From: Hansschlegelia zhihuaiae
Lineage (GTDB): Bacteria > Pseudomonadota > Alphaproteobacteria > Rhizobiales > Methylopilaceae
Assembly (NCBI RefSeq): GCF_004103825.1
Contig: NZ_RYFI01000003.1
Coordinates: 184,499 to 248,498, forward strand
Direction: 5' to 3'
Length of the DNA: 64,000 bases
Part shown: piece by piece, positions 1 through 64,000 of the stretch
Layout: each line of letters begins with the position of its first letter
How positions within the stretch are numbered: the stretch's first letter is position 1
Translations under genes and position numbers: made by a program
The notes under the pieces: model-generated
Seen by the model: the letters and a program-made list of their open reading frames with translations, nothing else
The model's database searches: none
Told to the model about the DNA's origin: nothing

Positions 1-65
1 GGCGGCTCGCCGCCCTCTCCTGCCCCTGCCGTCCCGGAGGTCTCGAAGGTCGCGTCGTCGGTCAT
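1..65 (-). CDS. lolD: LolD, lipoprotein-releasing ABC transporter ATPase (N-terminal fragment)
   Basis: Only the first 21 or so codons are inside the window, so no ATPase motif is visible and the identity rests on position. The ATG overlaps the TGA of lolC in an ATGA arrangement, which implies translational coupling. In alphaproteobacteria lolD normally follows the lolC/E permease and supplies the ATPase that powers release of lipoproteins from the inner membrane to LolA. The visible N-terminus (MTDDATFETSG...) is low complexity and uninformative. Confidence 0.5.
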   Translation of the reverse strand, partial: MTDDATFETSGTAGAGEGGEP

Positions 66-1351
66 TCGTAGCGCAGCGCCTCGACCGGATCGAGCTTGGC
101 GGCCCGCCAGGACGGATAGAGCGTCGCGATCACCGACAGCGCGAGCGCCATCAGCACCACGCTCGCGGTCTCGCCGACGTTCGGGTCGGCGGGCAGCCGG
201 CTCAGGAAATAGACCTCGGGCGAAAACAGTTCGGTGCCGGTGAGATAGGCCAGAAAGGCGCGGATCGACTCGACGTTCCAGCACACGATCATGCCGAGCG
301 CGAAGCCCGCCAGCGTCCCGATCACGCCGATCGAGGCGCCGGTGATCAGGAAGATCCGCATGACGGCGCCGCGGGTCGCGCCCATGGTCCGCAGGATCGC
401 GATGTCGCGCCCCTTGTCCTTCACCAGCATGATGAGGCCCGAGATGATGTTGAGCGCCGCGACCAGCACGATCAGCGTCAGGATCAGGAACATCACGTTG
501 CGCTCGACCTCGAGCGCGGAAAAGAAGGTCTTGTTGCGATCGCGCCAGTCGAGCAGGTAGACGGCGCGTCCCGCGGCCTCGTGGAGCTTGGGCTTCACGT
601 CGTCGACGCGGTCGGGATGGTCGAGATAGATCTCGATCGAGGAGGCGTCGTCCTCGCGGTTGAAATAGGCCTGCGCCTCCTGGAACGGCAGGAACACGAA
701 GGCGGCGTCATATTCCGACATGCCGATCTCGAAGATCGCCTGCACACGGTAGCCCTTGATGCGGGGCGTGACGCCCATAGGGGTCACGGCGCCGCGCGGG
801 CTCACCAGCGAGATTGTGTCGCCGGCCCTCACCCCCAGCTGGTCGGCGAGCCGCCGGCCGATCAGCACGCCGCCGCCGTCGTCGAAGCCCTCGAGGCTGC
901 CGTCCCGCACCGTGCGGGAAACGAGCTGGAGCTTGCCGAGGTCCTGTCCTCGCAGGCCCCGCACCAGCACGCCGTTGGAGGCGGCGGGCGAGGAGGCGAG
1001 CGCCTGTCCCTCGACCAGCGGGATCGCGAATTTCACGCCCGCGACCTTGGACAGCCGCTCCGCGACCTGGGCGAAGTCGGTGAGCGGGCCGTCGAGCGGC
1101 TGCGCCACCACATGGCCGTTGATGCCGAGAATCTTGTTGAGAAGCTCGGTGCGGAAGCCGTTCATCACCGCCATAACGATGATCAGCGTGGCGACGCCGA
1201 GCGTGATGCCGAGGAAGGAGAAGCCGGCTATGACCGAGATGAAGCCTTCTTTCCGGCGGGCGCGCAGATAGCGCCCGGCGATCAGCCACTCGAAGGCCGC
1301 GAACGGCTTCGTCGCCATCGGCGGGTCGTCATGCGTCGCGGCGTGGGACAT
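62..1351 (-). CDS. lolC: LolC/LolE-family lipoprotein-releasing ABC transporter permease
   Basis: This is the membrane permease of the Lol system, which extracts outer-membrane lipoproteins from the inner membrane. At 429 aa it has the family layout: one membrane segment near residues 40-65, a large periplasmic domain, then three membrane segments in a C-terminal FtsX domain containing DKGRDIAILRTMGAT near residue 313. Alphaproteobacteria usually carry a single LolC/E-type permease, so lolC versus lolE is a naming choice. A second in-frame ATG at residue 12 (MATKPF) is an alternative start. It lies downstream of proS and is coupled to lolD by an ATGA overlap. Confidence 0.9.
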   Translation of the reverse strand: MSHAATHDDPPMATKPFAAFEWLIAGRYLRARRKEGFISVIAGFSFLGITLGVATLIIVMAVMNGFRTELLNKILGINGHVVAQPLDGPLTDFAQVAERLSKVAGVKFAIPLVEGQALASSPAASNGVLVRGLRGQDLGKLQLVSRTVRDGSLEGFDDGGGVLIGRRLADQLGVRAGDTISLVSPRGAVTPMGVTPRIKGYRVQAIFEIGMSEYDAAFVFLPFQEAQAYFNREDDASSIEIYLDHPDRVDDVKPKLHEAAGRAVYLLDWRDRNKTFFSALEVERNVMFLILTLIVLVAALNIISGLIMLVKDKGRDIAILRTMGATRGAVMRIFLITGASIGVIGTLAGFALGMIVCWNVESIRAFLAYLTGTELFSPEVYFLSRLPADPNVGETASVVLMALALSVIATLYPSWRAAKLDPVEALRYE

Positions 1352-1543
1352 CGGTCGGACGGCTCGTTCGGGGACCCATGCGGCCGCCCTTCGCTTCCGG
1401 GCGCCGCCTTGCGGCGTGTAAGCCTGCGAAATACGTCTTAACGAAGGTGACGGGAGCGGCGTCGAATCGGCCGCAAGCGCCGGCGACCCCGCATTCTGGA
1501 CGCAGGCCGAGCATCCGGCCAGCGCAAGCCTGCCCCAGGGCGA

Positions 1544-2866
1544 TCAGCCCAGAATGGTCGCGACCGCTTGTTCCGGGCTAAGCGCCTCAGCTGCGCCGCC
1601 GGAACGGCGCTTGAGCTCGACCTGGCCGGAGGCGAGCCCCTTCGGCCCGACCACCAGGCGCCACGGCAGGCCGATCAGGTCCATGGTGGCGAACTTCGAG
1701 CCCGGACGCTCGTCGGTGTCGTCATAGAGCACGTCGACGCCGGCCGCCTCGAGCTTCGCGTAGAGGTCCTCGCAAGCGGCGTCGACCGCGGCGTCGCCGG
1801 GCTTCAGATTGACCAGCCCGACGCGGAACGGCGCGACCGCCTCCGGCCAGACGATGCCGGAATCGTCATGGCCGGCCTCGATGATCGCCGCGGCGAGCCG
1901 CGAGGGGCCGATGCCGTAAGACCCCATATGGACCGGCGTGTCCTTGCCGTCGGGGCCCGTGACGAGCGCTTTCATCGGCAGGGAGTACTTGGTCCCGAAA
2001 TAGAAGATGTGGCCGACCTCTATGCCCCGCGCCGAGACGCGCTTGTCCTCGGAGATCGCCTCGAATTCGGCCTTCTCATGCATCTCGTCGGTGGCGGCGT
2101 AGAGGCTGGTCCACTTGTCGAAATAGGACTGAAGCTCCGCCGCGTCGTCGAAATTCACGGTCTCGGGCGGCGTCTCGAAGTCGAGATAGTCCTTGTGACA
2201 GTAGACCTCGCTCTCGCCGGTCTTCGCCAGGATGATGAACTCGTGGGAGAGGTCGCCGCCGATCGGGCCGGTGTCGGCGCGCATCGGGATCGACTTGAGG
2301 CCGAGCCGCGCGAAGGTCCTCAGATAAGCGACGAACATCCGGTTGTATGAGGTCCGCGCGCCGGCCTGGTCGAGATCGAACGAATAGGCGTCCTTCATCA
2401 GGAACTCGCGCGAGCGCATGACCCCGAAGCGCGGCCGGCGCTCGTCCCGGAACTTCCACTGGATGTGGTAGAGGTTTTTGGGAAGATCCTTGTAGGATCG
2501 CACGCCCGCGCGGAAGATCTCGGTGATCATCTCCTCGTTGGTCGGGCCGTAGAGCATCTCGCGCTCGTGGCGGTCCTTGATGCGCAGCATCTCCTCGCCA
2601 TAGGCGTCGTAGCGGCCGCTCTCGCGCCAGAGGTCGGCGAGCTGGATGGTGGGCATCAGGCATTCGATCGCGCCGGCCCGGTCCTGCTCCTCGCGCACGA
2701 TCGACGAGATCTTGTCCAGCACCCGCAGTCCCAGAGGAAGCCATGCGTAGATGCCGGCGGCCTCCTGGCGGATCATGCCGGCGCGCAGCATCAGCCGATG
2801 CGAGACGATCTCGGCTTCCTTGGGCGCGTCGCGCAGGATGGGCAGAAAATAGCGGCTGAGGCGCAT
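1544..2866 (-). CDS. proS: Proline--tRNA ligase (short, no INS editing domain)
   Basis: Charges tRNA-Pro with proline. The open frame runs further upstream, but homology-like sequence begins at [19 protein letters not shown], which gives 440 aa, the usual alphaproteobacterial length. Class II signatures are visible: GPTNEE at residues 107-112, motif 2 [10 protein letters not shown] at 139-148 and motif 3 [10 protein letters not shown] at 315-324. The roughly 180-residue INS editing domain of E. coli-type ProRS is absent, as is known for this short form, so clearance of Ala-tRNA-Pro would need a separate trans-editing protein. It is followed by lolC after 192 bp that show no other gene. Confidence 0.96.
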
Positions 2867-3235
2867 GCGGGCTGTCCGGACACGAGGAGAAGAGGCGCCA
2901 AGCGGCGAAACGGGCTGCGGCGCGCGCGGCAGACAAGCCGATGATCGCTCGAAACACAAGGGCGGCGCCTGGCGGGCGCCCGCCGATCGGGGGGGGATCG
3001 GAGACGCCTCAATTTTCGGCGCCCGCTGCACATTGTGGTGACAAATGAAAAAACCGCGGCTATTGTCCCGATCATAAGAAAGGGCCAGCCGGCGACGTTG
3101 CCTCGCCGGCCAAACGACGGTCCAAGTCTTGGGAGGATGTCCACGCGGCGCGCCGAAAGGCTGCCGCCGCACGAGCCGGCGCCGAAGTCCCGCACCGCTC
3201 GCGGCCCGGATCGAAGTGGACACAAGATTGACCTT
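2867..3235. other. Intergenic region upstream of proS
   Basis: About 370 bp lie between the proS start and the terminator hairpin next to the DUF1467 gene. Open frames here are antisense or out-of-frame extensions without recognisable protein character. The proS promoter should lie here. A TATGAT hexamer occurs on the minus strand near 3070-3080, but no convincing -35 element stands at the right distance, so no promoter is called. Confidence 0.5.
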
Positions 3236-3268
3236 TAAAAACGCAAGGCTTCGGCCTTGCTTTTTTTT
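3236..3268. terminator. Bidirectional rho-independent terminator
   Basis: A 7-bp GC-rich stem GCAAGGC / GCCTTGC with a TTCG tetraloop is flanked by eight T residues on the plus strand and by five T residues on the minus strand (five A on plus). On the minus strand it ends the long nuo-birA-rnj-mce-DUF1467 transcription block before proS. The plus-strand T run may block antisense transcription. Confidence 0.85.
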
Positions 3269-3297
3269 GCCCGCAAGGCGTGCCGGCCGCGGGTCAG

Positions 3298-3579
3298 TCA
3301 GCCGACCTTTTCGAATTTCGGCAGGAAGGGAATGTCGTCCAGACCGAAGACGTCCTGCGTCAGCAGCGCATAGAGCGCCGCGAAAATCAGGGAGGCGACG
3401 ATCGTCGTCACGAGCAGGATCCGTCCGATCGGCGCGCGGACAGGGGCGCCGGGCTCGGTGCCGGGCGTGATCTCGCCCTCGTCAACCTGATTCCGCACCC
3501 CGAAGGGCAGAACCGCGAACAGCGTCGTCCACCACACGACGAAATAGACCGCGGCCCAGCTGACTGCCGAAAAGATCAA
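3298..3579 (-). CDS. DUF1467 family small membrane protein
   Basis: A 93-residue protein with two membrane segments (about residues 5-27 and 52-74). The first contains [14 protein letters not shown], the hallmark of the alphaproteobacterial DUF1467 family. No function is known. The start is TTG, overlapping the TGA of mce as TTGA, so it is translationally coupled to the epimerase gene. The mce-DUF1467-proS order is common in Hyphomicrobiales, suggesting a conserved but undefined housekeeping role. Confidence 0.85.
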
Positions 3580-3980
3580 GCCTGTTCGAGCTCCACCAGT
3601 GTGCCGAGCATGTCCTTCGGATGGAGGAACAGCACCGGCTTGCCATGGGCCCCGATCTTGGGCTCGCCGTCGCCGAGCACGCGGGCTCCTTGCGCCTTCA
3701 GCTGGTCGCGCGCGGCCAGGATGTCGTCGACCTCGTAGCAGACATGGTGGATGCCGCCGGCCGGCGAACGGTCGAGAAAGGCCTGGATCGGCGATTTCTC
3801 GCCGAGCGGCTCGAGCAGCTCGATCTTGGTGTTGGGCAGCTCAATGAACACGACGGTCACGCCGTGCTCGGGCTGCTCGGTCGCGGGCGTGACCCGTGCG
3901 CCCAGAGTGTCCCGATAGACCGCAGTCGCGGCCTCGAGGTCCGGCACCGCGATCGCGACATGGTTCAGGCGGCCGATCAT
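3576..3980 (-). CDS. mce: Methylmalonyl-CoA epimerase
   Basis: A 134-residue glyoxalase/bleomycin-resistance-fold protein that interconverts (R)- and (S)-methylmalonyl-CoA in propionyl-CoA metabolism. The N-terminal metal ligand lies in LNHVAIAVPDLE, the central HHVCYEVDD supplies a further ligand, and the C-terminal GTLVELEQ supplies the last glutamate. Length and motif order fit the family. It sits downstream of rnj, separated by a palindromic repeat, and overlaps the DUF1467 start. The mutase genes are not in this window. Confidence 0.9.
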   Translation of the reverse strand: MIGRLNHVAIAVPDLEAATAVYRDTLGARVTPATEQPEHGVTVVFIELPNTKIELLEPLGEKSPIQAFLDRSPAGGIHHVCYEVDDILAARDQLKAQGARVLGDGEPKIGAHGKPVLFLHPKDMLGTLVELEQA

Positions 3981-4000
3981 TGTCTCGCTCCGGGATGATC

Positions 4001-4108
4001 CGTCATCCCGGAAAAGCGGCGAAGCCGCGCAGATCCGGGATCGTCTTCAGGACAAGGCGCTCGATCTGACGACAATCCCGGCACTCGCTGCGCTCGGCCG
4101 GGATGACG
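4001..4108. repeat. Palindromic intergenic element between rnj and mce
   Basis: The ends are exact inverted repeats, CGTCATCCCGG and CCGGGATGACG, about 90 bp apart, with further internal complementarity (GATCCGGGATCG, AATCCCGG). The arrangement can form a long hairpin in the transcript. It resembles the dispersed palindromes at 9751, 13040, 47581 and 61003, all of which carry GTCATNCC-type or CCGG-type ends. Confidence 0.6.
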
Positions 4109-4124
4109 CGCCTCATCGAGGCGC

Positions 4125-5789
4125 TCATACGCTGAGCACGGTCACGTGGCAAACCGGCTTCTTGCCCCAGACCATGTTGAGCTCGCCCCTCACCGCCCGT
4201 TCGATTGCGGACTGGACCGCGTTGGCGTCGCGCCGCTTCGGCCGCGGCAGTCCGTCGAGGCAGTCGAGCACGGTGTCGCGGATGACCTCGGCCATCGGCT
4301 CGCCCTCGTCGTCGCGCGGCGGAAGGCCGGTGAAGCGGACCTCCGGATCGCCCGCGACGTCGCCGAGCTCGTCGATCGCAAGCGCGACCGAGACCACGCC
4401 CGCGAAGGCGAGCTTGCGGCGTTCGCCGATGGTGGACTCGGTCGCGTAGACCAGCACCTTCCCGTCCTTCAGCATGCGGCCGGTCACGACCTCGTCGACG
4501 ATCTCGGGCGGACCGCCGGCGACGCGGATCATCTGCCCGTCGCCGACCCGCGCGACCGCGGGCGTCTGGACCGATTTCGCGAACTCCGCATGCTCGAACA
4601 TGTGGAGCTCCTCGCCATGGACCGGCACCACGAGCTTCGGCTTCAGCCAGCCATAGAGCATCGCGATCTCTTCGCGCCGCGGGTGGCCGGAGACATGGAC
4701 GAAATGGGTGCGGTCGGTGATGACCTCCGCGCCGCCGGCGATCAGCCCGTTGACGATGCGCCCGATGGCCTTCTCGTTGCCGGGGATCGCCCGCGACGAG
4801 AAGATCACACGATCGCCTTTGCTGAGCGTCACCTCCGGATGGTCGCCCTGCGCGACGCGGGCGAGCGCGGCCCGCGGCTCGCCCTGGCTGCCGGTCATCA
4901 GCGCCACCACCTTGTCGCGCGGCAGATAGCCATAGGCTGCGGGCTCGAGGAAGTCGGGGACGCCGTCGAAATAGCCGAGCATGCGGCCGACGTCAGCGGC
5001 GCGGCGCATGGCGCGGCCGATCAGCACGACCTGCCGGTCGGCTGCGAGCGCGGCGTCCGCGACGGCGCGGAGCCGCCCGACATTGGACGCGAAGGTGGTG
5101 ACGGCCACGCGGCCCGGCGCCGTGCGGATCAGTTCGGCGAGGCTCGCCGCCACGTCCATCTCGGAGGCCGAGGCGCCCTCGCGCAGCGCATTGGTCGAGT
5201 CGCCGATGACGGCCGAGACGCCCTCGTCGCCGAGTTCGCGCATGCGCGCCTCGTCGGTCGGCAGGCCGATGACGGGCGTCTGGTCGATCTTCCAGTCGCC
5301 GGTGTGGACCACGAGGCCGGCGGGCGTGCGGATCGCGAGCGCGTTCGATTCCGGGATGGAATGCGCGACCGGCACGAACTCGACCTCGAAGGGTCCGGCC
5401 GTGAAGCGCCCGCCCTGCGGGATCTCCCTGACCTCGACCTTGGGGGCGTCGCGCTCGGAGGCGCGCTTGGCCTCAAGCATCGCGGCCGCGAAGGGCGTCG
5501 CGTAGACTGGGCATTTGAGCTCGGGCCAGAGGTCGAGCACCGCGCCGTAATGGTCCTCATGGGCGTGGGTGAGGACCAGGGCCTCGATCGAATTGCGCTG
5601 GGACCGCGCGAAGCGGATGTCGGGCAGGATGAGGTCGATCCCGGGGGTCAGCGCCGGGTCGCCGAAGATCACGCCGCAATCGACGATCAGCCAGCGGCGG
5701 CGCGCGCCCTGCCCGTAGCCGTAAAGGCCGATGTTCATGCCGATCTCGCCCACGCCGCCAAGCGGGACGAACACTAAATCCTCAGCCAA
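4125..5789 (-). CDS. rnj: Ribonuclease J
   Basis: A metallo-beta-lactamase/beta-CASP nuclease with 5'-3' exo- and endonuclease activity in RNA decay and rRNA maturation. The zinc motif HAHEDH is at residues 75-80, followed by VAHSIPES, HTGDWKID and the beta-CASP segments. The C-terminal HVSGHPRREE and VPVHGEELH complete the core. The start chosen is a TTG giving MAEDLVFVPLGGVGEIGMN and 554 aa, the normal length, because AAGGA lies 7 nt upstream inside the end of birA. The frame stays open further upstream, but that sequence is birA read in another frame. birA and rnj are 4 nt apart. Confidence 0.93.
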   Translation of the reverse strand: MAEDLVFVPLGGVGEIGMNIGLYGYGQGARRRWLIVDCGVIFGDPALTPGIDLILPDIRFARSQRNSIEALVLTHAHEDHYGAVLDLWPELKCPVYATPFAAAMLEAKRASERDAPKVEVREIPQGGRFTAGPFEVEFVPVAHSIPESNALAIRTPAGLVVHTGDWKIDQTPVIGLPTDEARMRELGDEGVSAVIGDSTNALREGASASEMDVAASLAELIRTAPGRVAVTTFASNVGRLRAVADAALAADRQVVLIGRAMRRAADVGRMLGYFDGVPDFLEPAAYGYLPRDKVVALMTGSQGEPRAALARVAQGDHPEVTLSKGDRVIFSSRAIPGNEKAIGRIVNGLIAGGAEVITDRTHFVHVSGHPRREEIAMLYGWLKPKLVVPVHGEELHMFEHAEFAKSVQTPAVARVGDGQMIRVAGGPPEIVDEVVTGRMLKDGKVLVYATESTIGERRKLAFAGVVSVALAIDELGDVAGDPEVRFTGLPPRDDEGEPMAEVIRDTVLDCLDGLPRPKRRDANAVQSAIERAVRGELNMVWGKKPVCHVTVLSV

Positions 5790-5793
5790 TAGC

Positions 5794-6591
5794 TTATCCT
5801 TCAACGCGGATGGTGGCCGCGGAACCAAAATAGACGTCGCCGGCCGAGACCGCGGTGGCGATCCCCGTCGGCGCGCGGAGCACGAGGCGGCCGCGGTCGT
5901 CGAGCGACTCGAACCGGCCGCGGATGACCCGGCCGCCGAGATCGACCTCGACTTCGGCGCCGAGACCGGCGGCGCGCGCCATCCAGGCCTTGCGGATCGC
6001 CGGCAGACCCGCGCCCTCGTCCCAGGTGTCGAGCCAGGTGACGAAAGTGTCGGACAGTCGTTCGAACAGATCCTCGGCGCTCGCCGTGTCGCCGCGCTCG
6101 GCGAGCGAAGTCGCAGGGTAAGGCAGGGCCTCCGGGGCCGCGACGACATTGACCCCGACCCCGACCACGACCGCGAGGCGGCCCTCCGCCAGCAGATCGG
6201 CCTCGAGCAGGATGCCTGCGAGCTTCTTGCCGTCGACGATCACGTCGTTCGGCCATTTGAGCTCGGGCCGGGCCGTGCGGGGCGAGAGCGACGCCGCGAC
6301 CTCGCGGAGCGCCTGTTCGAGCGCCAGTCCCGCCACGAAGCCGAGCGAGGCCGCGGTCTCCGGAGGGGCCGCCGTCATCAGCGCGAAGCTCGCCGCGAGG
6401 TTGCCGCGCGCGGTCTCCCAGCGGCGGCCGCGGCGGCCGCGGCCGTCGGTCTGCGCGCGGGCCGCGACCCAAACCGGCGCCCTGCCCTCGCGCGCGAGCG
6501 TCATCGCCTCGGCGTTGGTCGAGCCGACGGTGTCATAGGCCGCGAGGTCGTGCCCCGCCTCCCGCGCCACGGGTCCGAGCGCGAAGCTCAT
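5794..6591 (-). CDS. birA: Biotin--[acetyl-CoA-carboxylase] ligase
   Basis: Attaches biotin to the carrier domain of biotin-dependent carboxylases. The catalytic domain shows GSTN at residues 23-26, QTDGRGRRGRRW at 47-58 and KWPND at 112-116. It has no N-terminal helix-turn-helix, so it is a class I ligase without the E. coli BirA repressor function. The start at MSFALGPVARE gives 265 aa; an upstream in-frame ATG would add 18 residues translated from a palindromic repeat and is not favoured. It lies between nuoN and rnj, the usual order in this group. Confidence 0.92.
   Translation of the reverse strand: MSFALGPVAREAGHDLAAYDTVGSTNAEAMTLAREGRAPVWVAARAQTDGRGRRGRRWETARGNLAASFALMTAAPPETAASLGFVAGLALEQALREVAASLSPRTARPELKWPNDVIVDGKKLAGILLEADLLAEGRLAVVVGVGVNVVAAPEALPYPATSLAERGDTASAEDLFERLSDTFVTWLDTWDEGAGLPAIRKAWMARAAGLGAEVEVDLGGRVIRGRFESLDDRGRLVLRAPTGIATAVSAGDVYFGSAATIRVEG
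5797..5801 (-). promoter_or_regulatory. Shine-Dalgarno sequence deciding the TTG start of rnj
   Basis: On the minus strand the last codons of birA read GAAGGATAA and the TTG of rnj follows 7 nt after AAGGA. No ATG lies in the right frame at a usable distance, so the SD supports a TTG start and coupling of rnj translation to birA. Confidence 0.7.
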
Positions 6592-6617
6592 GCGGAAAAC
6601 GCCGGATGCGATGCGCT

Positions 6618-6749
6618 GATGTCCCGGCCTTGAGCCGGGACCCATAAGCGCGGCGTCCTACAGGGCAGCGCCGGCGAACTCCGAGCGAGCACGGATTTCA
6701 TGGCGCTGATGGGTCCCGGCTCTCCGCTTCGCTGCGGCCAGGACATGAG
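6618..6749. repeat. Palindromic intergenic element between nuoN and birA
   Basis: GAGCCGGGACCCAT at 6632-6645 is an exact 14-nt inverted repeat of ATGGGTCCCGGCTC at 6709-6722, enclosed by a second imperfect pair (GATGTCCCGGCC / GGCCAGGACAT). This makes a long stem in any transcript crossing from nuoN to birA. Confidence 0.6.
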
Positions 6750-6771
6750 GGGAGCGCTCAACGGCCGCCCC

Positions 6772-8208
6772 TCAAAACAGCGACTGCGCGGCCGCCGTGG
6801 CGGCCATCGTGAGCGGAGCGGGATAGACGAAATAGAGGATCGTGAAGCCGCCCGCGATCGTCAGCACCGCCTTGGCCGCGGGCGTCATCGGCGCGAACTC
6901 GACGGTCGGCTCGTCGAAATAGATGATCTTGACGATCCTCAGATAATAGAACGCCCCCACCACGCTCAGCACGAAGCCGATGACCGCGAGCGTCGTGAGC
7001 CCCGCGTTCACGGCGGCGTAGAACACGTAGAACTTGGCGAAGAAGCCCGCGAGCGGCGGGATGCCGGCGAGCGAGAACAGGATCATGGCGAGCACGAAGG
7101 CCATGGCCGGCTTGGTGCGCGACAGCCCTGCGAGGTCGTCGATCGACTCGACGTAGCGGTCGCCGACCCGCATCGACAGGATGCAGGCGAAGGCCCCGAG
7201 CGTCATCGCGACATAGATCGCCGCATAGATCGCGACGCCGCGCACGCCCTCGGGCGTTCCGGCCGCGAGGCCGACCAGCACGTAGCCCATGTGCCCGATC
7301 GACGAGTAGGCCATCAGGCGCTTCAGGTTCTTCTGGCCGATCGCCGCGAAGGAGCCGAGCGCCATGGACGCGATGGCGACGAACACCACGACCTGGCGCC
7401 ACTCCGTGACGACGCCCGGCAACGCCTCGGAGACGGCCCGCACGAACATCGCGACGCCCGCGACCTTGGTGGCGGAGGCGAAGAAGGCGGTGATCGGCGT
7501 CGGCGCGCCCTCATAGACGTCCGGCGTCCACATGTGGAACGGCACCGCCGAGATCTTGAACGCGAAGCCCGCGAGCAGGAACACGATGCCGAAGACGAGG
7601 CCGAGCGAGGTCTCGCCGTCCTTGAGCGTCTCGGCGATGTCCGCGAAGGCGACCGCGCCGGTGGTGCCGTAGATCAGCGACGCGCCGTAGAGCAGCATGC
7701 CGGACGACAGCGCGCCGAGGACGAAATATTTGAGCCCGGCCTCGGTCGAGCGGATGTCGTCGCGATGGATCGCGGCGATCACGTAGAGCGCGAGGCTCTG
7801 CAGCTCGAGGCCGAGATAGAGCGAGATCAGGTCGCTGGCCGACACCATCAGCGACATGCCGAGCGTCGAGAGCACCACGAGGATCGCGTATTCGTAGCGG
7901 GCGAAGTTCTCGCGCTTCATGTAGTCGAAGGACAGCGCGAGCGCCGCGAAGGCCGACACATAGGCCAGGACCTTCATGAAGCGCGCGAAGGCGTCGGCCG
8001 TAAAGCCGCCGCCGAAGGTGGGCTCGGTCGTCACCGGCGCGCCGATGACAAGCGCGGTCGCGAGCGCGATCAGCGCGAGCGCGAGCCCGTTGATCAGCGA
8101 GGTCGCGCGATCGCCCAGCACGGCGCCCAGGACGATCAGGACGAGCGAGCCGACCGCGAGGGAAATCTCGGGCAGGGCGAGCGCGAAATGAGGGAGCGAA
8201 GCGTCCAT
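6772..8208 (-). CDS. nuoN: NADH-quinone oxidoreductase subunit N
   Basis: An antiporter-like membrane subunit of complex I (478 aa, about 14 membrane segments). The start [20 protein letters not shown] uses an ATG whose A is shared with the TAA stop of nuoM. Family features seen include ARYEYAILVVLSTLGMSLMVS, the MWTPDVYEGAPTPITAFFA segment with conserved prolines, and the key lysine in GQKNLKRLMAYSSIGHMGY. The longer upstream open frame is the antiporter nuoM read in another frame. Confidence 0.96.
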   Translation of the reverse strand: MDASLPHFALALPEISLAVGSLVLIVLGAVLGDRATSLINGLALALIALATALVIGAPVTTEPTFGGGFTADAFARFMKVLAYVSAFAALALSFDYMKRENFARYEYAILVVLSTLGMSLMVSASDLISLYLGLELQSLALYVIAAIHRDDIRSTEAGLKYFVLGALSSGMLLYGASLIYGTTGAVAFADIAETLKDGETSLGLVFGIVFLLAGFAFKISAVPFHMWTPDVYEGAPTPITAFFASATKVAGVAMFVRAVSEALPGVVTEWRQVVVFVAIASMALGSFAAIGQKNLKRLMAYSSIGHMGYVLVGLAAGTPEGVRGVAIYAAIYVAMTLGAFACILSMRVGDRYVESIDDLAGLSRTKPAMAFVLAMILFSLAGIPPLAGFFAKFYVFYAAVNAGLTTLAVIGFVLSVVGAFYYLRIVKIIYFDEPTVEFAPMTPAAKAVLTIAGGFTILYFVYPAPLTMAATAAAQSLF

Positions 8209-9722
8209 TATCGTCCCACCGCTTCGGCCGTCTTGCCGGCCGCCTCGATCGCGGCCTGGGTCTGGTTCAGGATGCCGTCGACCGAGGCCGCCGACATGTC
8301 GAGCACCGGTGCCGGCCAGACGCCGAACAGCACCGTCAGGATCACCAGCGGCGCGAGGATCGCGACCTCGCGGCGGTTGAGGTCGGGGATGCCCTCGAGC
8401 GCCGGCTTGGTCATCTCGCCGAAGATCACCTTGCGGTAGAGCCAGAGCGCGTAGCCCGCGGACAGGATGACGCCGGTCGTGGCGAAGAACGCGACCCAGG
8501 TGTTGGCCTTGAAGGCGCCGATCAGCGTCAGGAACTCGCCCACGAATCCGCTCGTGCCGGGCAGGCCGACATTGGCCATGGTGAACACCATGAAGACCGC
8601 CGCGTACCACGGCATGCGGTTCACGAGCCCTCCAAAGGCCGCGATCTCGCGGGTGTGCATCCGGTCGTAGACGACGCCGACGCACAGGAACAGCGCGCCC
8701 GACACGATGCCGTGGCTGACCATCTGGAACACCGCGCCCTGCACCCCCTGAGGGTTCATGGCGAAGATCCCCATCGTCACGAAGCCCATATGGGCGACAG
8801 ACGAATAGGCGATCAGTTTCTTCACGTCCTCCTGCATCAGCGCGACCAGCGAGGTGTAGATGATCGCGACGATCGACAGCGTGAACACGAAGGGCGCGAA
8901 ATACTCGCTCGCCAGCGGGAACATCGGCAGCGAGAAGCGCAGGAAGCCGTAGCCGCCCATCTTGAGCAGGATGCCGGCCAGGATCACCGAGCCCGCGGTC
9001 GGCGCCTCGACATGGGCGTCGGGCAGCCAGGTGTGGACCGGCCACATCGGCATCTTCACCGCGAAGGAGGCGAAGAAGCCGAGCCAGAGCCAGGTCTGCA
9101 TGCCGGCCGGGAACTTGTAGGCGAGCAGCGCCTGGATGTCGGTCGTGCCGGCGGTCCCGTACATCGCCAGGATGCCGACCAGCATCAAGAGCGAGCCGAG
9201 CAGCGTGTAGAGGAAGAACTTGAAGCTGGCGTAGACCCGCCGCTTGCCGCCCCAGATGCCGATGATCAGGAACATCGGGATCAGCCCGCCCTCGAAGAAC
9301 AGGTAGAACAGCACGAGGTCGAGCGCGCAGAACACGCCGATCATCAGCGTCTCGAGCACCAGGAACGCGATCATGTATTCGCGCACCCGCACCATGATCG
9401 AGCGCCACGAGGCCAGGATGCAGAACGGCATCAGGAAGGCGGTGAGAATGATGAAGGGGGTCGAGATGCCGTCGACGCCCATCTTGTACGTCACCGAGCC
9501 GCCGAGCCATTCGGCCTGCTCGACGAACTGGAAGCCTGGATTGTCGAAGTCGAACTTCGCCCAAAGCACGAGCGAGACCACAAAGGTCACGACCGTGGTC
9601 CAGAGCGCGACGTGCCGGATATTGCCGAGCGACGCCTCGTCCTCCCCGCGGATCATCAGCAGGAAGAAGACGCCGACGAGCGGCAGGAAGGTGATGAGCG
9701 AAAGGATCGGCCAGTCGGTCAT
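8208..9722 (-). CDS. nuoM: NADH-quinone oxidoreductase subunit M
   Basis: An antiporter-like proton-pumping subunit (504 aa). The start [15 protein letters not shown] is preferred over an ATG 6 codons upstream. Conserved features include the glutamate in [15 protein letters not shown], the [22 protein letters not shown] signature and the lysine/histidine region [16 protein letters not shown]. It is separated from nuoL by 172 bp holding a palindromic repeat, while its stop overlaps nuoN by 1 nt. Confidence 0.96.
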
Positions 9723-9750
9723 CGGGCTGATCCCTCGCAACCTACGCCGC

Positions 9751-9843
9751 CGTCATGCCCGCGCGCAGCGCGGGTATCCACGACTTCCTCGCAACCGCTC
9801 CACGTCAAAGTCGTGGATACCCGGCCTTCGGCCAGGCATGACG
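9751..9843. repeat. Palindromic repeat, family A copy 1 (nuoL/nuoM)
   Basis: Outer arms CGTCATGCC (9751-9759) and GGCATGACG (9835-9843) enclose a perfect 15-bp inverted repeat, GGGTATCCACGACTT (9772-9786) and AAGTCGTGGATACCC (9808-9822). The same core recurs at 13040-13135, so it is a dispersed repeat. It can fold to a long hairpin within the nuo transcript. Confidence 0.85.
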
Positions 9844-9894
9844 GATATCGCCGCCTGTCGCCCAAATCGGACCGGTGGAACCGCAAGTCCGGCA

Positions 9895-12015
9895 TCAGTG
9901 CCCCCGCACCATGAACCAGGTGAAGAGAGCCGCGACGCCGATCAGCATCGCGAAGGCGTAGTGGTAGAGATAGCCGGTCTGCAGCCGCACGACCTGGTTG
10001 GTCACGTTGATCACGCGCGCCGAGACGCCGTCCGGCCCGAGCCCGTCGATGATGCGGCCGTCGCCGGTCTTCCAGAGGAAGCGGCCGATCGCCTTGGCGG
10101 GGCGGACGAAGATCAGGTCGTAGAGCTCGTCGAAATACCACTTGTTGAGCAGGAAGTCGTAGATGAGCTCCTGGCTCCTCGCGAGCCGGGCCGGCAGGTC
10201 CGGGCGACGGATGTAGAACATCCAGGCGACCGCGAAACCCACGACCATCATCACGAAGGGCGAGGCCACCACCCAAAACGGGACCTCGTGCATGTGGTGG
10301 ATGATCTCGTTCGCTTCAGAGCGGAAGATCGCCTCGCGCCAGAACTCCTTCTCCTCGTGGCCGATGAAGACGCCGTGGAACACGAGGCCCGCGAGCAGCG
10401 CCCCTGCCGCGAGGATGAAGAGCGGCGCGAGCATCACCTTCGGGCTCTCATGGACATGGCTCATCGTGTCGAGCGAGGCCCTGGGCGCGCCGTGGAACGT
10501 CATGAAGATCAGACGCCACGAGTAGAACGAGGTCAGCAGCGCGGCCAGCACCGTCATCCAGAAGCCGAACATGCCCGGGCCGGTGTGGGCCGCGTACGCC
10601 GCCTCGATGACCGCGTCCTTGGAGAAGTAGCCGGCCGTCAACGGGAAGCCGGTCAGCGCGAGCGTGCCGATCACCATCATCCAGTAGGTGGTCGGGATCA
10701 GGCGGCGCAGCCCGCCCATCTTCCGCATGTCCTGCTCGTGATGCATCGCATGGATGACGGAGCCCGAGCCGAGGAACAGCAGCGCCTTGAAGAAGGCGTG
10801 GGTGAACAGGTGGAAGATGCCGACGCCATAGGCCCCGACGCCGAGCGCGACGAACATGTAGCCGAGCTGCGAGCAGGTCGAATAGGCGATGACGCGCTTG
10901 ATGTCGTTCTGCACGAGGCCGACGGTCGCGGCGAAGATCGCGGTCGCGCCGCCCACCACCGTGACGACCGAGAGCGCCGTCGCGGAGTGCTCGAACAGCG
11001 GCGACATGCGCGCCACGAGAAAGACGCCGGCCGTCACCATGGTGGCGGCGTGGATCAGCGCCGAGACCGGGGTCGGGCCCTCCATCGCGTCGGGCAGCCA
11101 GGTGTGCAGCCCGAGCTGCGCCGACTTGCCCATCGCGCCCATGAACAGCAGAAGGCAGATGACGGTCAGCGCCGGCCAGTCATGGCCAAGAAAGTTGATG
11201 CTCTTCTCCGCGGCGCCCGGAGCCGCCGCGAAGATCGCCTCGAACCGCACCGAGTCGAAGATCACGAAGCAGGCGAAGATGCCGAGCGCGAAGCCGAAAT
11301 CGCCGACCCGGTTGACCACGAAGGCCTTGATGGCGGCGGCGTTCGCCGAGGGCTTCTTGTACCAGAAGCCGATCAGCAGATAGCTCGCAAGGCCGACGCC
11401 CTCCCAGCCGAAGAACATCTGGACGAGGTTGTCCGACGTCACCAGCATCAGCATGGCGAAGGTGAAGAGCGAGAGGTAGCCGAAGAACCGCGGCCGGTGC
11501 GGATCCTCGTGCATGTAGCCCATCGAGTAGAGGTGGACGAGCGCCGACACCGTGTTGACCACGACCAGCATCACGGCGGTCAGCGTGTCGACGCGGAACG
11601 CCCAGTCGACCTCGAGAGCGCCCGCCGTGATCCAGCGCATCACCTCGACATGGGCGTCGTTGTGGCCCCAGGCGACGTCGAAGAAAGCGACCCAGGACAG
11701 CACCGCCGAAACCATCAGCAGGCCGGTCGTCACGAGCTCCGCGGCGCGCGAGCCTGCCGACGCCGGCTCGACCGGGCCGTGGTCGTGATGGTCGTCATGC
11801 GCGTGGGTGAGTTCGTCGCCGCCGGTCGGATGCGCGGCGTCGTGGCCGTGATGGTCGGCGTGCCCATGCGCGCCGTGGCCGTGGTCGTCATGCCCATGAT
11901 GGAAGGCGTCGACCGGGCCGATGGCGCCCGGATGCCGCTGGCGAGCGCCGGCGAGCGCGATGATCCCCGCGATGATGGCGCCGAGCAGCGGCAGGAAGAC
12001 GATCAGGTGATACAT
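9895..12015 (-). CDS. nuoL: NADH-quinone oxidoreductase subunit L, with histidine-rich loop
   Basis: The largest antiporter-like subunit (706 aa), including the long lateral helix at the C-terminus. Family motifs are clear: [39 protein letters not shown], and the lysine in [18 protein letters not shown]. Between membrane segments 1 and 2, residues 28-79 are strikingly histidine-rich, with 17 histidines in HGH, HHGHD and HDDHHDHG repeats. Such a loop could bind metal ions, or may be dispensable. It is transcribed after nuoK, with 13 bp between the genes. Confidence 0.96.
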
Positions 12016-12028
12016 GAGCCGACCGTCC

Positions 12029-12337
12029 TCAGCCCTTCATCCGGTTGATGTCTTCGACCGCGATGGTGCCGCGGTTGCGGAAATAGACCACCAAAATCGC
12101 AAGGCCGATCGCCGCCTCCGCGGCCGCCACGGTCAGCACGAACAGTGCGAAGACCTGGCCCGTGAGGTCGCCCATATGAGTCGAGAACGCGACGAGATTG
12201 ATGTTCACGGCGAGCAGGATGAGCTCGATCGACATCAGGATGACGATCACGTTCTTCCGGTTCAGGAAGATGCCGAAGACCCCGAGCGTGAACAGGATCG
12301 CGGCGACGACGAGATAATGCTCGAGCGAGACCGTCAT
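12029..12337 (-). CDS. nuoK: NADH-quinone oxidoreductase subunit K
   Basis: A 102-residue, three-helix membrane subunit. [20 protein letters not shown] at the start and the helix-2 glutamates in [14 protein letters not shown] and [13 protein letters not shown] are family hallmarks needed for proton transfer. The ATG overlaps the nuoJ stop (ATGA). The open frame extends upstream only as out-of-frame nuoJ. Confidence 0.96.
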
Positions 12338-12954
12338 CCCGGAATCCCCTCGCCCGACCGCACCTTCACGACCTCGATCGCGGTCGCGGGCCCGCGCGCC
12401 ACCTGGGTCGCGATGTCCTGCCGCTTCACGCCCGCCCGGCGCTCGCGCAGCGTCAGCACGATCGCGCCCACCATTGCGACGAGCAGCACGAGGCCGGCCG
12501 CCTGGAACAGCAGGATGTGGTCCGTGTAGAGCACCCGGCCGAGCGCCTCGGCGTTGGTGACGTCGGTCGGGATCGGCGCCCGCGCCTCCGTCTTCGGAAG
12601 CGCCCCGGAGGTCGCCCAGGCGCCCACGACCAGCACCAGCTCCGACAGCATGATCAGCCCGACCAGCACGCCGACCGGCAGATATTGCAGGAAGCCGTCG
12701 CGCAGCTCGGCGAAGTCGACGTCGAGCATCATGGTCACGAACATGAACAGCACCGCGACCGCGCCGACATAGACCACGACGAGGATCATCGCGAGGAACT
12801 CCGCGCCCATCAGCACGAACAGGCCCGCGGCGTTCACGAAGGCGAGGATGAGGAAGAGGACGGAGTGGACCGGATTCTTGGACGAGATGACCATCAGCCC
12901 GGCCGCGACGGTCATGCTCGCGAAGAGATAGAAGAACAGGGCTGGCAGGGTCAT
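12334..12954 (-). CDS. nuoJ: NADH-quinone oxidoreductase subunit J
   Basis: A five-helix membrane subunit of 206 aa. The [20 protein letters not shown] segment and the [20 protein letters not shown] segment (pi-bulge helix) identify it. It begins after a palindromic repeat that separates it from nuoI and is coupled to nuoK by an ATGA overlap. Confidence 0.95.
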
Positions 12955-13039
12955 GCGGCGATCCTCGGGCCGAGTCCGGCGGCGCGGGGGCTGAGTACGG
13001 GGTCGGCGTCCGAACGTAAAGGCGCGGGGCGGCTGAAAC

Positions 13040-13135
13040 CGTCATGCCCGGACGAAGTCCGGGTATCCACGACTTCGAGGCAGGGCCCGACGCCCAAGAC
13101 AGTCGTGGATACCCGCGCTGCGCGTGGGCATGATG
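13040..13135. repeat. Palindromic repeat, family A copy 2 (nuoI/nuoJ)
   Basis: Same organisation as the element at 9751: outer arms CGTCATGCCC and GGGCATGATG, with an inner GGGTATCCACGACTT facing GTCGTGGATACCC. The two copies differ mainly in the loop and in the short GC-rich arm. It lies within the nuo transcription unit. Confidence 0.85.
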
Positions 13136-13162
13136 GGGCGTGGAGAGCCAACTTCATTCCGC

Positions 13163-13651
13163 TCACCGCCACGGCGCGTCGAGGGCGATGCGGCGGGCGA
13201 TCTCGCGCTCCCAGCGGTCGCCATTCGCGAGCAGGCGCTCCTTGTCGTAATAGAGCTCCTCGCGGGTCTCTGTCGCAAACTCGAAGTTCGGCCCCTCGAC
13301 GATGGCGTCCACCGGGCACGCCTCCTGGCAGAAGCCGCAATAGATGCACTTCACCATGTCGATGTCGTAACGCGTCGTGCGGCGCGTGCCGTCGTTGCGG
13401 CGCGGGCCCGCCTCGATGGTGATGGCCTGCGCCGGGCAGATCGCCTCGCAGAGCTTGCACGCGATGCAGCGCTCCTCGCCGTTCGGGTAGCGGCGCAGGA
13501 CGTGCTCCCCCCGGAAGCGCGGCGAGATCGCGCCTTTCTCGAACGGGTAGTTGATGGTCGCCTTTTCGCGGAAGAAATAGCGCATCGACAGGAAGAACGC
13601 CGACACGAACTCCTTCAGGAACAGCGATCGGGCAGCCTGGTCGAGCCGCAT
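13163..13651 (-). CDS. nuoI: NADH-quinone oxidoreductase subunit I
   Basis: The 162-residue peripheral subunit holding clusters N6a and N6b. Two 4Fe-4S motifs are visible, [12 protein letters not shown] and [12 protein letters not shown], each with the final cysteine-proline. An N-terminal amphipathic stretch anchors it to the membrane arm. It lies 30 bp downstream of a small two-helix protein gene that separates it from nuoH. Confidence 0.97.
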
Positions 13652-13681
13652 CTCGAAAACCTTCGTCGTTTCGGGGCCGCT

Positions 13682-13915
13682 TCAGCCCCAGAGAACTTCC
13701 GCCGCGACGTAGCCCACGACCGCGACCTCCGCGATCGTCGTCGCGATGACGATCGGACCGGCGTAGCGGCGGATCGTCGTGAACTTCATCGCGTCCTCCT
13801 CGGACGCCCTTGCAATCTGCCAGTCGAGCGCGCCGTTCAGCGCCTTCGCGCCGACGATTCCGAGCCCGAGGCCGGCCAGCGCGCCGAAAGCCGCGCCGAC
13901 AACGCCCGGCGTCAC
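13682..13915 (-). CDS. Small two-helix membrane protein coupled to nuoH
   Basis: I do not recognise a family. The 77-residue product has two hydrophobic helices (about residues 3-24, glycine-rich, and 53-75) joined by a charged linker [20 protein letters not shown]. It starts with GTG overlapping the nuoH stop as GTGA, so it should be translated together with nuoH, and ends 30 bp before nuoI. The position suggests an accessory or assembly factor of complex I, or a lineage-specific supernumerary subunit; this is inference from context. Confidence 0.7.
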
Positions 13916-14931
13916 CCGGCCCCCTGCCCCGCCCACCCCGTGATCTGCAGCACCGCGGCGACGATCACCACCATCGCGAGCGAGATCGGCAGGAACACCT
14001 TCCAGCCGAGCCGCATCAGCTGGTCGTAGCGGTAGCGCGGCACGAAGGCCTTCACCATGGCGAACATGAAGAACACCAGGCACATCTTCCCCACGAACCA
14101 GAACACGCCCGGGATCCAGGTGAAGGGCGGGAACGGGATCGGCGACAGCCAGCCGCCGAGGAACAGGATCGTGGTCAGCGCGCACATGGTCATGATGGCC
14201 ACGTACTCGCCCAGCATGAACAGCAGATAGGGCGTCGAGGCGTATTCGGTCATGAAGCCCGCGACGAGCTCGGACTCCGCCTCGGGCAGGTCGAAGGGCG
14301 GCCGGTTGGTCTCGGCGAGCGCGGAGATGAAGAACACCACGAACATCGGGAACAGCGGCAGCCAGTACCAGCCGAAGACGCCGGCCGCGGTATCCTGCGC
14401 CCGCACGATGTCCGAGAGGTTCAGCGAGCCGACGATCAGCAGCACGGTGATGATCACGAAGCCGATCGAGACCTCGTAGGAGACCATCTGGGCGGCCGAG
14501 CGCAGCGCGCCGAGGAACGGATATTTCGAGTTCGACGCCCAGCCGCCCATGATGACGCCGTAGACGCCGAGCGACGAGATCGCGAACACGTAGAGGATCC
14601 CGACATTGAGGTCGGCGATCGCCCAGCCGTCGGCGAGCGGGATCACGGCCCAGGCCGCGAGCGCCAGGAAGCAGGCGATGAGCGGGGCGAGCAGGAACAC
14701 GCCCTTGTTCGCGCTCGACGGGATCACCGGCTCCTTCAGCACGAACTTCAGCAGGTCGGCGAAGGACTGGAACAGCCCGAAGGGCCCGACGACGTTCGGC
14801 CCGCGGCGAAGCTGCACGGCCGCCCAGACCTTGCGGTCGGCGAGCAGGATGTAGGCGATGAAGACCAGCAGCGCGACCAGCAGCGCGAGGCTCTGGGCGA
14901 GGATCAGCAGGACGTGGAGGATCGTGTCCAT
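13912..14931 (-). CDS. nuoH: NADH-quinone oxidoreductase subunit H
   Basis: The membrane subunit that forms much of the quinone channel (339 aa, eight helices). [40 protein letters not shown] and the C-terminal [18 protein letters not shown] are diagnostic. It starts 3 bp after the nuoG stop and overlaps the start of the small membrane protein gene. Confidence 0.97.
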
Positions 14932-14934
14932 GGC

Positions 14935-17001
14935 CTACTCCGCCGCCTCGGCATGTGCGCCGCGCCGGAGCGCGCTCATCTCGGCCATCACGGCCGAGGC
15001 GCGGGCAATCGGGTTCGACAGATAGAAGTCCGCGATCGCGTTGCGGAACGGCTCGCTCGAGAGCCGGACGCTCTGGTCGAAGGTCGGCTCTCCGGCCTCG
15101 GCGATCTGGTCGATCGCGGCAAGATGCGGCGCGGCCGCGAACATCGCGGCGCGGAGCTGCGCCAGCGAGTCGTAGGGCAGCTTCGCTCCGAGCCGCTCGG
15201 AGAGCGCCCGCAGGATCGCCCAGTCCTCGCGCGCCTCGCCGGGCGGGAAGGCGGCGCGATTCGCCATCTGAACGCGGCCCTCCGTATTGACGTAGATGCC
15301 GGACTTCTCGGTGTAGGCGGCGCCGGGGAGGATGACGTCCGCACGATGCGCGCCGCGGTCGCCATGGCTGCCAACATAGACCGCGAAGGCGCCCGCGCCG
15401 ACATCGATCTCGTCGGCGCCGAGCAGGAAGACCAGGTCAAGCGCGCCGGACGCCGCCATCTCGGGCGCGGTCAGGCCGCCCTCGCCCGGCGTGAGGCCGA
15501 GATCGAGCGCCGCGACGCGGGAAGCTGCGGAGTGGAGAACGCAGAGCCCGTTCCAGCCGGCGGCCTCGCCCGAGCTCTTCGCGAGCTTGGCGGCGGCGGC
15601 CAGCACGGCGAGCCCGTCGGCCCGCGCCAGCGCGCCGGCGCCGACGATCACCAGCGGCCGGCTCGCGCCCGACAGGACCTTGGCGAAGGAATGCTTGCCC
15701 TCGACCAGTTCGGTCAGGCTGTCGGTCCCGGCGCCGACATGCTCGGCGCCATAGGTCAGGTCCGCGCGCTCGCCGACGAGCGCGACCTTGAGGCCGCCCA
15801 GCCGCCAGCGCTTGCGGATGCGGGCGTTCAGCACCGGGGCCTCGTGGCGCGGATTGGTCCCGACCAGCAGGATCGCGTCGGCCTCGTCGATGCCGGAGAT
15901 CCCGGCGTTGAACAGATAACTGCCGCGGCCATGGCGCGGATCGAGCGCCGAGCCGTCCTGGCGCGCGTCGATGTTCGTCACGCCGAGCCGGCCCATCAGA
16001 TCCTTGAGCGCGAACATCTCCTCCGCGGTCGCGAGGTCGCCCGCGATGGCGCCCATGCGCTTCGGGTCGGCGGCCTTCGCCTTCTCGGCGATCGCCGAGA
16101 AGACCTCGGGCCAGTTCGCAGGCCGCAGCCGGCCGTTCTCGCGCAGATAGGGCCGGTCGAGCCGCTGGGTCCTGAGGCCGTCCCAGACGAAGCGGGTCTT
16201 GTCCGAGATCCACTCCTCGTTCACGTCCTCGTTGATCCGCGGCAGGATGCGCATGACCTCGCGGCCGCGGGCGTCGACGCGGATCGCCGAGCCGAGCGCG
16301 TCCATGACGTCGATCGACTCGGTCTTGCTGAGCTCCCAGGACCGCGCCTGGAAGGCGTAAGGGCGCGAGGTGAGCGCGCCGACCGGGCAGAGGTCGATGA
16401 CGTTGCCCTGCAGCTCCGACGTCATCGCGTGCTCGAGATAGGTCGTGATCTCCATGTCCTCGCCGCGGCCGATCGCGCCGATCTCAGGCGAGCCCGCCAC
16501 TTCCGCCACGAACCTCACGCAGCGCGTGCAGTGGATGCAACGCGTCATGATCGTCTTGACCAGCGGGCCGATATATTTGTCCTCGACCGCGCGCTTGTTC
16601 TCGTGGAAGCGCGAGCCCGAGACGCCATAGGCCATCGCCTGGTCCTGCAGGTCGCATTCGCCGCCCTGGTCGCAGATCGGGCAGTCGAGCGGGTGGTTGA
16701 TGAGCAGGAACTCCATCACCCCCTCGCGCGCCTTCTTGACCATCGGCGAGCGCGTGAACACGACCGGCGGCTCGCCGTTCGGCCCGGGGCGCAGGTCCTT
16801 CACGCCCATGGCGCAGGAGGCGACGGGCTTCGGCGGCCCGCCCTTCACCTCGACGAGGCACATGCGGCAGTTGCCGGCGATCGACAGCCGCTCATGGTAG
16901 CAGAAGCGCGGAATCTCGGCGCCCGCGGCCTCGCAGGCCTGCAAGATCGTGTATTCGGCCGGAACCTCGACCTCGGCGCCGTCGACGATGAGTTTGGTCA
17001 T
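14935..17001 (-). CDS. nuoG: NADH-quinone oxidoreductase subunit G
   Basis: The large iron-sulfur subunit (688 aa). Residues 1-80 form a 2Fe-2S ferredoxin domain with [15 protein letters not shown] and a downstream cysteine. Next come the [15 protein letters not shown] motif and [14 protein letters not shown] for 4Fe-4S clusters, then a molybdopterin-oxidoreductase-like domain without cofactor. Length agrees with alphaproteobacterial NuoG. A coiled-coil protein gene lies directly upstream, between nuoF and nuoG. Confidence 0.97.
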
Positions 17002-17011
17002 CCGAGGCTCC

Positions 17012-17242
17012 TCAATGCGGCATGTCGACGAGGTCGAGACGGCGCTCGATCCGGTCGAGGCGACCCTCGACGCGATCGATCCGGCGGTTGATCCCCGCCA
17101 TCTCCAACTCGATCTTCGCCGAGCGCTCTTCGAGGTTCGTCATTCCGATCTTGAGGTCCGAAACCTCATCGATGACGCGGTCCATCTTCGAGTCGAGGCG
17201 ACGAAGATAGATCAGCACCATGTTGTCGGGCTCGTCAGTCAT
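17012..17242 (-). CDS. Small coiled-coil protein between nuoF and nuoG
   Basis: A 76-residue soluble protein, highly charged, with heptad-like spacing of leucine, isoleucine, methionine and valine from about residue 12 to 72 (for example [20 protein letters not shown]). It most likely forms a helical oligomer. Similar short coiled-coil proteins occur widely in Rhizobiales without assigned function. The gene starts 5 bp after nuoF ends and stops 10 bp before nuoG begins, so it is part of the operon. Its role is unknown. Confidence 0.75.
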
Positions 17243-17247
17243 CCGAC

Positions 17248-18558
17248 CTACTCCGCCGCCACCGCCGACACCGGATAGTCAGCCGGCGTCGAGCGCGCGG
17301 TGTAGTCGTCGATGCGCTTCTCGATCTCGTGGCGGAAATGCCGGATCAGGCCCTGCACGGGCCACGCCGCGGCGTCGCCCAGCGCGCAGATCGTGTGGCC
17401 CTCGACCTGGGTCGTGACCTCGAGCAGCATGTCGATCTCGCGCTTCTCCGCGCGGCCCTCGGCCATGCGCTCCAGCACCCGCCACATCCAGCCGGTGCCC
17501 TCGCGGCAGGGCGTGCACTGGCCGCAGCTCTCGTGCTTGTAGAAGTACGAGATGCGGCTGATGGCGCGGACGATGTCGGTCGACTTGTCCATCACGATCA
17601 CGGCCGCGGTGCCGAGACCGGACCTCAGGTTCCGGAGCGTGTCGAAATCCATCGACAGCTCCTGGCACTGGCTCGCCGGCAGCACCGGCACGGAGGAGCC
17701 GCCCGGGATCACGGCGTAAAGATTGTCCCAGCCGCCGCGGACGCCGCCGCAGTGCCGGTCGACCAGCTCGCGGAAGTCGACGCCCATCTCGACCTCGACG
17801 TTGCAGGGCCGCTCGACGTGGCCGGAGATCGAAAAGATCTTGGTGCCGGTGTTGTTGGGCTTGCCGATCGCCGCGAACCATTCGCCGCCGCGCCTCAGGA
17901 TCTCACCCGCGACCGCGATCGACTCGACGTTGTTGACCGTCGTGGGGCAACCGTAGAGGCCCATATTCGCCGGGAACGGCGGCTTCAGCCGCGGCATGCC
18001 CTTCTTGCCCTCGAGGCTTTCGAGCAGCGCCGTCTCCTCGCCGCAGATGTATGCCCCTGCGCCGTGGTGGACGTAGATGTCGAACGGCCAGCCATGCTTG
18101 TTGTTCGGGCCGACCAGCCCCGCCTCATAGGCCTCGTCGACGGCGCGCTGCAGCGCTTCCTTCTCGCGGACATATTCGCCGCGGATGTAGACGTAGCAGG
18201 CGTGGGCGTGCATCGCGAAGGACGCGATCAGGCAGCCCTCGATCAGGAGATGCGGGTCGTTCCGCATGATCTCCCGGTCCTTGCAGGTGCCGGGCTCCGA
18301 CTCGTCGGCGTTGACCACGAGGTAATGCGGCCGGCCCTCCTGGGGCTTCGGCATGAACGACCATTTCAGGCCCGTCGGGAAGCCCGCGCCGCCGCGGCCG
18401 CGCAGGCCCGAGGCCTTCATCTCGGCCACGATCCATTCGCGGCCCTTGTCGAGCAGGAACTTGGTCTCGTCCCAGGCGCCGCGCTTCAGCGCCGACTTCA
18501 GGTCGGCGCCGCGGCGGCCATAGAGGTTGGTGAAGATCCGGTCGCGATCGGCCAGCAT
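17248..18558 (-). CDS. nuoF: NADH-quinone oxidoreductase subunit F
   Basis: The flavoprotein subunit (436 aa) that binds NADH and [21 protein letters not shown] near residues 60-77 binds NADH/FMN, and the N3 4Fe-4S cluster ligands are in [12 protein letters not shown] plus the cysteine in [13 protein letters not shown]. The start [14 protein letters not shown] lies 4 bp after nuoE; the longer upstream open frame is nuoE in another frame. Confidence 0.97.
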
Positions 18559-18562
18559 CGGA

Positions 18563-19390
18563 TCAACCCTCCCCGCCCGGTTTCTTGGGCGCGCCCGGCT
18601 TGCTCGCCTTTTCGGGCTTCGCCTCGCCGGCGTCCGGACGCGCCTCGGCGTCGCCCTTGCCCGAAGCGGTCTTGGCTTCCGGGCGGCTCTTGTCGCCGGG
18701 CCGCCCTTCCGAAGAGGCGTCGGTCGCGTCTCCTTCGCCGTGCTTGTCATGGAAGCGCTTCTTCCAGGCGCCGACGACCGAGCCGTCATAGAGCGTCTCG
18801 TCGGTGAGCGTGGTGTCGCCGCCGAGCGGCGCCGAGCAGGAGCGCCCGGTCTGGGGGCCCGGCGCAACGGTCTCGCCTGCGCGGAGCTTGTCCAGCAGCG
18901 CCTCGAAGTTCTCCGGGTCTAAGTCCTCGTAATAGTCGTAGTTGATCTGCACCATCGGAGCGTTGGCGCAGGCGCCTAGGCATTCGACCTCGAGCCAGGA
19001 GAGCTTGCCGTCGGCCGAGACCGTCCGCTCCGGGCCGATCGCCTTGCGGCAGACCTCCTTCAGGGCGTTTGCGCCGCGGAGCGCGCAGGGCGTCGTGCCG
19101 CAGAGCTGCACGAAATGCTCGCCGACCGGCGAAAGGTTGAACATCGTGTAGAAGGTCGCGACCTCCATCACACGGATCGTCGGCATGCCGAGCATCTCGG
19201 CGATCCGGCGGATCGCAGGCTCCGGCAGCCAGCCGCCATGCTGCTCCTGAGCCTTCCACAGCAGCGGAATGACCGCGGAGGCCTGCCGGCCCTCCGGATA
19301 TTTGGCGATCTGCCCCTCGACCCACTGCAGATTGTCCTGCGTGAAGGCGAAGTCGGCGGGCTGCTCGGCGTAGAGGCGGCGAACGGACAT
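18563..19390 (-). CDS. nuoE: NADH-quinone oxidoreductase subunit E with charged C-terminal tail
   Basis: The thioredoxin-like 2Fe-2S subunit. Cluster ligands are visible in [11 protein letters not shown] and [20 protein letters not shown]. The conserved core ends near residue 215. The remaining roughly 60 residues are a lysine-, alanine-, proline- and glutamate-rich tail ([20 protein letters not shown]) that looks disordered. Such tails are known on some alphaproteobacterial NuoE proteins, but this one is long. It follows a palindromic repeat that separates it from nuoD. Confidence 0.95.
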
Positions 19391-19449
19391 CAGACAACAC
19401 CCTCGACGGCGGGCCCGACCCTACCGAAGTGACAGTTGGACAGACGTCC

Positions 19450-19564
19450 TGCGTGCTTCGAGACGGCCCTTCGGGCCTCCTCAGGATGAGGAGGTTTGCG
19501 GCCGCCATCCTCTGCGCTCCTCATGCTGAGGAGCGCGTCGCAGACGCGCGTCTCGAAGCACGCA
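19450..19564. repeat. Palindromic repeat, family B (nuoD/nuoE)
   Basis: A perfect 16-bp inverted repeat, TGCGTGCTTCGAGACG (19450-19465) and CGTCTCGAAGCACGCA (19549-19564), encloses two further palindromes, CTCCTCAGGATGAGGAG and CTCCTCATGCTGAGGAG. This GCTTCGAGACG...CTCCTCAGNATGAGG type is common between genes in many Rhizobiales genomes. It sits inside the nuo operon. Confidence 0.85.
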
Positions 19565-19586
19565 GACCGGTCGTGCGAAGCGACGT

Positions 19587-20771
19587 TCACCGGTCGACCT
19601 CCCCGAACACGATGTCGATCGAGCCGAGGATGGCCGAGACGTCGGCCAGCATCGAGCCGCGGCAGAGGTGATCCATGGCCTGGAGATGCGCGAAGCCCGG
19701 TGCGCGGATCTTGCAGCGATAGGGCTTGTTGGTGCCGTCGGAGACCAGATAGACGCCGAACTCGCCCTTGGGCGCCTCGACAGCGGCGTAGACCTCGCCC
19801 TCCGGCACCCGATAGCCCTCGGTGTAGAGCTTGAAGTGGTGGATGAGGCCCTCCATCGAGCGCTTCATCTCGGCGCGCTTCGGCGGCGCGACCTTGCCGT
19901 CGCTGGTCGCGATCCGGCCCTTCTCGACGCGAAGCCGCGCGCAGCACTGCTGCATGATGCGGGCGGACTGCCGCATCTCCTCCATGCGGATCAGATAGCG
20001 GTCGTAATTGTCGCCATTTTTGCCGATCGGAATGTCGAAATCGAGGTCGGCGTAGCACTCATAGGGCTGCGACTTACGCAGATCCCAGGCCGCGCCCGAG
20101 CCGCGCACCATGACGCCCGAGAATCCCCACTCCCACGCCTCGCTCAGCGGCACGACGCCGATGTCGACGTTGCGCTGCTTGAAGATGCGGTTCTCGGTGA
20201 GCAGGTCGTCGATGTCCTTAAGCGCCTTGTAGAAGCCCGTGCACCAGTGGTCGATGTCGTCGATCAGCTGCGGTGGCAGGTCCTGGTGCACGCCGCCGGG
20301 CCGGAAATAGGCCGCGTGCATGCGCGAGCCTGACGCCCGCTCATAGAACACCATCAGTTTTTCGCGCTCTTCAAAGCCCCAGAGGGGCGGCGTCAGCGCG
20401 CCGACGTCCATCGCCTGCGTGGTGACGTTGAGGAGGTGGCTGAGAATGCGGCCGATCTCGCAATAGAGCACCCGGATAAGCTGGGCGCGGATCGGGATCT
20501 CGACGCCGAGCAGCCGCTCGGTCGCGAGGCAGAAGGCGTGCTCCTGGTTCATCGGCGCGACATAGTCGAGCCGGTCGAAATACGGCATCGCCTGCAGATA
20601 GGTCTTGGTCTCGATCAACTTCTCGGTGCCGCGATGCAGCAGCCCGATATGCGGGTCGACGCGCTCCACGACCTCGCCGTCGAGCTCCAGCACGAGGCGC
20701 AGCACGCCATGCGCCGCCGGGTGCTGCGGGCCGAAATTGATGGTGAAGTTGCGGATGTCGGCTTCAGCCAT
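19587..20771 (-). CDS. nuoD: NADH-quinone oxidoreductase subunit D
   Basis: The 49-kDa-type subunit (394 aa) that forms the quinone site with Nuo[16 protein letters not shown], the [12 protein letters not shown] segment and the C-terminal [13 protein letters not shown] ending are typical. Its ATG lies 8 nt inside the end of the upstream thioesterase gene, so translation is coupled to a gene that is not a complex I subunit. Confidence 0.97.
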
Positions 20772-21204
20772 CGAGCACCGTCTTGAGCTTTTCCGCGACG
20801 CGCGCCTCGAATTTCGACCAGCCGACGATGGCCCGCTCGTGACGGCCCGCGCCGATCAGATCGCGGTCGTCGCGCGCGGACACGTCGAACCACACGCGGC
20901 GCCCGTCGACCTGCGTGAGTTCGGCCTCGACCGTCACCGTCAGTCCCGGCGGCGTCGCGGCGAGATGCGAGACGTCGATATGCGTTCCGAGGCTGCCCTC
21001 GCCGGCGGCGAGATGCGGCGCGAGCAGCTGGATGCAGGTCCATTCCATCAGGCCGACCATGAAGCCGGTGGCGAACACCTTCGGCATGGCCTGGAACTGT
21101 TCGGCCTCAGGATAGAGCGACGGCACCGTCTTGCTCTCGGGCACCACGTACGAGAAGACGTGGCGCAGGCCGGGCGTCAGCGTCGAGGAGCGCGGGTCTG
21201 TCAT
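20764..21204 (-). CDS. Hotdog-fold thioesterase, fluoroacetyl-CoA thioesterase (FlK)-like
   Basis: A 146-residue protein of the FlK-like thioesterase family, which hydrolyses small acyl-CoA thioesters. The likely catalytic residues in their family context are Glu54 in [10 protein letters not shown], Thr74 in LGTHIDV and His80 in [10 protein letters not shown]. The conserved C-terminal [13 protein letters not shown] is also present. The ATG overlaps the stop of the upstream GFA gene (ATGA), and its stop lies within nuoD. The substrate is unknown. Its place inside a complex I operon is unusual and may indicate thioester detoxification linked to respiration. Confidence 0.8.
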
Positions 21205-21638
21205 TGGCCGCTCCCATCTTCCGCCGAAGCGAACATCGCCACGAAGTCGGCTCCGGTCAGCTTCCGAGTCTCGTTGGCGAAGTCGTAGAAGGCGGGCTTC
21301 TCGTCGATGAAAATTTCCTGCGCGAGAGCGAAGCCCGACAGGTCGTCGAGCGCCGACACCGAGACATGCGCCGACGATCCGTCCTGCATGCGCCAGATCA
21401 GGCTCGAACCGCAGCGTTTGCAAAACACCCGCTCGCCATAGTCCGACGACCTGTAGACGCCGGCCGCAGCCTCGTTCTCGATAGCGACGGCCTCGCAGGC
21501 CGCGGCCATGAAGGCGCCGCCGGTCCAGCGGCGGCACATGCCGCAATGGCAGACGTCGACGTCGAGCGACGTCGGCGTCGCCGAGAATCTGAGCGCGCCG
21601 CACAGACAGCGGCCGGTCCGGGGCGCGGCCTCAGCCAT
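21201..21638 (-). CDS. GFA-family zinc protein, copy 1
   Basis: A 145-residue member of the Gfa (glutathione-dependent formaldehyde-activating enzyme-like, CENP-V) family. The zinc ligands are conserved: Cys11 and Cys13 (CLC), Cys30, Cys32 and Cys35 (CHCGMC), Cys73 and Cys76 (CKRC). The founding member binds the S-hydroxymethyl adduct of glutathione, but most family members have no proven activity. It overlaps GFA copy 2 by 8 nt and the thioesterase by 4 nt. It is clearly related to its neighbour, so a local duplication is likely. Confidence 0.85.
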   Translation of the reverse strand: MAEAAPRTGRCLCGALRFSATPTSLDVDVCHCGMCRRWTGGAFMAAACEAVAIENEAAAGVYRSSDYGERVFCKRCGSSLIWRMQDGSSAHVSVSALDDLSGFALAQEIFIDEKPAFYDFANETRKLTGADFVAMFASAEDGSGQ

Positions 21639-22074
21639 TCGCGGCCTCCTTCGCGGCGCGCCATTCGGCGCCGGTCAGCCGGCGCCTCTGGCCCGCGAAG
21701 CCGTAATTGGCGGGCTTCTCGTCCATGTAGATCTCGAGTTCGAACGGGAAGCGCGACGGATCGTCGATCGCCTGCGCCGAGACGTCCGCCGAGGAGCCGT
21801 CAAGCGCGCGCCAGAACAGCGGCGAGCCGCAGGTCTTGCAGAAGCCGCGCTCCGCCTCGGCCGAGGAGGCGAACATGCCGAACGTGCTTTCGTCCTCGAG
21901 CTTTAGGCTCTCGGGCTTGACCGCGAGGCTCATGAACATCCCGCTCGTCCAGCGCCGGCACATCGTGCAATGGCAGGCGCTCATGAACGCGTCGTGAAGC
22001 TCGGCGCTGAACCGCGCCGCGCCGCACAGGCACCGACCTTCAATGCGCTCGCCCGCCGCCACGTCCGCGCTCAC
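21631..22074 (-). CDS. GFA-family zinc protein, copy 2
   Basis: A 147-residue paralogue of the adjacent GFA protein. Zinc ligands: Cys15, Cys17, Cys34, Cys36, Cys39, Cys79 and Cys82. Shared landmarks include GRCLCGA, CHC.MCRRWT and [14 protein letters not shown] versus IFIDEKPAFYDFAN. The start is GTG overlapping the nuoC stop as GTGA; upstream codons are nuoC in another frame. Family proteins bind zinc and sometimes glutathione adducts. The role here is unknown. Confidence 0.85.
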
Positions 22075-22733
22075 TGGGGCTGCTTGGCCTTCTCGTCGCC
22101 GGGCAGCACGTAGTCCGTGCCCTCCCACGGCGAGAGGAAGTCGAAGTTGCGGAATTCCTGATTGAGCCGGACAGGCTCGTAGACCACGCGCTTGGCCTCG
22201 TCGTCCCAGCGCACCTCGACGAAGCCGGTGGTCGGGAAGTCCTTGCGGAGCGGGTGGCCTTCGAAACCGTAATCAGTCAGCAGCCGGCGCAGGTCGGGGT
22301 GGCCCGAGAACAGCACGCCGTAGAGGTCGTAGGCCTCGCGCTCGAACCAGAGCGCGCCGGGGAAGACCGGGGTCGCAGACGGCACGGGCGTGACGTCGTC
22401 GGCCTCGACCTTCACGCGGACCCGCGTGTTCTTGTAAGGCGACAGCAGATGATAGACGACGTCGAAGCGCTTCTCGCGGGCCGGCCAGTCGACGCCGCAG
22501 ATGTCGACGAAACTCACGAAGCGGCAGCCTGGATCGTCGCGCAGGAAGGTCAGCACGTCGATAATGTCAGCCGCTTCCGCCTTCAGCGTCAGCTCGCCGA
22601 AAGCGATCGACGACGAGCCGAGCTTCGGGCCGAGACCAGCCGCGATGTGGGCGGCGAGCGCCTGCAGCGCGCCGGTCGGAGCGGGCTGTACGTCATGGGG
22701 CGAGACGTTGGACGCGTCGGTCACTGCTGTCAC
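22071..22733 (-). CDS. nuoC: NADH-quinone oxidoreductase subunit C
   Basis: The 30-kDa-type subunit (220 aa). [40 protein letters not shown] and [17 protein letters not shown] are the family signatures. The start is the GTG that overlaps the nuoB stop (GTGA); a second GTG three codons later is possible. The long upstream open frame is nuoB in another frame. Its stop overlaps the first GFA gene. Confidence 0.95.
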
Positions 22734-23323
22734 CGCTCGATCGTGCCGGTGCGGCGGATCTTCTTCTGCAGCAGCAGCACGCCGTAGAGCAGCGCCTCCG
22801 CGGTCGGGGGGCAGCCGGGAACGTAGATGTCGATCGGCACCACCCGGTCGCAGCCGCGAACCACCGCGTAGGAATAATGGTAGTAGCCGCCGCCATTGGC
22901 GCAGGAGCCCATGGAGATGACGTAGCGCGGCTCCGGCATCTGGTCGTAGACCTTGCGGAGCGCCGGAGCCATCTTGTTGGTCAGCGTGCCGGCGACGATC
23001 ATCACGTCGGACTGGCGCGGGCTGGCACGCGGCGCGAACCCGAAGCGCTCGACGTCGTAGCGCGGCATCGAGACCTGCATCATCTCGACCGCGCAGCAGG
23101 CGAGCCCGAACGTCATCCACATCAGCGAGCCGGTGCGGGCCCAGTTGATGAGGTCCTCGGTCGAGGTGACGATGAAGCCCTTGTCGGACAGCTCCGCGCG
23201 GAACTCGCCGAAAAAGCGGTCGCCAGCCCCAAGCGGACGGCCCGACGGGTCGACCAGCCCCTTGGGCTGATCGGCGACCAGCGTGTCCTCGGTCCGGACG
23301 AGCTCGGCCTGGGTCAATCCCAT
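22730..23323 (-). CDS. nuoB: NADH-quinone oxidoreductase subunit B
   Basis: The subunit holding terminal cluster N2 (197 aa). The tandem cysteines in [11 protein letters not shown] and the cysteines in [16 protein letters not shown] and [15 protein letters not shown] are the cluster ligands. The start [10 protein letters not shown] overlaps the end of nuoA by 10 nt; an ATG 7 codons upstream is less likely because it would deepen the overlap. Confidence 0.96.
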
Positions 23324-23679
23324 TCCAGCGCTCCCTTCCGCCACTCATAGACGAAGCCGACCGTGAGCACGCCCAGGAAGGCCATCATCGACCAGAAGCC
23401 GTAGAGCCCGACCTCCTTAAACGCGACAGCCCAGGGAAACAGGAACGCGACCTCGAGATCAAAGATGATGAACAGGATCGCGACCAGATAGAACCGCACG
23501 TCGAACTTCATCCGGGCGTCGTCGAAGGCGTTGAACCCGCACTCATAGGCGGACAGCTTCTCAGGGTCCGGATTCTGGTATGCCAGAATGAAGGGCGACA
23601 CAAGCAGCGCGACGCCGATGAGCAGCGAGACCCCCAGGAAGATCACGAGGGGAAGGTAATCGGCGAGGAGATCGGTCAT
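23314..23679 (-). CDS. nuoA: NADH-quinone oxidoreductase subunit A
   Basis: The first gene of the nuo operon, encoding a three-helix membrane subunit (121 aa). [20 protein letters not shown] and the [18 protein letters not shown] helix with its conserved acidic residues identify it. The upstream 237 bp up to the cysteine-protein gene should carry the operon promoter, but no clear -35/-10 pair was recognised. Confidence 0.96.
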
Positions 23680-23916
23680 CCTTCGACGCCTCTCGACAGG
23701 ACCGATGGACAGGGGCCGGCGGCGCCGGCGCGACGCTCTTGCGCTGCAGCATTCCGCCGGAGCGCCCGAGGCTTAGACCCCTGACGCCAAAGGCGCAAGG
23801 CGCTCCCAAGGCGAAACGGACAAATTCCAGAGTCGCGGTCCGAGCGCCCGGAAACGGATGTCCCGGTCTCGCCGGTCACGGCGGTTTCCGACGTCGGCTC
23901 GCCCCGCCGGCGGGGG

Positions 23917-24939
23917 TCAGCGCCGGCAGGTGACCTGCACGACCGTGAACCCGCAGCAGCCGCCGGGCAGCGACTTGATGCGCGTCGCGGAGGCGACGCG
24001 CATCTGCTTGTTGGTCGCGCAGAAGTCCGTCGCCATGGTCTGGTCGGTCCAGTTATGGCCCGGGCTGAACTTGTAGAACTTGTCGTGCTCGCGCTCGATC
24101 CAGTTGCAGCGCCATTTGCTGCCGCCGCCGCACAGGATGCCGCCTGCGACCGGCCCCGAGTCGCGCGTGACCCGCTGGGCGACGTCGACGGTCTCGGCGT
24201 CGCGGACACGATCCGCCCCGGCGGTTCTTTGACCCGTACGCGGCGTCGCGGAGCGAAGCGTGGCGTGCGGCCGAGGAGATTCGGCCGCCCGGAGGTCCGC
24301 ATCGGCGCGGGCGGACTTTGCGCGTGGACGCGGCTCGGCGACCGGTTTGGACCGCGGGGCGATCGAAGCGCGTTCGACGACGAACGCGTCCCGCGGCCTG
24401 GCCGTCAGCTTCGCGTCGGATTTGACGTCGATTTTCACGGCCTTTGCAGGCTCGCTCCTGGTTTCCGTCGCGGCCGTCGCCTTCTGGGCGGCTTTCGGCG
24501 CATCGGAGCCGGCGGGCCGCGCCCCCGCCGAATCGAGCTTGCGGTCGCTCTCCGAGGCCTTTCGCTCCGCCCCGGACGGCTTAGCGTGCTCGGCCGTGTC
24601 CTTTGCGGGCTCCGCCACAGCCTTGGCGGGCTCGGCCACGGTCTTGGCGGACGCGGGGGCGTCGGCGGACTTCGCGCTTTCGGCGCCCGGCTCCGCCGGC
24701 TTCTTCGTTTCACCTTCAGAGACCGGCTTTGCGGCCGCTTCTGCCGGCTTGTCGCTCTCGGCGATCGTCTCGACCTTAGCGGGGCTCTCGTCCGGCTTCG
24801 CCGAACCGTCCCAGCCCTCGTCGCCCTCGACATGCGCCGGCGCCATCTCGGCGCCGCCTGCGGCCCTCGTGCCGTCCTCGGCCGCGGCGGCCCCTAGCGT
24901 CAGGGCCAGAGCCGCCAGCGTGGCAAGCAATCGCGTCAT
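23917..24939 (-). CDS. Secreted protein: disordered Ala/Lys/Glu linker plus Cys-containing C-terminal domain
   Basis: Not recognised. The 340-residue product starts with a clear signal peptide (MTRLLATLAALALTLGAAAA) cleaved before EDGTRA. Residues 25 to about 255 are low complexity, rich in alanine, lysine, glutamate, proline and serine (repeats such as AEPAKAVAEPAKDTAEHAKP). The last 70 residues form a compact domain with five or six cysteines (ILCGGGSKWRCNW, TDFCATNKQ, GGCCGFTVVQVTC), likely disulfide-bonded in the periplasm. It lies 105 bp downstream of the multicopper oxidase on the same strand and may be cotranscribed. Confidence 0.75.
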   Translation of the reverse strand: MTRLLATLAALALTLGAAAAEDGTRAAGGAEMAPAHVEGDEGWDGSAKPDESPAKVETIAESDKPAEAAAKPVSEGETKKPAEPGAESAKSADAPASAKTVAEPAKAVAEPAKDTAEHAKPSGAERKASESDRKLDSAGARPAGSDAPKAAQKATAATETRSEPAKAVKIDVKSDAKLTARPRDAFVVERASIAPRSKPVAEPRPRAKSARADADLRAAESPRPHATLRSATPRTGQRTAGADRVRDAETVDVAQRVTRDSGPVAGGILCGGGSKWRCNWIEREHDKFYKFSPGHNWTDQTMATDFCATNKQMRVASATRIKSLPGGCCGFTVVQVTCRR

Positions 24940-25044
24940 TGTCGGACCCTCCCGGCTCGCGGCGCGATCGTAGCCGCATTCCGGCTTCGACGACAGCCGA
25001 GCCGCGGACGTCTTCGACCGGCGGAACCGGGCGGCCCGCCGTCG

Positions 25045-26763
25045 CTAGTTCGCGGGCGCCACCGGCCCGCGGCCCGACATCCAAAGGCTCGCCTCCGCCC
25101 GCTCGTCGTCGGGATCCGACGACACGCAGATCTCGCCGCGCAGCGCGGCGCTCAGCTCGTCCGCCTCCGGAAGCCGGGCGGCGCGCTGGGCGCGGGCCGG
25201 CCACCAGGGCGGCGGCTCGTCGGAGCCGAGCAGCCGGCCGAACATCCGCCAAGCGTCCTCGGCCGCGGTGCGGCGGGGCAGCACGCGGATCGACTGCATC
25301 ATCCCGGCGTCCTCATGCCCCACGATGTGGCAGTGATAGACGAACTGGCCGACCATCACGGGGTTGGTGAAGGGAATGATGACCGTCACCTCGCCCGGCT
25401 TGCCGTCGAGGGCGTAGGGAAGCGTGATCACGTCCCTGAGACCCGTCGCGTCCTCCTGTTTGCCGACGCCCTTGTCGAGCACGAGAAACGACGTCTGGTG
25501 CAGGTGGAAGACGTGCAACTCGCCCGCCAGGTTGCGCAGCGTCCATTTCTCGACGTCGCCGACCCGCGTGGTGGTGTTCACCACATTCGGGTCGAAGGTG
25601 ACGCCGTTGATGTAGAACGCGCTGAAGTCGGGCGCGTCGGAGAATTCGAAGACGCGCTCGCGGGTGATCGGAAGGTCGCGATAGTCCCGCGCGCGGGGGA
25701 AGATCGAAGCGGCGTTCTCCGCGCCTTCCGTCAGGCGTTTCCTGATCCCGCTCTCCGGCTTGGGGTCGCCTGACACGACGAGGTTGCCGAGGCTGACCTC
25801 GGGAGCCGGCAAGCCCGTCGGTCCGGTGTCGACCTTGAGCGATTTGAGCCGATAGGTTCCGGCCTTGCCGGCCTTCACGGCGACCGTGACGCGCGCGCCA
25901 GGCGCGAGGTAGAGAAAGTCCTGCAGCTGGGGTTTCGGCAGGACGTTGCCGTCGCGCTCGAACGTCCAGAACTCGTGTCCTTCGAGCGCGAGCTGGACGA
26001 AGGAGTTCGCCCCGAGATTTCCGATCTGCCAGACCTGCCACTCCAGCGGGCGCGCCTTGATCGGAGGCTCGCGGTAACTGTTGAGCGTCAGGGTCGTCTT
26101 GCTCTCGCCCGGCAGAGTGATGTCCTTGAACACCATGACGCGCCGCCTCAGGTCGGCGAGCTCCGGATAATGCGCCTCGATATAGCCGTCGACGATCAGC
26201 ATGCCGGACATGCCCGACAGGATCTGGCGCTCCACGACGCCGTGGGCGTGCGGGTGGTACCAGTGCAGCCCTTCGGGATGGTCCTTCGGGAACGGCACCA
26301 CATAGTCGAAGCTCGTCCCGGCCTTCACCTTGAGGAAGACGTCGTCGCCCGGAGACTTCGGAGTGACGTCCGTCCCATGGTAATGCATGTTGGTCCGGAA
26401 CGACTTCTTCATTTCGATGTCGGCCGGACCGATCTCGTTGTTCAGCGTCAGCTTGAGCGTGTCGCCGCGGCTGAGCACGAGGGTCGGCGGGATGTAGAGC
26501 CCGTTATAGACGTTGCTGCGGAAGCGTTTGCCAGCGACGCGAACCCAGCTCGGCCGCGCGGTCAGCGTCGCGTCGAGCGTTCCGTTCTGGGCCCGCAGCA
26601 CTGGAGGATCGGGAAGATCGTCGATCGCGTCGGGATCGGCCGGCGATCCAAGGATTTCGGCGAGATCAACCGACGCGCCTGCAAACCGCGCCGGAGCGTC
26701 ATCGGCAAAGGCGGCTGAGCTCGCCGCAAGCAGCACAAGAAGCGCGAAGGCAGACCGGCTCAT
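25045..26763 (-). CDS. Periplasmic multicopper oxidase
   Basis: A three-cupredoxin copper oxidase (572 aa). The signal peptide ends at SSAAFA, about residue 20. Copper ligands: HYHG at residues 127-130, HWYHPHAHG at 167-175, a HVFHLHQTSF motif, and YHCHIVGHEDAGMM at 476-489, with the axial methionine of the type 1 copper. No methionine-rich CueO-type insert is evident. A tail of about 76 residues after the last cupredoxin strand is unusual. The substrate is unknown; laccase, metal oxidase or copper-tolerance roles fit. The start MSRSAFALLVLLAAS was chosen because it opens the signal peptide. Confidence 0.88.
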   Translation of the reverse strand: MSRSAFALLVLLAASSAAFADDAPARFAGASVDLAEILGSPADPDAIDDLPDPPVLRAQNGTLDATLTARPSWVRVAGKRFRSNVYNGLYIPPTLVLSRGDTLKLTLNNEIGPADIEMKKSFRTNMHYHGTDVTPKSPGDDVFLKVKAGTSFDYVVPFPKDHPEGLHWYHPHAHGVVERQILSGMSGMLIVDGYIEAHYPELADLRRRVMVFKDITLPGESKTTLTLNSYREPPIKARPLEWQVWQIGNLGANSFVQLALEGHEFWTFERDGNVLPKPQLQDFLYLAPGARVTVAVKAGKAGTYRLKSLKVDTGPTGLPAPEVSLGNLVVSGDPKPESGIRKRLTEGAENAASIFPRARDYRDLPITRERVFEFSDAPDFSAFYINGVTFDPNVVNTTTRVGDVEKWTLRNLAGELHVFHLHQTSFLVLDKGVGKQEDATGLRDVITLPYALDGKPGEVTVIIPFTNPVMVGQFVYHCHIVGHEDAGMMQSIRVLPRRTAAEDAWRMFGRLLGSDEPPPWWPARAQRAARLPEADELSAALRGEICVSSDPDDERAEASLWMSGRGPVAPAN

Positions 26764-27065
26764 GATCGTCCCCCGAACCACGGCAGCGATGGCTGACTCT
26801 ATGCCGCGCTGAAGGCGGAGCAAGGCGCTTGAGGCTGGGGCGGCTGTTGACGCGCCTGACTTCCGATCCTTGCTGAAAGCTCGCCTAACGAACGCGGTCC
26901 AAAGGACCTGAACTTTTAACTGTCCGTTTAGCGACACGCTGTCGGTCGCCCGAAGCTCGGCGCCCGACATGACGAAAGAGCGACGTCGCAACGGCGCGCC
27001 GAGAACGGATGAGGGCCAAAAAGTCTGAACTGGCGTTCCGCTGTCACCGGAACCTTAGAAGACCT
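26764..27065. other. Intergenic region upstream of the multicopper oxidase
   Basis: About 300 bp between the oxidase start and tRNA-Asp. Reading both strands I see no gene. A short hairpin (GTTCCG / CGGAAC near 27036-27055) lies just downstream of tRNA-Asp on the minus strand with a T5 run about 14 nt further on, too far for a confident terminator call. No copper-responsive operator was recognised. Confidence 0.4.
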
Positions 27066-27142
<77 letters not shown>

Positions 27143-27315
27143 GAACGGGCGCGCCCGTTGAAGTGCGCGGTTGGTACGGGAGGCGGCAGGCGCTGTCAAG
27201 GAGCGCCGGGGACGCGCGGCGGATTTCGGGAAGCGCGTGAAAGACCGGTCGCAGGGGTCCACGCATCCGCCGAGGCGCGGCGGCCATCCCTTTGACGATG
27301 CTTGAGAAAGCGGAT

Positions 27316-27391
27316 TGGTGGGCGGTGACGGGCTCGAACCGCCGACCCTCTCGGTGTAAACGAGATGCTCTACCAACTGAGCTAACCGCCC
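27316..27391 (-). tRNA. tRNA-Val (TAC)
   Basis: The 76-nt cloverleaf starts GGGCGGTTAGCTCAGTTGG on the minus strand and ends ACCA. The anticodon loop TTTACAC carries TAC, and the T arm is GGCGGTTCGAGCC. The HU, tRNA-Val, tRNA-Asp order downstream of lon is usual in Rhizobiales. Confidence 0.97.
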
Positions 27392-27590
27392 GCCGCGCGA
27401 AGCGCCAGAGGCAATACGCCAGAATCAGCCGCGGCGATACGTCGGCGCGACCTTCCGAAGAGTGCGACTCGCAAACCGCTTGAAGGATGCGCGGGGAAAA
27501 GCTCGGCCCGAAGGCCGGCGCAGCGACCGGCGCTCGGCCGGGCCGCGGCCGGACGTCGCGCCGCTCGGGCGCGCCGTCCGGCGGACAGGA

Positions 27591-27866
27591 TCAGCCGTTG
27601 ACGGCGTCCTTGAGGGCCTGGCCGGCCTTGAACTTCGGCGTCTTCGAGGCCGGGATCTTGATGGTCTCGCCCGTCCGCAGATTGCGGCCGACGCCGGCGG
27701 CGCGCTTGACCACCGCGAAAGTGCCGAAGCCGACGAGACGCACTTCGTCGCCCTTCTTGAGCGCGGCGATCACCGCGTCGAAGGTGGCGTCAACCGCCTT
27801 GGCGGCGTCGAGCTTGGTCAGGCCGGACTTGTCGGCGACTTCGGCGATCAGGTCGGATTTGTTCAT
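27591..27866 (-). CDS. hupB: HU family DNA-binding protein
   Basis: A histone-like nucleoid protein of 91 aa. MNKSDLIAEVADKSGLTKLD opens the dimerisation domain, and GFGTFAVVKRAAGVGRNLRT leads into the beta arm, followed by IKIPASKTPKFKAGQALKDA. The start follows a purine-rich GGAGGAAG Shine-Dalgarno; the extra 22 upstream codons are not conserved-looking. It is downstream of lon, separated by the lon terminator. Confidence 0.96.
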   Translation of the reverse strand: MNKSDLIAEVADKSGLTKLDAAKAVDATFDAVIAALKKGDEVRLVGFGTFAVVKRAAGVGRNLRTGETIKIPASKTPKFKAGQALKDAVNG

Positions 27867-28011
27867 CAGGCTTCCTCCGTGGGAATGACGGACCCGGACG
27901 GAGTCGCGGGGCCCTGCGAATAAGGCGCGCACCCTTCATCGAAATCGCCGACAAGGCAAGGACGGAAGGGCGATTTCCCGTCATTTTCGAACGGAATCGA
28001 GGTGCGCCGCA

Positions 28012-28046
28012 CAAAAGAAGAGGCCCGGAGCAGCGCTCCGGGCCTC
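28012..28046 (-). terminator. Rho-independent terminator downstream of lon
   Basis: A 12-bp perfect stem, GAGGCCCGGAGC / GCTCCGGGCCTC, with a 3-nt loop is followed on the minus strand by TTCTTTTG. It lies 58 bp beyond the lon stop and should isolate lon from HU. Confidence 0.85.
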
Positions 28047-28103
28047 GAATGCGGCGTCTCGGCGGTCGATCCGTCCCGAAGCGGGACGGCGGCCGCCGGT
28101 ATG

Positions 28104-30536
<2,433 letters not shown>

Positions 30537-30913
30537 TTGTTGTCCTTTCGCCGGACCGCCGGCCCCGGGAGGACGGGCGACGGGCCTTATGGTCGGCGCG
30601 GCGGGGACGCGAGCCGTCATGGCCTCGCGCAATCGTCGCCCGGAGGGTTCGACTGCGCGCGAGACTCAATGAGAAATGCGGCGCCGTCGGGTCCTCGATT
30701 AGGTGGCCACCCCCGAGGGGGGTGTCAAGAATGGGACCTCATCACGGCGGGGGACAGGATGTTTCGCCGCGGACGGATTTCGGGCGCTCCGCCCTGTCCC
30801 GCTCCCTCCTGCGGGCGGGAACCGCCATCCTCGCCACTTGACGGCTCAAAAGCGGCGTCGGAACTTGCGCGCCCTCAGGCGTCCCCCATCGAGAGGGACC
30901 CGAACTCGGGAGG
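30537..30913. other. Divergent intergenic region between lon and the serine hydrolase
   Basis: About 380 bp with no convincing gene on either strand. It should hold promoters for lon (minus) and for the serine hydrolase (plus). A GC-rich palindrome, CCACCCCCGAGGGGGGTG near 30706-30723, overlaps the candidate lon promoter. Otherwise nothing was recognised. Confidence 0.5.
30698..30729 (-). promoter_or_regulatory. Candidate heat-shock (RpoH-type) promoter of lon
   Basis: On the minus strand CTTGACA (30723-30729) is followed by ACCTAAT at 30698-30704. The -35 matches the alphaproteobacterial RpoH consensus CTTGAC. The -10 (CCTAAT) and the 19-20 nt spacing are less good. Lon is heat-inducible in this group, which makes the site plausible. 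It lies about 160 nt upstream of the lon start. Confidence 0.3.
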
Positions 30914-30922
30914 GTGAAGCCA

Positions 30923-32080
30923 GTGCGGAGTTTGGTCGCCTCCGCCATGATGGCGGCCCTGATCGCTTGCGGCGCGGCGCGCGCCGATCCGTCTCCCTCT
31001 CCCGAAGCCGCCAGCGCCGACGCCGCGCTGGACAGGGCCCTCCAAAAACTCGTCGCCATGCCGGGCGGACCGCTCGGCGTGGTCGCGGTCGTGCAGCGGG
31101 GGGACGAGCTGAAGGTCCACAGCTTCGGCACAGCCAAGGACGGCGCGGACCGGCGTCCGGGCGCCAACATGCACATGCGTATCGCGAGCGTCGCCAAGGC
31201 GTTCAGCGGCGCGGCCGCGCTCTCGCTGGTCAGCCGGGGAACGCTGTCGCTCGACGACACGATCGGCAAGCATCTCCCCGAGCTTCCGGCCGCCTGGGCG
31301 AACGTCACCCTTCGGCAGCTCCTTGGCCACACCAGCGGAATCCCCGACTACTCGAAAAGCACGAAGTTCCGCGAAGCCCTCGAGCAGAGCCTTCTCGATG
31401 CGCCCAAGCCTCAGAAATTGCCGGAGTTCATCAAGGGGCGCGGCCTGACGTTCACGCCCGGATCGAAGTACCGATACTCCAACACCGACAACATCATCGT
31501 GGCCCTGATGGTGCGGGCCGCGATCGACAATTCGTACAATCGCGCGCTGAAGGACCAGGTCTACGACCCGCTGGAGCTGACCAGGACCAGCCTGCCGAAG
31601 GGCGCGGCGATGCCCCGGCCGTTCATCCATGGCTACGACAACGACCCGGACGCGAACCCGCCTGAGGACGTGAGCGAACTCGTCGCCGCAGGATGGGCGT
31701 GGGCCTCGGGTGGCGTCGTCTCGACGCCCGCGGAGCTCAACCGGTTCATCCGCGGCTATGTCGGCGGACGGCTGTTCGACGCACATACGCAGGCCGAGCA
31801 GCGCGAGGTGATCGTGGACGCGCATTCGGAGCCGCCCGGCCCCGGGCAGAATTCGGCGGGTCTCGCCATCTTCCGATACGAGACGACATGCGGGACCGTT
31901 TGGGGGCACACCGGCAACACACTCGGCTACACCCAGTTCGCCGCGGCGAGCGGAAACGGGCGGCGCTCGGTCACCGTCTCGATCAACCGGCAGATCACCC
32001 CGGACGTCGGCGCTCCCGGCGTCTTCAAGGCGCTGCGGCAGGCTGAGGAGCTTGCGGTGTGCGCAGCGTTGGCCCGCTGA
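30923..32080 (+). CDS. Serine hydrolase, beta-lactamase / D,D-peptidase family
   Basis: A class C beta-lactamase-like (Pfam Beta-lactamase) protein of 385 aa. The active-site triad is visible: SVAK (SxxK) in MRIASVAKAFSG, YSN in YRYSNTDN, and HTG in VWGHTGNTLGY. The N-terminal signal sequence contains LIAC, a possible lipobox, or alternatively an ARA-DP cleavage site. The GTG at 30923 is preferred because GGGAGG lies 9 nt upstream; the GTG at 30914 touches that SD. D-alanyl-D-alanine carboxypeptidase or esterase activity is more likely than clinical-type resistance. It is the only plus-strand gene in the clp-lon block. Confidence 0.85.
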   Translation: MRSLVASAMMAALIACGAARADPSPSPEAASADAALDRALQKLVAMPGGPLGVVAVVQRGDELKVHSFGTAKDGADRRPGANMHMRIASVAKAFSGAAALSLVSRGTLSLDDTIGKHLPELPAAWANVTLRQLLGHTSGIPDYSKSTKFREALEQSLLDAPKPQKLPEFIKGRGLTFTPGSKYRYSNTDNIIVALMVRAAIDNSYNRALKDQVYDPLELTRTSLPKGAAMPRPFIHGYDNDPDANPPEDVSELVAAGWAWASGGVVSTPAELNRFIRGYVGGRLFDAHTQAEQREVIVDAHSEPPGPGQNSAGLAIFRYETTCGTVWGHTGNTLGYTQFAAASGNGRRSVTVSINRQITPDVGAPGVFKALRQAEELAVCAALAR

Positions 32081-32145
32081 CGGTCCGGCGGCGAAGGCCT
32101 CCTGGGCGCAGGGGCGCATGCATCAATTGACGCCCCCTCACCTTG

Positions 32146-32169
32146 CCTTCTCCCGCAAGCGGGAGAAGG
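32146..32169. repeat. Short palindromic repeat downstream of the serine hydrolase
   Basis: CCTTCTCCCGC and GCGGGAGAAGG form an 11-bp perfect inverted repeat with a 2-nt loop, preceded by CCCCCTCACC. This CCTCACC...CTTCTCCCGC type is a frequent dispersed motif in Rhizobiales intergenic DNA. Without a T tract it is probably not a terminator by itself. Confidence 0.6.
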
Positions 32170-32190
32170 TGCTTCGACGACGCGCCATAG

Positions 32191-32223
32191 AAAAGCGCCC
32201 GCGGATCGCTCCGCGGGCGCTTT
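32191..32223. terminator. Shared terminator between the serine hydrolase and clpX
   Basis: A perfect 14-bp stem, AAAGCGCCCGCGGA / TCCGCGGGCGCTTT, with a short TCGC loop lies between the convergent genes. It ends in TTT on the plus strand and TTTT on the minus strand, so it can serve both transcripts. Confidence 0.75.
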
Positions 32224-32247
32224 GACTTCAGCCGATTCGAACGTCCG

Positions 32248-33513
<1,266 letters not shown>

Positions 33514-33722
33514 TCACTCACCCCTTTCGGGTTGAAGCCCGGCGCCGAGGAGAACGCCGCTTCATCGTCACGTCATACGCCGCCGACCTTAATGGTCCGG
33601 CGTCAACAGGTGGGTACAGGACTGCCGCGACGCAACGCCGCTTTGGATGATAGGCGATTGCGCGCGCGCAGCAACAGCCGCGCGCCAGTGTGCGCAAGAA
33701 CGTGGTCGACGATGCGTTTTCG

Positions 33723-34364
33723 TCACGCCGCCTTCTGGTCGGCGTCGCCGTCGGTCGGGCGCCGCTCGAACACCTCGTCGATCAGGCCGAAGTCCTTCGC
33801 CTGCTCGGACGACATCATGGTGTCGCGGTCGAGCGTGCGCTCGATCTCCTCGTAGGAGCGCCCGCAGTGCTTGACGTAGATCTCGTTCAGCCGACGCTTG
33901 ATTTTGACGATGTCCTCGGCGTGCCGCTCGATGTCGGAGGCCTGGCCCTGGAAGCCGCCGGAGGGCTGATGCACGAGGATGCGCGCGTTCGGCAGCGCCG
34001 CCCGCATGCCCTTCTCGCCGGCGGTCAGGATCAGCGAACCCATCGAGGCCGCCTGCCCCATGCACAGCGTCGCGACCGGCGGGCGGATGTACTGCATTGT
34101 GTCGTAGATCGCGAGGCCGGACGTCACCACGCCGCCGGGGGAGTTGATGTAGATCGAGATTTCCTTCTTCGGATTCTCGGCCTCGAGGAACAGCAGCTGC
34201 GCGCAGATCACCGCCGACATGTCGTCGTGGAACGGGCCGGACAGGAAGATGATGCGCTCCTTGAGAAGCCGCGAATAGATGTCGAAGGAGCGCTCGCCGC
34301 GATTGGTCTGCTCGATGACCATCGGGATGAGGAAGTTGGTGGCCTGATCAACCAAATCGCGCAT
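33723..34364 (-). CDS. clpP: ATP-dependent Clp protease proteolytic subunit ClpP
   Basis: A 213-residue serine protease subunit. Catalytic Ser107 is in GQAASMGS and His132 in [10 protein letters not shown], with the aspartate in the later [10 protein letters not shown] region. The N-terminus, which begins [16 protein letters not shown], matches the pro-region type. It lies downstream of tig and upstream of clpX, the classical order. Confidence 0.98.
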
Positions 34365-34456
34365 GTGTGATCCTCATCCTTCCTTCAGCCGACGCGACGC
34401 GGCGCCGGCCACTTTCTGAGTCGCGCCGTCAGTCGAGGCCGCGGGACCGCCCCGCG

Positions 34457-35905
34457 TCAAGCCTCGGACTCGTCCCCGGCTTCCGCCGCGGTCTTCGTCC
34501 TGGACTTGGCCTTCTTGGGCGCGGCCTTCGGCTTGTCGGCCTCCTCGCCGTCCTCGTCGGGCTCGGCGAACAGCTCGTCCTTGGAGACTGCGCGCTCCGT
34601 CACCGAGGCCTTGCCGAGGATCGCGTCCACGACCTTGTCCTCGAACAGCGGCGCGCGAAGCTCGGCCAGCGCGTCCGGATTGTTGCGGTAGAAGTCCCAG
34701 ACCTGCTGCTCCTGGCCCGGATACTGGCGGGCGCGCTCGACGAGAGCGCGCGTGACCTCGTCGTCCGAGACCTTCACGTCGTGCTTCTCGCCGATTTCCG
34801 CAAGGACCAGCCCGAGCCGCACCCGCCGCTCGGCGATCTTGCGATATTCGGCGCGGGCGCTCTCCTCGGATTCGCCCTCGTCCTCGAGCGTGCGGCCGGT
34901 GCGGGCGAGATCGCCCATCACCTGACGCCAGACATTCTCGAACTCCTGCTCGACGAGGGTGGGCGGCAGGTCGAAGGAGTACTGCTCGTCCAGCGCGTCG
35001 AGCAGCTGGCGCTTCACCTTCTGGCGGGAGACCCGGGCGTAGTCGCCGGCGATCTGGTCGCGCACGGCCTCCTTGAGCTTGTCGAGCGACTCGAGTCCGA
35101 GGCTCTTGGCGAGCTCGTCGTCGATCTTGAGCTCCTCCGGCGCCTCGACGCCCTTCACGGTCACGTCGAAGGTCGCGTCCTTGCCGGCGAGATGGGCGGC
35201 CTGGTACTCGGCCGGGAACGTCACGGAAACCTGCTTCTCGTCGCCGGCCTTCACGCCGACGAGCTGCTCCTCGAAGCCCGGGATGAAGCTGTTCGAGCCG
35301 AGTTCGAGCGGCGCGTCGGTCGCCGAGCCGCCCTCGAAGGCCTCGCCGTCGATCTTGCCCACGAAGTCGATCGTCACGCGGTCGCCATTGGCGGCGGCGC
35401 CGTCCTTGGCCGAGAAGGCGCGGTTCTGCTTGGCGACGCGCTCGACGGCCTCGTCGACGTCCGCTTCGGCGACCTCCGCGTTCAGCCGCTCGACCTTGAG
35501 CGAGCTGACGTCGGTGAGCTCGACCTTGGGCAGCACCTCGACCGCGACCGTCAGGCCGAGATCGTGCCGGCCTTCGATGACGCCCAGCACCGCCTTCTGC
35601 TCGTCCGGCTCGTCCTCGGCCGTGACCTTGACCTTGGGCTGCATCGCAAGCTTCAGGCCGTTGTCGTCGACGATCTTGCGGTTGGCGTCCGCCACCACCT
35701 GGTCGAGCACCTCGGCCATCACCGACTTGCCGTAGAGCTTCTTCAGATGCGCGACCGGCACCTTGCCCTTGCGGAAGCCGTTGATGTTGACGCGGTCCTT
35801 CAGCGTCGCGAGACGCTCGTTGAGGCGGGCGTCGAGATCGGAGGCCGAAACGACGACTTTGAACTCGCGCTTCAGGCCTTCGTCGAGGGTTTGCGTCACC
35901 TGCAT
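34457..35905 (-). CDS. tig: Trigger factor
   Basis: A ribosome-associated chaperone and prolyl isomerase (482 aa). The ribosome-binding signature GFRKGKVP is at about residues 44-51. The central FKBP domain begins NGDRVTIDFVGKIDGEAFEG, and a charged tail rich in Glu, Lys and Ala closes the protein. The start MQVTQTLDEGLKREF was chosen as the beginning of the conserved domain; upstream codons overlap the tRNA-Leu side and are not coding-like. Confidence 0.97.
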   Translation of the reverse strand: MQVTQTLDEGLKREFKVVVSASDLDARLNERLATLKDRVNINGFRKGKVPVAHLKKLYGKSVMAEVLDQVVADANRKIVDDNGLKLAMQPKVKVTAEDEPDEQKAVLGVIEGRHDLGLTVAVEVLPKVELTDVSSLKVERLNAEVAEADVDEAVERVAKQNRAFSAKDGAAANGDRVTIDFVGKIDGEAFEGGSATDAPLELGSNSFIPGFEEQLVGVKAGDEKQVSVTFPAEYQAAHLAGKDATFDVTVKGVEAPEELKIDDELAKSLGLESLDKLKEAVRDQIAGDYARVSRQKVKRQLLDALDEQYSFDLPPTLVEQEFENVWRQVMGDLARTGRTLEDEGESEESARAEYRKIAERRVRLGLVLAEIGEKHDVKVSDDEVTRALVERARQYPGQEQQVWDFYRNNPDALAELRAPLFEDKVVDAILGKASVTERAVSKDELFAEPDEDGEEADKPKAAPKKAKSRTKTAAEAGDESEA

Positions 35906-36004
35906 GAGCGTCGTCTCTTTAGCTGAATCCCGACCGCGGCGCCTTGCGGCGCAAGGATCGGGAGTTGGAAGCGAACCTGTCGCATTCGGCGGAGGCTCTG
36001 GCGC

Positions 36005-36089
36005 TGGTGCGGGCGGAGGGGCTCGAACCCCCACGGCTTTCGCCACGGGAACCTAAATCCCGCGTGTCTACCAGTTCCACCACGCCCGC
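36005..36089 (-). tRNA. tRNA-Leu (TAG)
   Basis: An 85-nt class II tRNA on the minus strand beginning GCGGGCGTGGTGGAAC and ending with encoded CCA. The acceptor stem GCGGGCG pairs perfectly with CGCCCGC, the anticodon loop TTTAGGT carries TAG, and a long variable arm (TGGCGAAAGCCG) is present. tRNA-Leu upstream of tig is common in this order. Confidence 0.97.
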
Positions 36090-36215
36090 GCCGGGCGCCT
36101 CGCCTGACGCGCCGAAGGGGCGCGAAACGCGGGCGCGTCTATAGCATGGCGGCGCCGGAAGGCGAGCAAAAACGACAGAAACGTCATCCGGCCGAGACTG
36201 GCCCGCAACGCGCGT

Positions 36216-37709
36216 TCAGGAGCGATCGCCATTCTCGAGGGCGCGCAGAGCCGCCGGTATCGCGTACGGCAGATCGTCGGCGGTGAGGCCCCGGCCGAAC
36301 GACTTCGCGGCCTCGCCATGCAGCCAGACGGCGGCGGCCGCGGCTTCGAAGCACGGCATGCCCTGGGCGAGCAGGCCGGCTGCGATCCCGGCCAGCACGT
36401 CGCCGGCGCCGGCGGTCGCGAGATAAGCCGGAGCGTTGTCGGCGACCGCCGCGCGGCCGTCCGGCGAGGCCACGACCGTGTCCGGCCCCTTGAGCACGAC
36501 AGTCGCGCCGAGCAGCGCCGCGGCCGCCTTGGCGCGGTCGATCTTGGAGGCGTCCTTCTCCACACGCCCGCCCATCAGCCGGGCGAACTCGCCCTCATGC
36601 GGCGTCAGGACAGCTTCGACGCCGCCGTCCTCGATCGCGGCCCCGAGTTCTTCGGGCCGGTCCTCGAAGATCGAGAACACGTCGGCGTCGAGAACCGCGC
36701 ATCCGCCGGACGAAAAACCCTGGTCGAGCGCCTCGCGGGAGGCCTCGGTGTCGCCGGCGCCCGGGCCGAACACCCAGGCGTTCACCCGCCGGTCGGCGAG
36801 GAAATCGGACCAGCCGGCGCGCGGATCGAGCTCGCGCAGCATGACGGCCGTGACATGCGCGGCGTGGTGCTCGAGCGCCGGCCGCGGCCCGACCAGCGTG
36901 ACGGCCCCTGCGCCCGCCCTGAGCGCGGACGCGGCGGCGAGCCGGCTCGCGCCGCCCGCGAGCGGCGGCCCGCTCCAGACCGCGACATGGCCGCGGGAAT
37001 ATTTGTGCCCTTCGATCGACGGCTCGGGGAAGGACGAGCGCCAGAGGGCGGGACGGTTCAGCATCGCGGCGGGCCGCGCCGCCGCGATCGCGCTGTCGGG
37101 CGCGCCAATGTCCGCGAGGTGGACGCGGCCGCAGAGCGCCCGTCCCGGCAGCAGCACATGGCCGGGCTTGAGGCGCACGAAAGTCACGGTGGCGTCGGCG
37201 CGGACGCAGGCGTCGCCGAGCGGCCGGCCGGTCGCGCCGTCCAGACCGCTCGGCACGTCGACCGCGAGGATCGGCCGGCCGCTGTCGTTGGCGGCGCGGA
37301 CCGCGGCGGCCGAGCGGCCGTCGAGCGGACGGGAGAGCCCCGCGCCGAACAGCGCGTCGACCACGAGTTCGGCCCAGCCGAACGGAGCCTCCACGAGGTC
37401 GACGGTTCGGCCCATCCAGCGCTCCGCCATTTCGGCGGCGTCTCCCTTCAGGGACGCGAGGTCGCCCGCGAGGGCGACAACGACGTCGTGCCCCGCCTCG
37501 GCCAGGCGCCGCGCCGCGACGAAGCCGTCTCCGCCATTGTTGCCCGGACCTGCGAGGATGAGCACCCGGCGCACGTCGCGCCAGTCCCGGGCGCAGACAT
37601 CGGCGACCGCGCCGCCCGCGTTCTCCATCAACGCGACGCCCGACGTCCCCGCCGCGATGGCCGCCGCGTCCACCTTGGCCATCTCGGCCGGCGTCAGGAG
37701 TTCAAGCAT
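36216..37709 (-). CDS. nnrDE: Bifunctional NAD(P)H-hydrate epimerase / ADP-dependent dehydratase
   Basis: Repairs hydrated NADH and NADPH. The N-terminal epimerase (YjeF_N) domain shows MENAGGAVADV and ILAGPGNNGGDGFVAARRLA. The C-terminal kinase-like dehydratase domain shows AGGASRLAAASALRAGAGAV, a WVFGPGAG loop, VLTPHEGEFARLMG and ATAGAGDVLAGIAAG. Length 497 aa fits the fused enzyme. The start MLELLTPAEMAKVD was chosen at the start of the conserved domain. It precedes tRNA-Leu and is divergent from glnB. Confidence 0.93.
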   Translation of the reverse strand: MLELLTPAEMAKVDAAAIAAGTSGVALMENAGGAVADVCARDWRDVRRVLILAGPGNNGGDGFVAARRLAEAGHDVVVALAGDLASLKGDAAEMAERWMGRTVDLVEAPFGWAELVVDALFGAGLSRPLDGRSAAAVRAANDSGRPILAVDVPSGLDGATGRPLGDACVRADATVTFVRLKPGHVLLPGRALCGRVHLADIGAPDSAIAAARPAAMLNRPALWRSSFPEPSIEGHKYSRGHVAVWSGPPLAGGASRLAAASALRAGAGAVTLVGPRPALEHHAAHVTAVMLRELDPRAGWSDFLADRRVNAWVFGPGAGDTEASREALDQGFSSGGCAVLDADVFSIFEDRPEELGAAIEDGGVEAVLTPHEGEFARLMGGRVEKDASKIDRAKAAAALLGATVVLKGPDTVVASPDGRAAVADNAPAYLATAGAGDVLAGIAAGLLAQGMPCFEAAAAAVWLHGEAAKSFGRGLTADDLPYAIPAALRALENGDRS

Positions 37710-37799
37710 TTGTGCGTTCCCGTCTCGCCGCACAGGGCAGATGCACAAAAGGCGACCGAGGGTGCGACCAAACGCGTCGCAGCGCTGCATATTTATTGA

Positions 37800-38336
<537 letters not shown>

Positions 38337-38409
38337 CAATCCCATCCCCCAGGCGCTCGGCCAAAGCGGCGCCCCGCGAGAACAGTCTGACATTGGAGGA
38401 ACGAGACCG

Positions 38410-39825
38410 ATGGCGATGAAATCGGCGAACGACGTCATGAAGTTCATCAAGGAGAACGACGTGAAATACGTCGATCTCCGCTTCACCGACCCCAAGGGCA
38501 AATGGCAGCACGTCACCTTCGACATCACGATGGTGGACGACGAGTTCTTCTCCGAAGGCCAGATGTTCGACGGCTCGTCGATCGCCGGCTGGAAGGCCAT
38601 CAACGAGTCCGACATGCTGCTGATGCCGGACGTCGCGACCGCCTGCATCGATCCGTTCTTCGCCGCCACGACGCTCTCCGTGGTCTGCGACGTGCTTGAG
38701 CCCACCACCGGCGAGCCCTATGAGCGCGACCCACGCGGCACGGTGAAGAAGGCCGAGGTCTACATGCAGTCGCTGAACATCGGCGAGACGATCTATTTCG
38801 GCCCCGAGGCCGAGTTCTTCGTGTTCGACGACGTCAAGTTCTCCGCGACGCCCTACAAGGTCGGCTTCGAGGTGGACAGCGACGAGCTTCCGACCAACTC
38901 CGACGCCGAATACGACACCGGCAACCTCGGCCACCGGGTCCGCACCAAGGGCGGCTACTTCCCGGTCCCGCCGGTCGACAGCGCGCAGGACATGCGCGGC
39001 GAGATGCTGGCCGCCATGGCCGCGATGGGCGCCAAGGTCGAGAAGCACCATCACGAGGTGGCCTCGGCCCAGCACGAGCTCGGCCTGAAGTTCGAGGAGG
39101 TCGTCCGCATGGCCGACCATCTGCAGGTCTACAAATACTGCATCCACCAGGTGGCGCAGTCCTACGGCAAGACCGCGACCTTCATGCCGAAGCCGGTCTA
39201 TGGCGACAACGGCTCGGGCATGCACTGCCACATGTCGATCTGGAAGAAGGGCAAGCCGGTCTTCGCGGGCGACAAATATGCCGGCCTCAGCCAGGAGTGC
39301 CTCTGGTACATCGGCGGCGTGATCAAGCACGCCAAGGCCATCAACGCCTTCACCAACCCGACGACGAACAGCTACAAGCGCCTCGTGCCGGGCTTCGAGG
39401 CGCCGGTGCTGCTGGCCTACTCCGCCCGCAACCGCTCGGCCTCCTGCCGCATTCCGTGGACCAACTCGCCGAAGGCCAAGCGCGTCGAGGTGCGTTTCCC
39501 GGACCCGGCCGCGAACCCCTATCTCGCCTTCGCGGCGCTGATGATGGCCGGCCTCGACGGCATCGTGAACAAGCTCGATCCCGGCCAGGCGATGGACAAG
39601 GATCTCTACGACCTGCCGCCGCGCGAGCTGAAGAAGATCCCGACGGTGTGCGGCTCGCTCCGCGAGGCTCTTCAGTCGCTCGACAAGGACCGCGAGTTCC
39701 TGAAGAAGGGCAACGTGTTCACGGACGACCAGATCGACTCCTTCATCGAATTGAAGATGCAGGAAGTGATCCGCTTCGAGCACACCCCGCATCCGGTCGA
39801 GTACGACATGTACTACTCGGTCTGA
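38410..39825 (+). CDS. glnA: Glutamine synthetase type I
   Basis: Makes glutamine from glutamate, ammonia and ATP (471 aa, dodecameric GSI). [34 protein letters not shown] and the [10 protein letters not shown] segment are active-site signatures. The adenylylation tyrosine is Tyr400 in DLYDLPP, so the enzyme is of the covalently regulated GSI-beta type. An SD (GGAGGAA) precedes the ATG. Cotranscribed with glnB across a 73-bp gap and ended by a strong terminator. Confidence 0.98.
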
Positions 39826-39856
39826 ACCTCAGGGCTCGACCAACCTCGGATGCGAA

Positions 39857-39885
39857 AGGGGACGCCTCCGGGCGTCCCCTTTTTC
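39857..39885 (+). terminator. Rho-independent terminator of glnBA
   Basis: AGGGGACGCC / GGCGTCCCCT forms a 10-bp perfect stem with a TCCG loop, followed by TTTTC on the plus strand. It lies 32 bp after the glnA stop, in the convergent space with the acyltransferase gene. Confidence 0.9.
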
Positions 39886-39902
39886 GTCGCGCTCCTTGAA
39901 GT

Positions 39903-41021
39903 TCAGGCCGACGCCGCGGCGGCTTTCCGGGGCCGCCCCGCTCGGCTGACGATGAAGCGCTGGGCCGGCCGTTCGACGACGTAATGCAGCGCGGCCGCGG
40001 CCAGCACCGAGAGGCCGGCGGCGAGCGCGCCGAGGCCGATCAGGCCCGCCGGGCCCGAGACGCCTAGGATCTTCGCCCCGAGACCGTAGGTCACCATCAG
40101 CACCGGGGCGTGCGCCAGGTAGAGCGCGTAGGAGATCTCCCCGCCCCAGACCAGCGGGCGGGAACGCAGCAGTCCGCCTCGCGGAGCCAGCCCCTTGAGG
40201 GCGAGCAGGTAGACGAGCGCGAGCAGGCCCGGCCAGACCAGGATGCTGGGCGCGCCGGCAAGGACCGCGAGAGCCATCGCGAGCAGGACGCCTGCCGTCA
40301 TCCATGTCAGCCGGGCAGGCGCGATCGTGGTCCCGGCGCCGGTCTCCATGATCTGGCGCAGCGCGACGCCCGCGAAGAAGGACGGGACGATGCGGACCGC
40401 GCCCCAGTAGGTCAGGTTGAACAGGTCGAGGCCGAAGACGGCGCGGACCGCCGCCCAGAGGATCGCGGCCAAAGCGAGCGCCGCGGCGAGCTTTGCGACG
40501 GGCGACCGCAAGGCCGAGACGGCCGCGAGATAGACCGGGAAGCAGAGATAGGCGGTCCATTCCGCGCCGACCGACCACGATGGCTGGTTCCAGGCGTTCT
40601 CCCGGATGAGCCCCACGGCGTTGAGCAGCGCCGCGTGCTCGAGGAAGCCTGCGACCGTCGGCGTCCAGGGCGGCGCCATGCCGACGAACGTCCCCGCCCC
40701 CACGATCGCCGCGACGCCGAGCAGGCAGACGAGATGCAACGGCCAGATGCGCGCGATGCGTCGCGCCAGGAAGTCGCGGTGGTCGTAGCGCCCCTCCCGC
40801 CACGCCGCGCCGTAGACGTGGGCGAGCACGAAGCCGCTCAGCACGAAGAAGAAGTCGACCGCGAGCCGCGCCAGGGCGTCGGTCGGGATCAGCGTCCCGA
40901 TCGCGTCGCGCGAATAGGCGTCGACGTGGTAGAGGACGACCGCCGCCGCCGCGAAGCCGCGGGCCGCGGTGAGCTCGGAGAGGTCGACGCCCGGAGGCGG
41001 CGCGACGCGACCGCCGCTCAT
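39903..41021 (-). CDS. Membrane acyltransferase (acyltransferase 3 family), copy 2
   Basis: An integral membrane O-acyltransferase (372 aa, about ten membrane segments) of the type that acetylates or acylates exported sugars. Family features are LTAARGFAAAAVVLYHV, with the catalytic-type histidine, VDFFFVLSGFVLAHVYG and the DFLARRIARIWPLHL arginine pair. The start MSGGRVAPPPG overlaps the stop of the small Tat protein gene (ATGA). It resembles the acyltransferase at the head of the cluster, so the pair are paralogues. The substrate is unknown; a surface glycan or lipid is likely. Confidence 0.88.
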   Translation of the reverse strand: MSGGRVAPPPGVDLSELTAARGFAAAAVVLYHVDAYSRDAIGTLIPTDALARLAVDFFFVLSGFVLAHVYGAAWREGRYDHRDFLARRIARIWPLHLVCLLGVAAIVGAGTFVGMAPPWTPTVAGFLEHAALLNAVGLIRENAWNQPSWSVGAEWTAYLCFPVYLAAVSALRSPVAKLAAALALAAILWAAVRAVFGLDLFNLTYWGAVRIVPSFFAGVALRQIMETGAGTTIAPARLTWMTAGVLLAMALAVLAGAPSILVWPGLLALVYLLALKGLAPRGGLLRSRPLVWGGEISYALYLAHAPVLMVTYGLGAKILGVSGPAGLIGLGALAAGLSVLAAAALHYVVERPAQRFIVSRAGRPRKAAAASA

Positions 41022-41434
41022 GCCGTCGCTCCGCAGAGCAACCTCCCGGCGCAGAGCGCGGCCTCGGTCTCGGACAGCAGCCAGCCGTCCACCATGACGA
41101 TCCGCCCCTCGGCGAAATCGAGCGCGCACTGATCCTTGACGAGCGCCGCGCGGGACGTCGGGCAGGTCTCGCCCATGGCGGCGCGCGTGAAGGGCCGGCC
41201 GGCGAGCGACGACGCGAGCCGGGGCAGGTCCAAAGACATGTCGGACTGCGACAGCAGCGCCTCGCCGACCCGCCGCGACGCCTCGCCGTCCGGGGCGAGT
41301 TCGAGCAGCGAGAAGAAGTCCGGATGGTTGCGCGGCACGAAACGGCAGACCACGCGGCTCGCGCCATACGCGGCCCCCCCGAGGACGGCGAGACCGACGG
41401 AGCCGAGCAGCAGGCGGCGGGTGACGGCGGCCAT
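41018..41434 (-). CDS. Small protein with twin-arginine-like signal, partner of GMC oxidoreductase
   Basis: A 138-residue protein with a Tat-type start (TRRLLLGSVGLAVLGG, Arg6-Arg7). The mature part has no recognised fold, but ends DFAEGRIVMVDGWLLSETEA, a pattern I associate with small proteins encoded beside membrane GMC dehydrogenases. It sits 10 bp after the GMC gene and overlaps the next acyltransferase by ATGA. Since the GMC protein has no signal peptide, this may be the export-carrying (gamma-type) subunit. This role is inferred. Confidence 0.6.
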   Translation of the reverse strand: MAAVTRRLLLGSVGLAVLGGAAYGASRVVCRFVPRNHPDFFSLLELAPDGEASRRVGEALLSQSDMSLDLPRLASSLAGRPFTRAAMGETCPTSRAALVKDQCALDFAEGRIVMVDGWLLSETEAALCAGRLLCGATA

Positions 41435-41444
41435 CCTCTCCTCC

Positions 41445-43034
41445 TCAGGCGGTCGCCGCGAGCCGCTCGGCGAGACGGATCGCGAGCGCGACAATGGTGA
41501 GCGTCGGGTTGGCGCAGCCGCCGGTCGTGAAGACCGAGGACCCTCCGATATAAAGGTTCTCGACCGAATGCACGCGGCAGTTCGCGTCGACGACGCCCCG
41601 GCGCGGGTCGGAATGCATCCGGGTCGTGCCCATATGGTGATAGCCGGAGAACGCCATGTCGAGATCGGGCGTCTCGGCGATGCCGAGCTGCACGCGGCCG
41701 AGGCCCGCGGCGCCGATCGCCTGACCGATCAGCTCATGGGTGCGACGCAGCCGCAGGAGGTCGTCGGCGCTCACCCGCCAATCGAGCGCGATGCGGTTCT
41801 GCCCGAAGCGGTCCTTGGCGTCGATCAGATAGACCCGGCTGTCCGGATTGGGCGCCTGCTCGGCGTCCTGCCTGAGCTTGAAGACATGCGCGGCCTCCGG
41901 CGGCGCGACGCGACGCGCGACCTGTCGGAAAACCCCGGTCGCGACCGAGCCGAGATCGTCGACCGCGTCGCAGTAATGCTCGGCCAGTCGGTCGGGCATA
42001 TGACCGCGGCTGAATGCCTTCACCATGGAGGAGAACGCGATCCAGCCGTGGTTGCGATAGTCGGTGGAATAGATCTCATTCGCGTGCTGCGGCACCAGGA
42101 AAGCCGAGTTGGTGGTCAGCCGCTCGCGCTTCGTGAGTTCCGGCGTGAGCCTGAGGCCGAACTGGAGCTCGGCGCCGTCATAGATCTGGCTCTCCGAATA
42201 GAGCCGCGCGTCGACGCTGTCGGCGAGCAGCACCGTGGTGGCCTCGATCGTCATGTGGTCGGTGTAGTAGCGCCCGACGAGCCCGTGCTCGTTGCCGATC
42301 CCGGCCGGCCTCTGGGCCCGGGCGTTCAGCAGGATGCGAGCGTTCTCGATGCCGCCGCAGGCGAGGACGAAGGTCTTCGCCCGGACGGTGGCGACGTGGC
42401 CCTCAAGCGTCGAGACCGAAAGCGAGGAGACTGCGTTCGACCCCTCGGCGAGCCGCACGTCGGTCAGGTTGGCGTGCAGCCAGCAGTCGATCCGCGGCTC
42501 GGCCTCGACCGCTCCGTGGTATTTCTCGGCGAAGCGCGTCGGGGGGCTCTGCTGGAAGACGTCGGTGATCACCCGCGAAGGGTCGAGCGGCAGCGCCGGA
42601 AGCGGCACGATCCGGCGCCAATCCTCCCAGTCGTACCGATATGGCCCGAGGTCGAGATAGCCCTGGGCGCGCGCATAGAAGGGGTCGAGGTCGGCGCGCC
42701 GGATCGGCCAGCCGAACCCCCCGAGCCCCTCGCGCGGCTCGAAGTCGAGGGCGTCGAGCGGCGCGCACAATCCGGTCCAATGGCCCGAGGTGCCGCCGAA
42801 CTGCCGGAGCCGCGAATTCGCCACGTCGATGTTGCGATGGCCCACGACCTCGCCGCGATAGAGGTCCTGCGTGTCGTCCTCATAGGCGTCGCCGCCGCCC
42901 TCGAGCAGCACGACGCGGCGACCCTTACGGGCGAGTTCGAGCGCGATCGTCATCCCGGCCGGCCCGGTCCCGACCACGCAGACCTCGCCTTCGATCTCGG
43001 CGGGCGCGCCTCCGGTCCGCAGGTCCGAGATCAT
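41445..43034 (-). CDS. GMC family FAD-dependent oxidoreductase
   Basis: A 529-residue flavoprotein. The FAD-binding Rossmann motif VVGTGPAGMTIALELARKG is at residues 20-38, followed by acidic VVLLEGGG. The C-terminal GMC signature contains YHHMGTTRM (residues 465-473, His466/His467) and ANPTLTIVALAIRLAERL with Asn509; these are the usual catalytic His and Asn. It oxidises an alcohol or sugar hydroxyl, substrate unknown. It lacks a signal peptide. The ATG overlaps the stop of the upstream acyltransferase. The frame extends upstream only as out-of-frame sequence. Confidence 0.88.
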   Translation of the reverse strand: MISDLRTGGAPAEIEGEVCVVGTGPAGMTIALELARKGRRVVLLEGGGDAYEDDTQDLYRGEVVGHRNIDVANSRLRQFGGTSGHWTGLCAPLDALDFEPREGLGGFGWPIRRADLDPFYARAQGYLDLGPYRYDWEDWRRIVPLPALPLDPSRVITDVFQQSPPTRFAEKYHGAVEAEPRIDCWLHANLTDVRLAEGSNAVSSLSVSTLEGHVATVRAKTFVLACGGIENARILLNARAQRPAGIGNEHGLVGRYYTDHMTIEATTVLLADSVDARLYSESQIYDGAELQFGLRLTPELTKRERLTTNSAFLVPQHANEIYSTDYRNHGWIAFSSMVKAFSRGHMPDRLAEHYCDAVDDLGSVATGVFRQVARRVAPPEAAHVFKLRQDAEQAPNPDSRVYLIDAKDRFGQNRIALDWRVSADDLLRLRRTHELIGQAIGAAGLGRVQLGIAETPDLDMAFSGYHHMGTTRMHSDPRRGVVDANCRVHSVENLYIGGSSVFTTGGCANPTLTIVALAIRLAERLAATA

Positions 43035-44173
43035 GCCGCGCCGCTCTTCTGAGCCGCGGACGCGCCTTGCCTTGGCCGCAGCAGCAGGTTCGCCACCACG
43101 CGCCGCCCCGGGCGCTCCACGACCACATAGGCGATGTGCGAGCCGACAATCGTCGCCGCGATCGCGATCACGCCGAGGACAGCGCGCTCGCCGACGCTGG
43201 TCGCGAGGCCAAGCCGCTCGGCGAGCGCGAACACGACCTGCAGCGCGATCGCATGGATGAGGTAGAGCGCGTAGGAGAGCTCGCCGAGCCAGGCGAGCAG
43301 CCGCCCGCGCAGCAAGCCGGGCTCGGCCCATGTCCCCCGCGAGGCGAGCGCCGCGACCAGCACCACCATGGGCGGCCACAATGCGTCATAGCCGACGCCC
43401 AACGCGACCAGCCCCGCGCAGACCGCGAACACGCCGGCGACCGCCGCCGCATAGGCGCGCGGCGTCATGGACGTGAAGATCGGTTCGTCGTCGAACAGCC
43501 GCCGGAGCAGGATGCCGGCGAAGAAGGACGGCGCGATCCTGAGCGCTCCGCCGTCGAAGGTGAGCGACACCAGCTCCTGCCGAAGCGCAAGCTCGCTGAA
43601 CGCCGCGATCGCGACGAATCCCCCGAGGCCCGCGGCGATCCGCGCCACCGTTCCGCGCACGCGGTCAGCCAGCGCCAGGAACAACGGGATCGCGAGATAG
43701 GCGCACCATTCCGCGCTGACCGACCAGGACGGCCAGTTCCAGGCGAGGTCCGACGTCGCCCAGGTGGAGTGCATGAGCAGGGCCGTGACGAGGAAGGTCC
43801 ACCAGTCGTGCGGATTGTCGGGCTCGACGCCCATGAAGCGGCCCGCCGTCACCAGCAGCAACACCAGCAGCAGGGTGGCGAGGTGCAGCGGGTAGAGGCG
43901 GGCGAGCCGCCGCGCGAGGAAGCCGAAATAGCTGAAGCGGCCCTCGCGCCAGGCCTCGTCATACATGTGCGCGAGCACGAAGCCGCTCAGCACGAAGAAG
44001 AAGTCCACGACGATGCGGGTGTACTCGACCGCCGCGGGGAGCGTCGCATTGCCTTCGATCGTCTTGGCGTAGGTGTGGGCGAGCACGATCCACACCGCGG
44101 CCAGTCCGCGCGCGGAGACGAGCTCCGGCAGGAGCTGACCAGGCTTGAGCCTGTTGGTGGCGTCGACCGACAT
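43031..44173 (-). CDS. Membrane acyltransferase (acyltransferase 3 family), copy 1
   Basis: The first gene of the four-gene cassette (380 aa, about ten membrane segments). LVSARGLAAVWIVLAHTY with the conserved histidine, VDFFFVLSGFVLAHMYDEAW and FLARRLARLYPLHLATLL match the family and closely resemble the acyltransferase at 39903-41021. It probably transfers an acyl or acetyl group to a sugar at the inner membrane. The start MSVDATNRLKPGQ is preferred to an ATG 26 codons upstream in basic, low-complexity sequence. It is coupled to the GMC gene by ATGA. Confidence 0.88.
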   Translation of the reverse strand: MSVDATNRLKPGQLLPELVSARGLAAVWIVLAHTYAKTIEGNATLPAAVEYTRIVVDFFFVLSGFVLAHMYDEAWREGRFSYFGFLARRLARLYPLHLATLLLVLLLVTAGRFMGVEPDNPHDWWTFLVTALLMHSTWATSDLAWNWPSWSVSAEWCAYLAIPLFLALADRVRGTVARIAAGLGGFVAIAAFSELALRQELVSLTFDGGALRIAPSFFAGILLRRLFDDEPIFTSMTPRAYAAAVAGVFAVCAGLVALGVGYDALWPPMVVLVAALASRGTWAEPGLLRGRLLAWLGELSYALYLIHAIALQVVFALAERLGLATSVGERAVLGVIAIAATIVGSHIAYVVVERPGRRVVANLLLRPRQGASAAQKSGAA

Positions 44174-44321
44174 CGTCACGCTTTCGTCCCGCGCGCGGCG
44201 GCGTCGTTTCGGACCGGCGCGGCGTCGATGATCGGATGAGGCTAAACCCAAGAGGCTTAAGGCGAGATTATGCCAACCGCAGAGCCGGCCGCGCCTTTAT
44301 GACGGAAAAGGCGAACCGCGC

Positions 44322-44350
44322 TTGACGGACCGACCCGACGGGCGCATGAT
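44322..44350 (+). promoter_or_regulatory. Candidate sigma-70-type promoter, plus strand
   Basis: TTGACG (44322-44327) and CATGAT (44345-44350) are separated by 17 nt, the optimal spacing. The match is five of six at -35 and four of six at -10. It points toward a region with no plus-strand protein gene, so it may drive the candidate RNA described next. Activity is unproven. Confidence 0.4.
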
Positions 44351-44385
44351 TCAGAGGTCAACACAAAGTACGGAGGTCTAGAAAA

Positions 44386-44421
44386 ATGACTCCGCCGAAG
44401 CGTGTAGACTTACCGCGGTGA
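44386..44421 (+). CDS. Possible 11-codon small ORF with strong Shine-Dalgarno
   Basis: ATG at 44386 follows ACGGAGGTCTAGAAAA, a strong SD at good spacing, and encodes MTPPKRVDLPR before TGA. A CGCGC/GCGCG hairpin follows immediately. The arrangement resembles a leader peptide, but no downstream plus-strand gene exists to regulate. It may be chance. Confidence 0.25.
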   Translation: MTPPKRVDLPR

Positions 44422-44660
44422 CGCGCATCCGGAGCGCGAATAGGCTGCGGCAGGATAACAATTGAAACTGGTTTTTGCCGAAGGTTTGCTTTTCGACTTC
44501 TTTAGTCAGCGCGCCGATGGATCGGAACGGCGTCGTTGACTGATTGGATGAGGGGCGAAGACTTCGGAATAGATCGACGACGCGCAGGATCCACTATCAG
44601 CCGGAGCCACGCAAAGCGGGCCGGCCCAACCCAGAGCGGATCTGCCGCATCGACTTACTA

Positions 44661-44694
44661 GGAACGCCTCGCCGCCTGGTCGGCGGGGCGTTTC
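44661..44694. terminator. Terminator-like hairpin downstream of hflX and of the candidate RNA
   Basis: GGAACGCCTCGCCGCC and CGGCGGGGCGTTTCC form a long stem with a TGGT loop. The T content after the stem is modest (TTTCCGCGTTT on plus, none on minus), so it fits the plus strand slightly better. It lies 51 bp beyond the hflX stop and could also serve hflX. Confidence 0.5.
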
Positions 44695-44745
44695 CGCGTT
44701 TGGCCCTCGCCCGAGCAGCCACGAGCCGTGCGCGGCCGGCGCGCC

Positions 44746-46122
44746 TCATGCGCGGCGGCGCCGGTCCTCGGGCTCAGTCGCTTCCACCCTCGCGAAACGA
44801 CGGCGGAGCCCTTCGATCCGCTCCGGCTCGACGCGCACAGTGAAGCGGACCGAACCTTCGGGCTCGACCATGCGGTCCATGACGTCGCCATGGCGGCGCA
44901 GCCAGTTCTCGCCGGCGCCGTCCGTCGCCTCGAGGATCACCACGACCGTCTCACGCGTGGCGGACAGCCGGTTCTCCACCGCTTCGAGCAGAGCTTCCTC
45001 GCCCTCCCCCGTGAGCGCGGACATGACGACCGGCCTCGCGGCCTCCGCGCGCCGCGCGGCGGTCGCGGCGAGCGTCTGGCGAATTTCGGGATCGAGCCGA
45101 TCCACCTTGTTCCAGACTTCGATGAGCCGCCCGTCGGTCTCGGGATCGATCCCGAGGTCGCGCAGCACCGAACGGACGTCGGAGCCTTGCGCCTCCGCGT
45201 CCTCGTGGCTGACGTCGCGGACATGCAGGATCACGTCGGCCTCCAGCACCTCCTCGAGCGTCGCCCGGAAGGCGGCGATCAGCTGCGTCGGAAGCTCCGA
45301 GATGAAGCCGACCGTGTCGGAGAGGATGGCGTGCGCGCCATGCGGCAGCCGGATCTGCCGCAGCGTCGGGTCGAGCGTCGCGAACAGCATGTCGGCGGCC
45401 GTCACCTCGGCCCGGGTTAGGCGGTTGAACAGCGTCGACTTGCCGGCGTTGGTGTAGCCGACCAGCGCGACCACCGGATAGGGCACGCGCTTGCGGCCGG
45501 CCCGGTGCAGGCCGCGGGTGCGCTTCACCTGCTCGAGCTCCCGCTCGATCTTCAGGATGCGCTCGCCGATGACCCGGCGGTCGGCCTCGATCTGGGTCTC
45601 GCCGGGGCCGCCAAGGAAGCCAAAGCCGCCGCGCTGGCGCTCGAGATGGGTCCAGGAGCGGACGAGGCGGCTCTTCTGCCAGGTGAGATGGGCGTGCTCG
45701 ACCTGTAGCACGCCCTCCTTGGTGCGGGCGCGACGACCGAAGATCTCGAGAATCAGCCCCGTCCTGTCCAGGACCTTGGCCCCCAGCTCCTTTTCGAGGT
45801 TTCGCTGCTGGACGGGGGTCAGCGCCGCGTCCACCACCACGAGCTCGATCCCGGAGGCGCGCACGAGGTCGGCGAACTCGGCGACCTTGCCCTTGCCCAG
45901 GAAAGTCGCGGGGCGCACCTCGGACAGCGTCACGAGATGGCTTTCCGCGACGTCGAGGTCGATCGCTTCCGCGAGGCCGACGGCCTCCGTAAGCCGCGCC
46001 TCGGGCGGACGGCCGGAATCGTCGACCGCGCCCTTCCGCCCGAGCGTCGGCGTGACCACCATGGCCCGCGTCCGCGCCTTGCGGCGCCGGGTCGTCAGAT
46101 CAGAATCCGCGTCCTGTCCCAA
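44746..46122 (-). CDS. hflX: GTPase HflX
   Basis: A ribosome-associated GTPase (458 aa) that splits stalled ribosomes under stress. The N-terminal HflX domain ends with [13 protein letters not shown] (171-183), then Walker [10 protein letters not shown] at 222-230, a LSDTVGFI switch and the NKVD specificity motif. Length fits the family. It is 44 bp downstream of hfq on the same strand, the conserved hfq-hflX pair. Confidence 0.97.
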
Positions 46123-46166
46123 TCGCCGTTCCTGCTAGACGGCGCCCGGACCGCAGACGGCGGTCG

Positions 46167-46442
46167 TCACCGGCCGGCGCGCGCCGGGACGGCGACCTCG
46201 GCGTCCGCCTCCTCCGGCTCGAAGAGCTGGATCGGGTGGCCGGGCATCACCGTCGATATGGCGTGCTTGTAGACGAGTTGCGAGTGCCCGTCGCGTCTCA
46301 GCAGCACGCAGAAATTGTCGAACCACGTCACGACGCCCTGCAGCTTGACGCCGTTCACGAGGAAGATAGTCAGCGGGACCTTGTTCTTGCGAACGTTGTT
46401 GAGAAACGTGTCCTGCAGATTCTGGGTGCGCTCGGCGGCCAT
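46167..46442 (-). CDS. hfq: RNA chaperone Hfq
   Basis: A 91-residue hexameric Sm-like protein that pairs sRNAs with mRNAs. [20 protein letters not shown] and the Sm1 region [18 protein letters not shown] are diagnostic, with Sm2 [10 protein letters not shown] near residues 58-67. It has a short acidic/alanine-rich C-terminal tail. In Rhizobiales it is positioned between ntrX and hflX, here after the aminotransferase. Confidence 0.98.
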
Positions 46443-46693
46443 CTTCTTGTTCTTTCATTTGAGCTCAACCGTTCGCCGCTTCGCCGCCGACGCGAGGCGA
46501 ATGGAGCCTGTCTCGGGATTTTTTCCCGCCTGCCGCCCCGTCCCCGACGTCGACGCGCAGTCCGAACCGGCGTCGGGTCATATTAATGCTGCGGCGCCGG
46601 CTTTCCGCAAGGCCGCAGAGGTAGGACTGTCAGCCTCAGGGGCGCCGCAGAGCCAATTTCGTTAGCCGTCATTCCCAGATCAGGACAGTGATT

Positions 46694-47557
46694 TCAAGCG
46701 GCGCCGTGGTCGGCGAACTCGTGGAACCGCTTCCGAAGCTCGAGCGCGACCTTGCCGGGCGCGCCGTCGCCGACCTTCTCGCCGTCGATCGACACGACCG
46801 GCGTCACGATCGCGGTCGCGGCCGTCATGAAGGCTTCACGAGCCGCCTTCGCCTCCGCGACCGTGAAGGGCCGTTCTTCGAGCCTGATCTGCAGGTCGCG
46901 CGCCATGTCCATGACGGTCGCGCGCGTCACGCCCTGAAGGATGCCGTGATCGGCCGGGCGCGTCACAAGCATGCCGTCTTCCGTCACGATCCAGGCGGTG
47001 GTCGAGCCGCCCTCGGTCACGTTTCCGTCGCGGTCGACATACCAGGCTTCGCGGGCGCCGGCCTCCCTGGCCTGCTGCTTGGCCAGCACGTTGGGCAGCA
47101 GCGCGACCGACTTGATGTCGACGCGCGGCCAGCGGTTCTCCGGCATGGTCACGACCTTGACGCCGGCGGCCGCTGCGGCCTCGGCCTTGGCCCGGTCGGC
47201 GGAGCGGGCCGTGACCACCACGGCGGGGCGCACGCTCTCGGCCGGGAAGTAGTGGTCGCGGCGCGCGACGCCGCGGGTGACCTGAAGATAGACGATGCCG
47301 TCCCGCACCCGGTTGCGCCTCACCGTCTCGCGCAGCACGACCTTGAGCGCGCTCTCGGCCATCGGCGCGCGGATCTTCAGCTCGCGCAGCGACCGCCAGA
47401 GCCGTGCGAGGTGGCGCGGCTCGTCGATCAGCCGCCCGTCGCGCACCTCGCAGACCTCGTAGACGCCGTCGGCGAACTGGTAGCCGCGATCCTCGACATG
47501 GACGTGGGCGTCCGCGTGCGGGACGTAGCGGCCGTTGACATAGGCGATGCGGGACAT
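46694..47557 (-). CDS. dat: D-alanine aminotransferase-like class IV aminotransferase
   Basis: A PLP-dependent fold-type IV enzyme (287 aa). MSRIAYVNGRYVPHADAHVH opens the domain, the catalytic lysine is in LLPNVLAKQQ, and EGGSTTAWIV and the GILQGVTR phosphate-binding loop follow. D-amino acid transaminase is the usual assignment at this ntrX-hfq location; branched-chain transaminase or aminodeoxychorismate lyase are close alternatives. The start at residue MSRIAY is favoured over ATGs upstream that lie in a palindromic repeat. Confidence 0.85.
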   Translation of the reverse strand: MSRIAYVNGRYVPHADAHVHVEDRGYQFADGVYEVCEVRDGRLIDEPRHLARLWRSLRELKIRAPMAESALKVVLRETVRRNRVRDGIVYLQVTRGVARRDHYFPAESVRPAVVVTARSADRAKAEAAAAAGVKVVTMPENRWPRVDIKSVALLPNVLAKQQAREAGAREAWYVDRDGNVTEGGSTTAWIVTEDGMLVTRPADHGILQGVTRATVMDMARDLQIRLEERPFTVAEAKAAREAFMTAATAIVTPVVSIDGEKVGDGAPGKVALELRKRFHEFADHGAA

Positions 47558-47580
47558 TTGCGTTTCCGATTTCTCGACCT

Positions 47581-47668
47581 GCGTCATGGTCCGGCTTGAC
47601 CGGACCATCCATGCCGAAGACGCGCTCGACTTCGCCGATGGGTCCTCCGGTCAAGCCGGAGGACGACG
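47581..47668. repeat. Palindromic intergenic element between dat and ntrX
   Basis: Two nested inverted repeats built on GGTCCGGCTTGACCGGACC and GTCCTCCGGTCAAGCCGGAGGAC, with GCGTC ends, form a hairpin structure. The CCGGTCAAGCCGG core is related to the GGGTCAAGCCC sequence in the element at 61003. Confidence 0.65.
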
Positions 47669-47734
47669 CCTCATTATGCGAAGGCGCGCTCACTACCGCT
47701 CATGCAAATTTCTGCGGCCCGCGATGCGTTTCGC

Positions 47735-49102
47735 TTATCCGATGCCGAGCGCCTTGAGCTTGCGGTGCAATGCCGAACGCTCCATGCCGATGAATTCGGC
47801 GGTGCGCGAGATGTTGCCGCCGAAGCGGCTGATCTGGGCGAGCAGATACTGCCGCTCGAAGATCTCGCGGGCGTCGCGCAGCGCGAGGCCCATCAGCTGC
47901 TCGCCGCCCGCCCCCGTGGGCGTCGGCGGCACCATTGTGCCGATCTCGGAGGGCAGCATCGACGCGGTCACCACCGCCTCCGGGTCGCCGCCCGCGAGAA
48001 TCATCAGGCGCTCCACATTGTTGCGGAGCTGGCGGACATTGCCGGGCCAGTCATGGCTCTGCAGCACCGCCATGGCGTCCTCGCCGATCGTGCGCTTGGC
48101 GAGGCCGGTCGCGGACGAGATCTGGTCGAGGAAGAAGTCAATCAACTCCGGAATGTCCTCGCGCCGCTCGGAGAGCGCCGGCACCCGCACGGGCACGACG
48201 GCGAGGCGGTGGAACAGGTCCTCGCGGAACCGGCCGGCCGCGATCTCCTCCTCGAGATTGCGGGCGGACGACGAGATGATCCGCACGTCGACCTGGACCC
48301 GCGTGGTCCCTCCGACGCGCGTGAAGGTCTGCTCGACCAGCACGCGCAGGATGCGGTTCTGGGTCTCGCGCGGCATGTCGGCGACTTCGTCGATGAAGAG
48401 GGTGCCGCCATGAGCTTCCTCTAGCGCGCCGATCTTTCGCGAGCCGTTCTCCGCGCCCTCGACGCCGAACAGCTCCTCCTCCATTCGCTCGGGCGTGATG
48501 GCGGCGGCGTTGATCAGCACGAACGGCCCCTTGGCGCGCGCCGACTTGGCGTGGATGACGCGGGCCGCGAGCTCCTTGCCGGAGCCGGACGGCCCGGCGA
48601 TCAGGATGCGGCTGTTGGTCGGCGCCACGCGGTCGAGCGCGCCGCGCAGCTGGTTCATCACCGTCGACTTGCCGATGAAGCGCGTCGCGACGCCCGAGCC
48701 GCGCCGCAGATCCTTGATCTCGCGCTTCAGCTGGAAGGATTCGAGCGCCCGCTGGGCGATCAGCACCAGCCGATCGGCCTTGAACGGCTTTTCGATGAAG
48801 TCGTAGGCCCCGTTCTTGATGGCCGCGACCGCGGTCTCGATGTTGCCGTGGCCCGAGATCATCACGATCGGGATCTCGGGATGGTCGCGGTGGATGATCT
48901 CCAGCAGCTCGAGCCCGTCGAGCTTCGAGCCCTGCAGCCAGATGTCGAGGAAGACGAGATGCGGCCGGCGCCTGGCGATCTCGGCCAGCGCGTCGTCGGA
49001 ATTGCGCGCCGTGCGCGCGCCGTGGCCCTCGTCCTGCAGGATCCCGGCCACGAGCTCGCGGATGTCTGCTTCGTCGTCGACGATGAGGATGTCGGTGGCC
49101 AT
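47735..49102 (-). CDS. ntrX: Nitrogen regulation response regulator NtrX
   Basis: Response regulator of the NtrY/NtrX pair (455 aa). Receiver domain with phospho-acceptor Asp53 in VFLDIWLQGS. The AAA+ domain has GPSGSGKELAARVIH and the Walker B TLFIDEVADMPRE. The GAFTGA loop that contacts sigma-54 is missing, as is usual for NtrX, so it probably does not open sigma-54 promoters directly. A C-terminal Fis-type helix-turn-helix (NISRTAEFIGMERSALHRKL) binds DNA. It lies 36 bp downstream of ntrY. Confidence 0.96.
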   Translation of the reverse strand: MATDILIVDDEADIRELVAGILQDEGHGARTARNSDDALAEIARRRPHLVFLDIWLQGSKLDGLELLEIIHRDHPEIPIVMISGHGNIETAVAAIKNGAYDFIEKPFKADRLVLIAQRALESFQLKREIKDLRRGSGVATRFIGKSTVMNQLRGALDRVAPTNSRILIAGPSGSGKELAARVIHAKSARAKGPFVLINAAAITPERMEEELFGVEGAENGSRKIGALEEAHGGTLFIDEVADMPRETQNRILRVLVEQTFTRVGGTTRVQVDVRIISSSARNLEEEIAAGRFREDLFHRLAVVPVRVPALSERREDIPELIDFFLDQISSATGLAKRTIGEDAMAVLQSHDWPGNVRQLRNNVERLMILAGGDPEAVVTASMLPSEIGTMVPPTPTGAGGEQLMGLALRDAREIFERQYLLAQISRFGGNISRTAEFIGMERSALHRKLKALGIG

Positions 49103-49138
49103 GTGGGTCTCGAAAAGCTCCGAATGAAGGTTGTGGCC

Positions 49139-51391
49139 TCAAGCGGCGGGCGCCGCGTCGGCGGGAACGACGGTCTGGGCGGAGGGGCTGCGGGCCTGGA
49201 ACCAGAGGCGGACCGTGGCCCCCCGGCCGCCGGTCGCGACGGCGGGCGAGTCCAGGAGCTCAACGCCGCCGCCATGCTCTTCCATGATCTTGCCGACGAT
49301 CGCGAGGCCGAGCCCCGTGCCCTTTTCGCGGGTGGTCATATAGGGCTCCAGAAGCCGTTGGCGGTTCTCGACCGGCAGGCCGGCGCCATTGTCCGTCACC
49401 TCGATCACCGCGATGTCGCCCTCGCGCCGGACGGAGACGTCAATCCGCCCGCCTCCATTGGCGTTTTCCGGTGCGGCGTGAACGGCCTCTGTGGCGTTTT
49501 TGACGATGTTTGTGACCGCCTGCGAGATCAGGCGCCGGTCGAACTTGGCAGGGACGATCGAGTCTACGCCGGTCGCCTCGATGCGGATGTCCGGATAGCC
49601 GACCCGCATCATGAAGACGCCCTGCTTGACCACCGAGGCGAGATCCTCCTCCTCGATGGTCGGCTTCGGCATACGGGCGAAGGACGAGAACTCGTCGACC
49701 ATCCGCTTGATGTCGTCGACCTGGCGGATGATCGTGTCGGTGCACTGGTCGAAGATCTCGCGCTCCTCGACGATGACCTTGCCGTATTTGCGGCGGATGC
49801 GCTCTGCGGACAGCTGGATCGGGGTCAGTGGGTTCTTGATCTCATGCGCGATGCGGCGGGCGACGTCCGCCCAGGCGGAGGTGCGCTGGGCGCTCACGAG
49901 CTCCGTGATGTCGTCGAGCGTCACGACGTAACCGTGCTCGTCCGCCGCCGAGGTCTCGGTCGTGAAGCGGACGTTGAGGTTGCGCTCGCGCGCGGCCCTC
50001 AGGATGGTGATCTGGCCCTGCACCAGCCGCTGCGAACGGCCGAGGGCGGCGTCGATGAGGGGCGCGAATTCGGGCGCGGCGTCGCGGAGCGGCTTGCCGA
50101 GCAGGGTCTGCTCCGGCTCGCCGATCAGGCGCTCGGCGGAACGGTTCATCAGCGTCACGCGCCCCGAATGGTCGATGCCGATGACGCCGGCCGAGACGCC
50201 GGCCAGCATCGCCTCGGTGAAGCGGCGGCGGCTGTCCATTTGCTCGGCCGCCTCCACCAGCTTGTTGCGCTGGGTGCGAAGCTCGGCCGTCATCTTATTG
50301 AAGGTCTCGCCGAGCGCCCCGAGGTCGCCGTCGGCCTTCTTGCCGAGCGGGACCTGGACATAGAGGTCGCCCTGGCTGACCTGATCGGCCGCGGTGATGA
50401 GCCGGCGGATCGGCGAGACGAGCCGGTTGGCGAAGGCGAGGCCGAGCCAGATCGCGGCGAGCAGCAGCGACAGCGACAGCAGCACGTAGAGCAGCGCGAA
50501 GGTCGCCTGGATGCGCGGCCGGCGCAGCGTCAGCGCGTTGTATTCCTCCGACCCTTGCTCGACGAGCCGCATATAGCTGTTCGCCCGCGGGTCGACGGGG
50601 CGCGCCACGAACAGCACCAGATCGTCATAGCCCGAAAGTTTCAGGACCGCGCCGATGGCGTTCTGCTTGCCGGGCGCGAGCAGGATCGGCTCGTCGGTCG
50701 GCGCGCTCTCGATGTCGGGCGCCGGCGGCTTCGGAAAGTCGCGCCCGATCTGGATCTTGGCCCGTTCGACCACGCTCATGTCGCTCGGCCGGACGAGCTG
50801 CGCCTCCGGAAGCCCGCGGATGGTGGCCTGCGCCGTGAAGAACTCGGCGAAGCGCTCGCGATCCCTGTCGAACAGCGGCCTCGCGCGGTTCACGTCGTTC
50901 GCCATGGCGAGGATCTCCCCGCGGATCGAACGCGCATGCTCATTCAAATAAGCCCGCGCCACGACCAACGAGTTGTCGACGATCTCGCGGACGCGCGTTG
51001 AGAAGAAGCTGTCGAATCCCTTGTCGATCGTGATGAGCGCGAAGACGGCGAGCAGCGCGGCGGGCGCGACGGCCACGATCGAGAACAGCGCGACCAGCCG
51101 CCCGTGCAGCTGCGAGCCGGCCTGCGCGCGCCAGCGCGCCATCACGAAGCCGCGGATCTCCCAGACGATGATGACGAGCAGCAGCGCGACGAAGCCGCCA
51201 TTCACGAAGACCGCGATGCGGCTCGTCTCCTCCGTCGGCTCGATGTCTGCACGGCCGGTCAGGATCATGAAGGTGACGAGCGCCGAGATCAGCGCCGCGA
51301 TGACCGCGAGCGGCCCCACGACGCCCGGCCCGCGGCGTTCGCGCGTGTGCGGGAGCTCGGAGGCGGCCGGACTGGCGTTTTCGTCGGACAC
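49139..51391 (-). CDS. ntrY: Nitrogen regulation sensor histidine kinase NtrY
   Basis: A membrane sensor kinase (750 aa). Membrane segments lie in the first 140 residues and again near 310-335, followed by HAMP, PAS (RFTEAMLAGVSAGVIGIDH), dimerisation HisKA with phospho-histidine in [13 protein letters not shown] and HATPase_c (VTDNGAGLP, KGTGLGLAIVGKI). The start GTG TCC GAC GAA is chosen because the upstream stretch is low-complexity. A plus-strand DUF1989 remnant lies between it and ntrC. Confidence 0.94.
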   Translation of the reverse strand: MSDENASPAASELPHTRERRGPGVVGPLAVIAALISALVTFMILTGRADIEPTEETSRIAVFVNGGFVALLLVIIVWEIRGFVMARWRAQAGSQLHGRLVALFSIVAVAPAALLAVFALITIDKGFDSFFSTRVREIVDNSLVVARAYLNEHARSIRGEILAMANDVNRARPLFDRDRERFAEFFTAQATIRGLPEAQLVRPSDMSVVERAKIQIGRDFPKPPAPDIESAPTDEPILLAPGKQNAIGAVLKLSGYDDLVLFVARPVDPRANSYMRLVEQGSEEYNALTLRRPRIQATFALLYVLLSLSLLLAAIWLGLAFANRLVSPIRRLITAADQVSQGDLYVQVPLGKKADGDLGALGETFNKMTAELRTQRNKLVEAAEQMDSRRRFTEAMLAGVSAGVIGIDHSGRVTLMNRSAERLIGEPEQTLLGKPLRDAAPEFAPLIDAALGRSQRLVQGQITILRAARERNLNVRFTTETSAADEHGYVVTLDDITELVSAQRTSAWADVARRIAHEIKNPLTPIQLSAERIRRKYGKVIVEEREIFDQCTDTIIRQVDDIKRMVDEFSSFARMPKPTIEEEDLASVVKQGVFMMRVGYPDIRIEATGVDSIVPAKFDRRLISQAVTNIVKNATEAVHAAPENANGGGRIDVSVRREGDIAVIEVTDNGAGLPVENRQRLLEPYMTTREKGTGLGLAIVGKIMEEHGGGVELLDSPAVATGGRGATVRLWFQARSPSAQTVVPADAAPAA

Positions 51392-51615
51392 GAAGGACCT
51401 GGGCGGGCGGAGAACGCTGGCCGGCTTACTCCCGGCCCCTAGCCGCGACGCTCCCCCGCATGACGAGTCGCGGCTTGCATTCGATGATGCAGCCATACCA
51501 CACTGTTGTCGGAATGCGACAGCTTTGCGGCGGCCGCCGCCATCCGTTCCGGTCCGTCCGGCCGCCGTCCCAGGGGCGGAGCAGGATCGATCGCCGCTTG
51601 AAGGAGACATGCCCG

Positions 51616-52241
51616 ATGACGAGCGCCTTCAAAGAGGTCGAGGACGAAGGCCGGATCGGGGAGCGCCTGACTGTCCCTGCGAAAGGCCGCTGGTCGCGTC
51701 GGCTGGAGCCCGGCCAATCGCTGACGATCGTCGATCTCGAGGGCCGACAGGCCGTCGATTTCCTGTGCTACGCGGCCGGGCAGCCGGCAGACAGGATCAA
51801 CATCCCGAACACAAGCTCAACGGATCGCTCTACGTCACCAAAGGCTGCCGCATCTATTCGGACCTCGCCCGCGTGATGATGACGGTGACCGAGGACAGCT
51901 GCGGTTACCACGACACCCTCGCGGGCTGCTGCAGCTGCGAGATCGACAGGGTCCGCTACGGCGTGGAAAAGACCGAGAGCTGCCGGACCAATTTCATCGC
52001 GGAGCTCGCCGGCTGGGGCATGTCGCCGTCCGAGATCGTCTCCAACATCAATTTCTTCATGAGCGTGGCGTTCGCGGAAGACGGCGCGGTGAAGATCGTC
52101 GAAGGCGTCTCCAAGCCCGGCGACCGCGTCACGCTCCGGGCCGAGATGCCGGTCATCGCGGTGCTATCGAACTGCCCGCAGGAGCACAATCCGGCGGCCG
52201 GCTTCGCCCCGACGCCGATCGAGGTGATCGTCTCAGGCTGA
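51616..52241 (+). pseudogene. Frameshifted DUF1989 (urea carboxylase-associated) gene
   Basis: The first part, from ATG 51616 after AAGGAGA, encodes MTSAFKEVEDEGR through LTIVDLEGRQAVDFLCYAAG to INIPNT. The second part continues in another frame from 51813 (KLNGSLYVTKGCRIYSD) through EDSCGYHDTLAGCCSCE, NINFFMSVAFAED and AVLSNCPQEHNPA to the stop at 52239. Related proteins read ...NTIKLNGS..., so 1 or 4 nt appear lost at 51811-51813. DUF1989 proteins occur with urea/allophanate enzymes. It is opposite in strand to the flanking ntr genes. A sequencing error is possible. Confidence 0.75.
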
Positions 52242-52250
52242 GCCGGACGC

Positions 52251-53690
<1,440 letters not shown>

Positions 53691-53705
53691 GTCCTGCTCA
53701 GCTCC

Positions 53706-54824
53706 TCAAGACGCGGCCGTCGCCGCTACATACATCGGCATCAGCACGCGGAAGACGGTCCGGCGGGGCTGCGATTCGCATTCGACGATGCCGCCGTGGT
53801 TGCCGATGATCTTCGCGACCAGCGCGAGGCCGAGCCCCGAGCCGGTCGGCTTGGTGGTGACGAAGGGGTCGAACAGATGCGGCACGAGGTCCTCGGGCAC
53901 GCCCGGGCCGTTGTCGCGCACGGTGAACTGGAGCGGCAGGCTGACGCGGGTCGAAGACCCCGGAACGCTCAGTCTCACGCCCGGCCGGAAGGCGGTCGAC
54001 AGATGGATCTCGCCATCCTCCTGATCGCCGACCGCCTCGGCCGCGTTCTTCACGAGGTTCAGGAACACCTGGATCAACTGGTCGCGATTGGCGAAGACCG
54101 GCGGCAGCGAGGGGTCGTACTCCTCGACGATCCTGACGTTCCGGCCGAAGCCGGTGAGCGCCAGCCGCTTCACGTGTTCGAGCACGGCGTGGATGTTCAC
54201 GGCCTCGCGCTCGAGAGGCCGCTCGTCAGAGAACACCTCCATCCGGTCGACCAGTTTCACGATTCGGTCGGCCTCGTCGCAGATCAGGCGTGTGAGCGCG
54301 CGGTCCTCATCGCTCGCGGACTGCTCGAGCAGCTGCGCCGCGCCGCGGATGCCGGAGAGCGGGTTCTTGATCTCATGCGCCAGCATGGCGGCGAGCGCGG
54401 TGACCGAGCGCGCCGCGCCGCGATGGGTGAGCTGGCGGTCCATCTTGTCCGCGATGGTGCGCTCCTGGAGCACGACCACGAGAATGCCCGGCCGCTCGGA
54501 CAGCGGCGCGACGTGGATGTCCACGATCCGCTCGCCGCCGTTCTTGGGCGTCCCGAGATCGACCCGGTATTCGTTGACGGGCGCGTTGCGTTCGCGGGCC
54601 TGCTCGAGCAGCGCGACAAGCGGCGAGCCGAACGGCACGAATTCGCGGATATCGTGCCGACGCAGCACGTTGGCGCTCGCTTCAAAGAACGCCTCGGCCG
54701 AGACGTTGACGTCGACGATGCGGCCATCCTCGGCGACGCAGATCACCGGATGCGGCAGGGCGTTCAGCACCGCCTCGGGGGCACCCGCCCCGGTGCGCGG
54801 CCGGCTTTCCGTCACGAGGCTCAC
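53706..54824 (-). CDS. ntrB: Nitrogen regulation sensor kinase NtrB
   Basis: A soluble PII-controlled kinase/phosphatase (372 aa). A PAS domain ([20 protein letters not shown]) precedes the histidine kinase domain with His150 in [11 protein letters not shown] and the HATPase motifs [11 protein letters not shown] and [12 protein letters not shown] chose the GTG that overlaps the dusB stop (GTGA) because GGAGGG sits 7 nt upstream. The ATG 15 nt further upstream is part of that SD region. Confidence 0.95.
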
Positions 54825-55855
54825 GCGGCCGCCCTCCATTCGAGCTCGGACAGGGCGCGGTCGAAAGCCGCGAGCGCCGTCTCCGCGGTCGGGGCCGTCA
54901 TCGCCGCGCCCTTGGCGTCCGCCAGGACCGGGCGCCCGGCTGTCGCGGCCGCTGCGTCGAGATACCAGCCGAGATGTTTTCGGGCGTGCCGCACGCCGAC
55001 GTCCCGGCCGTAGAGGCCGAGCAGTCCATCATAATGCTCGTGGGCCAGCGCGCGCTGCGCCTCGATCGAAGGCTCCGCCGGAGCGACGCCGGTCGCAAGA
55101 AAGCGCGCGACGGCGCCCGGGAACCACGCCTTCCCCTGCGCGCCGCGCCCGACCATCACGCCGTCCGCGCCCGAGGCCGCGAGCATCGCGGTCGCGGCGC
55201 CGGGCGAGACCAGGTCGCCATTCGCGATCACCGGGATCGAGACCCGCGCCTTGACGGCGGCGATCGCGTCCCAGTCCGCCCGCCCCTCGTAGAATTGCGC
55301 GCGCGTGCGGCCATGCACCGTCACCATCCTCGCGCCGACGCCTTCCGCTCGCGCCGCGAGCTCGGGGGCGACGATGGACCGCTCGTCCCAGCCGAGTCGC
55401 ATCTTCACTGTCACCGGAGCCTCGACCGCCTCTACGGTCGCCTCGATCAGCCGGACCGCGAGGTCGAGCTCCTTCAGCAGCGCCGAGCCGCCATGGCCGC
55501 CCACCACCTTCTTGGCCGGGCAGCCCATATTGATGTCGACGACCGCAGCGCCCGCCCCGACCGCGACGCGGGCGGCCTCGGCCATCCAGGCCGGATCGCG
55601 GCCGGCGAGCTGGACGATATGGGTCTCGAGTCCGACGCCTTCGGCGCGCAGGCGCGCTTCATCGTCGGCCGTCGCGAGCTCGCGCGACGCCACCATTTCC
55701 GAGACGACCAGCCCAGCGCCGAGGCGCGCGGCGAGTCGTCGAAAGGCGAGGTCCGTCACGCCCGACATCGGCGCGAGGAGGACAGCGTTGGGTGGCGCGA
55801 CGCCTCCGATCACGAGAGGACGCGCAGCCGCGCTTGGGGATGAAGCTTTGCTCAT
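54821..55855 (-). CDS. dusB: tRNA-dihydrouridine synthase (NifR3/DusB family)
   Basis: A flavoprotein that reduces uridines in tRNA (344 aa). [17 protein letters not shown] opens the TIM barrel, the catalytic cysteine is in [19 protein letters not shown], and [21 protein letters not shown] and [11 protein letters not shown] follow. The nifR3-ntrB-ntrC order is the classical alphaproteobacterial arrangement. Its last codons overlap ntrB. It is divergent from ispDF. Confidence 0.95.
54832..54837 (-). promoter_or_regulatory. Shine-Dalgarno sequence deciding the GTG start of ntrB
   Basis: GGAGGG lies 7 nt before GTG 54824-54822 on the minus strand. The alternative ATG at 54839 precedes it and directly abuts the SD, so initiation at GTG is favoured, coupled to the end of dusB. 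Confidence 0.65.
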
Positions 55856-55991
55856 AAATTAGTCGACGCCATCATTGCACACATATTAGCCATTTCGTTC
55901 CGCCGCACAATAAGGCAATCGGGGGCTGCGACGGCCTGACAGGGGAGAGGCGCTCCGCTAGAACCGCTGGCGACCATGTGAGCCCCAGCCG

Positions 55992-57227
55992 ATGCCCGCC
56001 GCCGTTTCAGCCGCAAACGACCGACCGTCTCCCGTCGCGGCCTTGATCTGCGCTGCGGGCGCCGGTTCGCGGGCCGGCGGAGCGACACCGAAACAGTTCC
56101 GCGCGATCGGCGATCGGCCTATGCTCGCCGATGCGGTCATGGCCTTCCTGGACCATCCGGGCGTCGATCGCCTCGCGGTGGTGATCGGCGCAGACCAACG
56201 TGAGGCCTATGACGAGGCGATGGCCTCCTTCGCGAGTCATCCAAAGCTTTCCGCGCCGGCTCTTGGGGGCGCGACCCGGCAGGCGTCGGTGCGGGCAGGC
56301 CTTGCGGCGCTGAGCGCGGAGGCGCCCGAGATCGTCCTCGTCCACGACGCGGCTCGGCCCTTCGCGAGCGCGGCGCTGATCTCGCACGCGATCGCTGCCT
56401 GCGCGGAGAGCGGCGCGGCGGTTCCGGCCGCGCCTGTCAACGACACGATCTGCGTGGTCTCGCCGGACGGGTCGCGCGGAGAGACCCTCGACCGCTCGCG
56501 GCTCAGGGCTCTCCAGACGCCCCAGGCGTTCCGGTACGCCGAACTTGCGGCCGCCCATGACAAGGCGGCTCGCGAAGGCCGCGACGATTTCACCGACGAC
56601 GGCGCGCTGTTCGCCTGGGCCGGCGGCCGCGTCGCGCTGTTCGAGGGCGAGGCCCGCAACGTGAAGCTCACCACGCCCGACCAGTTCGACGACGAGATGC
56701 TGCGCCGCGCCGGCGCCGAGTTTCTCTCCCGCGGCGACGTCCGGACCGGGACCGGCTTCGACGTCCACGCCTTCGCGCCCGGCGACCATGTGACGCTCTG
56801 CGGCGTCCGGGTGCCGCACGCGGCGGGCCTCTCCGGCCATTCGGACGCCGACGTGGCGCTGCACGCCCTGACAGACGCCATCCTCGGCGCGCTCGGCGAC
56901 GGCGACATCGGCGCGCATTTCCCGCCCTCCGACCCGCGCTGGAAGGGACAGGACTCGGCGCTGTTCCTCGAGGACGCGGCGCGCCGGGTTCGGGCGGCGG
57001 GCGGCGTCATCGCTCATCTCGACCTCACCATCATCGGCGAGGCCCCGAAGGTCGGGCCGCACCGCGAGGCGATGCGCGCGCGCGTCGCCGAGATTGCGGG
57101 CGTGCCGGCCGGCCGCGTGGGCGTCAAGGCCACCACCACCGAACGCCTCGGCTTCGCCGGCCGCCGCGAGGGCCTCGCCGCGATGGCGTGCGCCACGATC
57201 CGATTGCCGTTCCGGGAGGAATTCTGA
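55992..57227 (+). CDS. ispDF: Bifunctional 2-C-methyl-D-erythritol 4-phosphate cytidylyltransferase / MECDP synthase
   Basis: Two consecutive steps of the MEP isoprenoid pathway in one protein (411 aa). The IspD half (about residues 1-235) has ALICAAGAGSRAGG, PKQFRAI and LVHDAARPF. The IspF half (about 245-411) has GTGFDVHAFAPGD, SGHSDADVALHALTDAILGA and VKATTTERLGFAGR. The fusion is typical of alphaproteobacteria. The start was taken at MPAAVSAANDR. It is followed 2 bp later by a CinA-type gene. Confidence 0.96.
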   Translation: MPAAVSAANDRPSPVAALICAAGAGSRAGGATPKQFRAIGDRPMLADAVMAFLDHPGVDRLAVVIGADQREAYDEAMASFASHPKLSAPALGGATRQASVRAGLAALSAEAPEIVLVHDAARPFASAALISHAIAACAESGAAVPAAPVNDTICVVSPDGSRGETLDRSRLRALQTPQAFRYAELAAAHDKAAREGRDDFTDDGALFAWAGGRVALFEGEARNVKLTTPDQFDDEMLRRAGAEFLSRGDVRTGTGFDVHAFAPGDHVTLCGVRVPHAAGLSGHSDADVALHALTDAILGALGDGDIGAHFPPSDPRWKGQDSALFLEDAARRVRAAGGVIAHLDLTIIGEAPKVGPHREAMRARVAEIAGVPAGRVGVKATTTERLGFAGRREGLAAMACATIRLPFREEF

Positions 57228-57229
57228 CG

Positions 57230-57730
57230 ATGGCGAAGATCCATGACCTCGCCGAGGAGGTCTTGCGGCTCGCAGTGGGCGCCGGGCTCACGATCGTCAC
57301 CGCCGAATCCTGCACCGGCGGGCTGGTGGCGGCCGCGATCACGGAGATCGCCGGCTCGTCCCGCGCCATGGACCGTGGCTTCGTGACCTACTCGAATCTG
57401 GCCAAGGCGACCGTGCTCGGCGTGCCTGCGGAACTGATCCAGGCCCATGGCGCCGTCAGCGAGGATGTCGCGCGGGCGATGGTCGAGGGCGCGCTCAGGG
57501 TCTCGGGCGCGACGCTCGGCGTGGCGGTGACGGGGGTCGCGGGCCCGGAGTCGTCCGAGCAAAAGCCCGTCGGGCTTGTCCATTTCGCGGCCAAGCGCAA
57601 AGGCCGCCCGACCATTCTCCGCGAGAAGCGCTTCGGCGAGTCGCTGTCGCGCGCAGAGGTGCGAACGAAGTCCGTGAAGGTCGCGCTCGAGATGCTGGCT
57701 GAAGCGGCGGGGAAGACCAGCGCGGCCTGA
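57230..57730 (+). CDS. pncC: Nicotinamide-nucleotide amidohydrolase (CinA C-terminal family)
   Basis: A 166-residue CinA C-terminal domain protein that deamidates nicotinamide mononucleotide. TAESCTGGLVAAAITEI at residues 24-40, FVTYSNLAKATVLGV and VTGVAGPES are conserved. It lacks the N-terminal molybdopterin-like domain of full CinA. The ATG lies 2 bp after ispDF. Its TGA abuts the nusB stop on the other strand (TGATCA), leaving no intergenic DNA. Confidence 0.88.
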   Translation: MAKIHDLAEEVLRLAVGAGLTIVTAESCTGGLVAAAITEIAGSSRAMDRGFVTYSNLAKATVLGVPAELIQAHGAVSEDVARAMVEGALRVSGATLGVAVTGVAGPESSEQKPVGLVHFAAKRKGRPTILREKRFGESLSRAEVRTKSVKVALEMLAEAAGKTSAA

Positions 57731-58195
57731 TCAGGCGCGCTTCACGAATTCGTCCGCCCTCGCCTCGCGGGCGATGGCGTCGAGGACGGCGTTGACCATG
57801 CCGGCCTCCTCGCGGTCGAAGAACGCGTGGGCGATGTCAACATATTCGGTGATCACCACGCGCGCCGGCACGTCGCGGCGCTTGCCGAGCTCGAAGGCGC
57901 CGGCGCGGAAGATCGCGCGCATGATCGCCTCGACGCGCTTCAGCGGCCAGCCGCCCTCGAGCGTGCGGTCGATCAGCGGGTCGAGGGTCCGCTGCTGCTT
58001 CAGCACCCCGCCCACGAGGTCGCGGAAGAAGGCGGCGTCGGCCGGCTTGTACTCGTCGCCATCGACCGTCTTGCCGAGCCAGTGCGACTCGAACTGCGCC
58101 AGCGTGTCGGGCAGCGGCGCGCCGGCCACGTCCATCTGGTAGAGCGCCTGGACCGCCGCGAGGCGCGCGGCGGAGCGGGTCTCGCCCTTCGCCAT
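57731..58195 (-). CDS. nusB: Transcription antitermination factor NusB
   Basis: An all-helical RNA-binding protein (154 aa) of the rRNA antitermination complex. RLAAVQALYQMDVAG, FFRDLVGGVLKQQ, LDPLIDRTLEGGWPLKRVE and VINEY-like VVITEYVDIAHAFF match the family. It is the last gene of the nrdR-ribD-ribE-ribH-nusB operon and meets pncC stop to stop. Confidence 0.95.
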   Translation of the reverse strand: MAKGETRSAARLAAVQALYQMDVAGAPLPDTLAQFESHWLGKTVDGDEYKPADAAFFRDLVGGVLKQQRTLDPLIDRTLEGGWPLKRVEAIMRAIFRAGAFELGKRRDVPARVVITEYVDIAHAFFDREEAGMVNAVLDAIAREARADEFVKRA

Positions 58196-58199
58196 CGCC

Positions 58200-58682
58200 T
58201 CAGCCCTCCGCGCGGCGCTTCAGCCGCAGAAGCGTCAGCGCAGCCTCCGCCGCGCCGCCGCCCTTGTCCATCTCGGCGACCCGCGCGCGTGCGAAGGCCT
58301 GGGCCTCGTTCTCGACCGTCAGCACGCCGTTGCCGAGCGGCAGGCGGAGCGCGACCGAGAGATCCATCAGGCCGCGGGCGCTCTGTTCCGAGACGATCTC
58401 GTAATGGGTGGTTTCTCCGCGGATGACACACCCCAGGGCCACCGCCGCATCATAGGGAGCGCCCTTTGCCGCCGCGCCCTCGACAAGCAGCGCGATCGCG
58501 GTCGGAAGTTCAAGAGCGCCCGGAACCGTCACCACGTCATAGGTCGCGCCCGCAGCGTCGAGAAGAGCGACCGCGCCTGACAGAAGCTCGTCGGCGATCG
58601 GGTCGTAGAAGCGCGCCTCGACCACCAGAACATGCGCCCGCGTCGGCTCGACGGCGCCGCGGGGGCGCTGCTGCTCAGCCAT
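58200..58682 (-). CDS. ribH: 6,7-dimethyl-8-ribityllumazine synthase
   Basis: The penultimate step of riboflavin synthesis (160 aa). [53 protein letters not shown] and [20 protein letters not shown] are conserved. It lies 4 bp upstream of nusB and 29 bp downstream of ribE, too little space for an FMN riboswitch. Confidence 0.97.
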
Positions 58683-58711
58683 GAACAGAAACCTCGGATA
58701 TCAGGGCGGGG

Positions 58712-59326
58712 TCAGTAGCCTGCCGGGCGAGCCTCGGCAAGCCGCGCGGCGTAACGCGCCATCATGTCGACTTCGAGGTTGACGCGGTCGCCGACTTGAC
58801 GGTCGCCCCACGCCGTCTCGGCGAGGGTATGGGGGATCAGGTGAACGGAGAAGCGCAGGCCTTCGACGGTGTTGACGGTGAGCGACGTGCCGTCGAGCGC
58901 GACCGACCCCTTCGGGGCGATGAATTTCGCGAGCGCGGCCGGGGCGTCGAACGTGAAGCGGACGGTTTCGGGCCCGTCCTCGCGGCCCACGATTTCGGCC
59001 AGACCGTCGACATGGCCGAGCACCAGATGGCCGCCCAGCTCGTCGCCGATCTTCAGCGCGCGCTCGAGATTGATCCGCCGGCCTGGCCGCCATGTTCCGG
59101 CCGTCGTCAGGGCGATGGTCTCCGGACCGGCGTCGATCGAGAACGCGGCGCCGTCCTCGAGGCGCTCGACGGCGGTCACCGTCAGGCACACGCCGTCATG
59201 GGCGATCGAGGCGCCGAGCGCGATCGTGGCCGGATCGTAGGCCGAGCCGACCCGGAAGCGGACGATCTCGCCCTCGTCCGTCCGCTCGAGAATCTCGCCG
59301 ATGTCGCTGATGATGCCGGTGAACAT
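58712..59326 (-). CDS. ribE: Riboflavin synthase (alpha chain)
   Basis: The final step, converting two lumazines to riboflavin (204 aa). It starts with the invariant MFTGIISDIGEI and holds two lumazine-binding repeats, the first with ASIAHDGVCLTV and the second with KGSVALDGTSLTVN. The upstream open frame is ribD out of frame. It begins 5 bp after ribD. Confidence 0.96.
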   Translation of the reverse strand: MFTGIISDIGEILERTDEGEIVRFRVGSAYDPATIALGASIAHDGVCLTVTAVERLEDGAAFSIDAGPETIALTTAGTWRPGRRINLERALKIGDELGGHLVLGHVDGLAEIVGREDGPETVRFTFDAPAALAKFIAPKGSVALDGTSLTVNTVEGLRFSVHLIPHTLAETAWGDRQVGDRVNLEVDMMARYAARLAEARPAGY

Positions 59327-59331
59327 GGACT

Positions 59332-60498
59332 TCAGGCGCGCTCGTAGACCGTCCATTCGTCGTCGCCGACGCGGAAGCGCGAGACCTCGGCGAAGCCGAG
59401 GGTCGCCGTCAAGTCCGCGAGCGCATGGCTGGCGAGCGCAGCGGGCGCCCCTGCCCCGATCGCGGCGGGGCCGCGCAAGATCACGGCCTCGTCCACGAGA
59501 CCGGGCGACAGCAGCGCCGAGGCGACGGTCGGTCCCCCTTCGACCATCAGCCGGGCGACGCCGCGGTCCACGAGCAGGCCCAGGGCGGCCATGAGATCGA
59601 GCCGCCCGTCCGGACCTCGCTCGACTCGCATGACCTCGGCCCCGGCGGCCCGCAGCGCCCGTTCCGCCTCGACGGGCGCGTCGGCCGAAGCGACGATCCA
59701 TGTCGGCGTGCCTGCCGCGCCTATGACGAGCCGGCTCGCCGGCGGCGTCCGCAGCCCGCCATCGAGTACGATCCGGGTCGGCGAGCGATCGGCCATGCCG
59801 GGCAGCCGGCAGGTGAGCTCGGGGTCATCTGCGAGCACGGTCCCGACGCCGACCAGGATGGCGTCTGACTCGGCGCGCATGAGGTGGACGCGCGCGCGGG
59901 AGGCCTCGCAGGTGATCGCCACGGGCCGCCCGCCCGGGAGCGCGACCTTGCCGTCGGCCGACACGGCGAGCTTGAGCGTGACGAAGGGGCGGCCCAGCGC
60001 GACGCGCGCCGCGTGGCCCGCGATCAGCCGCGTCGCCTCCTCGCGCATCACGCCGGCCTCGACGTCGATCCCGGCGGCGCGAAGCCGTGCGAAGCCGCGG
60101 CCGTCCACGCGGGGGTCCGGGTCGCCGGTCGCGGCGACGACGCGCGCGACGCCCGCCGCGACGATGGCGTCCACGCAGGGCGGCGTGCGCCCATAATGGC
60201 TGCAGGGCTCGAGCGTGACATAGAGCGTCGCGCCCCTCGCGGCCGCACCGGCGGCGGCGAGCGCGATCGGCTCGGCGTGCGGACGGCCGCCGGGCTGCGT
60301 CCAGCCGCGCCCCACGATCGTCCCATCGCGCGCCACGACCACGGCGCCGACGGACGGGTTCGGCGCGGTGCGCCCGAGTCCGCGGCGGGCGAGCGAGAGC
60401 GCGACCTTCATCCACCGGCGGTCGATCTTCGTCCGGTCGGCGGCGGAAAAATCCTCGGCGGGCGGGAAACCGCAGCGCGCCGCCGCCGGGTCGATCAC
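59332..60498 (-). CDS. ribD: Bifunctional diaminohydroxyphosphoribosylaminopyrimidine deaminase / reductase
   Basis: Two middle steps of riboflavin synthesis (388 aa). The deaminase zinc motifs [11 protein letters not shown] and [13 protein letters not shown] lie in the N-terminal half, the reductase in the C-terminal half ([37 protein letters not shown]). The start is GTG overlapping the nrdR stop (GTGA); an ATG 29 codons in ([11 protein letters not shown]) is an alternative that removes non-conserved residues. Confidence 0.95.
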
Positions 60499-60971
60499 GT
60501 CCGGCCGCCGGAGGCGGAATCTCCGCCGCTCAGCTCGCCCAGCAGAGTTTCGAAGTCCTTGGCCTCGCGGAAATTCCGGTAGACCGAGGCGAAGCGCACA
60601 TAGGCGACGTCGTCGAGGCTCTTCAGCCCCTCCATGACAAGGAGGCCGATGGCCTCGGCCGAGACCTCCGGCTCCCCGCTGCTTTCGAGCTGGCGGACGA
60701 TGCCGGAGACCATCGTCTCGATGCGTTCGGGCTCCACGGGTCGTTTCCGCAAAGCGACGGCGATCGAGCGGTGCAGCTTGTCGCGGTCGAACGGCACGCG
60801 CCGCCCGGACCGCTTGACGACGGTCAGCTCCCTGAGCTGCACGCGTTCGAAGGTGGTGAAGCGCTGGCCGCAGACGCCGCAGACCCGCCGGCGGCGGATC
60901 ACGGCGCCCTCCTCGGCGGGGCGGGAGTCCTTGACCTGGCTGTCAGGCGCGCCGCAGTGCGGACACCGCAT
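60495..60971 (-). CDS. nrdR: Transcriptional repressor NrdR
   Basis: A zinc-ribbon/ATP-cone repressor of ribonucleotide reductase genes (158 aa). Zinc ligands Cys3, Cys6, Cys31 and Cys34, then the ATP-cone [20 protein letters not shown]. Its place between glyA and ribD is standard. It is coupled to ribD by GTGA. Confidence 0.97.
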
Positions 60972-61002
60972 ATCGGAGTGACTCCCGGAGCAAGACCGCG
61001 CA

Positions 61003-61080
61003 CGTCATGCCCAAGCCTGGCCCGGGCATCCATCACTCTTGGAAAGGGGATGGATCGCCGGGTCAAGCCCGGCGACGACG
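61003..61080. repeat. Palindromic intergenic element between nrdR and glyA
   Basis: CGTCATGCCCAAGCCTGGCC at the left and CGCCGGGTCAAGCCCGGCGA at the right carry imperfect inverted arms around CATCCATCACTC...GGGGATGGATC, with the right arm itself a hairpin. It is related in its GTCATGCC end to the family A copies in nuo. Confidence 0.55.
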
Positions 61081-61115
61081 GCGGCGGCGCGCACGCGCCG
61101 CCTCCGCCGACCGCA

Positions 61116-61152
61116 CAAAAGGAAAGGGCGCCCGAGCCAAGCTCGGACGCCC
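61116..61152 (-). terminator. Rho-independent terminator of glyA
   Basis: On the minus strand GGGCGTCCGAGC and GCTCGGGCGCCC form a 12-bp stem (one mismatch) with a TTG loop followed by TTTCCTTTT. It lies 24 bp after the glyA stop. Confidence 0.8.
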
Positions 61153-61175
61153 TCGAAATCCTGCGGCGGCTTCAA

Positions 61176-62483
61176 TCAGTCCGCGTAGAGCGGGAAGCGC
61201 TCGACGAGCTTCGCGACCTGGCCGCGCACCTTGGCCTCGACCTCGGAGTCCTCGTCCGCGCCCTTCTGCGAGAGCACGTCGAGCACCTGCGAGATCATGT
61301 CGCCGACCTCCTGGAACTCCGCGACGCCGAAGCCGCGGGTGGTGCCGGCCGGCGTGCCGAGGCGGATACCCGAGGTCACCATCGGCTTCTCCGGATCGTA
61401 GGGGATGCCGTTCTTGTTGCAGGTGATGTGGGCGCGGCCGAGCGCGATCTCCGAGACCTTGCCGGTCAGCTTCTTCGGGCGGAGGTCGACCAGCATCAGA
61501 TGCGTGTCGGTGCCGCCCGACACGATGTCGAAGCCGTGGCCCTTGAGGTTCTCGGCGAGCGCCTTGGCGTTGGCGATCACGTTCTTGATGTAGACCTTGT
61601 AGTCGGGCTTGAGAGCCTCGCCGAACGCCACTGCCTTGGCCGCGATGACATGCATCAGCGGGCCGCCCTGCAGGCCGGGAAACACCGCCGAATTGAACTT
61701 CTTGGCGAGGTCCTCGTCATTGGTGAGGATCATGCCGCCGCGGGGCCCGCGAAGGGTCTTGTGGGTGGTCGTCGTCGCGACATGCGCGTGGTCGAGCGGG
61801 TTCGGGTGCTGGCCGCCCGCGACCAGTCCCGCGAAATGCGCCATGTCGACCATGAAATAGGCGCCGACCTCGTCGGCGATCTTGCGGAACGCCGCGAAGT
61901 CGATCTGGCGCGGATAGGCGGAGCCGCCCGCGATGATCACCTTGGGCTGGTTCTCGCGCGCGAGCTTCGCGACCTCGTCCATGTCGATGAGCTGGTCGTC
62001 CTTGCGGACGTTGTAGTTCACCGCGTTGAACCACTTGCCCGACATCGCGGCCTTCGCGCCGTGGGTCAGATGGCCGCCGGCCGCGAGATCGAGGCCCATG
62101 AAGGTGTCGCCCGGCTTCATCAGCGAGAAGAACACCGCGGCGTTCGCCTGCGCGCCGGAATGCGGCTGGACGTTCGCGAATTGGCAGCCGAACAGCTTCT
62201 TGGCGCGGTCGATGGCGAGCTGCTCGGCGACGTCGACAAACTGGCAACCGCCGTAATAGCGGCGTCCCGGATAGCCTTCGGCGTATTTGTTGGTGAGCAC
62301 CGAGCCCTGCGCCTCGAGCACCGCCTTCGAGACGATGTTCTCCGAAGCGATCAGTTCGATCTCGTCGCGCTGCCGGCCGAGCTCCGACTTCACGGCGTCC
62401 GCGAGCTCCGGATCGACCTCGGCGAGCGAGGCCTGAAAGAAGCGGCTCTCGGCGTCCCGGGCCTGGGCTTCGGTCATCGACAT
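61176..62483 (-). CDS. glyA: Serine hydroxymethyltransferase
   Basis: A PLP enzyme (435 aa) that interconverts serine and glycine and charges tetrahydrofolate with C1 units. [19 protein letters not shown], the [14 protein letters not shown] signature and the PLP lysine in [14 protein letters not shown] are visible. The start [13 protein letters not shown] is chosen because GGAGGG lies 8 nt upstream; extra N-terminal codons are not conserved. A terminator separates it from nrdR. Confidence 0.98.
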
Positions 62484-62701
62484 TGGGCTTTCCCTCCTGA
62501 TGGCGCGCCTTCGCCGCGCGCGGCCCGCGTATCGCGGCGGGGACACGGCAAACGCGGAATGTAGCTTGCGGCGCAGCGGCCTGAACTGGATTCCAGGCGC
62601 AGCATAGGTGGAATTCGCCGGCGTCAACAGCCCGCCGGAGGGCGTAGCTTGGTCGCATTCAACTTTGGATTAAGCTGGACTTTCGGCTCGACGCCTGAGA
62701 G

Positions 62702-62950
62702 TCACCAGATCTGAAGTCGCCCGTTGGCGCGAAGCTGGGACAGCCGCATCCTGAGCTTCCTCAGCGCGACCGCCTTGAGCTGCGTTTCCGCCGCCGAGGG
62801 CGGGCCGACCACCACCACCTCGACGCCGCTCGCGGCGTCGATCGCGGCGCAGCGCGTCGAGCCCCCGCGGGTCGTGAACTCGAACAGCACCTCGCCCGGC
62901 GCGGCGCTCGAGACCTCGACCGCGCTCCCCTTGGGCGGCGGACGTCGCAT
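62702..62950 (-). CDS. Small conserved protein (DUF6898-like)
   Basis: An 82-residue soluble protein. The core GEVLFEFTTRGGSTRCAAID and ASGVEVVVVGPPSAAETQLK resembles short uncharacterised proteins found near glyA in Rhizobiales (I recall DUF6898; not checked). It lies 9 bp after the L,D-transpeptidase stop, and 218 bp upstream of glyA. No function can be assigned. Confidence 0.65.
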   Translation of the reverse strand: MRRPPPKGSAVEVSSAAPGEVLFEFTTRGGSTRCAAIDAASGVEVVVVGPPSAAETQLKAVALRKLRMRLSQLRANGRLQIW

Positions 62951-62959
62951 CGCTTGGCG

Positions 62960-64000
62960 TTATCGCTGAACTGCGCCGGTCGCTTGGCTGGCCCCGCCAT
63001 CCGCCATGGCGAGTTCGCCCGTGCCGTCCTGTCCGTAGATGTCCTCGCGGAACTGCACCGAGCCGTCGGCCGCGCCCCAGCCGGAGATATAGCGCCAGTA
63101 GACGGGGACCGCGGGCGTCACCTGGATGTCGATGCGGTCTCCGGTCTTGATCGCGGCGTCGAGCGAGCGGCGGTCCCAGTTCGGCTGGTTCCTCAAGAGC
63201 CAGGTGCAGAGTTCCTTGACGTTCTGGATGCGGATGCATCCGGACGAGTGGAAGCGCGTGTTCTCGCCGAACAGGTTCTTGGACGGCGTGTCGTGCATGT
63301 AGACGCCGTGCTGGTTCTGCATATTGATGCGCACGGTGCCCATCGAGTTGTCTTCGCCGGGATCCTGCCGGTACATGTAGTTCGTGGCTTCGTCCGAGTT
63401 CCAGTTGACCTGCTCGGGCGGAATCTCGGCGCCGCTCTTGTCGATGATGTGGATGTTCTTCTTCGTCAGATATTGCGGGTCTTTCTGCATCTGCGGAATG
63501 AGGTCCTTCCGCACGATGGAGGCCGGCACGGTCCAGGTCGGGTTGAGGTTGACCTGTAGGATCTTGGCGTCGAGCACCGGCGAGGCGCGGTCGACCTTGC
63601 CCACAACCGCGGTGTAGCGCGCCGCGACCTGTCCGCCTTCCACCGTCTCGACTTCCGCCGCAGGGATATTGGCCAGCACGTAGCGGTCGCCGAGATTGGA
63701 GTTCGCCATGGTGCGGATGCGCACGAGGTTGGTCTCGAGCTGGCGCAGCCGGGTCTGCGCCGGGATGTTGAGCGACTGCATGGTGTCGTCGCCGACGACG
63801 CCGACCGGGATCAGCCCGTGGCGCGCCTGGAACCGCCGCACCGCGCCCTCGACATAGGAGTCGAAGGTCGACGACATGCCGAGATTGGGATCGAGGTCTC
63901 GGGTCACCATCAGGCGACGACGCAGCGCCACGACACGCTCGCCGGCCGAGCCAAGCTTCATGCGCGGCCCGTTGGGGACGGTGTCCCACCCCCCGCGGGA
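62960..64000 (-). CDS. L,D-transpeptidase (YcbB-like), 5' end outside the window
   Basis: A peptidoglycan cross-linking or modifying enzyme; the reading frame stays open to the window edge (GGWDTVPNGPR before MKLGS), so the start and signal peptide lie beyond 64000. A peptidoglycan-binding-like domain (YVEGAVRRFQARHGLIPVGVV) precedes the catalytic YkuD domain with HDTPSKNLF and the active-site cysteine in HSSGCIRIQNV. A C-terminal segment after the catalytic domain (WRYISGWGAADGS) fits the YcbB/LdtD-like class of proteobacteria. Confidence 0.88.
   Translation of the reverse strand, partial: SRGGWDTVPNGPRMKLGSAGERVVALRRRLMVTRDLDPNLGMSSTFDSYVEGAVRRFQARHGLIPVGVVGDDTMQSLNIPAQTRLRQLETNLVRIRTMANSNLGDRYVLANIPAAEVETVEGGQVAARYTAVVGKVDRASPVLDAKILQVNLNPTWTVPASIVRKDLIPQMQKDPQYLTKKNIHIIDKSGAEIPPEQVNWNSDEATNYMYRQDPGEDNSMGTVRINMQNQHGVYMHDTPSKNLFGENTRFHSSGCIRIQNVKELCTWLLRNQPNWDRRSLDAAIKTGDRIDIQVTPAVPVYWRYISGWGAADGSVQFREDIYGQDGTGELAMADGGASQATGAVQR

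Follow-up and report, generated by a model that had tools for sequence, protein, structure and literature searches.

In Hansschlegelia zhihuaiae (assembly of 4.62 Mb in 61 contigs), two membrane acyltransferase genes flank the genes for a flavin-dependent oxidoreductase and a small protein with an RR motif. The four genes are tightly coupled, and the arrangement raises the question of whether their products act on one molecule, or whether separate activities share an operon. A first-pass annotation had suggested a compact system that both oxidises and acylates one surface molecule. We have analysed the locus within a stretch of 64,000 nucleotides (contig NZ_RYFI01000003.1, positions 184,499 to 248,498), referred to here as the window. 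With a probability of about 0.6, we favour a different reading: the GMC-family oxidoreductase (GMC) and the small protein (T) would form an exported two-subunit dehydrogenase, and the acyltransferases (AT1 and AT2) would act separately on envelope carbohydrate.

All four genes lie on the minus strand, in the order AT1-GMC-T-AT2 (Table 1). AT1 and GMC overlap by ATGA, as do T and AT2, and a gap of 10 bp separates GMC from T. The identical four genes were predicted by a simple gene caller that relies on codon usage learned from the window. Hansschlegelia plantiphila (locus L018, genome G968) has counterparts of all four in identical order, so the arrangement is not due to chance. The first-pass description of the operon is confirmed in these points. 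According to Pfam, one flank encodes ClpX, ClpP, trigger factor, NAD(P)H-hydrate epimerase/dehydratase, P-II and glutamine synthetase, and the other an HflX-type GTPase, Hfq, a class IV aminotransferase and a sigma-54 activator. These ten scanned neighbours have housekeeping or regulatory roles, and neither a glycosyltransferase nor a transporter is among them, as the first-pass annotation had also noted. An Rfam scan of positions 39000-46500 gave zero matches at the gathering score, and terminator-like sites occur at chance level (2 versus 2.3). The one promoter-like site lies on the plus strand. Named relatives of the window GMC protein, 65-70% identical, come from Hansschlegelia and Methylopila.

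Table 1. Features of the operon, in window coordinates
Feature	Position	Strand	Basis
AT1, standalone acyltransferase-3 membrane protein, 380 aa	43031..44173	-	PF01757, motifs
GMC-family FAD oxidoreductase, 529 aa, without own signal peptide	41445..43034	-	PF05199, best PDB match BcGDH catalytic subunit
GMC His85 codon	42780..42782	-	profile alignment with BcGDH His105
GMC His466-His467 codons, catalytic His region (HHMGTTRM)	41634..41639	-	conserved column; BcGDH NH pair
T, small protein of 138 aa with an RR pair, putative Tat hitch-hiker for GMC	41018..41434	-	RR, GMC adjacency
T C-terminal motif DFxxGxxVxxDGWxLSxTE, conserved	41063..41119	-	alignments A1, A3, A4
AT2, standalone acyltransferase-3 membrane protein, 372 aa, AT1 paralogue	39903..41021	-	PF01757, motifs

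The oxidoreductase matches GMC_oxred_C (PF05199) with an E-value of 1.1e-23 (84.8 bits, cut-off 24.6), and the first-pass assignment of a flavin enzyme next to a small RR protein stands. The protein starts with a Rossmann fold (motif from about residue 16, GMC FAD motif GTGPAG at residues 22-27) and carries no signal of its own. The column of His466 is occupied by His in all 81 GMC rows, and in a profile alignment this region sits at the NH pair of BcGDH, the exported FAD glucose dehydrogenase complex of Burkholderia cepacia (6a2u). When a profile of the GMC branch was compared with solved structures, the best match was the BcGDH catalytic subunit (E 1.1e-54), followed by the large subunits of fructose dehydrogenases. 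The structure model of GMC had a pLDDT of 35.

The conserved unit at the locus is the GMC-T pair. In 37 of 37 tabulated pairs, the two genes are adjacent on the same strand, at distances of -11 to +31 bp; the table consists of pairs already found adjacent, and thus informs on spacing and order, not on how often T occurs without GMC. GMC comes first in 31 pairs and T in 6, which means that adjacency outlasts reversal of the order. T itself is a sparsely scattered protein of about 110-175 residues without a family name. Counting the host, it was matched in 16 of the 249 genomes searched in the host's order and in 15 of 385 in its class (17 matches); at the phylum level 7 of 398 genomes had a match, three of them found before. 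This distribution is a lower bound, because alignment queries scored at most the ten first candidates per genome for T, and at most three for GMC. With the host left out, a GMC of the same branch adjoins T in 14 of 15 cases in the order, in 15 of 16 in the class, and in 2 of the 4 new phylum-level cases. The T matches without an adjacent GMC are L037, L069, L144 and L145. L037 lies inside a 1052-aa protein, and L144 and L145 are weak phylum-level matches; all three were interpreted as fortuitous similarity to signal-like segments. In L069 (genome G326), T is on one contig and GMC (L154) on another. The pair is also present on two Rhodobacterales plasmids (CP081162.1, and NC_007801.1 of Jannaschia sp. 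CCS1). In a locus from another class (L141), T makes up the N-terminal region in a protein of 370 residues, the remaining approximately 230 of which have no Pfam match, and in G925 (L181), likewise outside the class, a weak T match (E 5e-4) adjoins a GMC gene. The first-pass annotation did not specifically pair T with GMC; it is this pairing that the data favour best.

In the T protein, a hydrophobic stretch comes after the RR pair (residues 6-7), both features being conserved, and the middle part contains a conserved Gly57. In the alignments, the RR pair and the C-terminal motif are among its most constant residues. Four Cys residues are near-invariant in 15 relatives and would fit an oxidising compartment. 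TatC is encoded in the host genome. The Tat-signal models matched T weakly, PF10518 (TAT_signal) in 1 of 15 members (E 0.26) and TIGR01409 in 1 of 29 (E 0.071). By eye, a clear signal-peptidase site is not apparent in the window protein. The window T has no match in Pfam or NCBIfam at E up to 1. When 15 members were compared with Pfam and 29 with NCBIfam, only scattered weak matches appeared, none of them meaningful; the best E was 0.073 in Pfam and 0.0081 in NCBIfam, where each family was hit by two members at most. An AlphaFold model built from 6 sequences (pLDDT 66) gave no fold match with Foldseek (best E 2.2). Membership in Gluconate_2-dh3 (PF13618) was considered as well: 0 of 15 T proteins matched at E up to 1, and hhalign against a profile of 14 PF13618 members returned a probability of 0.1, so that kinship was rejected. 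The function proposed for T is therefore drawn from analogy, adjacency and the signal, not from kinship.

The presence of T goes together with a particular residue in GMC. In the profile alignment, His85 of the window protein aligns with BcGDH His105, for which the structural report states that a bond to C8M of FAD might form (PMC6719666). In 79 GMC rows, this column holds His in 36 of 37 T-partnered proteins (38 of 39 if the copies L151 and L176, dropped beforehand, are kept), versus 7 of 42 T-less ones; Leu, Ala, Cys, Thr and other residues are found in T-less rows, and the T-partnered exception, L035, has Gln. A search with a GMC profile (A5), which contained both T-partnered and T-less proteins, led to 53 loci among the matches listed, with His in 16 of 16 loci with T and in 7 of 37 without; the T searches had already yielded 14 of these 16, and L174 and L181 were new. 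The tree requires a minimum of 7 changes in T and of 8 in His. Three supported independent pairs could be formed, in which His followed T in 2.9 cases on average (200 pairings; sign test p 0.25), a number of pairs with which the test cannot attain significance. The link between T and His is thus strong in the counts, but not significant after correction for kinship. The pattern fits with retention of a bonded flavin in exported enzymes, and with its loss in those that lack T and are apparently cytoplasmic.

How might the two proteins cooperate? The small subunit of BcGDH carries the Tat signal and has been described as a hitch-hiker protein required for both folding and secretion (PMC6719666). 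This analogy, together with the lack of a signal in GMC, supports the interpretation of T as a carrier. GMC would fold and bind FAD in the cytoplasm, bond it through His85, and associate with T; the Tat system would then carry GMC across the membrane on the twin-arginine signal of T. Outside the cytoplasm, GMC may oxidise a hydroxyl group of a sugar, polyol or glycan, and pass the electrons to some acceptor, for which no gene was seen beside the operon. A broader version of this reading has about even odds in our view: T would found a hitch-hiker family apart from PF13618 that exports a flavin-bonded branch of GMC enzymes, loss of the carrier would be followed by loss of His as GMC turns into a cytoplasmic enzyme, and in several lineages the pair would oxidise surface polysaccharides. 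The points that count against our best reading are the missing kinship to PF13618, the lack of a fold match for the T model, the p-value of 0.25, the seven T-less GMC proteins with His, L035, the split pair in G326, the weak matches to the Tat models, and the absence of an acceptor gene beside the operon.

The outer genes both encode proteins with an acyltransferase-3 (AT3) domain (PF01757, cut-off 31; AT1 E 1.8e-33, 116.5 bits; AT2 E 2.4e-26, 93 bits), the only domain over the Pfam cut-off in either, and are 42% identical to each other; the first pass had recognised them as paralogues. Both contain the R-X10-H (AT1 22-33, AT2 21-32), RXXR (89 and 88) and SXXXY (300 and 297) motifs; PMC9833829 reports all three as conserved features of the AT3 domain, and R-X10-H and RXXR as essential. 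Seven PF01757 matches were found in the host genome in total. AT1 and AT2 may each O-acylate, most likely acetylate, envelope carbohydrate at the expense of cytoplasmic acyl-CoA.

Their attachment to the GMC-T pair varies. Among the 18 genomes searched in the host's family, 11 have a close GMC (at least 65% identity), and G964 has a distant one without convincing T. At the GMC-T locus, AT1 is found in 7 of these 11 genomes, and neither AT3 gene in 4 (G111, G215, G235, G969). AT2 is present in just 2, the host and G968; the complete four-gene order, for which a genome survey had been suggested, does recur, but only in these two. In G076, which has no GMC or T match, an AT1 homologue (55%) lies in the same region, on the glnA side, and an AT2 homologue (57%) elsewhere, apart from it. 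Outside the family, an AT3 gene (PF01757, divergently transcribed, L034) is near 1 of 26 GMC-T pairs (25 loci), in a scan with a model from the AT genes found here, which may miss distant AT3 genes as well as ones cut off where loci reach contig ends. In trees, the window AT2 groups with that of L018, and the housekeeping and GMC trees alike put the window together with L026 and L032, so that horizontal replacement of the cassette in the host is not favoured. In the first GMC tree, some branches had low support and the N-termini of the L018, L023 and L035 sequences were shortened; later trees had longer ones. Replacement had been considered since L026 and L032 are nearest to the window in several housekeeping genes, and GMC identity is highest to other genomes. 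The simplest history would be an old operon that lost AT genes repeatedly and GMC-T once. The AT genes probably joined the operon in the family ancestor and were then lost several times, which suggests that their products act beside GMC-T and are not needed by it. The two acyltransferases thus look like ordinary, loosely attached neighbours.

These data bear on the alternative that all four proteins serve one pathway, in which GMC would oxidise a surface molecule and AT1 and AT2 would acylate that same molecule. The tight ATGA coupling and the frequent presence of AT1 beside GMC-T in the family agree with it, and the two four-gene genomes fall into different groups of an unrooted housekeeping tree and may therefore continue an ancestral operon. 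However, a single system is weakened by the 4 of 11 family genomes with GMC-T and no AT3 gene at the locus, by G076, where the acyltransferases do without the pair, and by the 1 in 26 outside the family. The gene identities and the likely extracytoplasmic setting of the compact system envisaged in the first-pass annotation are retained, but joint action on one molecule appears possible rather than favoured, indeed unlikely, and an exported GMC-T enzyme is better supported. Another alternative concerns T, which might be mainly a maturation factor for folding or flavin attachment instead of a carrier, and might perhaps anchor the pair in the membrane through an uncleaved signal. The co-occurrence of T with the FAD-bonding His, the role in folding of the BcGDH small subunit, and the lack of a clear signal-peptidase site are consistent with this idea, but the constancy of the RR pair counts against it. 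Histidyl flavinylation of GMC enzymes is, moreover, generally held to be autocatalytic. We consider it improbable that T acts mainly in maturation.

The dehydrogenase could also be catabolic, a periplasmic enzyme that feeds small alcohols such as glycols into C2 metabolism and has nothing to do with glycans. Three pairs from one other family (L028, L030, L031; GMC 58-62% identical) lie near malate synthase and GlcDEF-like genes (the latter Pfam-tested in L028 and the former in L031, the rest assigned by similar N-termini). A cytochrome c gene is close to the locus in several family genomes (Pfam-tested in L137), but it is also found in G076 (L135), which has no GMC-T pair. The closest solved relatives of GMC act on sugars, and at least two polysaccharide genes accompany 6 of the 26 pairs found outside the family; as Pfam scans covered part of the loci, this number is a tally and not a rate. 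These genes encode a flippase, a dTDP-sugar epimerase and glycosyltransferases in L056 and L066, an export protein, Wzz, a flippase and a glycosyltransferase in L058, a flippase and a glycosyltransferase in L067, annotated glycosyltransferases with an export protein and O-antigen ligase in L102, and annotated glycosyltransferases with a sulfotransferase in L103. One or two glycosyltransferase or MBOAT genes accompany the pair in L061, L063 and L057. The first-pass annotation had named homologous clusters with exopolysaccharide genes and a defined product as evidence against its proposal; the six relatives do lie in such surroundings, with GMC proteins about 35-41% identical to the window branch, but no product is defined for them. 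Some relatives point to polysaccharides and others to C2 metabolism as the setting of the enzyme, and we regard a catabolic role unrelated to glycans as rather unlikely.

Our preferred reading of GMC-T as an exported dehydrogenase invites comparison with known systems. Word searches in a set of PubMed Central papers led to no paper that we recognised as describing the GMC-T pair or the four-gene set, which does not prove absence. The AT1 and AT2 proteins share the PF01757 domain and the three motifs with standalone AT3 proteins of the OafA/OafB-like type, but differ in being coupled to a GMC gene. Pyranose 2-oxidase is similar to GMC in the C-terminal domain (TIGR02462, 80.4 bits; PDB matches), far under the equivalog cut-off of 544.9; that family is not known to include a small Tat partner. 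Glucoside 3-dehydrogenases of the LacABC type combine a GMC subunit with a small Tat subunit and act on saccharides; their small subunit belongs to PF13618, with which T has no match.

The closest likeness is to BcGDH and fructose dehydrogenase, in the homologous catalytic subunit, in the aligned FAD-bonding and catalytic His residues, and in a small subunit with an RR signal encoded by an adjacent gene. In contrast to the BcGDH type, T has no detectable kinship to the PF13618 small subunits tested, and no multihaem cytochrome c gene is present among the ten flanking genes scanned. Residues 194-242 of BcGDH, which contain its four Cys and form the segment of the Cys-ligated 3Fe-4S cluster (PMC6719666), have no aligned counterpart in the window branch. 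The CC-x4-C-x3-C pattern was found in 0 of 35 T-partnered and also in 0 of 10 PF13618-partnered rows, a weak comparison that lacks a positive control; 3 of the 13 PF13618-adjacent GMC pieces, without a recognisable start, were left out of the tree. If our reading is correct, T, a protein without a family name, would gain a role, the FAD-bonding His and T together would be a sequence mark that helps to separate exported from cytoplasmic GMC enzymes, and there would be a handle on the oxidative tailoring of surface polysaccharides. Next to the BcGDH type, T would then represent a second, apparently unrelated solution to the hitch-hiker export of GMC dehydrogenases.

Both T, the small RR protein, and the GMC oxidoreductase are encoded in genome G326, where T (L069) and the GMC gene (L154) sit on separate contigs. 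This GMC gene bears the His that aligns with His105 of BcGDH, proposed to bond FAD (His85 in the window), and its six-frame match runs across one in-frame stop. In a genome of another class, a single reading frame (L141:9563-10675) directly after a GMC gene encodes the T domain followed by about 230 more residues, and this additional part has no Pfam match. GMC relatives without T are located on Rhizobium plasmids (loci L106 and L107), where their genes adjoin a cluster with NRPS/PKS, aminotransferase and phosphopantetheinyl transferase.

The operon site is bordered by glnA and hflX. In some relatives, hflX is separated from AT1, the first acyltransferase-3 gene, by a PhoX-type phosphatase gene, so the glnA-hflX interval accepts variable genes. 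Between the convergent ends of AT2, the second acyltransferase-3 gene, and glnA, a GC-rich inverted repeat was noticed by eye at about 39853-39884 of the window; it is not among the sites listed by the terminator scan.

Additional genes at or near the operon site in relatives (cytochrome c identity by Pfam for L137 only, otherwise by N-terminal similarity)
Gene	Locus and coordinates	Position	Basis
PhoX-type phosphatase	L024:13352-15325	between hflX and AT1	Pfam
PhoX-type phosphatase	L137:5237-7210	between hflX and AT1	similar N-terminus
Cytochrome c	L137:12377-12949		Pfam-tested
Cytochrome c	L024:9405-9977		similar N-terminus
Cytochrome c	L025:9317-9889		similar N-terminus
Cytochrome c	L029:9381-9959		similar N-terminus
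Cytochrome c	L135:10410-10988		similar N-terminus

The ten flanking genes scanned around the window operon include no cytochrome c gene. In part of the Methylopilaceae, the operon site has such a gene close by, and its product presumably resembles cytochrome cL.
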